From the NCBI RefSeq assembly GCF_018873765.1, contig NC_057923.1, positions 19,191,913-19,255,912 of the forward strand: DNA of 64,000 nt, written 5' to 3'. Of this stretch, positions 1-64,000 are shown piece by piece (positions within the stretch are counted from its first letter, which is position 1; each line of letters opens with the position of its first letter). Position numbers and translations under genes: made by a program. The notes below the pieces were generated by a model, which made no database searches, was not told the DNA's origin, and saw only the letters and a program-made list of their open reading frames with translations. This stretch comes from Telopea speciosissima (taxonomy: Eukaryota; Streptophyta; Magnoliopsida; Proteales; Proteaceae).

Positions 1-24
1 GGATAGCAGGAATCTGGAGCTGAG

Positions 25-1607
25 TGATGTAGATCCCACGACTGACCAGAAGAAGAAGAAGAACCAAGGCTCATCAACCCAGCTCCAGATGGACCAAAAC
101 TGGACCAGATCAAGCCAGCCCAGCAGGTCTTCTAGAAGGGTCAAGAAAAAGAGGCCAAAACACTGTTCACGTGAACAGTATCACAGCCCATATTTGCCTC
201 GTGTGGAGATGCTTTTCAGAAAATCTTGTGGGCTCATCAAGTGGAGAAAGCTTCTATCCTAATGCTGCCATAGTTTAGTTTCTATTTTCATATTTAGAAA
301 GTAGGCTTAAGTTTCAATTTCCTTAAGTTTCTAATTTGGTTGTCTTTGCATGTTTAGAAGGTTGAGTTATAAAGCCTTCAATAGTCTCTATTTCCATTAG
401 TTACTATTTTCATTAGTTTCTATTTTCCCAACAGTTGCTAAGTTTTACTTTCTATTTTTGTACCCTAGCCTCAGTCTATAAAAAGGCAACTATTGTAATT
501 GATTGACACAAAATTAATGAATAATATTTTGAGGCATTCTTGCACTCGATTATGGGAGTAAAACCCCTGTTCAACAGCTAGGATAGCTGCGGGTGAGATA
601 CCCAGGGCTGAGAAAGCCCATCCCCTACCCCCTTTCTCCTCCTCCCTTCCCTGCTCGATTTCCCTTACGATTGCTCTGCTGCCATTCTAAGATTGCTGCA
701 AGTGCTGTGAAGACCTCTGGAAGATCAGAATCATGTCCCAATCAAGTCCGGATCTATTGCTGTTGCATCAATTCGAAGGAATACTAGAATACCCTGCGCC
801 TCTGCTGTTCTGTCCAGGTATTGTAATTGATTGACACAAAATTAATGAATAATATTTTGAGGCATTCTTGCACTCGATTATGGGAGTAAAACCCCTGTTC
901 AACAGCTAGGATAGCTGCGGGTGAGATACCCAGGGCTGAGAAAGCCCATCCCCTACCCCCTTTCTCCTCCTCCCTTCCCTGCTCGATTTCCCTTACTATT
1001 GCTCTGCTGCCATTCTAAGATTGCTGCAAGTGCTGTGAAGACCTCTGGAAGATCAGAATCATGTCCCAATCAAGTCCGGATCTATTGCTGTTGCATCAAT
1101 TCGAAGGAATACTAGAATACCCTGCGCCTCTGCTGTTCTGTCCAGGTATTGCTGCAGACTTCAGGCTGGGATATCTCCCCAACCAACCACTGAAATCAAT
1201 TGAGATTTGGAAGACTGAATCACACCATCAAAGGCTACATTCGACCCCTGACTTGAGGCCCCAATTCTCACTGGTTCGGCCTGCAGACCCTAACCTTCTA
1301 ATTTGGGAACTCCTTCACAACTCACAAGTTAGCCATTGGAACTGGCTGAATTTATTAGCAGAGATCCCCCTGTCCCTGCTCCACTCAATCCAAGTTTGGG
1401 TCTTTTCTCATTGCTGGTTTGGTTTCTACACACTCATCAGTACTTTCTAATTTTGAAAACCTACTTCTGTTGTGTTTCTGACCATTGAATGTATTCTCAG
1501 ATTTGTCTATTTACTTCCCTACCTAAAGCCTGAGTGTTCTCACTGAGTTTATTGGAATTTGAAGGTTATTATTGGGACTGTAAACCCTAGTTTGCAGTCT
1601 TACATTA
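25..1607 (+). mobile_element. Solo LTR, family shared with 58,545-59,650
   Basis: The unit begins TGATGTAG and ends TTACATTA. An exact 5-bp direct repeat CTGAG flanks it at 20-24 and 1,608-1,612, the target duplication expected of an LTR-element insertion. No primer-binding site follows it and no partner LTR is in the window, so it looks like a solo LTR left by recombination between the two LTRs of a full element. A TATA-like box (TATAAAAAGG) lies at 477-486. A perfect 18-bp palindrome, ACTGTTCACGTGAACAGT, with a CACGTG core lies at 162-179. The unit is longer than its relative at 58,545 partly because of an internal 328-bp tandem duplication. The TG...TA termini are non-canonical for LTRs; such ends are known mostly from Ty1/copia elements, but family membership is inferred. 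Confidence 0.7.
491..1146. repeat. 328-bp tandem duplication inside the solo LTR
   Basis: Bases 491-818 are repeated at 819-1,146 with almost no differences. One clear substitution lies in the pyrimidine-rich part. Both units begin at TATTG, and the sequence after the second unit also begins TATTG, so the duplication probably arose by slippage or unequal exchange at a short match. The near identity suggests a recent event compared with the divergence between the two solo LTRs of this family. Confidence 0.9.
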
Positions 1608-1612
1608 CTGAG

Positions 1613-3085
1613 ACTCACAAGCAGCACAATGAAACAGAAGAGACGGTAGATTTACAGTTCAAGGTATAGGAGAAGGAGAACAAGTCAGAGAACTTCACAT
1701 TTACATGTATCAATTCAAGGAAGGAAAAATTCTATATAGAAGATAAACTCTACAAGTGGAAAATCTCAAAAGTACTCTTCCATTTGTTCATAGTTAAAGT
1801 GAAGAATATGTACGTTCTTCGCATCAAAGAACTTTCTATAGAGGGTAAGACAAAGTCACAATTTTTTATGCAACTAGTCAGAACTAAAGCTAATCTGATT
1901 TAAATTAAGAACATGGGAGAATTTGATTCTACATAGAACATTTTTAACTTGAAAGGCTCAAAACTAAGAACTATAAACCAGCTACTAGGAATATTTTTGC
2001 CGAAGGCAGTGATCCATAACCATGTCATCCCAAAGTACACAGTCATAACAAAAGTCAATGTATACTAAAGAGAACCAAATCTTAAGCTTTGCTGGAGAAT
2101 CATCTTTAAATCAATTGTTCTTTTTCTCTCCCTCTTCTCCTTTGAACATAAACAATAAGTGCATAAAATCCATAATGCTCTAGGATTGCAATAATGACAA
2201 GAGTCGGATAACATAAGATCAATTGAGAATTCATCTTGCTAGACCTGCCACATTCATTATAGAGCTTCTCCCATTGCCCCGAATTCAGACATCGACGAAG
2301 AACATCAAAGTTCTTCAGTTTCACATGGTGGAAGCCCAAATCCACCCAATCTTATGCTAAGAAAACGATAATTTCCAAACATTTCAAATGTTCTGTTTCC
2401 CACTTGTGAGTGATTTTTCCCAAATATTTCTAGTAGTTCTTTTTCCCACTTGTGGGCCAAGTTATACCCTTTAAGCACCTAAGCCCTAGAAATCATCTTA
2501 TCTTTGTCAAACTCTTTATGCCCATGTTGGTCTCCCTATCTCAATCCCATCATCAATATTCCTGGCTGAACCCAAGCAGAATGTCCAGTCTAGCTTATTG
2601 GAACCTCCACTCAAGCAGCTCAGTGCTTGGATCTTGAACTACATCTACAGAGAACATCTTGTCAAGCACTTTCAACTTTCTGCAGTATTGCAGGACTAGT
2701 TATACTCACTCCCATGAAAATTCCAAATCTGCTTGGGAACTCAAATAATGGATCAATGCAAATTGAGGAAATATTCTCCTTATTGCACTAGGTATGTTCA
2801 AACAATAAAATTGGGCGAAGACCAGGTTCTCCATGTCATTACCAAATTCAAACCACTCCCCAGTTAAACCTCATAAACATATTCCCAAGCACTGAGGTAA
2901 TATTGGAATGCAAATTGTAAAAAGGGGGAGAAAAAGGCTAAAATTTGCAACACTGACCAGGAAAATTTTATAACACATTATAAGTTGAGACATCGCTGCT
3001 CAGGTGTCAATCAGTAACTGTCAAGCTGTGCAATATAAGTTGATAACTCAAAGAAAACAAACTAAGATTAGAGCAACAGCTAAGT
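1613..3085. other. Intergenic stretch with no recognised feature
   Basis: This AT-rich stretch lies between the solo LTR and the stop codon of the PPR gene. It holds only short open frames with no family resemblance. The right part probably contains the PPR 3' untranslated region, which reads leftwards from 3,085, but no clear polyadenylation signal could be assigned. Confidence 0.5.
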
Positions 3086-5047
3086 TCATGCACTCAAACC
3101 AGCCCAATTCTTAAAAGCAATAAGTGCTTCCATCTTCCTAAAGTTCCTCTTCCTCAGTTTTGATACTTTGAGCTTCTTATGGGTCTCCATAAAAGCTTGC
3201 TTGTACCTCCACTTATCAACAAATATCTTCATCTCCTTTGCCTTTTCTACAACTTGCATAACAGCATCAAAGAAACCCCCCTTAACCAAAGCATACAAGA
3301 ATGCATCCACCAAGTTGCTATCAAACTTGACAACCTTCTCCTCACTGGAGGATATCCGTTTCCTTACTTCTGTCCACAGGATCAAGACACTAAAATATTT
3401 CTCTGCTGTCGTGTACCCATTTATAAGAGACAAGTAGGTTTGATCATTAGGTTCAAATTGAAGAAACACCATCCTTCTAAAGGTCCGTCTTGCATCCTCT
3501 AGCCGCCCAATCTTACAGAAGGCATGAATAATTGAATTCCAATCATGAGTACCCACTTCAACTCGTGGGTCCTCGACTACCACATCTAGGAATGCTGCCA
3601 TTAGCTCAGGCCGGTGATTCTCAGTTAAAGCTGTCATTATAGTCAAGTAACTACTCTTCAAATCATGTGTTCTCGCCTCTCTCATGTCCCTAAACAGAGA
3701 AAAAGCCGACTGAAAATCTTGGCTTGACATGGCTGCCTCTATCAAAGCATCATAGCTACTGGCATCCAACTGAAGCCCTGAAGCACTGATCTCAGTAACC
3801 AATTGAGCAGCCTCAGTTGTCCGATGCTCTTTACAGTAAGCCTTCAAGATAGACACATAAACCCCAAGGCCAACAAAACCTCCCAGAGCATTCATCTCAT
3901 CCAAAATGCTGTGTGCTTTATCTAATAAACCAAGATTAACACATGCATTCACAATTCCAAACCCAACAGAGCTATCAATACTGATCGAAGAAGACTCCAA
4001 CTTCTGAGCTTCAATAATTAACTTTGCTAAATCCTTGACACCTCCCTTTTGAAGAAACCCCTTCACAATCCCACCATAAGTTTCTTCCATAAAATTTGAT
4101 TCTTTTCCCTCTCCCTCTTGCAAACTACGCAGTACAGTTGCAGAGACAAATTCTAAACTGACTGATTTCAAATAACCATTAATCAGATTAATGTAAAACG
4201 TTCTTTTTGATGGAAAATCGAAACCATCCATCAACTTCTCCAATTCAATGATCTTGTTTTCAAGCCCCTTCAGTGCATACAGGTATGCAAGAAATCCAAA
4301 ACTCGATTCGTCTGGACGAACAACCAGGAGAGACATTGTCTCCAAAACATTTTGGGCATCACTCACAGACCCCAGATCATAACAACACCCCTCCAGGGCA
4401 GCATTACAAGCGACCAAATCAGGCTTCATGTAATCCAATTTCTCATCCAAGGCGATCCTACAGTTCTCATTAAAAACTCGTAAGAACGCAACAAAGCTAC
4501 CATTTTTCCTGCTAATTTCAATAAGCACGGGTCCCCAAAGACTAAAAGGAGGGAAAAACCTGTTCTTAAACATAGATTTGATTAAAGAAAACGCAGGGGC
4601 AGCAGTGTTTGCTGACTTCATGGACTGTAACAGGATCTGTATGGTTTCGAAAGAAAGTGATTGTGGGTTCTTCTCTAATAAAAATATCACAGAAGCAAAA
4701 GCCCTCTTGAGATTATGAACGTCTTTGAGAGAAGATAATTGGGTAATGAGGGAGTTGGAGAGATGCTTACTCGGCAAGGTTGAGTTGCTTGTGAGGATCT
4801 TGAAAGATTTCCACGCCTCGTCAGTATTTTGATTGTCCAGGGAAGTTTGGAGATTTAATTCTAGGGCATCTTTGTCATCTAGCGCTAGGGTTTTTGGGGT
4901 TGAACCTTGGATTTTGGGGGTTGGTGGAGCTGCCGAAGTTTTCTTCAGGGCAAAGATGGAGGGTTGGAGGAAGGAATAAAGAGTGGGAATTTCAAGTGAA
5001 GACGAAAACTGTCTTAGTGAGGGTAAGGAAAGTGAACTTCTCCACAT
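3086..5047 (-). CDS. Pentatricopeptide repeat protein, mitochondrial type (At1g69290-like)
   Basis: Single-exon gene of 653 residues. PPR proteins bind organellar RNA and act in its processing or translation. The N-terminus (MWRSSLSLPSLRQFSSS) is basic, Ser-rich and free of acidic residues, as in mitochondrial presequences. The rest is helical-hairpin PPR sequence with recognisable units such as GTHDWNSIIHAFCKIGRLED and PNDQTYLSLINGYTTAEKYF. The tail is basic (KLKVSKLRKRNFRKMEAL). No E, DYW or SMR domain is seen, so it is a P-class PPR. An in-frame ATG 33 codons upstream (5,146) exists, but the residues between are Cys/His-rich and unlike a targeting peptide, so 5,047 is preferred. The overall sequence recalls Arabidopsis At1g69290; this is from memory and the exact RNA target is unknown. 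It looks intact. Confidence 0.93.
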   Translation of the reverse strand: MWRSSLSLPSLRQFSSSLEIPTLYSFLQPSIFALKKTSAAPPTPKIQGSTPKTLALDDKDALELNLQTSLDNQNTDEAWKSFKILTSNSTLPSKHLSNSLITQLSSLKDVHNLKRAFASVIFLLEKNPQSLSFETIQILLQSMKSANTAAPAFSLIKSMFKNRFFPPFSLWGPVLIEISRKNGSFVAFLRVFNENCRIALDEKLDYMKPDLVACNAALEGCCYDLGSVSDAQNVLETMSLLVVRPDESSFGFLAYLYALKGLENKIIELEKLMDGFDFPSKRTFYINLINGYLKSVSLEFVSATVLRSLQEGEGKESNFMEETYGGIVKGFLQKGGVKDLAKLIIEAQKLESSSISIDSSVGFGIVNACVNLGLLDKAHSILDEMNALGGFVGLGVYVSILKAYCKEHRTTEAAQLVTEISASGLQLDASSYDALIEAAMSSQDFQSAFSLFRDMREARTHDLKSSYLTIMTALTENHRPELMAAFLDVVVEDPRVEVGTHDWNSIIHAFCKIGRLEDARRTFRRMVFLQFEPNDQTYLSLINGYTTAEKYFSVLILWTEVRKRISSSEEKVVKFDSNLVDAFLYALVKGGFFDAVMQVVEKAKEMKIFVDKWRYKQAFMETHKKLKVSKLRKRNFRKMEALIAFKNWAGLSA

Positions 5048-5429
5048 CTTCCCTTTTTCTGCCTGCAAACACCGAGTGTGAACAGGTGAATGGCCACTAT
5101 GATACGCAGAGGGAAGAAGACTACACCAGACACAGGGGTAGTGCACCGCACGCGCTCAGGTAGTATTCTTTCTCCTATTTAATTTTTAATAATTTTTGAA
5201 AATAAAAATTCAGATCTTAGATTTATGATTTCTATTTCAATTTCATGAGGTGATTTCTATTTGTTTTTATTTTTAACTTTATTTTTTCTTGAAATAGAAA
5301 TCAAATTTCAGGTTATGTTTGATTCGCAAGAAAAGGATAGAAAAGAAAAGAAAAAGTCCTTTTTTTTAAAAAAAAAAATTGAAGAGAGATATATACAGAT
5401 AAATCAATCATTGAATCATCATGGCTTTT

Positions 5430-5677
5430 TTTTTTTTTTTTGGTTAATAACAGAAAATTATATTCAAAAACGATAATTTACAGATGAGTTCTGTATACAA
5501 AAAAATTGCTTTCCAATAATAGCACAGCAAGCTAGATGCTGCAAAATAGAGGTAACTGGATTAGGTTGATAATCAATAATCTTCAATTTAAAGAGACTCG
5601 AAATGTGACGGAGAGCTGCGGGTAGTAAAAAAAATGGCCAGTATTCATTTGAAGGATTCAGAAGCTTCCCTATTTGT
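5430..5677 (-). mobile_element. Short retroposed insert (5'-truncated LINE or SINE-like)
   Basis: A 248-bp insert is flanked by an exact 15-bp direct repeat, ATCATCATGGCTTTT, at 5,415-5,429 and 5,678-5,692. On the plus strand it starts with a long T run, so the element reads on the minus strand and ends in poly(A). Its 3' end reads ATTAACC followed by the A tract, resembling the ACC-A(n) end of the retroposed unit at 17,291. No RNA polymerase III A or B box was found, so a 5'-truncated L1-type LINE is more likely than a tRNA-derived SINE. It has no coding capacity. Confidence 0.75.
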
Positions 5678-5692
5678 ATCATCATGGCTTTT

Positions 5693-7403
5693 GTCTTAAC
5701 ATTATTATTTTTTTCTTTTCTTTTCATTTCTTGACAACCAAACATAGCAATAAAATTCTAAAAATAAGTGAGAAGTTCTTTCAATATCGAAATTGAAAGT
5801 GCACACTCTTATGCTCTTTAATGAACACGTGGTTAATTTGATGTGTAAAGAAACAATTTCATGTTAAAACTAAAACACCATCCTTCTTCTCATGATGGTG
5901 TCACCATCACAACCACTGCCCCTTCCTAACCTCGCCTTTGCTACCGCTACCACCCTCTCCCACCGGAATATAGAGAATCTATTCTTAAAAACATAGAATT
6001 GCAATGGAAGCCAAAATAGTACTTTTACCCAGAATAAATACAAAAGTTGGAAAATGACTTATTTTGCTCCAAAGTTGGTCAATCGATTTTCTTCATGAAA
6101 ATTAAATAATATAATGGGCAAGAGATTGTTGACTGATCATGCAGTGTATGCACCAGCATGAGGGCCAATGAGATGGCACACAGGGGCATCAACAGAGATT
6201 CGATTGTTGATTTCATGGAGGGCAGGATGATACTTTTACACGCTCCTATATCTTGACGCAAGAGCCACGCGACCAGAGAGCGTTCTTTTTCTCATTATAT
6301 AATTATGAATTAGAATCACAGATTTGTCCATCGATTCCAATTTGAATCAGTGGGCTGAATTGGAGAGGATGAGCCGAGGAGGGTGGGTTTCTCCATCATC
6401 TCAGATTTTTGTAGTTTTTGGTTCAAGAAATGAGTTCCCCTTTCACTTTGGTGTGTTTTTGGTGATCAAAGGAAGAAGACAATAATAGCCAAAAAGTGAG
6501 ATTTTCTTCCATTTTTGACTGATTCAGTCTTCATTGTGCAGAATCAGCAGAAATCGAAATCAGCCTCCATCAATTCCAATTTGTATAAGGCAGACCCCAA
6601 ATTCCAATTTGATTTTTGTAACCTTGGTTACACTCAAATCTGCCCAGGAATTCTATCCCTCTTTTTCTTCCCAGTCCCACCTAGGGATGCTTGGTTGTAG
6701 AGAAACATATCATTTTCTCACCAAGGTATCCCTGCCAAATCAGATGGGAAAATCTGACAAAAGACGCATTCGTTCACTGATGTTTCAAAATATAATGAAT
6801 ATCCCAAGCATGGTAATGGTAAGAACGATTAATATTATCATCTTCTTGATTCTTTGCCGGATTAAGAATTAGATATCTTCTAAAACAGGGCCTATTGAGC
6901 AAGCATTATCAAAATGAAGACATGCTCCCTGAATCATCATTGCCATCAAATACTCGATACCCAATTACTTCCTTCGAATGAATCGATGGAATCATGTAGC
7001 AGAGAAATTTCTTTCTGGATTGTTCAAAACATAAAAGACTGAATATTGATAGTAGCAGCATCATAGGATCACATTCACTGTAGGACTTGATTCTCTTAGG
7101 TGGGGCTCATTGAATTGCATGTTTTTATTGCCCAGTAATTGTAGAGAGGTATACCCAATACTGATAAGAGTACAAACACGTGAACAATTCATTTTCATTA
7201 TTGATATCAATTAAGAAGAGTTGGAATTTACAATCCCTTACATCTAGTAGCTCAAGATGCACCATATAAAAGTGACAAAAACACATGAAATGTATTCTGA
7301 AAGAAACAGATTGTCCTTCTGTTTACCCCTTTCCCCTACCTGTGTCTAGCATTATCTGTAAAGTGTCATCTTACCTGATCATGAAGTTAAAATTGATCAA
7401 AAC
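5693..7403. other. Spacer between PPR and ERLIN genes
   Basis: About 1.7 kb without a supported gene. It contains AT-rich sequence and short open frames with no family resemblance (for example 6,534-6,872). The right end should contain the ERLIN 3' untranslated region. No inverted repeat or target duplication was recognised here. Confidence 0.5.
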
Positions 7404-10400
7404 CTACATATCTGAGCTACCCTTCCTTGGAATGTCATTCAGAAAATTTCCGAGCAATCTCTGATCAAATACCATGCTTGGTACCTACACAGCAACATCA
7501 ATACCATGATTACACACAATAGCCTGGAATAGTTAATATTGAAGAGAGCAGCCACAGATGAAGTATGTTATCAAACCTTGTCTCCAAAGAAGATCTTGGA
7601 ATTATTCGTTATAGCTTCAATAAATTTCAGCTCAAGATACTCAGGTGTAAGCTTCAACTTGTTTGCTTCTGCCTCTTTAATCACTCTGGAAAAAGGAAAT
7701 CAAGGATTGTACTGAGTGTATGTAGTATGACCACATCCATTGTGGAGATTGTAGAAAAGGAAGAGTTGGGAGTTCCACTTTCCTCTATTTTTTAAGCAGC
7801 CAAGAAATTTCTACCTGTAAAAGTCAGCATCAGTCAAGCTCTTCTGCCGGGCTATGTACATTTGGTTCTCTATTTCCTGCTGCATTCTGGCACTGTCCTT
7901 CTCCATCAACTTCTGCTCCATGAGAATCCTGCTAACCTGGGAATTCTTTTCTGCCTCTGTTAAAGCCATTTTCTTCGCTGTCTCGGCCTCTTTCTCAGCA
8001 ACCCGTTGTTTCTCCATGGCAATCAATACCTACACAAGTAACACTACTCAGCCAGAAACTCTTAATTTAAAACATTATGAAGTAGAAAATCTACAAGTAT
8101 TTAACATCAGAGCCTCAGTTAGTTTGGCATTAAGAATAATTAGCAAGATAAAGTCAACCAACCATGAGATAAATATAGATAATAATCTACATCCTGTGAG
8201 TTGGATTCTAGCAAAAAAGAAGGGGGGTGGATTAGCTCTCTGGATTGAGAACTTTCAGTCAAGTGGGTCACAACATGTTGCAATTGCAATAATAAAATTC
8301 AGAAGGAACTGGTACAACATGTAACATGAGAGTTTGATCATCAGTTGACCAAAACCGAGAAGTGCTAGAATAAACCGAATGAACTAGAGTCAACCCAATT
8401 GAACTTGAACCCAAACCTGATGGTTCTCAACCTCAAGATGACAAAGTTCACTTAGGATCGGGCTGATCAGCACTCTCCCATAAGACACCTGACAAATCCT
8501 ATAATTAACTTAGAGCTATTAACTCCAGAGTAGTCCCTTCAAAATAAAGCCAAGTATATATGAATACAAGATATAACACATACACATCTACAATCTTGGA
8601 ATTTGGGTCAGCTAAGGTTATGCAAGGCCTCAACCCAGGCCCAAGCCAGGCTCACATGGGTTACCATTTTCTGACACCAAGCCAAAACCAATGCTCGATC
8701 ATGCAATCCCAACCTAAACAGAAGTTTCGGTTGGCTCCAAGTTGGCAGTCGTAGATGCAACTATAAAGAACTTACTGTGAGTATGGTGAAACAGATATGG
8801 CAACAATGGCGATTCTCAGACCATCTGAGCCATCCGGGTCTCACAATGCTGTACACACTCACTCTATTGGCTGTATACTTACTGTGACTACTAAATAAAG
8901 ATAAGAGAATTTTTGGCTAGCAAGTAGCAAGTATCAGAAGTGTATATAGAAACAGTCTGGCAGATAAGTTGGCAGTTTACGAAGACTGGTAAAGCTAAAG
9001 CTTGGGCAGTTATGGATTTATTAATTTCTAGCAGCCCCTGCCCCTGTCACTGTTATGGAAGGCCACTTCCACATGAAGAACTTATGAGCACAAATAAGCA
9101 CTCCAAAGGTATAGAGAATCAAAGACAAGCTTGTATCATCATATGAGAGCCCAACTGTTTCTTTTAGGCAAGGTCTATGGGAAGCAAATCCCATTGATGG
9201 ACATGCTGACTACAAAAGACATGCATTAACCTCCTCCCCTTACTCCATGATGTAGTATGATATTAATTAAGCCTCCTGCCATTTCCTTGCCTATTCTAAT
9301 TTTCAGATATGGTATTTAATCACCAAACCAAAAGGAAAGCAATGAACCAAAGGAAAGGGGAGGGAGGGGCTACTGACAGAGTTATTGATGGCATGGTGCT
9401 ATCAAGGACTGGACTGGAAATTTCAGACTTACTGAATTCTTTCTCCATGTGTTTGAAAAAGTTCCTCCATGATCCCAAACTAGCCCATGTAATATTTAGA
9501 CAGAAAAACCAAATACCTTAGTGCGTTCCTCTTCCATCTGTTCAAAATTGCGCCTTATGCTATCTGGAATTTTGGGTTTTGTGACACGCACACCGATAAT
9601 TTCAATACCTGGGGCATAACGTGTACAATCATCCTGAAGATTTTCTTTCATCTTTTCATCAATCTGAAACAATTCCATTTGATAATTTTGTCAATTTTAA
9701 TGAATGTTGCATAAAAACATAAAAGGTTCAATCTAGAAAAACTTTAAGAAAGAAAATTTACACAAAAAACATGAAAACACTAAAGAAATTTCAAGTGCAG
9801 TCTCGTGATTTGTCATCCCATAAAATCAGTCTTTGATTCTGACATAAGCAACCAACAGCAATTTCTTAACTGGTAGTTTGCAGATCATCGATATAGGGCA
9901 TCCATGAGAACCTTCTTAAATCTCAAGTACCTTTTACAAGCTAACATAGTTAGCATTAACAGAATGCATGGTTCAGTTACTTGCCTGATCAAACATGTCT
10001 ATATAAACTTGTTGAAGGGCATGAACACTGCAGAACTGATTGATTTCATGATGGATTTTATCATATATCCATGTATGATCATATTGTACCCCATAGTTGA
10101 GTAAAGTCTCATACACATAATCCTTACGAAGACGATTAACGACCTAGAGAAGCATTACAACCAATTCAAACACATGTCAAAACTTGGAATAAATGACCAG
10201 GACAATATTCCAATAGGCAATGAAAGATACAGAACAAGTTTTGAGGTTTACCTCTATTTTATCAAAAGTGATCATAACACCACCTTTTGTTCCACATGGG
10301 ATGTCCTTAACCTGTTTATTGGGAAGGAAAGAAGACATATACGATGGTTAACAACTAAAGTAAAAAAGCACAAAAGAAATGAACACAATCCACAATCAAA

Positions 10401-12655
10401 TAACAGGGAATCTTCACTTAGAATCCCTCAAAATGATACCGGCACATTTACAAGCAAGGTAGGTCTTCTTGTGCTTCCAAAACCATATATCAATTTGGGT
10501 GTTTGTATTCCCTCCGGAAAACAATTCGGCAAAAGGGTATGCCTTGTGGAACCATACATCTAATATGGCTGGAAGCATCATTATTGTCATCTCAACTGCC
10601 TACATTTTTCCTTTAGAAAAAGATGGCTATCAGCCTCCAGAAGAAATTTGACCAATGTCATAATGGCAATCTTAATATCCCCCACAGCCTAAAACGATAA
10701 CAATATGCACCTGATCTGTCTGAATGGTCACTTGAATGGGCTCAAACTGAGTTATCAATGGCAGCTTCAAATGAAAACCTAGAAATCAAAATGACATCAA
10801 GCACAGAGTTTGTAGGCCTCAGCCCCTATACTTGAAACAAAAGGGTGTAGAGTTGGACCAATACAAAACATGGACAAACCTGGATCAGTAATTGTTTTTA
10901 GAAGGGCACCCCCCCTCCAATACACACCAACATGGCCTTCTGGAACTTGATGTAAAATCGTAAAGCTATTGCTTGTAGCTGAAAATGATGACGGGACCAA
11001 GATCTGCAATTATTATGAAATCACTGGTATGTTACTGGATTCAGTTGAAATATTGAGAGAAAAAAATTCTACTTATATGTGGTTTTGAGAAACTTTACCA
11101 AAGCAAAAAGAATCCATTGTAGTCTTTAGCTATGGTCTCCGTTAAATATCGTTTTTGTAGATTAAAATTTACAGCTATTGGCACAGCATGGCCATTTGTA
11201 TCTCGTGGAAAGAATTTCTTACATGGGAAACACTATAGCTGATAAATTTTTTTGCAAAAATGGTAGTATTTCATATACTCAAGACTTTAAGAGCCTCCTT
11301 ACCTGAAAAGAATTGGCAGCAAACTCCTGTAATTGACTACGAATTTTTTTTTACTGTTTTGACATTAGAATCTATGGATATGAGTAATCAGCGAAAGAGT
11401 AGACTTGGAGATTTGCAGGACCCAAGAACCTATTACAACAGTTTCATATTTCATTGGTTCCATCTACATGGATTCCATAAAAGTTCAGATCAGGTACTTG
11501 AAGAGCTCTGGAAGAGTTCCTTAGTAGTCACAACAATGTTGTGTCACAATCAAAAGGGAAAGGGTGTTCTGAAAACTATGCATGGGATAGGAAGGGCAGC
11601 CTAGAGGTTGGAGTTGTCAGACATAACATACACAGATGTGAGGCAGGCATACTTCATGAACACCTTGTTGACATGTACAATGAACTATGATAAGCAAGAA
11701 CACCAGCCACAAGGGTACCAGACTAGCTGATCCTTCCACACCAGCATCCATCTATCATTTCCCAAAATCTTGATGCTAGGCCACCCCTGTCAGGTTCAAC
11801 TAACCATCTAAATCTCTACATTTTTAAAGCCTACTTGTAAGTTGGATGGCTGAGTGCATAGCCTGCAATGTTTGTAGTGCTAGCATTACTCACCATCTAA
11901 ACGCAACCATCTTAGCTCCCAAAAACAATTAATACCATTGCAACTCTATAGGATAACAATTTTATCTCAATGCCACTACTTTGTCATCATTATACAATTG
12001 CGTCTCAGTTGCACTTTCATATACATATTTCATTTGTGGAATATAAAATTGCCTACGTGAATAAATGGGGAGATTAGAGAAGCTTAAGTAAATGTTGACA
12101 CCTTTTTTTTTTCTTTTTTTCTTTTTTTTTTTTGGGGGGGGGGGGGGGGGTTGGGAGGTGTAGGGGTGGGGGAGGTGACTGAACCAGCAGAAGCAATGGG
12201 CCAAGTGCTTGACTGAAGCGAAAAAATGTTCCAAGAGCTGATTGTTTATAAACCGTTAAATGGGTTTTCCAATGGTTTCCTAAGTTGGAACTAAAAGTAA
12301 GACCTAGACTACTCTGAAAATAGAATAAAACCTAGTTGTATAATCGGAAAAGAATCAACCACATAGAACAAGTTCTAACCCAACAACTGCACCAAAGGAG
12401 AAAAAGAATCCAACACTAAAATTAAAAGATGGAAATAAAAATATAAGTTTTGATTGCGATTCGAGGCATACAACCAAAGAATTTTTCGACCATGAAAGAA
12501 TGAATCATGCAAGGAAAAAAAATGGATGGTATGAGTATTACCATGGCAGCGATGGAGAGGAAGGCGATCATTGCAGTAATATTGAAGGAGGAATCACCTG
12601 CTCCTCCTCCAGGAGGAGGCCGAGGAGCTCCCACTCGCTGCTGCTGTGGATCCAT
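7404..12655 (-). CDS. ERLIN: ERLIN-like SPFH (prohibitin-domain) protein of the ER membrane
   Basis: Nine coding exons: 12,655-12,542; 11,003-10,880; 10,778-10,711; 10,311-10,252; 10,143-9,985; 9,663-9,517; 8,029-7,815; 7,685-7,577; 7,484-7,404. All junctions keep phase and give 358 residues, close to known plant and animal ERLINs. The start [20 protein letters not shown] precedes a membrane segment at about residues 28-46. The SPFH domain follows, with the hallmark stretches [35 protein letters not shown] and [21 protein letters not shown] charged coiled coil (about 225-300) and the conserved [20 protein letters not shown] end the protein. Animal ERLINs form lipid-raft-like ER complexes that steer IP3 receptors to ERAD; the plant role is less defined. 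Exon 5 uses a GC donor (CAG|GCAAGT); the other introns are GT-AG. No truncation is seen. Confidence 0.95.
12101..12150. repeat. Pyrimidine tract plus 17-G homopolymer in ERLIN intron 1
   Basis: A T/C tract is followed by seventeen consecutive G (12,134-12,150) and then further G-rich sequence. It lies in intron 1 of the ERLIN gene. Such a run could form G-quadruplexes, but its exact length may be a sequencing or assembly artefact. A similar 14-G run lies in alpha-MPP intron 4 at 41,513-41,526. Confidence 0.8.
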
Positions 12656-12902
12656 ATCTCCAAGCAGTTCGACACACTTCTACATTTACTAACTTAGAAC
12701 TCTTAGTCTAGGTAATCCAGATCCTCTACCGACACTGCCATGCTGCCATGTATGACTCGGCTCTGTTTCCTCCCCTTCTCTTTCTTTTTCCCGTCATTTG
12801 TGGTTAGAGTTACCAGCAGCAAGACAGCGTATTACACTCCACGAATGAACGGGGAGATCCGGAATTCCGGACTAGGTGCAGGAGGCTTCTTTTGTAACAA
12901 AG
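12656..12902. promoter_or_regulatory. ERLIN upstream region (inferred promoter)
   Basis: These ~250 bases separate the ERLIN start codon from the first repeat, so the core promoter and 5' untranslated region probably lie here. No convincing TATA box was seen. The stretch just upstream is C/T-rich, as is common in plant 5' leaders. Assignment rests on position only. Confidence 0.35.
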
Positions 12903-13018
12903 GAACGTGAGAAAGTACGAGAACGGCTCACAGCCGTTCAGATGGAATCGACTCTGTGGACCTACATAGAGTGGATTCCATCTAAACGGCTGTCAGCCGT
13001 TCTCGTACGTTCACGTTC
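12903..13018. mobile_element. Hairpin MITE upstream of ERLIN
   Basis: Arms at 12,903-12,949 and 12,974-13,018 are inverted copies with only a few mismatches, leaving a 24-bp loop. The core of each arm includes TACGAGAACGGCT and its complement. This foldback shape fits a miniature inverted-repeat transposable element. No clean target duplication was found, so the superfamily is unknown. It lies about 250 bp upstream of the ERLIN start codon. Confidence 0.65.
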
Positions 13019-13093
13019 ATGAACCTGAGCCCGACTCCAAAGGAAATGGGTTATCCACTGGGGCCAATTTGTTAGTGTACTCCTATCATCATA

Positions 13094-16000
13094 GGATAAA
13101 AATCCTCTACAGTACCTACATCTTGCAGTGCAGCCTCCATAGAGTGCCACGTGGCCAGAGTGGATCGTATGGTTGTGATTCCTTTGGCACGTTTCAAATG
13201 GAAGACCCATTTAGACTACCGGGTTGAGGTTTTTCCCGCCCAACAAGTGAAGAGAAACTCATGAAAATTGAGTTCAAAATTCCCAAATCCCCTGGCCTCT
13301 TCTCTCTCTCTCGACAGTAGCTTCCCCTGAGATCTTCGAGCTTTCAGACAGAACTAAACCAGATCTCCTCCGGCGGCTTATCCCTTACGGCTTAAGCCTA
13401 TTTCGCCAAAACATCTCCACAGGTTAGACATTTGCGATTTTTTGTTCAAGCTTTGTTAAGAACCCTAACTGATTGCCATCAATCAAGTTCTACTGTGATT
13501 TTTTATCCCATTTTCATGAGTTTGTCTTCTTCGATGTGTTTGAAAAGCAAAACGATCCGTCTCGCACTTGGCTCCACTGGCTTGAGAATAAGACTAGTAC
13601 TGACCTGCTAAAGTTGGGATTTGATTGCCCAATCGTTGGAATAGAACTGAGAAGAAACCTTGCAAAAAAACCAGAGGAAATAATGGCAAACACAGTATAG
13701 TAGAGACCCTCCTTATGACTTAGGTAATCCATCCACTCGGTTGAGGAGAATCCACTCCTTAAGAGTACTGTGAATCCATACAGTTGAGCAGTAAACAGTA
13801 ATTTTACTGAACTGAACTTGTGTCTGCAATATAATCAACAAAAATAGAAACTATTGTACATGACTAGAAAATAGAAACTAAGTTGGTGCTGCTGGAAATC
13901 TCTATAACTGGTACAAAAGTATGACAGTAACAGACAATTTTATGGCTTTATACACACATCCAGACAATAATGGCATTTCAATATGCTTCTACAGTTGATT
14001 TATAGCAGTATTTTTCTTCATCCTGATTAATAGATGATCTAAAACAGGTTGCCCTTCTTTGCCATAGGCTTTTTTGTTTTCATAGGACATAGAACAGTTT
14101 TAGTTGAAGGTCTATTGTCATTTTTTGTTCTTCCTCCTGACTAAGAGATTATCTGAAACAGGTTTCCCTTTTTGCAGAGTATTGATTGTCTGCCTTTATT
14201 TGGTTGATGGCACAATTTTGGGTCATGTGTTGTTGATGGATTAATGTTAATGTTGTTGAATTAGATGTAATGGCCTAAATATCAGTCACCCACCCTCCAT
14301 GGAATTAGATTAGATGCTAGAAAACTAAGTAACAGCTTTATTATGATGTCCATCTTTCTTTCTTCTCCCCCCTCTCCCTCCCCCTCTTAAAATACTCTAC
14401 ATTACTTTTGGGTTCCAAAATTAAGCACTTTAAATTGATTCATCATGTTTGTTTGTTTTTTGTAGCATTCAGATACTAAGGTTATTTTGGATATTACATC
14501 AATCTAATATAATCATGGAAAATCGGACAATAAGCCCTGAAGCTGAGTTAGGTGGAAATGTTGAGTGTAAACCTCAGATCGGTATGTTATTTTATTCAAA
14601 AGAAGAGACTTATGATTTTTACAACAAATATGGAGGACGTCTTGGTTTTAGTATTAGGAGAGATTATGCAAATAAGAGCAAGAAAGATAAGACAACCATA
14701 ACTTCACGGAGATTTGTATTTTATAAAGTTGGTTATCGACAAAAAGATAAGCGAGAAATTTACACAAGCAAGCCACGAGTTGAGACAAGAACAGATTATT
14801 TGGCACGGATGTCCATATATTTGTTAGAAAATAAAAAAATGAGTGATGCGACTTTGTTGAAGAACATTATCACATTCTTCATCTACCAACCTTTATCATC
14901 TAATGCCCAATATGGGTCTATATTACATTGTACAAAACAAATTCATAGTTTTTGATGTAAATGCTACTTAATCTAATATATATAGCTTTTTTTTCCATAA
15001 AAAAAAAAAAACCTACTACTCATATGATGTATTCACAGAGCAAAATTTCAAACATACATAACTATGAAATTGATTTGGTTGATGATTCGGAGATCAAACC
15101 TAAGGCCATACTATTCCATGGGTATGGTCCAACCATTCTTTTACAACTTGAAGCTCAAACTTAAGAGCAGCAACAGATAAGTCCTACAGAAAATGCCCCA
15201 TCCATTGCTTGAGACTCTAACTCTTTTGTATTGGTCAAATCCTCTTGGGTATTGTTTTTTGATGAAAGTCTCTTGGGTATTAATAATAAAAGTAGAAAGA
15301 GAAATATATCGACAAGAAGTTTCAAATAAAATTGGTTAATATGGAACCAATAAATGAGAGAATCAATTACTTTTTCTGCTAGGATTGCTCCATTCCTCAG
15401 GTTCACAATGGTTGAGCCCAGTTGTCATGATATCCTTTACTAGTAAATCATATTGGAAAACTGTAGGACTTTGGATACCTAAGTACTTAAATCTTTGGGT
15501 TAGATATTTCTACAAGTAGATCCATTTTGACAATCCCAGTCAAGGTTTCGATGTAATCATTTTTGAGTAATGTTGCAAAAAAAAAGAATAAAACTTATAA
15601 TCTCTCACAACATGGAACAATGTATGAATCTTGAGGGATTCGAACCATCATACTCTGGATAATTCCCAGGTGTTCTCCCATTTTGAGCCAAGGATTCACC
15701 TTTAAAAAAAAACATGTGTAGGTTCTGATTGTAAATAACATAAAAAAAAAAGAAATATAAACTTAGTACTTACCTCAAACATGCTCAAATTGGCCAAACA
15801 CTCAGAAGTAACATAATACATTAGTCAACACAAAACACTATTAGAAGTAACATGAAAATATGACAATACATTAGTCATAACAAAGCATTGTTCAGACAAT
15901 CAAAATTGAAGACATAAATTTTACCCAGACGTTGCATAAAATACATAGCACGAAAGAAACAATATCCAAATATAAAGAAAGATGGTCATTCCATAGTAAT

Positions 16001-17167
16001 GGTTGAGTAACATCTGGTCCACAAGTATTTGGTTATGCACTTGTAAGCCAGATGCTCGTTGTGGAGCAACTGAATTCAATTGTGTGCGGTTGTTAACACT
16101 TTCATGTGATTGGCATGTCCCTGTGTCTACTGTGTCTACAATCCCCAATTCATTTCCTGAAATCTTATCCACCCAGATAAAAGCCTCTTGATGTTTTCCA
16201 CTGACCGAACATCTGTAAAATTGTTGCCCAGGATTTTTTTACATATGGGAATTCCTCATGACCATCCTCCCTTGACCATAGCTATACATCGAAGGTTGTT
16301 CATCCAACCCTATTAAAATATAAGCTGATGGAAAGAGAGAATACCAGATTCATATGTGATCAAAAAAATAAGAACGATAATTGGAATTGGTACAACAAAC
16401 CATGAACAATGTAGAAACCAAATGTAAGCTAATGAATGTATACATTCATGAACAATGCAACATTGGACAAAAACTAGAGAACTCAAAAAAAAATCATAGG
16501 GGAAGGAACTATTATATAGATGTAGCGGAGGAACCACCTAAAAATTACCGAAAGCAACCAAACAAGTATCAATTTCAAAATCTACTGGGAGAACCAATTA
16601 GGGTTTATGAAGTCCAACCCCTAACCAAATCGAGAATGAGGAGGTAATGGACAGATAAAAGGCTGAGACCAGTGGAGCCAAGTGTGAGATGAGTGGTTTT
16701 GCTTTTCAAACACATTGGAGAAGACAACCTATGAAAATGAGATAAAAAAAAAATCACAGTAGAACTTGATAGATAGCAAACAGTTAGGGTTCTTAAGAAA
16801 GCTTGAACAAAAAATCACAAAATGTCTTACATGTGGAGATGTTTTAGAGAAATAGGATTGAGCCGCAAGGGATAAGCTACCGGAGGAGATATGCTTTAGT
16901 TCCGTCTGAAGCTCAAAGATCTCAGGGGAATATATTATCGAGAGATAGGGAAGAGGCCAGGGGATTTGGGAATTTTGAACTCAATTTTCACGAGTTTCTC
17001 TTCACTCATCGGACAGGTAAACCTCAAACCAGTAGTCTAAATGGGTTTGCCATTTGAAATGTGCCAAAGGGCTCACAACCACACGATTCACTCTGGCCAC
17101 GTGGTGCTCTATGGAGGCCGCACCGCAACGCACTGCAAGATGCAAGTACTATAGAGGATTTTTATCC
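13094..17167 (+). mobile_element. Mutator-like element with ~490-bp terminal inverted repeats
   Basis: Two long inverted arms bound this 4.07-kb unit: 13,094-13,583 and about 16,666-17,167. Both ends start GGATAAAAATCCTCTA, and the arms stay aligned over their length with scattered changes. Long terminal inverted repeats and an internal FAR1-type domain are typical of plant MULEs. Flanking 9-mers (ATCATCATA and ATCACATCA) are similar but not identical, so the target duplication is decayed or misplaced. Apart from the FAR1-like segment, the interior holds no recognisable MULE catalytic or SWIM domain, so it appears unable to move itself. Confidence 0.75.
14515..14955 (+). pseudogene. FAR1/FHY3-type DNA-binding domain, remnant of MULE transposase
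   Basis: From the methionine at 14,515 the frame reads MENRTISPEAELGG followed by a FAR1 domain: GMLFYSKEETYDFYNKYGGR, LGFSIRRDYANKSKK, ITSRRFVFYKVGYR and RVETRTDYLARM. After about residue 110 the sequence loses similarity and stops at 14,955. A second matching patch, SQSKISNIHNYEIDLVDDSE (about 15,033-15,107), resembles the linker that follows the FAR1 domain in this family, so the frame was broken by an insertion of unrelated AT-rich sequence. The DDE catalytic and SWIM domains are missing. It lies inside the long-armed MULE, so it is best read as transposase debris rather than a host FAR1 gene. Confidence 0.7.
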
Positions 17168-17290
17168 ATCACATCATCCACATGTCATACCCCACCTGAG
17201 GCTCGTGTTTTTTTTTTATGAAAACCCGAGGCTCATGTTGCACTGATAGGATTTGGGACTTGAAATAGGTTTTAAACTTGTATGTTTTCC

Positions 17291-18359
17291 TTTTTTTTTT
17301 GGTAGAAAAGAAGGCTATTCATTTATGCGCGCCCAACGCCAAACAAAGGAAAACAAAATACATAAGATAGATAGAGAGCATGATAAACACAAGGTATGAA
17401 TATACGGTATCCAAAACCAAGGAGTGGAAATTGACCCAGTCTCACATGCCATTGATTGGGTCATCCAGAGTAGGGGATGAATTACAACCATATCCCTAGA
17501 GAAAAAGCTGTAGACACAGCTAAAGATAAGCGCATGCACATACGTGCCAATAAAGGGGGGCCCATACGTACTGAACAGACCAAAAACACCAGACTTCCCA
17601 TGCGTGTTGACATGCTGCCACAGTCTAATTTCAAACAAACTTGCTAGAGAGACAAAGTTCTGCTGGATCGTCGAGTGGAGCTTCAATAGACAGTTAAAAA
17701 ACCATCTGAAACGTTGCCACAGCCTACTTTCGAACAAATCCGCAAGGATCTTCTGGATCGGTGAGTGGATATTCATCCCGCGATAGGAGAGGTATGGTGA
17801 AGGTTGAACAGCAGCTGGAGTTTCTGAGTCGATGATAAACTCAGTGTCACCAGAACCTAGGTCAACCACACCTGCAAACAGACAAACAAAGAAAATGGAA
17901 AAGGCGGGGAGGTGATAAACCTTGAAAAAAGGGGTGGGTTTGTCGTCATTGTCGTCGGCATCGTCAATATCGTCACCGACGGTTCCAAGGATCATGGTGA
18001 ACGGAGCAGAGAAGGAGAAGAGAAGTAATACACGCATAAACGACGGAGAAGAGACACGCCCAAACGGCGGAGAAATGGCACGCACAAACGGCGGAGAAGG
18101 GTTTCTATCAAGAAACCGGATGATGCAAACTTTGTATAACCGAGAAAGGGTTTCGGATGAGAAACCAGGAACTCGGCCGATGACAAGGATCAAAAGAGGT
18201 TTCGTTCAAAATACAAGTCGGCGCCCAAACCTTTAATTCATAGGGAGATCAAAAGCAGGCAAAGCAGCAGCAGGAGGTCAGGATCTTCATCGTATTTTGA
18301 CGGCGGCCAAAACTATCTTGATAAACCCTTGTGAAAAGGGGTTTCAATCGATGTTCCTG
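17291..18359 (-). mobile_element. Retroposed unit with poly(A) end and target-site duplication
   Basis: The unit is flanked by imperfect ~13-bp direct repeats, CTTGTATGTTTTCC at 17,277-17,290 and CTTGTATTTTTCC at 18,360-18,372. Its left end is a T10 run, so it reads on the minus strand with poly(A) at 17,291, preceded by TTCTACC. These are signs of target-primed reverse transcription by a LINE machinery. It contains a 24-bp unit repeated three times (about 18,031-18,103) and a second imperfect duplication with about 100-bp spacing (17,612-17,690 against 17,712-17,778). No reverse transcriptase is encoded. It may be a non-autonomous non-LTR element or a retrocopy of a host transcript. Confidence 0.65.
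17315..18193 (-). CDS. Unidentified 292-codon open frame in the retroposed unit
   Basis: This open frame fills most of the retroposed unit and ends just before its poly(A). I do not recognise the product. The N-terminal part contains Pro/Ser/Arg units encoded by the 24-bp repeats (ISPPFGRVSSPSFMRV). An acidic patch (DDIDDADDNDD) follows, then two related Gln/Leu/Trp segments (IQKILADLFESRLWQ and IQQNFVSLASLFEIRLWQ) and a hydrophobic C-terminus with Cys/Ser. It could be a chance frame in a non-coding element; survival of 292 codons without a stop is the only argument for coding. No intron is needed. Confidence 0.2.
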   Translation of the reverse strand: MILVIGRVPGFSSETLSRLYKVCIIRFLDRNPSPPFVRAISPPFGRVSSPSFMRVLLLFSFSAPFTMILGTVGDDIDDADDNDDKPTPFFKVYHLPAFSIFFVCLFAGVVDLGSGDTEFIIDSETPAAVQPSPYLSYRGMNIHSPIQKILADLFESRLWQRFRWFFNCLLKLHSTIQQNFVSLASLFEIRLWQHVNTHGKSGVFGLFSTYGPPFIGTYVHALIFSCVYSFFSRDMVVIHPLLWMTQSMACETGSISTPWFWIPYIHTLCLSCSLSILCILFSFVWRWARINE

Positions 18360-18982
18360 CTTGTATTTTTCCCCGTTAGACCAAGTTTTCCTTCACCATG
18401 GGTGAAAGGAGAATTCCTTCAACCAGCTTTTTAGGGTACAACGTATTAGAATCATAAATACTACACCACTGAAATAAAGTACATGTATTATTATAAGATA
18501 CAATGTAATTATACTTTATACTAATATGTATATAGTATACCTATGTATGGATCTACCTTATTTTATTAAAAAAATACAATAGATTGTATAATCCAAACTG
18601 AAATATGATATGTTGGAGAAAATAGGAAAAGATTCACGCCATTTTTGTTTCTTACTAGAAGGGAAGTTGTAGCACTTAGTGAAGAACAGTTGTAGTCGTC
18701 AACGATCAAAGAGATGATCGAAAGGGGAGAGAGAGAGAGAGAGAAAGTGTAAAAGTGTCTTGGTTCTCTTCAGTTTGGATGAATTTCCTATAACCTAGAC
18801 ACAATTATGTGGATTAAAGCAATTCCGAGTGGATTCATTATGGACAAATTCGTGGAAATCCACAACCATGAACTCGCTACCAAGAAAGACACATTCAGAT
18901 TGCGGTTACATCAAGCATGGACTCCTGCCAAGGTTTGGATTAGAATGAACTGTAGTTAGCCCCAATCATGGTCTAAAAAATC

Positions 18983-19165
18983 ATGCAGAAGTGGGAACTA
19001 AATGGAAAAGGTAGTGATAACAGTCATTCCAAGTTATGCCATGTTATTGCTGAAGCTCTTGCTAGGAGGGCCTTGTCCTTAGTAAGGAGGACAAATTGGC
19101 CTTTATCCGATCCCTGTCTCTTTGAAGATGGGAGTGCATCTCGCTCTTTTGAATATACTAGTTTT
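18983..19165 (+). mobile_element. L1-type LINE fragment, ribonuclease-H-like tail
   Basis: The short frame contains HVIAEALARRALSLVRRTNW followed by PLSDPCLF, a pattern typical of the C-terminal ribonuclease H region of plant L1 elements (ADALARRALS-like). Upstream sequence (from about 18,780) shows no readable reverse transcriptase. It is an isolated fragment and probably not from the same copy as the LINE starting at 19,660, because the domain order would be reversed. Confidence 0.4.
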
Positions 19166-19414
19166 TAACCCAAAAAAAGTTATGTCATGCGCACCTTCAA
19201 GCTCTCAAAATCTACCCTCAAACAAATCTCAAGTGCAACCTCATATTTCTGATGGGAATAAAAAAAAAAATAGGAGACCAAAAGATGCACTCGATTAGTT
19301 GGCAAAAGCAAACTAGATGCAAGACCTACTCAAAATACTTCCTACCTGGCCAAGATGGGGTGGGGACCAATTACAAATTGAACTCCCTCTTGAGCCAAGT
19401 TATGAAGGGTCTCT

Positions 19415-19602
19415 TAGATCATTATCCTCTCTGGTTCCCTGCCCGAAACAGTAGTCCAGTTCCTCTCATAGGAGACCGAAACTGACGACCTAACCCCCTG
19501 CCCGAACACACTGCCCGAGTGAGGTTAAGTCGTCATTTTTACCTCCCTATGAGAGGAACTGGACAACTGTACCGGGCAGGGAACCAGACAGGATAAGAAT
19601 TT
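19415..19602. mobile_element. MITE copy 1 (GATCATTATCC... family)
   Basis: A 188-bp foldback element is flanked by the direct repeat GGGTCTCT at 19,407-19,414 and 19,603-19,610. Its ends are inverted (CTCTGGTTCCCTGCCCG on the left, its near complement on the right), and an inner inverted pair (CCAGTTCCTCTCATAGGAG and complement) plus a GACGACCTAACC core make it almost wholly palindromic. An 8-bp, possibly 9-bp, duplication points to the hAT or Mutator superfamily. A second copy of the same length lies at 45,822-46,008. Confidence 0.8.
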
Positions 19603-19659
19603 GGGTCTCTCTACTTTGCTAATAACTCAAATTTTTTTCAAGCAACCATTTTTAGCCAG

Positions 19660-20383
19660 CCTTCATGGGCATGGCGAGGCTTAATTCATGGTCGTGACCT
19701 CTTCGTGGTAGTTTTCTTGGTCCATCGGCAATGGTCAAAGTCCTAATATTTGGGGAAAGGGGGGATGAATGGGTGTCAAGCCCTCCCAATGGGAAAATCC
19801 AAACCTCCAAGCTCCTGAACTGCTCTTTGATTAAGGCTTTTGAACTTATTGATGGCCAAAACCGGTCATGGAAAACTGATATCATCAACCAAGTTTTTCT
19901 TCCTTATGAAGCTGAACAGATTTTATAAATACATCTATCATTGCAAGTTAGAGAAGATAGACTTATTTGGGTTCTCAACACACATAGCTTATTTACTATA
20001 AAATCAGGGTATCATCTTCTAAAAGGCAAATGCTCATGAGGAGCTTCTACTAGCAATAACCAAAAGCCAATGGAGTTTTGAAGAAAACTTTGGAAGATAA
20101 ATGACCCTCCAAAGCTAAGTTTGTTGTCGTTGTCACGATGCTATTGCAAATAGAAGCAACCTCCGGCGCAGCAAATGCAATGTTGAAGCCAACTTTCCAA
20201 GATATCCACAAGAAGAGGAGACAACAATGCATGTTGTTCTGCAATGCCAATTCACAAGATCAGTATGGTTTGTTTGTCCTCTTTCTTTGTGTTCTAATGC
20301 CGTCAAGCATAGTTTATCACCTGGCTTGAGAGTTGATTCCTTAATTCTACGAAAGATCTTTGGCAAGGTTGATTCTACTATGT
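19660..20383 (+). mobile_element. L1-type LINE, zf-RVT region, left half (split by Ty3 element)
   Basis: The plus-strand reading contains segments typical of the region after reverse transcriptase in plant L1 LINEs: WRGLIHGRDLFV, WKTDIINQVFLPYEAEQIL, REDRLIWVLNTHSLFTIKSG and LWKINDPPKL. Stops and frame changes show it is dead. It ends exactly where the LTR of the Ty3 element begins, and LINE-like reading resumes at 25,028 on the far side, so the LINE was already in place when the Ty3 element inserted. Confidence 0.65.
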
Positions 20384-20775
20384 TGTAAGAGATGGGAATC
20401 TGGTTTATCAGGGCCGAGAACTCCAATGAACTATTATTGATTATAAGAACTTGTACAATCTGAATTCAACGATCAGACACCTCCTCTATAGTACAGAAGA
20501 AAGACTATGTTACAAAATTTGCTTAACTTCCACCAATCCCAAACCCTTCCTCTTTTAAAGAGTTCTAAAACACGAGAGAATTCTAAAGAACTCAACTTCT
20601 CAAACAACTTAACTACTTTCTGTTTCTAACTCCAACTGTTGCCAGCTCATTTTAGTTAGTTACATAATCAACTAACTTGGCGTGCCTTGACGTTAGTCGA
20701 CGACTTCTTCTAGTTGGACCTACACTTTCCATGGCGCCATCTCCAGCTTCAATTGTCTCAGATCGGGACATAACA
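20384..20775 (-). repeat. 3' LTR of the Ty3 chromovirus
   Basis: This LTR is about 392 bp. In element orientation it begins TGTTATGTCCC and ends CTCTTACA. It matches the LTR at 24,640-25,022 over its whole length, with scattered substitutions and small length differences. Confidence 0.85.
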
Positions 20776-23700
20776 ATACCTTCCCCTATATCAAGAACCT
20801 TGTCCTCAAGGTTCAGCTTTGGATAGTCGTGTTGCAAAAGCACCAAGTCCTCCCACGATGTGTCTTCAAGTGCTAGCCCCTCCCACTGAATGAGAACCTG
20901 ATGTAGTTGAATACCATTGTGTTGGATGACCCTGCGATCTAAGACAGCCAATGGTCGCACAATAGGATTAGCCCCTTCGGACATTGTAGGTAACGGAACT
21001 GGTGGAACCATTGGGTCTCCTTCGTAAGCTTTCAACAAGGAGACATGGAAAACCGGATGGATCTTGGCCGCCACAAGTAACAACAGCCGATATGCTACTT
21101 TCCCAATCTTCTTCTGTACTATGAAAGGCCCATAGTATGTCCTAGCAAATTTATGAGAAGAACGTTAAGCTAAGGAATTCTGTCTGTAGGGCTGCAACTT
21201 CACTGACACCCAATCCCCCTCTACAAAGATAACATCCTTCCTATGTTTATTGGCCTGAGTAGACATCACTTGCTGAGCATGCAACAAATTATTCTTCAAT
21301 CGCTGCAGAACCAGCTCCCTATCATACAACTGTTGATCAACAGCCTCCACCTTGGACATTCCGGGATCATACCGCACCAACAGGGGAGGTGTCCTCTTAT
21401 AAACTACTTCAAATGGAGTCATATGGGAAGAGGTGTGGAAAGAGGTATTAAACCAAAATTCAGCCCAAAGCAACATGTGAGTTCACCTAGAAGGTTGATC
21501 AGCGACAAAGGAACGCAAGTACATCTCCAAACATTTGTTGACAACCTTAGTTTAGTATCTGTTTGAGGGTGATAAGAACTGTTCATTCACAATGTAGTGC
21601 CTTGCAATCGAAATAGCTCTCTCCAAAAAATACTCAAGAATACAGGATCCCTATCACTCATAATGGATCTTGGAATACCATGTAGTTCACAAATTTCTAA
21701 TGCAAATACCAATGCCACATTTACCGCAGTAATAGGGGCAAAGAGAGCATAAAAGTGAGAGTACTTACTCAGCCAATCTACCACCACAAAAATAACAAAT
21801 TTACCTTGAGATAAAGGTAAATTGGTGATAAAATTCATTGCCACATCCTCCCAAATACCCTCAGAAATAGGCAAAGGCTGCAAAGACCCCCAGGAGCTGT
21901 AGTTTGATGCTTCATTTGTTGACAAACTACACAACTTCCCACGAAAGCCTTGACATCTTTTCGTAATCCAGGCCAGTGAAATAATATGGCCATCCTAGCC
22001 ACAGTGCGGGTGATCCTTGAATGACCCCCCAATCAAAGAGGAGTGAAACTCTGCCAATAATTTTTACTGAATAGTATAATCATTAGGGACCACCAACTTG
22101 CCTTGAATTAATAACAAACCATTCCTAGTAGAATAATCCACCACCACAGCGTTGCCTTCCACCACTTGTTGCCATAGCAACCTTGTAGAAGCGTGAGAAG
22201 GATGAATCACCTTCAATTGATCCAACACATGAAAGAAAGGTGCAGAAAAACTCATGAAAGATATTGATTCAACCTCAGGCTGTCTGGACAAAGCATCAGC
22301 TACCAGGTTTTCCCTCCCCGGCTTGTACACAATCTGATATTTGAACCCCAACAACTTGGTAACCCATTCCTGTTGCTCACGAGTCTACACCACCTAAACC
22401 ATCAAGTGTTCGAGGCTTTTGTGATCAGTCCGAATCACAAACGGATGTCCAAGTAAGTATTGTCTCCATTTCATTACGGATTCAGTGATGGCATACATTT
22501 CCCTGGCATAAGTAGCAGCCTTTTGCATCTGCGAAGTCAACTTCTTGCTAGAGAAGGCAATAGGGTGATAACCAGAACGCAAATCCAACTTAGAAAAATA
22601 GGTGGCTCCATGTAACTCATCTAACAGCTCATCAATAGTGGGTATAGGAAATCTGTCGGGTATTGTGATGGAGTTTAAAGCTCTGTAATCAGTACAAAAT
22701 CAACAACTTTCATCTTTTTTCCTCACTAAAACCACAGGTGATGAGAAGGGGCTAACACTCAGTCTGATTATCCCCTTATCGAGCATTTCTTAAACCAATT
22801 TTTCAGTTTCAGTTTTCTGAAAATGAGGGTACCTATACGGTCTAACATTAACAAGCCTTGACCCTGGCACCAAGTGTATGGAGTGATCATGCAACCGATT
22901 AGGAGGTAAAGTTGTGGGCTCAGCAAACACATCCTCAAACTGCCGTAACACTTCTTCTATCTCAGTATTGACAGTGTTGGGATTCTCGGTGAGCATCCAA
23001 TCCTCAACTTGTTGCAATTGACACCACCAATCTATAGCTTCTGCCTGCACCAATCTTCTTAAACAATTAAACTGCGCAGGTGCCTTTTCCAACATCACTT
23101 CGCCTTGCAAGTGAACTTGTTGGTTCCCCCATTGGAACTCCATAGTCAAATTCCTGTAATCACTAACAATTGGCCCTAATGTTTCTAGCCAATCCACCCC
23201 CAATACTACCTCAGCCCCTTTAATGGGTAAAACATATAAATCCAACTCAAACTTATGGTGTTGCAATTTGAGCAGGACCTTTTTGCAAACACCTGAACAC
23301 ATTAGCAAATCCCCATTTCCTAACATCACAGGAAATGGCTCAATATAGTATACCGCCACTTTCAAGTACCTAGCTACTCTTTCTTGAATGAAATTAGTGG
23401 TGCTACCTCCATCAATTAACACCATGACCTCCTTTCCAACCACCCTGCCCTTGACCCAAAGTGTCTTGGCCGATACAGCTCCCTCCAAAGCATTATACGA
23501 AATCTTTGGGGTACTTCTACTACACTCTCCAGCCGTAGGCACAACCTCAGACCGTTGTTCGTCCCTCTCACTTGCATCACTATCCTCCTCCCCATCATCA
23601 TTAGATGTTAACATCAAGAGCTGTTTCACCTTGCATCTATGCCCAGGTGAAAATTTCTCTTCACAATTATAGCACAGCCCTTTATCCCTCTTAGCTTGTA

Positions 23701-24639
23701 GTTCAGCTGGAGTTAGCTTTTAATAGGAAGTTTGGTTACTGTAATTGAGGCAACGGATGGTGCAGCTGCACCACCTGGTGAAGGGTTGGTGATAAAATTA
23801 CCTCCACCCTTCCAATTTCCCCCTCCTTTCCTAGTTAACTTTCGTAACTCAAGCACCTTAGCCTCATGAACTTTTGCTAAGGCTATAGCTTGCTGCAATG
23901 ATTGTGGTCTAGCCACCACAACCTCAGTTCTGATTTTAGTCTTCAAGCCCGAGATAAACACACTCACAAAAAAACATTCTGGTAGTCCATCAATTTGGGC
24001 ATACAAGGCTTCAAACCGACCCTGATACTCAGAGACACTTGTAGTCTGTGTCAACTTAGCAATTGCAGCCAAGGGATCGTCAAATTCAGAGGGACCAAAT
24101 TGAATCATAAGTTCTTGAGAAAAAACTTCCCAAGAATCACACGATTTGTTTCTCAACAACCAATGGAACCAATGCAAAGCTGAACCATCTAAATGAAAAG
24201 AAGCAAGTTCTACTTTGCGATCATCAGGAACACTATTTAAACACATGTAACTTTCAGCCTTAAATTTCCAATCCACCGGATTAGCACCATCAAATCTTGG
24301 AAAAGTGATCTTCAATTGCTTCTCCCAAGCTTGGACGACCTGTCGATTCCCTCCCAGGCCTCCATTGTTGAATTCCCTCTTGTGCCGCCCTGGATTTCTT
24401 GTTCCTTGCTCCAATTGAGCATCCATCGCCGTAAGCTTCAGCGTCAGATCTTGAAAAGCAAGTTGCTGATGAGTGGCCAATTCCTCTAATCTTCGTTGCT
24501 GATCTGCTATCCTCTGATCTTGAGACAAATGCAGATCTGTGAGTTTCAAAATGGCCTCCTCCAATTTGGCAAAGCGAGTACCCTCAGCCATGAGAAAATG
24601 AAAGCACCAAATGCAAGAAATGAGAATCTGGTCCCCAAA

Positions 24640-25022
24640 TGTAAGAGATGAGAATCTGGTTTATCAAGGCCGATAACTCCAATGAACTATTATTGATTAC
24701 AAGAACTTGTACAATCTGATTTTGAAAATTAGACACCTCCTCTGTATTACAAAATAAAGACTGTTTCAGAATTTGCTTAACTTCCACCAATCCCAAACCC
24801 TCCCTCTTTTAAAGAGTTATAAAACATGAGTGAGTTCAACTTCTCAAACAACTTAACCACTTTCTGTTTCTAACTCCAGCTGCTGCCAGCTCACTTTAAT
24901 TAGTTACATAATCAACTAACTTGACGGGCCTTGACGTTAGTCGACGACTTCTTCTAGTTGTAATACCCGCATTTTCCATGGTGCCATCTCCAGCTTCAAT
25001 TGTCTCAAATTGGGACATAACA
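24640..25022 (-). repeat. 5' LTR of the Ty3 chromovirus
   Basis: This LTR is about 383 bp, with the same termini as its partner. Just inside it, in element orientation, lies TTTGGGGACCAGATT, where the primer-binding site should be; I could not assign a tRNA to it. Confidence 0.85.
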
Positions 25023-25027
25023 TATGC

Positions 25028-25287
25028 CCTTTAGCAGCTGAGCGCTCTGGAAATCCAGAAATGCCTTTATTTTCGAAGACACCAAAGAAAATCCCCAACA
25101 TGTAGTGGAGCGTTCTTTAAGATTGATGAGAAGCACAATCGCAGCTGTCTTCAAAGATGACTTGGATATTCTTATTGCCGAATCTCTCCTAGAAATTCAT
25201 AAAAAAAATCACATCGTTGGAGGCAAAGGCAACAAGAGAAGGAATGTTTCTTGCCCTCAAAGTTGGGATTTGTCATCTAGAGATTGA
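25028..25287 (+). mobile_element. L1-type LINE, right half
   Basis: The plus-strand reading continues the LINE of 19,660-20,383 after the Ty3 insertion. WKSRNAFIFEDTKENPQHVV and ERSLRLMRSTIAAVF match the stretch that follows the zinc-finger region in plant L1 elements (typically W-x-x-RN-x-x-x-F). The frame ends at 25,287. No LINE tail or poly(A) was recognised beyond it. Confidence 0.6.
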
Positions 25288-25845
25288 ATTTAGGTGAATT
25301 ATTAAGGAAATTAATGAAGGAACCCCAACAGTTGAAACCATTCCTCTTGTTTCTTTTAGGCATGTTTGTGAAACAGCGAAGTTAGGGTTAAGGAACTCTT
25401 TCACGTCATATTTTTCTTCCTCCTAGACGCTTGACACTCCCTTTATCTTCTCTATTTAATGAAAAATGGTCAACCACCATCTTCAGAATTTAAGATTAAT
25501 GGACATGATGTTTGAGTAAGCAAATATGGAAAAACAGGTGTGAGGATGAAAGGAAGTCTCTCAACGAACCATAGGGAGGGGGGGGGAGGTGGGGGGGACA
25601 GTAAGACTGCTAACAAAGCTACCATTCTATGCTTCATTATATACACGCCGAGCATGATAATATGAATCACCAGTTTAACATTCTACTGCTCATTATATCT
25701 AACACAAAGCTCATAAGTTTTCACAAAAATGAAGTGATGCATCAGGCAAAGCAAATTGGTGCATTCAATCACCACATTCTTCCTTACCATTAAAAAACAA
25801 TCACCACATTCTTCCTCTCATCAGAAAGAGGGGGAGGGTAGGGGA
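25288..25845. other. Spacer with no recognised feature
   Basis: This stretch lies between the LINE remnant and the tandem duplication downstream of alpha-MPP. It contains a G-rich low-complexity patch (about 25,577-25,600) and no supported gene. Confidence 0.4.
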
Positions 25846-26153
25846 AGATTACTACATTCTTCCAGTGTTGGCACAATTTATTTTCTGAAGAAAATAGACT
25901 CGCATGATGGACGATTAAAAACATCACCATAAAACCATCAAACTCAGGAAACAAATATGAAAAATTTTCCCCTGGCAATAAACAAAGAATTACACCATAA
26001 GATTACTACATTCTTCCAGTGTTGGCACAATTTATTTTCTGGAGAAAATAGACTCGCTAGATGGGACGATTAAAAATACATCACCATAAAACCATCAAAC
26101 TCAGGAAACAAATATGCAAAACTTTTCCCTGGCAATAAATGAAGAATTACACA
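25846..26153. repeat. 154-bp tandem duplication downstream of alpha-MPP
   Basis: Bases 25,846-25,999 recur at 26,000-26,153 with only a few differences. Both units contain GTGTTGGCACAATTTATTTT. The duplication lies about 300 bp beyond the alpha-MPP stop codon, so it may fall within or just past the transcript 3' end. Confidence 0.9.
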
Positions 26154-26457
26154 AATTAAAACATGAAAAGGTATCTCACCCATCTGATCCAGGATGATCC
26201 CCACCACAGACCAACTTTAGGCAAATCATAAAGTCTCAGCATCAAAGCATCTGCTGCACAGGATCATCAATTTTATTGATCCTAACAAGAAACTCTGTTC
26301 AGATTTCCTCTTCCTTTTCTTTTTGCATTCTTTTTACTATTTATTTCGAACAGCTATTTGCCCAGGGAAGGGGTGCATCGAACATGTAAAAAGACGATCC
26401 AAAATCGCAAAAGAATGATGCCAAGCAGGATATAAGCCTAGCTGAGTCTGTCATTTC

Positions 26458-29400
26458 TTATTTTGCATGGAACTTGCTGCTAACGGAATCATAGCTAGGG
26501 ACATTGATAACTGCCAAAAAGAATAGGTTAACATCACAATCAGACACTAATGCAATCAAGAAAAAGTTGTCCACCATATGAATGCAAAACAATTACCATC
26601 TCCCCATGACGCCATTGTGAGTGGTGAGGAAACAATTTTCTGGGCAATGGAGGTAATATCCTTCAAAGTAACTTCTTCCACAGCCTTCAAGAAATGCCCC
26701 ACAGGCTTCCTGCAAAAGATATTAAAAAAATGTCTTTATAAGATTTATGCAATTTTGGACTACAAAATTAAAATGTTTGTAGTGCATCAATGATATGCTG
26801 CCCTCTTTTCATCAAACCTAATATTACCTTTATATTTCACTAGTCTTCATATGACGTAATTTTTACCATGAGTACCCTGCTCATTTTAACAAACTAATTT
26901 TGTTTCTTAATGTCCCCAATATCATTAAACTTTGTTAAGAAATTACTAGTGCTTGGATGCTCCCAAAATGAATAAATATATGCATCATCCACATGTTGCT
27001 AAAGTAAGAAGAAAATCCATGTGCAGAATGCACAAGGAAATTAAGTAAAAGATAGTGGGTGATTGATCAAGGATATACCTCTCCCCATATGTCAAAATCT
27101 GCCGTCCCATATCTTCTGATGCAACACTCTACATACACAACCAACAGCTTGCAAATAAAAGATATGCTTGAAGTAGATGAAAACATACAACCATAACAAA
27201 ATCACTCAAAACTCAAGTAGCTGTCAGCAATGCAAACTAACTACATACTCTAGATTCTAGATTCATCAAAACCGCAGACTTGGTCGTTGCTTTCGCACGA
27301 TCCAGCTGTGTTTGGTCGACTATAAGACGAGAACAATATAATATCAGAAACGAGTGACAAGGACATTTAAACCAAAGAAATGGAAGCATTGAACAAAGAG
27401 ATTCATCAAACCTTGTCCCGGTGTTGCAACTGCAAGTAGTTCTCTTGCTGCTAAATCAACAGCTTTTGACACGAACTCAGAGCCCTAGAGCCAGAAAGAT
27501 GAAATTATCATGTAGAATAATGAGGCAATATAAAAGGTCCACCCATGAAGATAAGAAATTTCACCAGACCAGCACAAGTTTAGCAAATTAATTTAGATTA
27601 TAGCGAGGCAAGGGCAGGGGAAAGAAGGGAAAGATTCAAATTATAGCTGAATTTCATAATCCCTGGCAACTTCAACGAGTACAAAGCATAAAAAAAGTTA
27701 AAGTAGTTTTCAATAGACAAGGATCCTTTAATACAGAAACTTGCATTTGAAAAGAGCAATGCAGATCAGACTGACCCTCCTGTCATCTGCACTGGCCGCC
27801 CCATTTATTAAATCATGAAAACAGGAAACATAAAGTTTTTCCATGGAATTGCCCTTGACCAAATGCAACATCAACCAAGAACGGGGTAAACGAGGTAGAC
27901 ACCATTTCCCTTACAAGTGATCTTCATTGATATATTCATTTTTGGATTGGATCTGCAGACGCAATTTGCATTTTCTTTGGATGGACAAAACCAAAGAATT
28001 ATTTTCATTACTGTGCAAGTCATATGTACGAGGTGCACTATAGTATCATCTAAGCCCATAAAAAAGAGACAAAGTGAAGGCACAGTTGGCTAGCTTTGTA
28101 GACCATTTCTATCAATATGACTTCTCTTTTCAGTCCTTTACCATGTTGAGTTACACCATCTGCCTTAAGGTCCTGATCAAAGGGTTTAACCAAAAATGCA
28201 ACAAACAAATGTTACACTAAGAGAACACCCTTCATTAATCAAATTAAATAAGAGATAATGTCACAGCACAAATTTTCATTCAGATTCTCAATCGGTCATA
28301 GTCGATTAACAAAAGTAAAGTTATCTCAATACCACACAAAAAAATGTTATCTTAACATCTAGCTTAAGATAAATAATTTTTTTACCAAGCACTACTCTTG
28401 TAAAAAGAGAATAAAGTATCAAGTTACATGTACCCGAAACCCTTTTCTTTCCATCATTTTGCGTTATTGCCTTCTTTGATTAGTGACAAATATGTGGAAG
28501 CCAAATGATATTTCATTAAATCATGAACCGTCTTACCTACACTGGTCAATCCTTGATGGCATATTGAATTTGGCAACTGGTAATTAAAAGAACACTAGAA
28601 AATGAGGTAAAAATACACATTATGTAGATAGATTCCCCTAAATGATGGGCGCAACAATGTCAGATGTAAATGTTCTCTCCCTCGCTCTCCCTAAATGATG
28701 TCAGATGTTCTTATTTTAATGTATGCTTGCTTCTCTTTTGCTCTTGCTCTCTGAGCACCCTGATACTAAGAAAGCAATCCATCATGAAGGATTGCCTTGT
28801 CACCTAGATGCCGCCTTGAGAACCACGTCTGATGCCCACCATTTGTTGGTTCTATCAAACAACTGTAGGACTGCTGAACCAATAGACATTTATAACCATC
28901 CACTTATTGATGTTTACATCATTTTCAGCTTTGTTGAAAACGTGGAAGCATGTGACATATTCAATGATAAATATCAAGCTTCAAACTTGCACAAATGGGA
29001 ACAATGAAGTGGATGCAGGTCGACACTCATCAAACCTTCACACGGCACTCAAACATGGTAAGATGGGCACTTATAATACAAATACAATAAGAAAGGAAAT
29101 ATATCAAGGGCCAATTCAGTGGTCTTCTGAATTATAATACCTTGATAAGAATCTGTACATTTAGTCCCCACATTAATTTGGAATTGATTTTGAAACATCA
29201 ATAGGCACAAATTACCTCAAGACAAAAAACAATTTCTCAAGTACAAAATACTAAGCAATATCTGAGATCACAAAAATCTGACAAAGTAACCATGAAGGGG
29301 AAAATGGAATATCTATCCGCTGCCACATGATACACGTCGTATAAAGTAAGGTTTCATAGATCAGGACCTAGGATCAGATTGTCCCTGATCTATCGTAAGC

Positions 29401-32400
29401 TATTTCATAGAAATTTAAGGAAAGCACGACAGCTGATCCTAGAAGAAACTAGGATAGGATCAGACCGGACTGATCCTGATCCAATCTTGGGATACGTGAC
29501 TGAATTCATGGATCCAAGTCCTCACTCCTTGATATAAAGCATTCCTGAATTCAAACAACAATTCAGCCTTATCCCAACTAAATGGGGTCGGCTACATGAA
29601 TCCCAGAAGAAACATAATATTAATAATATAAAGTAAGGGAATGTGCACACAAACTCTAGGGCATCGACCCAACTTAGGCACGAACTGCATCTTAACTGCT
29701 CAAAAATGAGCCCTAGACCTCGAGAATGGAGATATAAATAATACAAACAGTTCAGATAAAAAATTATCACTCACAAAGGTCCAATGAAAAACAGCAACAA
29801 ACTGGGGGAGGGGGGGGAATGAAAGTGTGAAACTTGGAGTTGTGAACATAGTAATAAAATAACATTCAGAGCAACGACAATGCAAGAGCATCCTTAGATA
29901 CCAAAATGAAGGCCACGGTTTGCTTCTTAGAATAATAGATCAATTCTAAGTAGCAGGGTCATTAATGTAATATTATATTGACTGTTGTATTGGATTAAGA
30001 CAGGTTACATGGGTATTTTCAATTATTATTTGAATTTAAAGTGGGTCCCATTAGGAGTAAGCTAGCTGATTAGGGTCTTTTTTTTTATTAGTGTTGTAAT
30101 ATGGGTTCAAGGGTAGAATTGTCCTAAGGGTATTTTTGTCCTTGTACCCATTCCAGAATGTTCTTCTCTTCATATAAATAAAGATGGCTATAGTCACTCC
30201 GACTCAAGCCAGTATTCACGGAATTCAACAATTAGCCTCAATTAGGATTAGAACTATTATTTAGTGGCTGTCATGGGCTACGTATGAAACCTGAAAATCT
30301 AGATTTTTCTATTTCAGTTGGGAAAGAACGGCGAAGTCCATCCGAACTGTCCAATGAAGAATAAGAGGAGAGCAAAGCACCAATGGTCGAAGACCCCACC
30401 GTGGTATGCGCCAATAAGACCACCAAAAGCCTCTGTGGCACTAGTGGTACACACAAGGAATGGTTTATGGATCTTAGATGCAAGCAGGTCCAATAATAAA
30501 ATTTGTGATCAAATTTGAGATAAAGGAAGCAGCTATGTTATACAACAACAACAACAACAACAACTCAGCCTTATCCCAACTAAATGGAGTCAGCTAAATG
30601 GATCCTTGCCCTCCAATCAACTCTATCCGAGGTCATACTTGATACAAGGCCTAAACTATGCATGTTTTTCCTCACCACTTCCCCTGAGGTCATTTTAGGT
30701 CTGCCCCTAGCACTTTTAGTTCCTTCAATTTGAATCAAATCACTCCTCTATATTGGGGCATCCAAAGGGCTCTACTAAACATGGTCATGCCATCTCAAAC
30801 AACTTTCTCATAGCTTATCATGTATCGGAGCTACTCCCAAAGCAGCTCTAAGAAGATCATTCCTTACTTTATCCTTCCTAATTTTGCCACTCATCCATCT
30901 CAACACCTTCATCTCCGCTATACTGAGTTTATCTATATGATGATTCTTAACTGCCTGACATTTCGCACCATGCATCATATCCAGTCGTATGATTGTCTTA
31001 TAAAATTTTCCTTCAAGTTTCAAAGGAATACACCAATCACACAACACTCCAGACGCACCTCTCCACTCCATCCATCCTATTTTAATTCTTTGTGAAACAT
31101 CATCCTCTATATCACCTTCTTTATTTATGATTGAGCCTAGATACCTAAATTAATCACTTTCTGGAATCTCTCTCTCATCAATTTTCACCACCTCATTATC
31201 CATCCTAGTGTAACCAAAGTTACACACTATATACTCCGTCTTTGTTCTACTTATCGTAAAACCTTTTAGGTAGAAATATGATCAATGTAAGGAAAGGGAA
31301 AAGAGATAAGCCCAATCTGCTTGGGATGAATAAGAGAGAAGAGAAAAAATAAAGTCTCTGATACCAATCCCATATGCTAAGCTCAACAGCTCCAAAACTC
31401 TTAATAAAACTCATATTCTTTATTCAAATCAATCTCCAATTGATGAGGGGTGTATCACATATATAAATTCCTTTTAAATTTCTAAATTGACTCATAAAAG
31501 AGACTTAATCACTCACCCTTAATAAATTAATTAAACTTAAAACAGAACACTATCACATTTAAATGCTAATCCCGTGTACCAACTTTATCCCAATTTTATG
31601 GGCTTATAAATTAAGCTAATTACAATGAAACCGAAAAGAAAAAAAAAAATAAAAGGCTCACCTATAAATAACTACCCAAAGGTCAATTTCAAACCACATT
31701 GGACTGCCAACTGCTCCTTGGAAGGGTCTACACTTACACAGGCACAACCATACAGGATTAATGTCTAATGCAACTGCATCAGCTACAAGTTACTCTTAGC
31801 TGTCTAGGAGTCCTAATGTTAGTTAGATTAGACTAGAATAAGGAGTCCTATTCATGGCAGTATGTTGTTTTCTTTAATTTCTTTTATATAAATATGTCAA
31901 CCCCCCCCCCTCTTTTAAGTTTAAACATAGTTGTCAAGGCGTCGCCAAGGTGCCACCTAGGCGTCCAGGCGGATTTCTAGGTGCCTAGGCGGCTGCCGTC
32001 TTATTGTAGAGCGCCTTGCACTGGTTTAATTGGTATCGAACCAGGTTCTGGCACCTTATTTATGCCAAATATCATTTAAGATAATACTATTCATAAATAA
32101 GCAAATACCCCCTATTTGAATCCAATAAAAATAGTTAAAAAAATAAAATTCCAAAAAGATAAAAAGTCAACCCCCCGTTCAAGAACAAAAATTGGATTTT
32201 TGGCGGTAGGTGAAATTTTCAACTTTCTAGTATTGGGGTTTTTTCTCAAATCTAAAAATTCCATAAATCTTATTATGGTAAAACATTGCTAAAAACCAAA
32301 AAGTGCGGTAAAATATTCATTTGTTTTGACATCTTATAAAATATTTTCATTCAGACCAATTTTGACAGCATTCGCGCACATGAAATAAGGTTTGACAGGA

Positions 32401-35400
32401 ACATAACTCCTTCAATATAAATCAGATTTAAACAATCTTGGATTTGTTGGAAAGCTGGTTTTGTGCCCTACCTAATACAAAAAAATCCCATGTAAAAAAA
32501 TAATCATTTGATCAATCAAATTTATTAGAGAACAAGAACATTTCCTAAATCGAGAGCAGGTTAATTACATAATGATAAGATCATATTTTCTAGGAACAGT
32601 ATAAACCAAATGTGAGACTAGGCATACCTGAAAAATAACCAATTCCAAGAACATATAAACCAAATGTACGTTTTGATTGTTTCAAACTTCCAAAAGCTTG
32701 CTTCTTTAGTTCTGTTGTCTTCTCTTTCTATGTTGATTTTTGATTAGTCAATGTGGCTTAATATTGATTTTTTATGACTCGGTGTGACTTATTGTTGATT
32801 TTTTATGATATAAGATACATATTGTAGCATGCTAAATAATGCTAGAAAAAAAAAAAGGAAAATGTTAGAATATATGTACTCCAGAATACCGTGGGGGTAT
32901 TCTGGTCCTTTTGGGGTATTTTTATGTTATTAAGTGTACTTAGCTTATGTCAGCTATGTGGGTTTTAGTCCCACATCGCCTAGCTTAGACTATTTGTAAT
33001 TTCCCCTCTATTATAAATAGAGGGGCTTACCTATCAATACAACAAGCCATTCCATTATTTTATTCCCTCTCTCTGACCCGCGGTTCAACCAACATGGTAT
33101 CAGAGCTGGTCTGATCTAGGTTAGAGAGAAGAAAAAAAACCCTATTTCTCCCTACTCCTCCATCGATCTCTCTCTTCTTCTCCCTTTCTCGGTTTTCTCC
33201 TTCTCCTGTTCTTCTTCTTCTCAGCCTATAAAGGGGCAGCACTAATGAGGTAATCTGAGTATATCGATGAGTTAGTTGCTGCCCTCCCTTCCTTTAAATT
33301 TTTTTATTAAAAAAAAAAAACCTGCTCGAACCCTGCTGGAGCCACATCTGCGATTTGGAGTTCCCCTTTTCTTTGGAGATCAGATCTCTCTCACCTAATG
33401 AAAATTGATCCTCCAATTTTGGAGCACCCTATGCAGCCTTTTTCCAGCCCTATTTTGCCCTATTCCAAAACCTAACTTCGCTTTTTTTTGTCTCTCCATC
33501 TTTTATTAAGTTTTCCAAGCATAATCCCCAAATCGATCTCACTTTGTCAGGGTTTTGAAAAACCCTGACTCCAATCGATTTTAGGGCTTCCCTTGTCAAA
33601 TGCAGCTAATTTTTCAGGGATAATTTCCTACTACTACCAGCCTTAATCGACCTCAGTTTGGCCACTATCTGATGGCTGGATTTGTACCTACAGCAAAATC
33701 TTCTCAAGTTGCTATTTTTGGTTATCTGTTAAAACCCTGACTCAAATCGACATTAGGGTTACAGGTTTCAGTTTGTGCTGCCTTTTGGAGGGATGCTTAC
33801 TCCACCTACAAGAATCACTCGACCTCAGTTTCAACCTCTTTCCAAGTGTTTGAAGACCCCTAACCCCAATCGATCCATCTTTTCAGGGGTTTTCAAAACC
33901 TTGCCAAATATCGATTTCAGGGTTAGGGTTGATTGTTGCTATTGGAGTTTTTTTGGGAGGTGTTTCTACCATCAAGAAGGACATTCTACTTCAACTATTC
34001 CTGACTTGACAAAGGTCTATTGCACATGATAGCTGCTGCCCTATTTTTCTGCAATTTTTTGGTGTTTCTCCCACGTGAAGATCAAGTCTCAATTACCAAA
34101 GAGATTGGTTATTCGAACTGGAGATCCATTCCAGCAGTGGTGGTCAGCATCTATTACCCGAAGACATCAGTATCACCTTTGACAAGTCATCATCACTTTG
34201 TTGAAGCCCCCTTCCCTACAATCGATCTTCCCTTTCAGGGTTTTTTACAAAACCCTAACTATAATCGATCTAAGGGTTAGGGCAGTCCACTATTGCTGAT
34301 TTTTTTAGGAGAGTTTTATAAAAATCAGAGGAGTATTCAGCCCCTATTTTAGCATCATTCATCAGTTCTTTTTGGAAAAACTCAGGTTCATTCTTATGGC
34401 TCAATTTCTCCAATTATCAACCTATTTTTCTTACTTGTTCCTATATGGCTAGCTGCTTCAACTACCTATTGATCTGTCTGGTTATTTATCTTACATTTGC
34501 TGGTTAATTTGAGCTTTACTACCTACATGGCTGGTATTATTGTTTGGTTTCTGTAAGCATGACTGGTTGATATGTTACTGCTGCCTTTATGTGGTATCCT
34601 ACTGCCCTATTATTCTGACTGAGTTTCCTACTATTGGAGATCGAATTTCTTTCATTCTTGAAGACTCGAATCTGCTATCCTAGAGATCAGTTTATTTGGG
34701 ACTACAACAGTGTGTTCCACGGTTCTTGGTTGGAACTACGAACCTATTCAGTTATGTGAAGCTTTTCTGGTCCATATCTGGCTCACCTTGGAGCTTGAAT
34801 CCTAGCATTGTTACTAATTCAGATCTGATCCAATTTTTGTTGAAGCTTCTACAATCCATTGCTGTCCAGATATCTTTGTTTGTTCTTTTAAGCATGTGGG
34901 AGTTTATACATTGGGGTTTTTGCACACTTGTTCCTCCTTGTTTGAAGATTGATCAAGCCTTGAAGAATGGAGCCTTTCCTTACTTCAAATCAGATCTGTA
35001 TACTTGTCAGATTTGAATATTGGAGTTAGGAGTTTCTCCCCTGCAGGAGTTTCCATCAAAAGTGTTTGTTTGATCGTTTGAAGATGGTTGGAGATTTCTG
35101 TGTTGCATTACTTACTCCGTACTTCATTATCCCACTGCTTTTTTCTTCACCACCTCCCAAACCATCCCTTTGGCATAACCCATAACCACCTTGGAAGTTA
35201 ATGGTATTCTATTCATTGCCATTTCTTCTTTTTCCATTACCCTTGGCAGCTCTTGGAAAATTCTGGAATATTATGTTTTGCCCTATATCTTTCATCATCC
35301 CTGTTATGTCCACTTGTATTACACGTGAGGGGGGGATTATATACAGTATACCTGCAGCCATTGCAGAAATCAGAACTTGCATGAACACTTGGTACAAACC

Positions 35401-38400
35401 ATAGAAGGTCAGAGGTTTCACCATTGCCAATGGGTATCTACTTTGTTATTGGGTTGAGTTTGCCGCAAGGGGGAGGTTGGTCTTAAAATTTTGAAGATGT
35501 TTGGTTTTTGCCTGCCTATATGAGGTTCTACAGTTGGGTTGTTTTTCCGCTGCTTGCTCTTTACTGCTGCCTGATACATCTGCTCGCTACCCTAGTCACT
35601 TATCTTCAAGATTATCAGTCCGATATTCATCATTGGACAACTGCTGAAGATTGGTGAAAGTTTACTGATCAAGTCTGCCCAAGTTTTGAAGATCTAATTT
35701 TACAAGTTCTTGAAGGTTTATTTGGGAGCTGCGTTCATCTTGAAGCTGGATTCTGCTACAACTTATCTTTTCCCATTTTATTCAAGTTGGGCATTAGTAC
35801 CTTATATGCGCCAACTTGAGGGGGAGTGTTAGCATTGTTATGGAGTTCTTTTTTCCTTTAGTCCAAGCTGGATCTTCTTTCTTTAATATTAGTATAATCC
35901 AGCTTAAGGGGGAGTGTTAGAATATATGTACTCCAGAATACCGTGGGGGTATTCTGGTCCTTTTGGGGGTATTTTTATGTTATTAAGTGTACTTAGCTTA
36001 TGTCGGCTATGTGGGTTTTAGTCCCACATCGCCTAGCTTAGCCTATTTGTAATTTCCCCTCATATAATAGAGGGGCTTACCTATCAATACAACAAGCCAT
36101 TCCATTATTTTATTCCCTCTCTCTGACCCGCGGTTCAACCAACAGGAAATAAACAATAACACTTCGGTGCCTTGGTCGCCTAGGCGAGCGCCTTGTCACC
36201 TAAGCGCTTAAGACACCCCTCCAACACCTTGGGTTGCCTTGCCGCCTTGACAACTATGAGTTTGAATGAAAATAAGAGGGATATCCAAGAGAAGGGGGGC
36301 ACCAATTTTAATGATTTGTATGTGAGAGCTTATTCTACTTTCTCTCTTCCTCCCTTCCCCGTAGATCCCTTCCCTCTCTCTCTCTTCCTTCTTATTCTAC
36401 CAATTCCCTCTTCTTTTCCTAATTTCTCACCTCTTTCCTCTCCCTTCAGTCTCTTCGACCGTGTTTGGTAACACTCCGAAGAAGTATTTCGAATGTGTTT
36501 TGCTTTGCAAGAACAAAAAACAGAACAGAAAAGTGTTTGGTATGTCCGATTCTTTTTCTATTGTCACAAAGTGAACCGGGCTATGGAACACCAAAAAACA
36601 AAAACAAAAACACAAGCAAAAAAAAAGTAACTTTGTTGTTCTAGAAACAAATTGAGATAAACACAATTCTCTCTCTCTCTCTCTCTCTATTTATCTTTCT
36701 GGCTGTTCGCCTTGTAGGTGATTGACTTCTCAACTTACCTATTTTTACAACCACTTCAGCTCTGATGTTTATCTTTGCCTAGGTTTCGAGCGAATGACAA
36801 TCTGATCCACTTTGATTTTCTTCTCTCTCATGCTTTGATCTTGTAATATTATGGAATTGCATTTATTTGACTCTAATGCTCCAATTTTAACTTCTACATA
36901 AATCACAAGAGCCACTGCCATCTTCTGGACTTTTCAGTTAGCTAGGGACCAGTGTTAAATATTTTTTGTTTTTCATTCCTTTCCCTGTTATTACTTTATT
37001 ATTTTCTCCTATTGCAGGCCATAGTAATTACCATAATCAGCAGGCATTAAATCCTCTCGACAGATCCAATCCTTCAATTCTCAGATTTTCAATATTTTCT
37101 GGGTCTGTTCAGTGGCCAATTTTAGTCCAAATTCTTTAATTATAATATAGGATAGCTGGCTGCATCAAAAGCTGTAGCTCCAAACCCATAACTCCAAATT
37201 TTCATAATTCAATAGTCAAGAAAATATAAGTGAGAAATAGTAGAAAGACAATTTAGAGATCTAGTAGGAATAAACCCAACAAAAATTTTAAGATATCTAT
37301 GCCCCAAAATAGATGAAGTGAGGAAAGTGTTACTCACCGTCGTAGCATGAATTCCAAAGATGCCAGTATCATTGTAGATGCTGTTAAATGCAGAAAACGA
37401 CTCAACTTGTTGATACTCATTCAAGACACGGAGATCTGTTAACATTAAGATCAGTAAAACAAATCAAAAGTATGCAACAGCCAATTAAAATGTCCTTCAT
37501 TATTAAAGAAGAATATGAGTGCACTTGTGTGTATATGTGTGTGTAGTGAGAAATCATTACTTGGTAATTCTGAAAATTTCTACACTTCCATTCATGGATT
37601 GACATCAGTGGAGATGTGATGAGGACATCACTCGGGAATTTAGGACATATCAGAGGAGACACAAGCATAAACAGCCACAAGTCACTTCATTGTGGCTAGA
37701 TGTCCTGTGTGGACGCAAATTTTTGTATACTTATGTGTAGTTAAGTAGTTTGTTTTATTTTGTAGAATTTTATTTTATTTGGTGTCAAACTATTATGCAC
37801 TAATGTTGTAATGCTAAGTGTAGTTATTAGGAAGTCATTGCTGGAGAAGTAATTATTAGGGAGTTATTGTGTAGTAGTAGTTACTGCTGGATGAGTAGTT
37901 ATTAGGGAGTTATTTATCTTTTTTTTTTTATTTTGGTTTTAAAAGACTATGTATTCTATGTTGGAAGGCAGTAAAAATATCTTGGAACTTGTGAGCATAG
38001 TTCAAGAACTCGTCGAGATCTCGGTAATATCTCGGTTTTTCAAAAACCGAGATGAGATTGAAGGCGAAATGGAAAAATACAGCGTCTTGGCGGAGATCTT
38101 GAGATCTCGGTGGTCTCGGTGGGAAACCTTGGTATACAAACTCTTATTTATGCAAACCTTGGTATATAGACACTTATTTATGCCAAAAAGCAGGACAGAC
38201 ACTTTTTCATTTACTTAAGATATTATTCATAAATAAGCAAATATCCCTCTATTTGAATCCAATAAAAATAGTTAAAAATCAAATTTCATAAGGATAAAAA
38301 GTCAAACTCCAAGTTCTAGAACAAAAACCGGATTTTTGGCAGTAGGTGCAATTTTCAACTTTTAAATGTTGGGGTTATTCTTAAATCTATAAATTTTATA

Positions 38401-41400
38401 AATCTTAATATGTTAAAACATTGATAAAAACCAAAAGTGCTGTAAAATATTCATTTGTTTTGATGTCTAAAAAAATATTTTCATTCACAACGATTTTGAC
38501 AGCATTCACGCACACCAAATTAGGTTTGACCAAAACAAAACTCCTTCAATATAAATCAGATTTAAGTAAAGCTTTCCAATAAATCAAATTCCAAAAATAA
38601 ATAAAAAGCCAAACCAACCCCCCCCCCCCAATTCAAGAACAAAAACTGGATTTTCGGTGATAGGTAAGTGTTTGTCCTAGTTTCATTTACTTAAATGATA
38701 TTAGGCATAAATAAGTGTCTAATCTATTTCTGGCATAAGAAAGTGTCGGTCCTGGTTTCCCACCACAGTTGTTAAGGCGTCTATGCGAACCAAGGCAATC
38801 GAGGGGGTTAAAAACCAAGTCGACACCAACAAGGTGTCGCCTAGGCAAGAGAATGGCGCCTAGACGCCTTGCCAACTATGTTTCCCACTAAGTCAAACTC
38901 CTATTTAGACTTTGATTTTCAAAATCCGATAGTGCTATTGTGTTTAAATGGCCCAAAATAGGCTGAATACTAAGTTTCATGACCAAACTAGGTCAAAAAC
39001 CCACAGAAACCTTCAAACAAGTTCAAAAAAAAAGTGCACCAACTTGTGCGAGATTTTGGTCCAACTCGGTTTTTTGGCTTACCAAGTTGGGCTCCAAAAC
39101 CGAGTTCTTGAACCATGCACTCAGTGACTCAAGGATGAGTACTGAATATACCCTCCAAGATGGCTTCTTATTTCGAGGCAGCAAGTTATGCCTTCTGAGT
39201 GTCGAGTACATCCATCAAAGAGTTCGTCGTATAGAGTTGCATGCCGGAGGTACATCAGGGCACATTGGTAGAGACAAGATGATTGCCATGGTGGAAAAAA
39301 GGTTCTTTGGCCCTAGTCTAAAATGGAATGTGGCAAAGATCATCGACTAGTGTTACACTTGCCAAATGGCAAAACAAGAGGCAAAATACCAGTTCTATAT
39401 ACACCATTGCTTGTGCCACATGCAACATGGCAAGACTTGCATATGGATTTCATGTTGGGGCCTCATAGGGCAGTGTTAAAGGACATGACTCTATTTTCAT
39501 TGTTGTGGACCATTTTTTCGAAGATGGCTCACTTCATACCATGTTCCAAGACATCTGATACTTCAAATGTAGCCAAGCTATTCCTTGGGGAAGTTGTTAA
39601 GCTACACGGCTTACCCAAAACCATGGTGTACAATAGGGACGTTCGGTTTGTTAGTTAATTTTGGAAAATGTTGGAACAAAGCTGCAGTCTTTTTGCTGAT
39701 TAATTTCTACCATATTCAGAATTTCAATTCGAGTTCCTATTCTCAGCTTCATATTTCAGTTTTGAAACGCTACTCTTCTAATGGTTTCCTTGTTAGAGTC
39801 AAATTCTGTTTATCTTCAGTTCTGATTTGTTTTACTGTTTCTGGTTTCAGTTTGCTGTTTAAATCACTGATTAAATCCTTTAGAGATTTCTGTTCAGGCC
39901 ATTTAAATCTTCCATCGATTCTGCAAGTCTGAGATTTTCTACTCGCAGAAGGACTCTTTCATATATTGAAATCTGGCCATCAGAATCACATCAAACTTTG
40001 CAGATCTATTCTGTCAACAAAAAGAAACTTAGACCGAAATTGGAGCCTACTCTAAACTGTTTAGCCCTAACTGCCAATAATTTTATGTTTCTGCCTTTCT
40101 GGTCCTTTCCCTATTTCCTGTTATCCAATTGAGCTAATCTCCCACTGGATTATCCCTGGTTGGGGATTAGTCCTCATTACCATTATGATGGAAGCTGGCT
40201 ACTAAAAGCAGAATAAGTCTACGAATGACTCACATAGCCGCGAGTACATCCCTTTCCCAGGTCCCCCAGCAGAGAAAGAGCCACCTCCTCCCATAAGCAT
40301 CTGTAGGAAAGTAAAATTTATTATTTACCTACTATCTCAACATAAAACACAAAAACATCGCAAAGAAAAATAAAGAGGCCAAATAGAACTAAAACCACCA
40401 AGACACAATTCTAGTGCCCCCATCCCAACAACACACACACACACACACAGAAGACCAATCCAAGCACAAAGATAAGCACTTCCGGAAGCAAAGATCAAAA
40501 CATAAAACCTGAAGCACAGTCAATGTCATGGCTTCTTTCTCCTTATGCCAGCCACCAGGAACTTCAAAAGCAAGGGCAACATGTGTCTTCTGAACTCAGT
40601 AAGAAAAGAGAACTTATCAGAAACACCACAAACTAATTCAAGCAGAACACACGAAAAGATATAAAGAAAGACGATTAAGATGAAATGGTTATAATACACA
40701 CCTCAGAATCAGCTTGACGACGGTAATCACCTCCAACATAGACAGATTTGGGCTCTTCAGGACGAGGGACTTTGGGAAGGTCAGACAGCAGTGGCTCTGC
40801 GAAGGATAATAGTTCCTCATGTTCGACTCCAGAAGCTACAAGTACCATTCGGGGTGCGGTATAATTCTCCTGAAATTCTCAAAGCAATCAGCAGTCTGAG
40901 AACAAAACAAACTCCATAACTCCACCCATCCAACTATGCATATGCACATAACTGCATATTTGTAGGTCAGTCTCCGAGATTTCTTTGCTAGATGGCCTCT
41001 CATCTCAGACTTGACATGCCCAGTCTATAACATAGACACCATTCCCTTTCGTAAGGACTGAATCGGGACATTTTCTGTGAGCATATCCCCCCTAAACAAG
41101 CTTAAGCATCCAATTTAGGGGAATATCTCACTTTGTGTTTCTCACATCATTTCCTTTTTTGAGTACCTTTTTTCTATACGTATGGTAATGGTGATTATGA
41201 TTGAAACCATCTATTAGATGAGGGATACTTGGGTTTAACCACATCAAAGAGCCATGTCAAATCAATTGCATGGCCCATCATTTATTAGAAATTTTTCACA
41301 TATAATTTCAGCCATCAAATTATTTTACATTATAATTAAAATGTTCCAAAAAAGGACAGCTATTTTCCTTTTGCCATATAACATACTGCTTTTAGGTTAA

Positions 41401-43250
41401 AAATTATCATCAGGGGATGGGAGTATGGCAAATATGTGGAGCCCCTTGGTGATTCCAGATGAGCTGTCATATGAAGGATCCCTAGCAAACAAACTCATCT
41501 CAAAGGAAGACCGGGGGGGGGGGGGGTTTAAAAAACAATGCCAAACAACGAAACATATATACAGTTTTCATCATCTTACAGCAACAAATTCCTCCAAAAT
41601 TGTACTATTCAATCTGTTCACAGCAGATTCAGGGGCCAAAAGAGGATTAGCCAGTGCACCAGAGTAGCCAGCAGAATGAATTGCCTCCAATAGTAAGCCC
41701 TGGGGGTTGTTCGAAATTTCTGATATCTCTGCTTTCACCTTCTGGAGCTGTAGCAGCAGCAAATATAATTTATTAAGAGAGGATCCAGCATTTTATCAAA
41801 CAACTAATGTATAATAGAAAGACTAACTGAACATGAAGGAAATCATGGAGTAAAACCTGTTCATTAATCTCCCAGTCCAAAAACACTGGGTTCCTCACAC
41901 TATCAATAAGCAGTTCTACCATTTCAGGAACATATGTCTTCAAAGCATCATAAGTGTATCCCATCTGTTCCCGTGAGGCCAAGGCCATCACATTGCCTCC
42001 AATTGCTTCAACTTCCCTGACAATGCGCAAGTGACTCCTGTTCATGGTGCTCTTGAAGGCCATTCGTTCCAGCAGATGTGTGGCCCCCAATGAGATGGGT
42101 GTCTCATAAATGGAACCACAGTCAACATATAAGCCAATTGAGGCAGCTGGGTTCTGCTCAACCAATCAATTAAGTTAAAACACATATAAACAAGCACGCA
42201 CACACACAGACAGAGGGAGAGACGGACCGCTGAAGTTTCTGAGGCAATCCTGACACCATTGGTGAGGGTAGTTATCTTAGTCTTGCCCGGTTCAACATAA
42301 TCAGGCAGTGGAGGTGGGAGGGTGACACCTGGTAGAGGGAAGTCAAGGGGAGGAAGAGAACTAGAGCGTTCCCCTGTGAGCCAGCTGAAGAGACCACCAG
42401 AAGAGGATGCCTTCTTGACTGCAGCACTTGAAGTTGCAAACCTGGCTGCTGCCCTATTGCCTCCACGGCCCTATTCACGCAATTCCATGTCAGACCAGGA
42501 CACCATTGGATTTCATAAAAGCCCCATATGGAAGAATAGACCAACAAATCATTCAACCACTTAATTATCTTAAACTTAAAGAATTTTAGCAAAACTAAAT
42601 GTTAACCCAAAACAGCAAAACGCACCCAATCATCTAATTGCTTTGACAGTCACTGTCTTCATTACATCTTAACAATGCACCCATGTTCCAAGTTGGTTCA
42701 ACAAAAATTAAAAACAAAAAAAATAAAAAGGCGTGGAGTGAGGGTGGGGACACGAGAGAGCGGGGAAAAAAGGCGTCTTTTTTCTTTCCTTTCCACCTAT
42801 GACCATAGCTAAATCCAGTTTCCTGAATGAAACCCCTTCTTCCATTGATATCCCAACATCATTGTAGATACCAAAACAAACTCTATCTGACATCCAAGCA
42901 CTGTCTAAGAAAAACTACGAAGTGTAAATAAATCTCATTATCAAAATGAATGCCATCAAATTTACCATCAAAATAGGTTCAGGGTCTTACACAAAAATAG
43001 TTTACATATTAACCATCCAGAGGAAAATAAATGAAACGCTGAACACTGATTGGGAGCAATTTAACATAAAAAAATCAATAAATTGACAAATCTTAAATCA
43101 GTCAATCAGTAACATAGATCCTTGTGTTCATGAAAATCGTTATTGTTAAACGAAGGAAAACAGATCGATTACGTTCGAATTAGGATTTTTATATACTCCG
43201 ATACTGACCTTGTTGAGAGCTCTAAGACGTGAGGCTGCGGTTCTATACAT
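26458..43250 (-). CDS. MPPA: Mitochondrial processing peptidase alpha subunit
   Basis: Thirteen coding exons: 43,250-43,209; 42,470-42,228; 42,153-41,857; 41,747-41,580; 40,869-40,702; 40,589-40,509; 40,300-40,234; 37,435-37,338; 27,484-27,412; 27,319-27,249; 27,128-27,079; 26,709-26,597; 26,510-26,458. All junctions are in phase and GT-AG, giving 507 residues. The protein helps the beta subunit cleave presequences of imported mitochondrial proteins; in plants both subunits are core proteins of the cytochrome bc1 complex. The start [14 protein letters not shown] is a basic presequence. The M16 peptidase fold shows [13 protein letters not shown] and [13 protein letters not shown], with H121 and E124 of the degenerate metal motif expected in alpha subunits. 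The glycine-rich substrate loop [15 protein letters not shown] is in exon 7. [19 protein letters not shown] and the C-terminus SVSSKFHAK complete the match. Introns 7 (2.8 kb) and 8 (9.9 kb) are swollen by transposons; the coding sequence is intact. Confidence 0.96.
29560..29610 (-). mobile_element. RTE LINE 3'-end fragment
   Basis: A short piece containing CAGCCTTATCCCAACTAAAT, the same 3'-end sequence as the RTE element at 30,543, lies in alpha-MPP intron 8. Only tens of bases are recognisable. Confidence 0.5.
29983..30230 (+). mobile_element. LTR-like repeat with Ty1/copia-like debris downstream
   Basis: The segment begins TGTTGTATTGG and ends GAATTCAACA, so its ends are short inverted repeats as in LTRs. 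A TATA-like ATATAAATAAAG lies near 30,173. Flanking 5-mers (TTGAC and ATTAG) do not match. Sequence at about 30,310-30,520 has the feel of a copia gag or protease fragment but is too degraded to assign. Confidence 0.35.
30543..31275 (-). mobile_element. RTE-type LINE, 5'-truncated
   Basis: The element reads on the minus strand and ends in a (TTG)n tail (plus-strand CAA repeats at 30,543-30,563), the characteristic 3' end of plant RTE LINEs. The translated end of the reverse transcriptase is clear: [38 protein letters not shown] and [19 protein letters not shown]. Upstream, [20 protein letters not shown] also matches. It is truncated at its 5' end and has stops. It lies in alpha-MPP intron 8. 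Confidence 0.8.
32863..33094 (+). repeat. Left LTR of the non-coding LTR element
   Basis: This LTR begins TGTTAGAATATATG and ends TTCAACCAACA. It contains a short inverted repeat around CCCCTCTATT and AATAGAGGGG, overlapping a TATAAATA box, and the phrase CCCACATCGCC common in plant LTRs. Confidence 0.85.
35915..36144 (+). repeat. Right LTR of the non-coding LTR element
   Basis: This LTR is nearly identical to 32,863-33,094. A second purine tract followed by TGTTAG lies about 90 bp upstream (about 35,820), suggesting a small duplication at the internal/LTR border. Confidence 0.85.
37996..39117. mobile_element. Foldback DNA element (B) with CTCGG-rich ends
   Basis: The ends are inverted: CATAGTTCAAGAACTCG at 37,996 and CGAGTTCTTGAACCATG ending at 39,117, with one mismatch. 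Subterminal sequence is rich in ATCTCGGT-type motifs. The interior at about 38,216-38,560 matches element A (32,090-32,510), although the termini differ. A/T-rich arms around CTTATTTATGCC form a further inverted pair. No matching 8- or 9-bp flanks were found. It lies in alpha-MPP intron 7 and itself contains a MITE at 38,764-38,880. Confidence 0.55.
38764..38880. mobile_element. 117-bp hAT-type MITE
   Basis: The element begins CACAGTTGTTAAGGCGTC, ends with its near complement GACGCCTTGCCAACTATG, and is flanked by an exact 8-bp duplication TTTCCCAC at 38,756-38,763 and 38,881-38,888. Its ends match those of element A (31,926), so it is a small member of that hAT-like family. Confidence 0.85.
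39130..39690 (+). mobile_element. Ty3/gypsy integrase-region fragment
   Basis: This plus-strand fragment resembles the zinc-binding and core part of a Ty3 integrase (for example [20 protein letters not shown] and [19 protein letters not shown]). No LTRs, gag or reverse transcriptase are attached. It carries a few breaks and is a fossil in alpha-MPP intron 7. Confidence 0.75.
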
Positions 43251-44299
43251 GATCGTTTGCGAAAAAACCCTAAAATTTTAGGCTCCCCGCTTCGTCTTGG
43301 CCGAGGTCGTAAAGAAACGAGAATAGCTGCAGAAGAAAATACTCAACTCGTTCTAGCGACTTATGTAATTGTCAACTATTTAGGGCACGTGCTTCGCGGC
43401 AGTGTGTGCATTTACATCTGGGGCATGTAAAGCCGTTTTGAAAATTCTCGACGTCAAGAGATTCCAAAATTGCCCGTGGTTAGAATTTTAATGGTGTACA
43501 CAGATCCTACGCTTTTACAAAGGGCGTGCGAAATGACCGCTACACCATACATTTATGTTGAGATTCAATCTTTTTCTTTTCAGTTGGAGATTCAACTCCT
43601 ACATATGGGAAAAAGTTCTCTGTCCAAGAGTGCGGCCTACATCAACACTCCCATGAATCTATTCTCTCATTCTCATGTGGAAAGACACCTCTGCCCCCTT
43701 GTTTTAAGGAGGAGACTCCCGTACAGAAAACTACTTCCCCCTACATATATTGAAATATTACATTGCTTTTCTAAAAACAAAAATCTGCTCCTAGAGAACC
43801 CATATACGAATTCAAAAACACCATAGACCATAAAGCATCCCAACATTGGTATGTTCTCATGGTTCATGTGCTTCAACCCAGTGTCATTTTATACATATAT
43901 TAAAAAAAAAAAGGGGAAGGTATTGGTACACGATAGATTCCGTGTATCAATGCATTCAATAGGGGGTGGGGGTTTATGATCATTTCAGATGGGCATTTGG
44001 CGGTACTTCATACAGACCGTGTACATGCAGGACCATGTATCAAAACTTTTGCCAAAAAATAAATCATTTTTGGGTAACTGAAACAATTAACATTAGATGC
44101 TATTATAATTGGTGAATGATCAGTACACAAATGCACCACAAGCAAAGTGATCCATTGCAACCTAACAGTCATCCCTATGGAGTACGTAACATGGACCATT
44201 ACAGAACATTAAGAAGATTGCAATTCATGGCAAATCAACATATTAGGGTGCATGGACTGATTCATCCCCAGTGAGCTTACCAAGGGAATCATAATGCAC
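43251..44299. other. alpha-MPP upstream region and spacer
   Basis: The alpha-MPP promoter and 5' leader should lie in the first few hundred bases to the right of 43,250. A CACGTG core is present near 43,386. No TATA box was assigned with confidence. The rest shows no supported gene. Confidence 0.4.
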
Positions 44300-45000
44300 A
44301 AGAATTAACTATAGCAGACTCGATACAGGTATGAGGAACATCCCAAGTTTTAATGTGGATCATAAGAGGTAATACAAATGCTAAGTATGGTCATTCAAAT
44401 GCTACCCTAAGGCTAGGTGCACCAGAACACAACAATATTGTGTGAGTGTGTTGCTTAACTGATTGCGTTGACAACAATGACAACAACACCAACCATAGTC
44501 CAACAATCTCCTCCTTTTGGAATTGTTGGCAGCACACAAATATGCAATGTAACTGACATATTGTAATCATACTCCAACACTCAAACACATAAGTCATTTG
44601 CATATTGCACTCTCTCCCCCTTTGACAACAAGTCCAGAGGATACAGGAACTCCCTGCATAAACTCACCCATAGGAGTGTCCAACGCATCTTTCCAATCCT
44701 ATAGGGAGTAAGCTGTCTCTACAATTACTAATTCAACTTGCATATGTGCCATCTAACATTAAACTCACTCATAGGAGTGTCCACCGCATCTTACCAATCC
44801 CATAGAACTAATAATCTCCATACAACAACACAAATGCTCACATCTACTCAACTCATCCTCACTATGTATGGTGAAGCTCTTCACATGCCAAGATATCTCA
44901 ACACTTGAGATACTTATCCCACTACATATGATCTCTCCCCACTTTGGCATAAGTACTAAAGAACTTGTCAAGTGGCTCCTCCTGAGTCAGATTGAGAGAG
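44300..45000 (-). mobile_element. Decayed Ty1/copia-like 3' end
   Basis: On the minus strand a purine-rich tract (AAAAGGAGGAGAT) is followed by TGTTGGACTATGG at about 44,504, the usual look of an internal/LTR border in copia elements. A second CAAAGGGGGAGAG tract lies nearby at about 44,615. No partner LTR or coding region could be read. Family and limits are approximate. Confidence 0.35.
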
Positions 45001-45813
45001 AAATATAATAATAACACTGCTCCCCCTATCATATGCATGCATTTGGTCTCACTCAATACTCAAGCCATGTACACGATAGTGCAACACATCAACACTATTA
45101 TCTACGCAATACAACTCACATGCCACCATATGCTCTGCCACATCTGCAACATATTGAATACATCATCTGTCATATCATCAACAATGACAACACATCCACA
45201 CAGATATAGCCATATTGAGATCTCATCATCTAATGACAACTCAACAAGTTGTAGAAACTACAACATGACTGCATTCTCCATCAAGTGATGACCTCAATCA
45301 CTTTTACTAAGAACTCTTCCTACAATACTAGAGTTCACCTAGGGACACTAAAATATCATTAGTCCCACCCAGCTAAAGCCTGGCCATAGATTCAAGAGTT
45401 TGAACCAAGCTCTTCTTAAAGGATACCAATAGTGAGAAGGATATTTGATTGAAATAATTGTAGACTGAGATGTAGTAAAAGAGAAGGATTAACAAGAATT
45501 TCAATGCAAATTAAAAATACATCTTTCATGCTTTGAAACAAAATTAGGAATAAAAACTTTGGATTTTGGTTTCGTGGGTTTGCTACTTGCGTTATATACT
45601 TTAGCCTTGGTTCGATACAAATTTGGTTTGGTATATAAAATTCAATACAATATCGATATATACCGACGGTTTTCTTTGAAAGCAATACCATACCGTATTG
45701 ATCGAAAGAGATTCTATTTTTCTATACCAAAATCGTACCGAATTTGTACCAAAACTGTTTGATACAGATTTTGATTTTAGTATTTCTTTACAATTGACAC
45801 CCTTTACTCACCA
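45001..45813. other. Repeat-rich spacer
   Basis: This stretch holds an A/C-rich low-complexity section and, at about 45,600-45,770, sequence with repeated GGTATA and ATACCAAA motifs that could be a decayed MITE. No target duplication or clean inverted repeat was confirmed. Confidence 0.3.
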
Positions 45814-45821
45814 AGGATACA

Positions 45822-46008
45822 GATCATTATCCTCTTAGGTTCCCTGCCCGGTTCAGTTGTCCGATTCCTCTCATAGGAGGCATAAATGATGACCTAACCC
45901 CCTGCCCGAACACATTGCCCGGGTGTGGTTAATTTGCTATTTTCACCCCCTACAAGAGGAACCGGACAACTGGACGAGGCGGGGAACCTGATAGGAAAAA
46001 AATTCCTG
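45822..46008. mobile_element. MITE copy 2 (GATCATTATCC... family)
   Basis: This 187-bp relative of the element at 19,415-19,602 shares its GATCATTATCCTCT start and GACCTAACCCCCTGCCCG core. It is flanked by an exact 8-bp AGGATACA at 45,814-45,821 and 46,009-46,016. Two copies in one window with different, well-preserved target duplications confirm a mobile family. Confidence 0.8.
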
Positions 46009-46016
46009 AGGATACA

Positions 46017-46798
46017 TGTAACATATCTCCCCCTCCTTCGATTTTTTTTTTGGTTTTTTTTGGAATGGTCATCCCTACGGTGTGGGTTCCATACATTCCC
46101 AAATAGTAGTTGTTGCGTCAGAAATCCTGTTGGGGCGAGTTTTGCCTGCACGACAAGGATTAGCAGAGAGGACCAGTCGTTGCCGATGATCTCACTCCGA
46201 TGCTTAAGTTAGATCTCTGAGCAGCAGTTAATTCAATGAGAATTCAGATAGATTGGTTGTGTGTTACCTCCCTTACTTAAGGTGGTTGTGAGGTAGAATC
46301 GTGCCTGAATAGGTAAGCTAGAATATCGGAGTGGAGTGAGACTGTTGTGGAGTGAATCGTGGGATAGTGCTTATCTGTTACTTGCCACGCGCCTGATTAG
46401 GCGTGATGTGGGCGAGAATCTCGGACCATGTTGGTCCATGCTAACTTGGTGTTGTTTATGCAAGTTATAGAGGTCGTTCCTCATCTGCCTGGCTGTGGCC
46501 AGAATGTTGTCGTTTATAGGCGAGCACGTTGCGCCCTAGTGGTGCGGGCTGGGGTGCAACCTGGCACCCAGCCCCGTACGTTATTCACAACTTGGTCCTT
46601 TCTACGAACAGGGGGAGCATGCCAGTTCGCGCTTTGTCAGCTGCACGACCTCGTCCTAGACTCGCGACATCGCTGGCTCTTTCTCGCTATGTCTGGTCCT
46701 TTGTCCTATCAGTAGCTAATGTACGCAACAATATGTTTAGTTATGATGAATGTAATCTCCTTCAAGAGGAGGACAGAGAACAAAAGGCAAATATGGTC
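46017..46798. other. Unclassified repeat-like sequence
   Basis: GC content is higher than in the surroundings. The phrase CTCACTCCGATGCTTAAGTT at about 46,190 is one I associate with LTRs of plant Ty3 elements, but no terminus, primer site or partner could be found. No coding region is supported. Confidence 0.3.
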
Positions 46799-46807
46799 TT
46801 GGTGATA

Positions 46808-48076
46808 GGATTTGGCTCCTGTCCTGCAGTGGCGGGAGCTGGAGCGTCAAACACCTTCTTTAGATGCTGCCACGTGGACTGTTTAACATCCAACGGTTCA
46901 AAATATAAGAAACCAAATTTAACCCCAAACTCCTTAAGATTCGTCGGGTCACTCCCACTCTTACCCTAACCCGAATCAGATGACGCTTCTAACCTCCAAC
47001 CCTGCTAACCCTCAACCTCACAACAGCTCCCCTGTTCCTAACACCTCACCGCCATTACTCCTCTTTGTTTGCTGGATTCCGACAAGGCTCATCACCGCCA
47101 GAACCAGGTATTCCGACGAAAAATGATGGTGACTCTCTTTCTTTCTCTATCTTTCTCTCTCTTTCATTTTCGTTCTAAACAGGAAACCATAACTCGAGAT
47201 TTGTTCTTGGTAAAGGGGAAGTGGAAGAAGAAAGAAGGCGAAGATTAACGGTTTGCTCCTCTTGTGTCTTCTAGGGTTTTTACCGGTTGTCTCTCTGCAA
47301 GCGAGATGGAGTTTTTATTTCTCATCTCGACATGTGTTTCAGGGGCAAGAAAGGGTTTTGCAACAGCGGCGAATGTCGCTACCAAGAGATGATGTTCAAT
47401 GAGGGAATGGAGAAGCCTGAGTTGGATGAAGATCGTGGTATCTGTGCTTGATGCTTTCTCTTTCTCTCTGTCTCTTCCCCTACTTCAAAGGGTTGCATAA
47501 AAAGTTTCAGCTTGAAGAAGGGTTTAATCATCTGTAAAATGTCAATTTTTCTATAAATACCGATTATTAGTGAACTAAAGGAGAACTGAGGTATCAATTA
47601 TCAATCGATCCGAGGAGATTAGACAGAATAGATAGATTCGAAGATGGCGATTAAGAGAAAGACTACTCTGTTTTTTGGGTACATTGAATCTACTTCTATT
47701 TCTCTTGTTCTTTTAATTCTCCTTCTTTTGCCTCAATTGTTGTCTCTGTTTTCTCATACAAATTAAAGAAGCTGAACGATCAGAAGCTTGGAATATTGTA
47801 GAGTTGGATTTTGGTAGTGATTTATGCTAGCCTCGCTGGATCCCTTGAAGAAGAGGACTAATGGCGGTGAAGAATATTCACCCAAAAAAAATGATGGTGA
47901 AGAACAGAGAGAGGGTTCTTTCGGGTTAGGGAGTGACCCGCCTTAACTAATGGTTAAATGGATAAAGTTCATGATATGACTTTCAAACCGTTAGATGTTA
48001 AGCAGTCCACATGGCAGCATCTACAGAAGGTGTTCGACGCTCTAGCTCCCGCCACTGCAGGATAGGAGCCAAATCC
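46808..48076 (+). mobile_element. Pack-MULE carrying an FLZ-domain gene fragment
   Basis: Terminal inverted repeats of about 165 bp (46,808-46,972 and 47,918-48,076) both start GGATTTGGCTCCT. An exact 9-bp direct repeat, TTGGTGATA, flanks the unit at 46,799-46,807 and 48,077-48,085, the hallmark length for Mutator-like elements. There is no transposase. The 0.95-kb interior contains sequence that looks like captured host gene exons, including an FLZ zinc-finger segment (47,275-47,451) with intron-like borders. This fits the Pack-MULE class known from plants. Confidence 0.8.
47275..47451 (+). pseudogene. FLZ (DUF581) zinc-finger fragment captured by a MULE
   Basis: The frame after a splice-acceptor-like TCTTCTAG reads GFYRLSLCKRDGVFISHLDM, then CFRGKKGFCNSGECRYQEMM and FNEGMEKPELDED before a stop at 47,449. 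This matches the FLZ pattern in which a first cysteine pair is followed by DIYMYRGD, FCS and ECR. The second pair (FC..GEC) and the following R and Q are present. The first cysteine of the first pair appears replaced or lost (SLC instead of C-x-x-C), so zinc binding is doubtful. FLZ proteins bind SnRK1 kinase in plants. The 5' part of the source gene is missing, so this is a gene fragment, not a working gene. Confidence 0.65.
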
Positions 48077-48085
48077 TTGGTGATA

Positions 48086-48602
48086 TAGGACACTGACTCA
48101 CTGGCAGTGACTGATGTCACTGTTCACAGTCGCAAGGTTACAGCCTTACGGGGCAAAAGGACGGAAGGGGCGAGCTTAAGAAGAAAAATCCGCCAAAGTG
48201 CTTGGTTGCATGGGGTACCACGCCTTGTCTTCGCACCTCAGCTTCTTATGTTGTTGTCGGTTTTTGCCACTCATCCCTCCAGGCACCGGACAAAGGGTGT
48301 TTGGCCTAAAAAGTCCTTTGTCTACCTTCAAAAGGCAACAGATCGAATTCCTCTAAAATGCCCGCCCTCCGAATGTTGGTTTCTGGTTGCAGCTATGATG
48401 TTTAAGCCATGCTTGACTGTTTGCTTCCATTCAAGCGAGAGATTAGCATTAGTTGGATTTGTTGAGGTCAGTGCCTCTCCCTTAAGCGCAAAAACTCTGA
48501 TGCTACGTTGCGTAGGAGATGAATAATCATTAATGATGACTCTCTGAGTGGGCTTGGCGCTAATGATCAAGGAGGAAACGCATAAACTCAAGGGGTGGAT
48601 TT
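48086..48602. other. GC-richer stretch with an unidentified open frame
   Basis: An open frame of 139 codons runs 48,107-48,526 on the plus strand and one of 100 codons on the minus strand overlaps it. Neither resembles a family I know. The base composition differs from the flanks, so an organellar insertion or an old repeat is possible. Coding is not supported. Confidence 0.3.
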
Positions 48603-49015
48603 GGGGTTTCGGCAGATGTGTTTCCATCATTTATTCCAAAAGAAGCCGAGAGTGTCAGACCCATTAGCTCGAAAGTGGCTAAAAGGGATGAGCTGCTGCC
48701 CTGAAGGTGATTCATTTCTTTCTTTCCTCGCTCCAGAATAAATTATATAATTGCAGTTCCTTACTATTCATTCATTGTGTCTGAAAGTGGTCCATTTGGT
48801 TGGAATGCCTTGGGGCTTGGGGTTTCGGCAGATGTGTTTCCATTATTTATTCCAAAAGAAGCCGAGAGAGTCAGACCCATTAGCTCGAAAGTGGCTAAAA
48901 GGATTGAGCGGCTGCCCTGAAGGTGATTCATTTCTGCCTTTCCCCTCTTGTAGTTCTATACTATTCATTCATTGTGTCTGAAAGTGGTATATTTGGTTGG
49001 AATACCTGTTATTTC
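48603..49015 (+). repeat. ~216-bp tandem duplication containing an exon-like segment
   Basis: The sequence from 48,603 recurs from 48,819 at high similarity, both copies starting GGGGTTTCGGCAGATGTG. In each, one frame reads GVSADVFPSFIPKEAESVR and PISSKVAKRDELLP (second copy LFIPKEAERV, KRIERLP) and then stops. The pattern recalls an internal exon of a plant alpha/beta-hydrolase-fold protein, from memory and with low certainty. It is probably a duplicated gene fragment. Confidence 0.6.
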
Positions 49016-49772
49016 AAATGGTTTAGTGCTTGTGTTTGTGTGGTATTTGGATTGCAGAAGAATAATGTGACTGCTCTTCATTTTGTTGGGAACAAACAAG
49101 TGGGTTACCTGAATGCACAGCTTAATGGGAAATAACATAGGTAACCTTGAAACCGCAAGTGAAGTTCCTCCTCCAAATAATAGTCCTTCCTCACTTGAGC
49201 AATGATAATCGAACTGGGTCAACTCTTGAACCTTCGATTCAATGCAAATGAACATCATGAACTATCACCAATGCAGACTAGGGTTGCTCAAACCCAAACC
49301 ACAGCCCCAAATCTCAAAGAGAAAGAGAGAGAGTGTGTGGATCGGCCAAGGGGGAGGGGGCTCAAGTTCGGCTAGCAATACCTTGCCCCTCCCCCCCTTT
49401 GGTGTGTTTATATATTCCTTAATCCATTAGGGTTGAGGTCCATCCAAGTATCAGTATCCTAATAGGAATGGGTGACTTGTTGGTGACATTCCTTGGTCTG
49501 CAATCCTACTTGCTTCTAAAGTGTGAAGAGGTAGAATCTAAAAAGGATTTTGTGATCTTTTAATTATAGTTGATGATTTTTATCAAATAAAAATAAAACT
49601 ATAAATAAAAGATCAACATTATTATTATTATTATTTTTTAATTTCCCTATAATTGTCGTGCATGATTGAACTCTTTAATTTGCACATAAAACCCTCCACT
49701 AAAGTCAACAAAAAAAAAAAACCCTCCACTAAACAATATCTCATGATGAACAATTATGAGTCTAGCACACCG
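49016..49772. other. Spacer with no recognised feature
   Basis: This stretch is AT-rich and contains a short TTA-type microsatellite at about 49,617-49,636. No gene or transposon end was recognised. Confidence 0.4.
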
Positions 49773-49916
49773 ATAGATAGTCCAAAAGACACCAACCATT
49801 GGTGTACTAAAAGTCTAAAACCTGTAATGTGACATTGTAACAATAAGTATAGATAGTCCAAAAGACACCAACCATTGGTGTACTAAAACCCGTAATGTGA
49901 CACTGTAACGATAAGT
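49773..49916. repeat. ~76-bp tandem duplication
   Basis: ATAGATAGTCCAAAAGACAC begins at 49,773 and again at 49,849. The two units differ by a small length change and a few substitutions. Confidence 0.85.
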
Positions 49917-50796
49917 ATCTCTGTCACACCCCGGCTTGGTTTATAAGGGCCAAGTGTGACTGGATGTGTCTCACATCCAACCAACCCACCAGGATCGCAA
50001 GTGCTGTACTCTATTCACAATCTCATTCACAAATACAGAATTCAAATGCAGCGGAAACAATTAAATATATGAATAAGGCAGTAAATAAAGAAGATCTAGT
50101 GATAACAACTGTATATATATTCAAGTGAATTGAGTTACATATTAAGTTCACAAAAGTAACCCAAAACCCAAAAAGACTTATATACATTAGTCTATACAAA
50201 AGTGTTGTACAAAAAGAGGGAGGAAGGATGTAGCCTGTTAGCCAGGCGGCTCAAGAGAAAGCATAATCGTCGCAAGAGCACGAAGCATCGTGCTCCACCA
50301 AGAGAGGAGTGTCAACTCTGAGAGTTGAAGGTGAGTCCTGTGTAGAGGAGACTCCCACAGAAGCACTAGAAGCAGTAGTAGACATATCATTTGAAAAATA
50401 TAAGGATCCACGGGGGTGAGCTCCACTGAGCCCAGTAAGGAAATGCATGCAAACATAACACAACAGTCATGATGAATGTCCTAAGTAAGCATGCCCCTAA
50501 CATGGATACTAAGTCGCATGAGGTATAAGTACTATTGTAATAAAATACTAGCCTCGGTCCTGGAAACACATAACCAGACGTCGGTCACCTGAGCGAAAGC
50601 ATTCTACTACGGTGGAGACCCGGCAGCTCAGGCATCATACATCTGACGCTAATGGAGCCCTAGTGACTAACCCTACTGTTTGTTCCCACAGCGGAGCGGA
50701 TCGCTAACATGGGACAGTGAATGGCATTCCGGAATTTACCCTTCGGACCGACCACGGGTTATCCAACACCTCTTCCCCTGTTGGTAAGGGACGTAG
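49917..50796. other. Unclassified repeat-like sequence left of the hAT element
   Basis: The stretch starts near TGTCACACCCCGGCTTGG, a beginning often seen in plant Ty3 LTRs. The same unit probably continues after the hAT insertion at 56,081 onwards, since the hAT target duplication joins the two sides. No coding region was recognised. Confidence 0.35.
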
Positions 50797-50804
50797 TACT
50801 GGGT

Positions 50805-53800
50805 AAGGTTTAATATTTCGCGATATCTCGGTATCGCGAAATACGACCGAAATATTGCATTTTTTCTGCAATATTTCGAGGGTCCATCTCGGGGGGTATT
50901 TGGCCATATCTAGGCCTGAAACTTCATGGACAACCTTATTTAAGCTTAATAAACACATTTAAACCATAAAATTGTAAAAATGTGAATTCAAATTGGTGTT
51001 TTGGGCTTGCACCCTTGATTGATATACGGTCGCCGACCCTAATGTATAAATAGTTAAATACACATAGATTAGGCAGTTAATATTTAATAATAGTATTTAA
51101 CTTCATCACATATCAAGTTAAAGCCAATACACATTGATGAGTACCATGATTCTCGTAAACTTCATAATATTTAATAACTCGATTAAAGCCTTAAAGGCAA
51201 TACACTAAGTGTCAAAGTTAGTAAGTCACAAGACTCGCAACTCGTAAGTCACAACTCACAAGTTCATAGATCAATGAAATCACAACTTAAGTTACAAATT
51301 ACAAGCGCTAAATCGCTAATAGTAGTTCTTGTGCCTTCCTGGATCAATCCCACTTATGCCTCGCCTGGAGTCGACGCCCATCGCTTCTCTGTTTGAAGGA
51401 CATATGTGGACCACGGTATAGAATCGGAGAAGAAACGAGTGTAGTCATCCACAAGTGTCACGTAAATGGAATCATCAACATACTGTAGGTAACCTATCCT
51501 AGGATATAAACTAGGGTTACCAATCGATCCAGTCCGTGAAGAAGATGATCCACTGTGATATGATGTTGGCGCCGTCGCAAGAGGCGATGGCATTGACTGC
51601 ATGTATGGCTAGTGAGGTTGGTAGCTAGGTCCGCTAGGGTATGCAAAGATGTTATCTACAAAAGATGATCCAGTATGTCCCTGGGACTGGGATTGGTAGT
51701 CATAGTCCCATACCCCACTAAATTGCCCATATGATGATGATCTATATCCATATCCACCGTAAGGTTGTGATGCACCATAATCCGATGCCAATGGAGTGGT
51801 ATGTGCGTCAAAAGATGGGGCACGCCAATGTCCAGTCGGTCCTCCCTCCCTATCACCCATACTCAAACCACCAACAGAGCTAGATAGGTTATCAATGTCC
51901 ATGTGATCAGGTTGCAATTGTGTTTGTTGACCCCTACGCTTCCTGTTGTATGTATGTAGGGGGCCTCTCGAGGGTGGGGGTGTGGGGGCACATGCTCCGT
52001 GGTCCGTATCTTGTGTGGCATGATCAAACTGTCTCTCCAGTGAATCGGAGTGGCTCTACAGGTGCCGTATCCTGGGCCTCCTGGCCTACCACATAACGCT
52101 CTCGCATGCCGTCAAATTCTTCACCAGCATCACCACCACCAACATCACCACCACCAGCATTACCACCACTAGCATCACCATCACCACCACCAGCATCACC
52201 ATCATCACCATCATCATCATTTGAGGACTTAGACCAATCTTCATCATCAGCAACATTGCCACCAGTGGGCTGGAATGGTATGGGTGAGGCTTCCCTTGCA
52301 TGTATTTGACCCTCGTCAGCCATATACTCGTCCACATTAGCACCAATCTCAGAAGCTATCATGGGGTCTGGCCTACCTCCCTCCTCATCCAACACTGGCT
52401 CACCTCTCTCCTCACCCAATCCACAATAGGGTCCTCATCGCCGAGTCAACTTGAAAGATGTCGGCTAGATCAATGGTGCCCCCTCGTCCCTCATGTCCTA
52501 TGCGTATGTGTTGCGTTTCAGCCTCAAGTTGTAGTGCACATACACCATGTCAGATAAACGTTGAGACCCTAATCTGTTGCGCCTCTTGGAGAGGATGAGT
52601 GCAAAGGTACTCCAGTTCCTCTCACAACCAGATGCAGAACATGTTTGGGCAAGGACTTTAATTGCTATTCTTCTTAAGTTTTCAGCCGATTCCCCATACA
52701 ACACCCACCATTCAACTGCATTACAAGTTTACAACAAAAAAGATATGTGTCAAATGTTGTTTCAACTTTCAACTTTCAATACATATGTAATTTAAAACTT
52801 AAAAGAATTACCAGCATCACCACGTGCTCTGCCTTGTATCGCAGCCTCAGTTCCAAAACTTCCCAATGCATCCCTAAATACCTTGATCTACACCCATGTG
52901 GAAAATTAGTAAGTACTTCTTCACTACTTATTTGAAAGCATCAATAAGTTGAGTTTCCAAATGAACTCACCTCATTGTTGCAAATTGCTTGTAGTGCACC
53001 ATCTGGCTCCAACTTCTTCACTACTTGTTTCACAGCATCAATAAGTTGAGTTTCCAACCCAAGCCTATTATTATATTGATACTTAGGGTTCAAGTAGTAT
53101 GCTGAAATATGACATATAGAATAGAGGTATTGTCAAATGCATAGGTAATTAGTAAATAATAATACTATGAATTAGTAAACATAAAACAAATTTACTCACC
53201 ACCTTATGTAGTGGATGCATAAGTTGATTCTCCCAATGAGCATTTATGATATCTAAGAAGTGTTTGCATCTGCGAGGAGTCACACTATAGACACTATCTT
53301 TCATTAAGTCTATTGCAGCATATAGGACTGGCATGGTTGGGCCCTTCAGAGCGGAGTCAGCAACATTTAGAAGCAAACATGCTTCACCACTTTGCTTAGT
53401 TTGGTCCAGAAGTCCTCAGATGACATCGTTGCTTGTGCTTCCCTCCCATTTGCAGTCTTGGAACCCTTCCATTCAAACCACTCCTCAGAAGCTAACATGC
53501 TTCTCAGCCCGGCCTTCTTTGTCTCAATGCTTTTGAGGGCAATGTAGTTGGTGGCAAATCTTGTGATGCCAGGCCTAACCAAGTCACCCCCACATTTTCC
53601 CCTCAATAGATTGAGTGCATAGGAGTGATTGTATACAAAGTTGGTGACTTGTCTTGCACTTTCAACCACAGTCTTCACCAACTTTAACTTTCCTATATCT
53701 TTTAGCATTAAGTCAATGCAATGGGCTGCACAAGGAGTCCGAAGAGCTGGTACTTACTATTGTTCATCATCTTCTCACCGCCGCAAGTTACTTCATCATT

Positions 53801-56072
53801 CTGCATTACAACTGGACAACATTCTCAATACCCACATCTTTTTCCACTACTTCCTTTAACAATCAGAAATATATTTTGCATCCTTTATCTCTTTGGATGC
53901 ATCCACAGATTTGAGGAACACTATCCTCCCATCACAATAAACCATGAAATTGATGATGGATTTTCAGAGGCCCAGTCCATCCATCCGCCATTATAGTCAC
54001 CCCATATGTCTCCCACATATTCCTCATCTCACTAATGTACTCATCAATCTCACTCTTTTGTTGAGGTAGATAAACATTCATTACCTCATATGGGGTGGGG
54101 CCCTTGAATCCTGGGCCAGCCCGCAATGGTATCTATCATGGTATCATAATGGGGGCCTTGTGCAGTGTTCTTGGATGGTATGGTATAGCATCCACTTAGC
54201 TATGATTCTTTAACCAATCCCTTCATCCCCTTCCATGCTCCTTTGATTCGGGTCGATCGCTTCCTTTCTTCTTATGCAATTTAGGATCGGATGTTGATGG
54301 TGGTACTGCATCTGGTAGAGGTGTTGGGCTACCCTCACACTTTGTGATCTTTTAAAAGGATTCAAAGTTCTAGGACCTCCGAATCGCCGCTCCTCCACTA
54401 CCCCTACTCTTTGTCTCGTGATCATCTTGAAAACTTACTCTACTCCTCAAACAGTCCGCCTAAAATCCCTAGCCTCCTCTCTTGTTTGTATGTCATCGTG
54501 CATCGCAATGTCATCATCATCATCGGAGGAGTCATCATCATCATCATCATCATTGTATCGTCTTGCTCCTCCCATCGAACTCCTCACTGTATCCTCAAGT
54601 TGTTCTCTTATCCTTTGCTTGTCAGCCTTCCTCTTCTTTCTTCCCCTCAAACTATCACCAATTTCCCTGGCTACTTCAGTAGGGACCATATGACAACCTA
54701 CAACATCTTTAGATCCTCCAGTCAGATGTTGTTTAAGTCTACTGGACCCACCTCCCATAAATTGCATGTGACAATAGTTACATATAGATTTTCTCTTATC
54801 CCCATCAATGGGAGTGCCATGTAACCATGCAATGTCACCCCTATGCTGGCTGGCAGGTCTCTCTTGTTCCCTCTGTTCTCTTTGTTCCCTCCGCCCCCTT
54901 TGTTGACTACTTTCCCCCACATTTTGCTTGCCCTTCGCACGTTGTCTATCACGATCCGCCATAATGATACTTGTTTACTGCAATGTAAGTAACACAAATA
55001 ATTAAAATACTTAATGTAGATGCACTTCAATTGACACTTTTAGATTACTAATACACTTGTATAGTTTTTTAATAGTTTTCCCCTAACCCTTATATTTTTC
55101 ACATAATTAAAACCAATTTTTTATATATAATGTTAATATAAGTATTGACCTAACACAACAAAACCAAAAATTAGTAAACATAATATACATGTAATGCATT
55201 TCAAAACATATAGAAATAACTTTCATATTTTTTCATTATTTTTTAAACTTAAAACTCATATTTTTCCTTATTTATTTCTGTTTTTTTCTTTTCATTTTTA
55301 TATATTTTTCTTAATTTCCGAAAAAAATAATTATTTAAGAGCAGAAAAATAAATCCGCCACCGTGAAGCCATAGATCGGCCATTAGTGTCTAACATATAT
55401 TTAATTCATTACCATCTTAGTCATATTACCCCTAATTATTTCCTATTTTAATTGTAGGAAAATGAATTCTTAAAACCAAAAAAAAAAAAAACAAAAAAAC
55501 ATATGGAAAAAAAATTTCGACACCGTGAGGCTATAGATCGGCCTCCGGTGTCTAACATATATTAATATCATCACCATCCAACAAAATTTGTGCATAGTCT
55601 TTTCAAAAAAATAGTTTTAGAGGAATATAATTTACCTTAAATAGTGGAAAAAGGCTTGGATGATGAGCTTAGATGACCCTCCGATGAGTTTACCCTCCGA
55701 TGAGTTTACCGGCGAAAATCCGACAACAATGTGCTTGAACAATGGCTAGAGTGTTGGATGAGAGCTTGGAAGAGTGGAAGAATAGGCAAAAGACTGAAAT
55801 TCCTTAGCAAATGCAGCTCTCTGTCGAAATATGGACCGAAATCTGCGAAATATTGTATTAAAGCCCCCCTTCACGTGACACTTTAAGCCAAAATACCATA
55901 TTTTGTCGATATCTCGTGAGATATCGAGATATCGTCAATATCTCACGAGAAGTCGAGATATCGACGAAATGTGGTATTTTTTCATTTCGATCTGATTTCG
56001 CATCTCGGTAAGCTCGAGATATACGAAATTAAGCGATATTTCGGCGAAATATCGCGAGATTTTGAACCATGG
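50805..56072 (-). mobile_element. hAT DNA transposon with decayed transposase
   Basis: A 5.27-kb element is flanked by an exact 8-bp duplication TACTGGGT at 50,797-50,804 and 56,073-56,080. The ends form an imperfect inverted repeat of about 22 bp that includes CGCGATAT. Both subterminal regions, and the right one over about 250 bp, are packed with GATATCTCG / CGAGATATC motifs, probable transposase binding sites. The transposase gene lies on the minus strand in the centre. Sequence between 54,963 and about 55,900 is AT-rich and non-coding, with an intron or leader likely. The element cannot encode an intact transposase. Confidence 0.88.
51354..54962 (-). pseudogene. hAT transposase (BED finger, DUF659, hAT dimerisation) - decayed
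   Basis: Reading leftwards from the methionine at 54,962, a BED zinc finger is clear (CNYCHMQFMGGGSSRLKQHL), followed by an Asp-rich acidic stretch. The DUF659-type segment lies at 54,126-53,940 (VMNVYLPQQKSEIDEYISEM, GVTIMADGWTGP). The central transposase region is at 53,708-53,200 (GDLVRPGITRFATNYIALKS, VTPRRCKHFLDIINAHWENQ). The C-terminal hAT dimerisation motif is at 52,704-52,498 (QTCSASGCERNWSTFALI). A long tail follows at 52,419-51,354, Asp/Gly-rich then Tyr/Ser/Gln-rich (YGGYGYRSSSYGQFSG). Stops and frame changes separate these blocks, for example near 53,940, 53,760 and 52,497. Introns could explain some gaps but not all. Confidence 0.8.
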
Positions 56073-56080
56073 TACTGGGT

Positions 56081-58544
56081 TATGAAGCATCCTAGCCTAA
56101 TGCATTCTATTCATGATGGCATATGTATGTACAGTTCAATTTTAAAGTAAACAGTGCATCATTAACATCAATTGTATAGTATCAAGTTATATCAATGCAA
56201 TGCAGTATGTCAATGCAACTTAATCACATGCAGTCTAATGCCAAAATTATAAAGCTAGTAAACTACATGATCAATATAGTATTAATGATGCATGGCATGG
56301 CATGGCATACAGAACAGGTAGAAATTAAGTCAACAAACACTCATAAATTAAGTTAAATTCCCTTACCTGAAGCTGTAGATTAGACTAAGTCAGTTACCCT
56401 CCAAAGATCCCAGCAATACAGACAAGAACAGGGTATACAACCCAAACACAGTCCTAAAACATTAGAAAACATCAAGTATTAGGGTCAGGAGGCAGGCTAA
56501 GGTCCAACCAGGGTTCAAGGGTATTTTTGTCCAAAATCACAGAACCGGAGTCAGGGGGCATATGAACCGGTCGACCGGTTCAAACCCTGGTTCTGCATCC
56601 GATTGGAAAGTCAGAATTGGGGTTTTTGTTTTAGATGCATGGATCTTCACATGCATGGGTCAAATTTCATGATTCCAGCCTATTCTAAGGTGGGTCATGA
56701 CTATTTAATAGTTTAATTTCAAAACTTAATATCAATTTGAGGGTTTGAACAATCAAACACAAATTAGCAATCTAGGGTTCATAAATTGAACAATTCAGCT
56801 AGGGATTGGGTTCCTATGGGACTGCTTTCAGGTCACAGCCATATCTGAACCGAAATTTGGTTCAAAATAGTGTTTAATTAGGCAAAATTTTATTATCAAA
56901 GCTTGGTTTACAAGCTTTAATGGCTGCCAAGGGATTAGGGTGAAATTAGAGCTGGGAATTGGAGGAAAAGAAGATGGGAAAAGTTCAGATTAGGGCTTAC
57001 CTGTGTATAATCTCTGAATTCAGTTATAGACAACACAATTGTATGCAGCAAGATGACTAAACTGCAGCCAAACTTCCAAATTCAGGTGGAGAAGCAAAGC
57101 CCTAAGGTAAGGCTTCTTTCTTCCCTTCTTCTTATTCTTCTCTTTTCTCCTTTCTTCCAATATTTTCTCCAAAGTTCTAAAGCTGAATTCGATTCTCTTA
57201 GTTTAGGAATGAAATGTGAATAGTGAAATAACTTATACATATATAGTGCTTTAACTAGGGGCTGTTTGCTTATTAAGACTAAAAATCTGTTTTTAGAATT
57301 AGTTCTTAAAACTGATTTCTAACAGAATTTCGTACCTATTAGTTAATTCTATTTGTATAATGATGTCATATGACATCAGGGGTAATCCGGGTTCGGTTAA
57401 CTGTTGGAAATAGGATTCCCCACTGGGGATGTGGGTCCCACAGAGGTAAATTTACCAAAATACCCCTATAACTCTAATTGATCAGTTCAACACATAATAA
57501 ATTACAAAGAAATTATACTTACAATGGGTTTAATTGATGGAGAGGTTCTACATGCTATCCAGGCAGCAGATCAGACACAGGTAGCTCAGGTGCGGGGTTC
57601 GATCGAGGTCCTCTGACTCCAGAAGGGTAAGTTGGGAAGAATCCCTGGAATCCTCCATAGGAGTGTCGAGGGATTCATCTGTATCCTCGACCGATGCAGC
57701 CCATAGCATCGAAGCGACCATATACTTAGAGCTGGAACCTGAAATCACACAAGTTCCAAAGTTTAAATTTGTTGCGGTTTTCACAATCTCTCAGGTCAAA
57801 GGGTCAGCTGGTGATGAGTATACAACAGGCTGTAACACATGCAAGATTTGTACAAGATTCTTTTTAATACACATACATGATGTGTAATTACATTTATGCC
57901 TTGAAGTCACAATGTAACGACCATATGAACAGGATTTCCGGTCCCATTCTTAATCGAGAACTGTTTTGGGTGAAAACCCATGGAACAATCTTATAAGCTT
58001 GTTATGAAATTCATGCAATAATATAAAATTAAATTTATTTATTCAAATTGACTCGGGTTTGATGAACATACTCCAACACATTTTCCGAGTATTTCTTTAT
58101 TTTTCTTCTGTCCTAAACTTCCTTTAGTTCCGTCCTTGTCAAAATCTTCGTTGTTTGGACGATGAATTGTAGATATGTGTAGTTTCCAAAGCCCCCACTT
58201 GCCCTCTGAAAGTTGCTTCAGAGCTTTGAAAACTCGAACTCTCTTGGTCTCTGTTTGGATGAAGGGAAAGAGAAGGAAAAGAAACAAGGGAGAAAGTGGA
58301 GAAAATTTTACTTTCTAACGAGTGTTTTGTTGGACGTAAAATGATAGAGAGTTAAACTTTCCACTATTTTCCTTTGATTTTGACTTTTAAGAGGAAAATA
58401 GGAGTGTCAAATGCAACGGAAAGTATTGCACATTCTAGGGAAGTTCTGAAAATGAGGACAGCTTCAAGCGTAGCTGACTTGAGCCTAATACAGTAGAGCC
58501 TAGCCTCCAAGAGGTTTCAGAGTTCGAGACCTCCTATTCCTCAT
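56081..58544. other. Unclassified repeat-like sequence right of the hAT element
   Basis: This is long non-coding sequence with AT-rich sections, a (CATGG)n microsatellite at about 56,296-56,312 and a perfect 18-bp palindrome GAACCGGTCGACCGGTTC at 56,564-56,581. A 78-codon minus-strand frame at 57,548-57,784 (Asp/Glu/Ser-rich) is of unknown meaning. The look is that of a non-autonomous LTR element or long LTR, but no ends could be fixed. Confidence 0.35.
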
Positions 58545-59650
58545 TGATGTAGGACAAACATGAAAAAAGAGAGGCCAAAGCACTGTTCATGTTACTGTTC
58601 ACGCGAACAGTGTCACAACCCTTATATTGCCTTGGTGTGAATGCTACTAGAAAGACCTCTGGGCCCCAACACCAGATCGTGTTAAGACTTTTTAGAAGGG
58701 TCAATTTTGTCTATACGTGGGAATTTAGGAGTTTAGTTTAGTTTCTATTTTCAGAATTATTCTCTTAGATATTTTTTGGTTGTCTATTAAGCAACCTTAG
58801 CTCAGTTTAGTTTCTAATTTTAGATTTAGAAAGTAGGTTTAGCTTTTATTTAGAAGTTTCTATTTTCAGTTTGTTTCATCTTTCTTGCAAGTTTTTAATT
58901 TTTTCTTACTTAAAAGGCAAACATAGCTGCCCATAACTATGTAATGTCCTTAGAGGCCCTCCCGGACGATTAATGAAGTTGATTTGAGATTGCTTATGCA
59001 AGTTTTATTGTCCCAACTGTTTGGATGAAGGGCTGAGAGAGCCTGGCTGGTGAGAGCCAAATCTCCTTATCTCTTTCCACTTCTTCTCTTATTTTCTCTT
59101 CTTACCCCACTCGATTCCCTTTCCCTGCTGCTTTCCTGAGACTGCTGCAAGTGCTGTGAAGACTCTTGAAGGCTCTAATCAATCTTCAATTCTCCAAAGT
59201 TTGCTGCTGTTGCAAAACAATCAAAGGAGGCTCAAGGACTCCTGCGGCGCTGCTGTTCCTGCCCTGTTTCTCCAGCAGATTTCAGACTTGAATATCTCCT
59301 CAACCAGCCATCAAAATCAGTTGAGTTTTGGAGTACAAAACACACCCACCGGGGCCTCCACTCGATCCAAGTTTCAGCCTCTATTACTGGCTGGATTATT
59401 CTACAGCACTTACCTTCTAATTCTGAGTTTTACCTTCTATTTTCAAGACCAACTCAGATCTCCACTTCTGACCATCAGAATTGGACCAAATTTGGAGCAC
59501 ATATTCACCCCACCAAGGCTAGCCTTCGCTCAGATTTGGAGCCCATTCCCACTACTGGTTGCTCAGATTTGATTACTTTCTAATTCTGTCCTCTGTTGCC
59601 ATTTGTGGGTTGATTTGGGGCTAGGTTAACCCTAATCTAGTCTTACATTA
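58545..59650 (+). mobile_element. Solo LTR, second copy of the family at 25-1,607
   Basis: The unit begins TGATGTAGG and ends CTTACATTA, the same termini as the copy at the window start. Flanks CTCAT (58,540-58,544) and TTCAT (59,651-59,655) agree at four of five bases. It shares the near-palindrome ACTGTTCACGCGAACAGT (58,594-58,611), the AGTTTCTATTTTCAG-type repeats and the later CTGCTGC-rich part. It lacks the 328-bp duplication of the first copy. No internal region or partner LTR is present. Confidence 0.65.
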
Positions 59651-59655
59651 TTCAT

Positions 59656-59995
59656 CTAGTCTAGGAACCCCCCCACCCAAAGAAAAAGTTCTGAAAAAGT
59701 GATTGATTCCTTCCATCCAACCAAACAATGGAAAATATATTTTCGTTCTATTCCACTCTTTCCCTTGTTTTCCATCCAACCAAGCGGATCTTTGAGGAAG
59801 AGTCTAAATTGGTCTGCTTTACATTTGTTTTGCCTAAAATGATTGGAAGTAAAAGCAAGTATGGAAAATTTTTAAATTTCTGTTGATTTACAATCACAAC
59901 ACTGTAGATGAGCATGATGCCACATGCAGTTGGTATCCCTCTTTGTGGTGGGACCAATTGAAAACCTAGGATGGCCACTGTGCGTATTTTGCCAC
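59656..59995. other. Short spacer
   Basis: This stretch lies between the solo LTR and the copia element. No supported feature. Confidence 0.4.
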
Positions 59996-60362
59996 TGTTG
60001 AAGTATATATCAAGCACATAGCAAGCAGGCAATCTCGATCAGAATATTCCATTATTCTGATCGAGATTCCTCCTATGTCTCTTCTATTTGTGTTTTATAA
60101 TTAGGATTATAAAGTCCTAGTTTCTAATTTCTGTTTAGTTTCTATTTTCCTATTGCAACTAAGATTGCTAGTAGGGTTAGTCTCTGTTTTCCTTTTGTAA
60201 CTAGGATTCCTAATATGATTAGGAATTCCCCTTTGATCGTAATCTTTTCATATAAATAAAGGCTGTCAAGTTCGATTATTCTTGACAGCACTCCTCCCTT
60301 CTTCCACTTCTTCTCTTCTCTTCCTTTCTCGGTTCTGGTTGCTAAAGGGGCATTCTACTACA
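59996..60362 (+). repeat. 5' LTR of the Ty1/copia element
   Basis: This LTR is about 367 bp, begins TGTTGAAGTATATATC and ends TTCTACTACA just before the primer-binding site. A TATA-like ATATAAATAAAG lies at about 60,251. It contains a perfect hairpin with 16-bp arms (60,031-60,046 and 60,053-60,068). The left limit is inferred from the TG start because the partner LTR is outside the window. Confidence 0.65.
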
Positions 60363-63300
60363 TGGTATCAGAGCACAATCAGTAATTGATTGTTACTCTG
60401 CGATTCTGGTTTGAAGGTCTTTTCAGATTCTTCTTAAAGGAGTGCAGCACCCTATGCTGCATATTGATACACATTAAACCCTAGATGGTGTTTTCAATTG
60501 AAAACTAGGATCTATTTACTTATCTGCTATACATGATCGATTGGAGGCTATTCTTTTCAACCTGCGGTTCTTCTTGAAGATTATCTTTATATCCTAATTT
60601 GGATCCAGTCAGTGGATCATTGCTGCAGTTTGAAGATATTTTTGCTTCTTCTTCTCCAATACCCTAGCTAGGGTTTTCTTTCTCCAATCAATCCCTATTT
60701 TCTGGTGAAGAGAGTGGGTTCTGTTTCTTCTCTCCCAGAACAACACTCGGTTGTCTAATTTTGGTGCTTTTGGGTTGATAAACCTTTGGAAGGATTGTTC
60801 TCCATTGCCGGTTGTCTTATTTGGGTTCCTAAACCCTCATTCTGCTACTGTAAAGTGTGTTGCTGCTGCTATGCTACTATTTTAGGGTTCTAAAACCCTT
60901 TCTGCTACTGCTAAGAGTGTTACTGCTGTTCTGCTGCTATTTTAGGGTTTTCTAAACCCTCATTCTGCTGCTGTTTTAGGGTTTTTGAACCCTCATATTG
61001 TCCCTGCTGATAGTACTACTGCTTGTTTAGGTTTTTAAACCTAACATTGCTACTGTCGATTATATTGCTGGTGTTTTTGGGTTATTTCAAAACCTATGGC
61101 TGATCCTAAGCCACCTACGGACAATGTCCAAGTTCAGATCACTACTATTAAACTCTCCAGGGTTTCAAATTACCTATTATGGGCCCAGGCAGTGCAAGCT
61201 TACATTCATGCCAAGGGCGAACTGAAAAACATTACAAATGATCCTCCTCTTCGTGATCTTTAAGGATCCTACCACAATCATTGCTCATGATGAGTGTATG
61301 CGTGATCATTCTATTATCAAGATATGGTTATGGAACAATGTTGAACCTGCTATTGCTTCCAATGTGATGTTTCACTCACTTGCTAAGGATGTTTGGAATG
61401 ACTTGCGTGAAAGCTTCTCTCAAGAAAGGAATATCTCCCACATGTATGATCTCTATGAGAAACTCTTTACCTTTCAATAGGGGGATAAAAGTATAAAACC
61501 TTGAATGAATACTTTGTCAGCTATAAGGTCATGGTTGAAGAACTCCAGATACAACAACCTCTAACTACTAATCTGGAACAATTGAAACAACAAAGAGCTG
61601 AGTTCCATGTTGCAAAATTAATAGCTTGACTACTCCTGACTACCAGTCTGTGAAGAGTCAGTTACTCACATGGGAGAAGGTTCCTTCTCTCAATGAAGTG
61701 GTTTCTCGTATTAATCGTATGGCTTATCCATCCAAACCTGACAATACATCCAAGGACAACTCAACTTTTGTTGCTAATCATGGTCGAGGACGTGGTCGTG
61801 GCCTTGGCACTGGTGGACGAGGTGTAGGTTCTCAAACCATTAACAAGTCTTCTCGCTAGTGTTCTTATTGTGGCAAACCTAATCATACAGTGGATACCTA
61901 TTGGGCCATGGAAAACCTGATTGGGCGAATGAACTAGCCAATGTTGCCATTACTGACACTAATACTGAGAAATTTAATGGTGATAAGAATCAGAGTCCCA
62001 GTACTTCATCATCTGTATCTCAAGATGATTACAACTAGTTAGTCAAACCCCTTCAACAACTTGAAGCTGCAACTGCCTCTACCTGTACAACTACCTTAGC
62101 TTATAAAGGTAACTCTGCTTTTTATCCTTCTGCTACTTCATGGCTTATTGATTCGGGTGCTTCATGTCACATGACTGGTAAGTCAAGTTTGTTCTCTTCA
62201 ATAAATCAAGTTTAAACCCCTTCCAATGTTATCCTTGCTGATGGGTCCTCTACTCAGGTGGCTGGTCATGGAACTGTTTCTCTAACATCCTCCATGACCT
62301 TCTCTCATGTTCTTCATGTTCCTAAATTACCTTTAAGTCTGTTAACTGTCAGTCAAATTACTAAATCTCTTAAATGATCAGTAACCTTCTATCCCTCTTA
62401 CTATGTTTTTCAAGACCTTCAGATAAGGAAGATGATTGGTGGAGGGCTTGAGCTTGATGGCTTATATTACTTGGATGGCACCGGACCTTCTACTGTAGCT
62501 ACGTCTACTACCACACCATCTCCTATGCAATGACATCTACGTCTTGGTCACCCATCTCTACCTAAACTCCAATTAATGGTTACCTAGTTGCAAATCTACA
62601 TCTCATCTTGAATATGAAGCCTGTGAATTAGGCAAACATCACCGTGCCTCCTTTCCTGCCCGTACTACACCTAGAAGTTCTTCATTGTTTTCTTTAGTTC
62701 ATTCTGACATTTGGGATCCGTGTCGAGTTTGTAATAGGTTAGGATTATCTTATTTTGTTAGTTTTATAGACGATTATTCCCGTTCCACTTGGGACTATAT
62801 GTTGAAGGATCAGACTCAATTTCTTACTATATTAAAAAATTTTATTAGCAAATAAAAACTCAGTTTGACATCTCCATAAAATTTTTTGGTCTGATATTGC
62901 TCTTGAGTACACTCAAATTGAGCTTTCTGACTTTGGTCTCACTTGTGATGTTATTCATCAAACTAGTTGCTCGTACACTCCACAACAAAATGGAGTGGCC
63001 GAACACAAAAATAGGCACTTATTGGAAGTAGTCCGATCCATTATGCTTCACATGAATCTCCCCAAACGTTTTTGGTATGATGCCGTCCTTACTTCTTGAT
63101 ACCTTATTAATCCTATGCCATCCTTTGTCTTACAAAATAAAATTCCCTTTTCTATGCTTTATCCCAATAGTTCTTTATTTACCTCTCCACCACGTGTTTT
63201 TGGTTGTGTCTGTTTTGTTCATATTCTTCATTCTGCCATTGATAAACTCTCTCCTGGGTTTATTAAATGCTTTTTTCTTGGTTACCCTCCCACTCAACAA

Positions 63301-63392
63301 AGGTATAAGTGTTTTGATCCGGTTTCTAATAAACAGTTTATGATTGCTGACGCCTCCTTTTTTTAAAATACTCCTTACTTCTATAGTTCGTC

Positions 63393-63706
63393 TGTTAAAT
63401 TATTTATCCACCCGTGTCCCCCTTTGGATAGTCTGCCGTGTTAGAGCTCCTGTATGATATTCATATTGTTTCCTCCTTATCCTACAAGGTCGGCCTTTTA
63501 GAGGAAGCGGTTTCTACATGGTATCAGTCTATCAGAGCAGGCAGGGGTCACGGTATCGAGTCCCCCTGGGAGCGGGCAGGTGTTAAATTATTTATCCACC
63601 CGTGTCCCCCTTTGGATAGTTCGCCGTGTTAGAGCTCCTGTATGATATACATATTGTTTCCTCCCTTTCCTACAAGGTTGGCCTTTTAGAGGAAGCGGTT
63701 TCTACA
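63393..63706 (+). mobile_element. Miniature LTR element (SMART/TRIM-like), structurally whole
   Basis: Two 126-bp direct repeats (63,393-63,518 and 63,581-63,706) both begin TGTTAAATTATTTATCC and end GCGGTTTCTACA, as LTRs do. The 62-bp space between them starts TGGTATCAG, the initiator tRNA-Met primer-binding motif, and ends in a purine-rich GGGAGCGGGCAGG right before the second repeat. Flanks TCGTC and TCTTC agree at four of five bases. Every structural part of an LTR retrotransposon is therefore present in 314 bp without coding capacity. The two repeats differ at only a few positions, so it is fairly young. Copia-like sequence resumes after it, so it inserted into the copia element. Confidence 0.8.
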
Positions 63707-64000
63707 TCTTCTATATCATCCACAATAAACAATTAAGTTCTAGGTCCACCCTTACCTGTTACCATACCCATTCCCTCACCTCCACTGGCTCAAGTCTCTC
63801 ACCGTCGTCGCCGTTGACCACCGACTTTACCAACCGTTACTACTTCTATACCAGCCTCCACTGTCCCGAGTCCCGACCACTGTTCCTGGTCCATCATACC
63901 CTGTTCCTACTGTTCTGGACATGCCATCTATTGCTGCAGATGCCGCTCCTCCCAACACTCAATCTGATTCTGATGCTGAGGTCTCCATCGACTTATCGGC

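Follow-up and report, generated by a model that had tools for sequence, protein, structure and literature searches.

A miniature LTR element inside a copia element of Telopea speciosissima and the joining of its family to foreign LTRs at the primer-binding site

The DNA analysed here, referred to as the window, is a stretch of 64,000 nucleotides of Telopea speciosissima (contig NC_057923.1, positions 19,191,913 to 19,255,912). It contains a decayed copia element whose 5' LTR is followed by the primer site TGGTATCAGAGC. Within this copia element lies a 314-bp stretch composed of two direct repeats with TG...CA ends and a 62-bp spacer between them (Table 1). The spacer starts with TGGTATCAG, a primer site which we take to be of the tRNA-Met type, and ends with the purine tract GGGAGCGGGCAGG. 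The longest ORF overlapping the 314-bp element has 64 aa and runs across LTR and interior, so the element has no coding capacity for its own movement. A first-pass annotation, made from the letters alone, had described two 126-bp repeats around 62 bp, a primer motif and a purine tract in the interior, and a location inside a copia element with nearly matching 5-bp flanks. The alignments agree with this description in each part: there are six differences between the repeats, 11 of the 13 tract bases are purines, and the flanks differ by one base.

Table 1. Features of the 314-bp element and its host copia element (positions in the window), and target-site duplications (TSDs) of chimeric copies elsewhere in the genome
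Feature	Position	Strand	Remark
Decayed host copia interior	60363..64000 (window end)	+	primer site follows the LTR, which ends at 60362; 63150-63392 has relatives in the genome
Left TSD copy, TCGTC	63388..63392	+	one change from TCTTC; six uninterrupted copia relatives read GTTCTTCTA at the site
5' LTR, 126 bp	63393..63518	+	6 differences from the 3' LTR
Primer-binding-site region	63519..63538	+	8 bases above the family norm
Motif GGTATCGAGTCC, called a B box at first	63552..63563	+	conserved, no more than its surroundings
Polypurine tract GGGAGCGGGCAGG	63568..63580	+	11/13 purines
3' LTR, 126 bp	63581..63706	+	6 differences from the 5' LTR
Right TSD copy, TCTTC	63707..63711	+	one mismatch to left TCGTC
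Chimera TSDs, 5'-side unit only			L131 CCAAC; L120 ACATC; L136 AAACA; L144 CCTCC
Chimera TSDs, unit in both LTRs			L105 GCTCC; L106 TGTAG
Chimera TSD, reciprocal			L061 AGAGG

The copia sequence to the left of the element (63150-63392) has at least 41 matches in its own genome, with 40 of 480 candidates scored. Six matches besides the window reach the last base of the query, and the downstream sequence has been fetched for these six. In all of them the copia sequence continues across the site without the element. Because six of six relatives are uninterrupted, the element is a true insertion with duplication of its target, and the empty site that the first-pass annotation had proposed to look for does exist. 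Judged by the flanking letters, the original target was most likely TCTTC, the left copy having changed once afterwards. The location within a copia element would also suit a tandem duplication within one copia family, with no element involved. However, the stretch is absent from all six copia relatives and the copies elsewhere have TSDs of their own, which makes a duplication of this kind vanishingly improbable.

The survey of the family covers one genome, that of the window. The whole 314-bp element gives at least 49 matches, with 40 of 679 candidates scored. The junction between LTR and primer site (31 nt, up to two mismatches) is present at 150 sites, and the 3' end of the LTR (27 nt, up to three mismatches) at 772 sites, solo and paired LTRs taken together; both reversed patterns give 0 sites. 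From 104 loci, 102 distinct LTR stretches have been obtained, of which 74 have two LTRs, seven have three, three have four, and one has five, while 17 single-LTR stretches were set aside. In the 85 stretches with at least two LTRs (two of them contributed by the locus L084), the 5-bp TSD is perfect in 44, has one mismatch in a further 13, and has more in 28. Shuffled pairing of the same 85 would be expected to give 0.7 perfect and 2.8 one-mismatch TSDs. The agreement between the two sides is 56–68 of 85 at each of the five positions; over three further positions, in which the comparison runs into the end bases of the LTRs, it is 24, 7, and 36 of 85. Copies with two or more LTRs are found on all of C1–C11, at unrelated sites. 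With copies spread beyond a single position in a single copia family and perfect TSDs in 44 of the 85, the early proposal of an independent element holds: the window stretch 63393-63706 is a miniature LTR element in its own right that was once mobile.

The features tested make this element a TRIM. TRIMs are below about 1000 bp and have two LTRs with TG...CA ends, and the window copy measures 314 bp in a family of about 306–312 bp. A primer-binding site (TGGTATCAG at 63519, of which TGGTATCAGAGC is the usual family form) and a polypurine tract are both present, and dispersed copies with 5-bp TSDs are found at the frequencies given above. In most copies the LTRs start with TGTT and end with ACA, and they exist in two forms of about 126 and 129 bp. 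The internal region, which contains hardly anything besides a primer-binding site and a purine tract, is exactly 54 bp in 94 of the 101 cases measured; the 62-bp interior first described is thus correct for the window copy but not as a length for the family. The divergence within LTR pairs has a median of K = 0.056 (0.008–0.19) in the 74 two-LTR copies and is 0.049 in the window copy. Perfect TSDs are found in six of the 11 TRIM stretches with three or more LTRs, which shows that a TRIM array can arrive as a single insertion.

Some loci of the family have features of their own. L011 (C1:23263354) carries a 1.1-kb insert in the TRIM interior; the ends of the insert, CTTAGTTAGTAAGT .. ACTTACTAACTAAG, are nearly inverted, like those of a DNA transposon. 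A palindrome of head-to-head TRIM LTR fragments lies beside the TRIM copy at L028 (C7:62640274). At four places in L064 (C11:33176549-33183077), the TRIM primer site continues for part of the interior and then gives way to other sequence; each place is preceded by an apparent antisense TRIM LTR piece.

The enlarged primer-site sequence, TGGTATCAGNNTATCAGAGC, occurs eight times genome-wide, and NN is only TC (five sites, window included) or AC (three sites). Several of the other TGGTATCAGNNTATCAGAGC sites resemble, by eye, the starts of other LTR elements (L107–L116), and the site in L115 is preceded by an LTR end nearly the same as in L125. A primer tRNA extended at its 3' end is unsupported as the source of the eight extra bases. 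The corresponding gene pattern gave 14 sites with up to one mismatch, eight of which are the TGGTATCAGNNTATCAGAGC primer-site sites on the opposite strand.

The first-pass annotation had also noted a B-box-like motif in the interior, GGTATCGAGTCC, which raises the question of a TRIM driven by Pol III through this motif, of the TRIMp3 type. The motif resembles a tRNA T-arm, and its columns are 86–100% conserved over 94 internal regions, the same as the rest of the interior. On the other hand, ARAGORN finds no tRNA in 60000-64000 (0 genes), and an Rfam search of 62900-64000 gives no match in the element, its only listed match lying outside with E 0.85, far below the gathering score. The tRNA- or 5S-derived LTR sequence that marks TRIMp3 and Helenus elements is thus not found here by either program. 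Moreover, in the available part of the description of TRIMp3 elements (PMC10886601), their promoter is in the LTR. The B-box assignment is therefore unsupported, and Pol III transcription from this motif is very improbable. An internal hairpin or packaging structure has also been considered and rejected: the 54-nt internal region folds at −13.9 kcal/mol, compared with a mean of −17.5 for 500 mononucleotide shuffles, 459 of which are at least as stable.

A different organization appears when the internal region is searched on its own. The internal 54-mer is present at 323 sites with up to three mismatches (control 0). Among the listed rows with 0–1 mismatch, 57, counted by hand, lie outside the earlier lists of element and junction matches; 20 of these sites have been fetched in list order, and three of the other 37 have been read within L061, L106, and L144. 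At 14 of the 20 fetched sites, a non-TRIM sequence ending in ACA abuts the primer site at its first base; the remaining six have a TRIM LTR there, in a sample that leans to foreign joins because known TRIM junctions had been excluded. The 12 bases before ACATGGTATCAGAGCAGGCAG have also been compared, using a pattern that requires ACA and bars C at the first place. It gives 174 sites, 100 of them listed. Classified by these 12 bases only, 66 of the listed sites are TRIM-like (up to four mismatches to the TRIM LTR end) and 34 are foreign (at least six), with none at five. The foreign sequence is joined exactly at the primer site in these 34 of 100 internal-region sites, and the 34 upstream 12-mers are 32 distinct sequences. 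In the downstream direction, the sequence past the junction of TRIM LTR and primer site has been read at 17 of 51 sites, with TRIM interior following in 13, other sequence in three, and an unclear outcome in one.

The 14 foreign-joined sites differ in how they continue. In five of them (L120, L122, L123, L131, and L136), the TRIM LTR is followed by a second primer site and another interior. Five others (L117, L124, L125, L132, and L133) have a truncated TRIM LTR, so the return does not always take place at a second primer site, and three (L129, L134, and L135) end in other flank. No match was obtained with L152, a guessed 5' partner for L134. The last site, L126 (C8:42099940-42100440), is joined to copia coding sequence and not to an LTR. 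There the coding sequence ends in GTACACA, the TRIM internal region and LTR follow, and the 3' flank starts with GTACA, which is possibly the insertion of an incomplete cDNA. The other 13 sites, together with L061, L082, L105, L106, and L144, make 18 chimeric loci. Their foreign LTRs fall into 12 clusters (at least 80% identity over at least 110 bp), or 11 without L061, whose foreign piece is too short for a safe cluster count. The LTR of the copia element that hosts the window copy is outside all 12 clusters. In L082 (C2:49875280-49877310), one copia-type LTR is followed by two consecutive TRIM units.

Whole chimeras have been read at several loci. L120, L131, and L136 have the same order: copia-type LTR, TRIM internal region, TRIM LTR, primer site, interior, and simple LTR. 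Their outer LTRs are 99.2% (250 bp), 96.5% (201 bp), and 93.6% (250 bp) identical, respectively, and the 5.6–5.8 kb downstream contain no TRIM sequence. In L144/L143, too, the unit is confined to the 5' side, and its TRIM LTR is truncated. L105 and L106 carry a composite LTR, that is an LTR with the TRIM unit, at both ends, and the two composite LTRs of L105 are 95.7% alike over 254 bp. L061 is the reciprocal case, in which a TRIM LTR and primer site are followed by a short foreign piece and then by the TRIM internal region and TRIM LTR. All seven chimeras with both ends read, four with the unit on the 5' side only, two with it in both LTRs, and the reciprocal one, have perfect 5-bp TSDs (Table 1).

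Copia-type Pfam domains are present in the interiors of L105, L138, L139, and L140. No Pfam match was found in the two ORFs of L106 that were searched, and the copia nature of L106 therefore rests on its LTR and primer site. For L122, no 3' LTR was found within 5.95 kb. Members of its copia family without the TRIM unit have LTR, primer site, and interior in direct succession (L145 and L148) or simple 3' ends (L146 and L147).

Since the TRIM encodes nothing, it must be copied by others, and the length of its target duplication together with the fusions points to copia elements as the copiers. Most likely, copia reverse transcriptase and integrase have been used. Late in reverse transcription, the end of the plus strand, made up of the LTR and a copy of the primer site, anneals to the primer site lying at the opposite end of the minus strand. 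TRIM and copia carry the same primer site, and the copia plus-strand end could pair with a TRIM minus strand instead; synthesis would then continue through the TRIM interior and LTR. A TRIM strand that still has its tRNA would provide a second copy of the primer site and allow a second transfer back to the copia strand. The product would consist of the copia LTR, the TRIM internal region and LTR, the primer site, and the copia interior, and its integration in one piece would give a one-sided chimera. In the next round of copying, everything from R to the primer site would be treated as U5. With the unit located in this interval of the copia element, ordinary copying would give it to both LTRs, which is the arrangement seen in L105 and L106. 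Transfer between two TRIM strands would give tandem arrays, and the truncated units may be returns at other short matches.

The insertion into copia, the family with its TSDs, the exact junctions, and the one-sided and two-sided chimeras are observed directly. From them we infer that the TRIM was copied in trans by copia and that growing cDNA sometimes passed between TRIM and copia at the shared primer site, a sequence of events that we regard as probable. Against it count the 28 of 85 copies with two or more TSD mismatches, the two L106 ORFs with no Pfam match, the 3' LTR of L122 not found in 5.95 kb, the five truncated TRIM LTRs, and the join of L126 to copia coding sequence; a route at the DNA level would also lead to an identical final map.

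The main rival is a capture at the DNA level, in which a TRIM circle with one LTR and the internal region would recombine with a resident copia element at the 12–15 bp homology of the primer site. This would give the same map as in L120, L131, and L136 with the copia TSDs intact, and PMC11899658, in its available portion, cites yeast as a case in which LTR-element DNA enters existing copies independently of integrase. However, recombination at a very short homology would be needed in many LTR clusters (18 loci, 12 clusters, L061 uncertain). It also fits poorly with L061, in which a TRIM insertion bounded by one TSD encloses foreign material, and with truncated units that return to copia sequence further downstream. 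Taken together, capture of a circle is unlikely.

Fusion by template switching is itself already known from Triticeae complexes (PMC1950507) and ONSEN (PMC5668417). In the complexes of Sabot and Schulman (2007, PMC1950507), two elements are fused during reverse transcription within one TSD pair. The chimeras and arrays described here show the same signs, with one TSD pair in seven of seven chimeras read at both ends and in six of 11 TRIM arrays, and with similar outer LTRs in L120, L131, L136, and L105. The Triticeae complexes join two members of one family by a proposed switch at R, whereas here a TRIM and unrelated LTRs are joined between LTR and primer site. A switch at R between co-packaged RNAs, as proposed in PMC1950507, would likewise account for several LTRs inside one TSD pair, but it predicts LTRs whose identity switches partway along. 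In the chimeras the foreign LTR is complete, and TRIM sequence starts with the first primer-site base. Because of this junction position, switching at R is disfavoured and appears quite improbable. The ONSEN recombinants (Sanchez et al. 2017, PMC5668417) are similar in that two co-packaged RNAs recombine during reverse transcription; in the part of that paper drawn on, they come from one family and are mostly explained by the first template switch, in R.

Other small LTR elements have been compared with the family by description, using the portions of the papers that were available. The TA-TRIMs (Gao et al. 2016, PMC4717578) are also small and noncoding, with two short LTRs, a PBS and PPT, and a 5-bp TSD, and they include arrays from L3I2 to L5I4 with TSDs. 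The family described here differs from them in its 54-bp interior and in that many of its units are joined to other LTRs at this site of priming; such fusion is not described for TRIMs in the available portion of PMC4717578. The window element resembles SMART in size and layout: FRetro129 (Gao et al. 2012, PMC3281118) has 292 bp in total, TGT..ACA ends, and a 5-bp TSD. It differs in its 85-bp LTRs and 122-bp interior, and it is reported there from grasses only. Helenus-1_SMo, a Selaginella TRIM (Kojima 2024, PMC10886601), has a 120-bp LTR, an 85-bp interior, and a 5-bp TSD, but its LTR has tRNA-derived sequence, of which none was found in the window element. The interior of 54 bp is thus shorter than those of FRetro129 and Helenus-1_SMo. 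By total length the window element is not the smallest, CcaRetroS9 being given as 233 bp in the same portion of PMC4717578.

Among titles and abstract openings, we have recognised no earlier report in which a TRIM is joined precisely at the primer site to many different LTRs, a scope that does not establish absence from print. According to the sections consulted, the 2016 survey (PMC4717578) found no coding relative for 278 of 289 TRIM subfamilies, and a 2021 wheat paper (PMC9744471) considers it difficult without experiments to assign the mobilising autonomous family to a non-autonomous one. The proposed SMART helper, FRetro64, is a Ty1-copia element that shares the SMART interior, as stated in the accessible part of PMC3281118. 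Chimeras formed during copying would name candidate TRIM helpers directly, in any assembled genome. The copia chimeras described here are likely to name helpers of this TRIM, and the copia-fused copies seem to preserve, in fossil form, a record of the larger elements that have copied it. The chimeras are also relevant to the origin of tandem LTR arrays, by recombination or in the course of retrotransposition, a question left open in the part of PMC11899658 consulted. Recombination between homologous LTRs is no easy explanation for the chimeras, because the joined LTRs are unlike each other.

More tentatively, the TRIM may spread in two ways, by insertions of its own and as a cassette, from primer site to primer site, that is added to the 5' LTR of a co-packaged copia element as an extended U5. 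This is a possibility that we hold as doubtful. If true, the chimeras would record the use of helpers directly, and the TRIM would need only a shared primer site and ends that can be read by the helper integrase. It would also explain how a TRIM with a 54-bp interior, and with LTRs that have no likeness to those of its helpers, has been able to persist.
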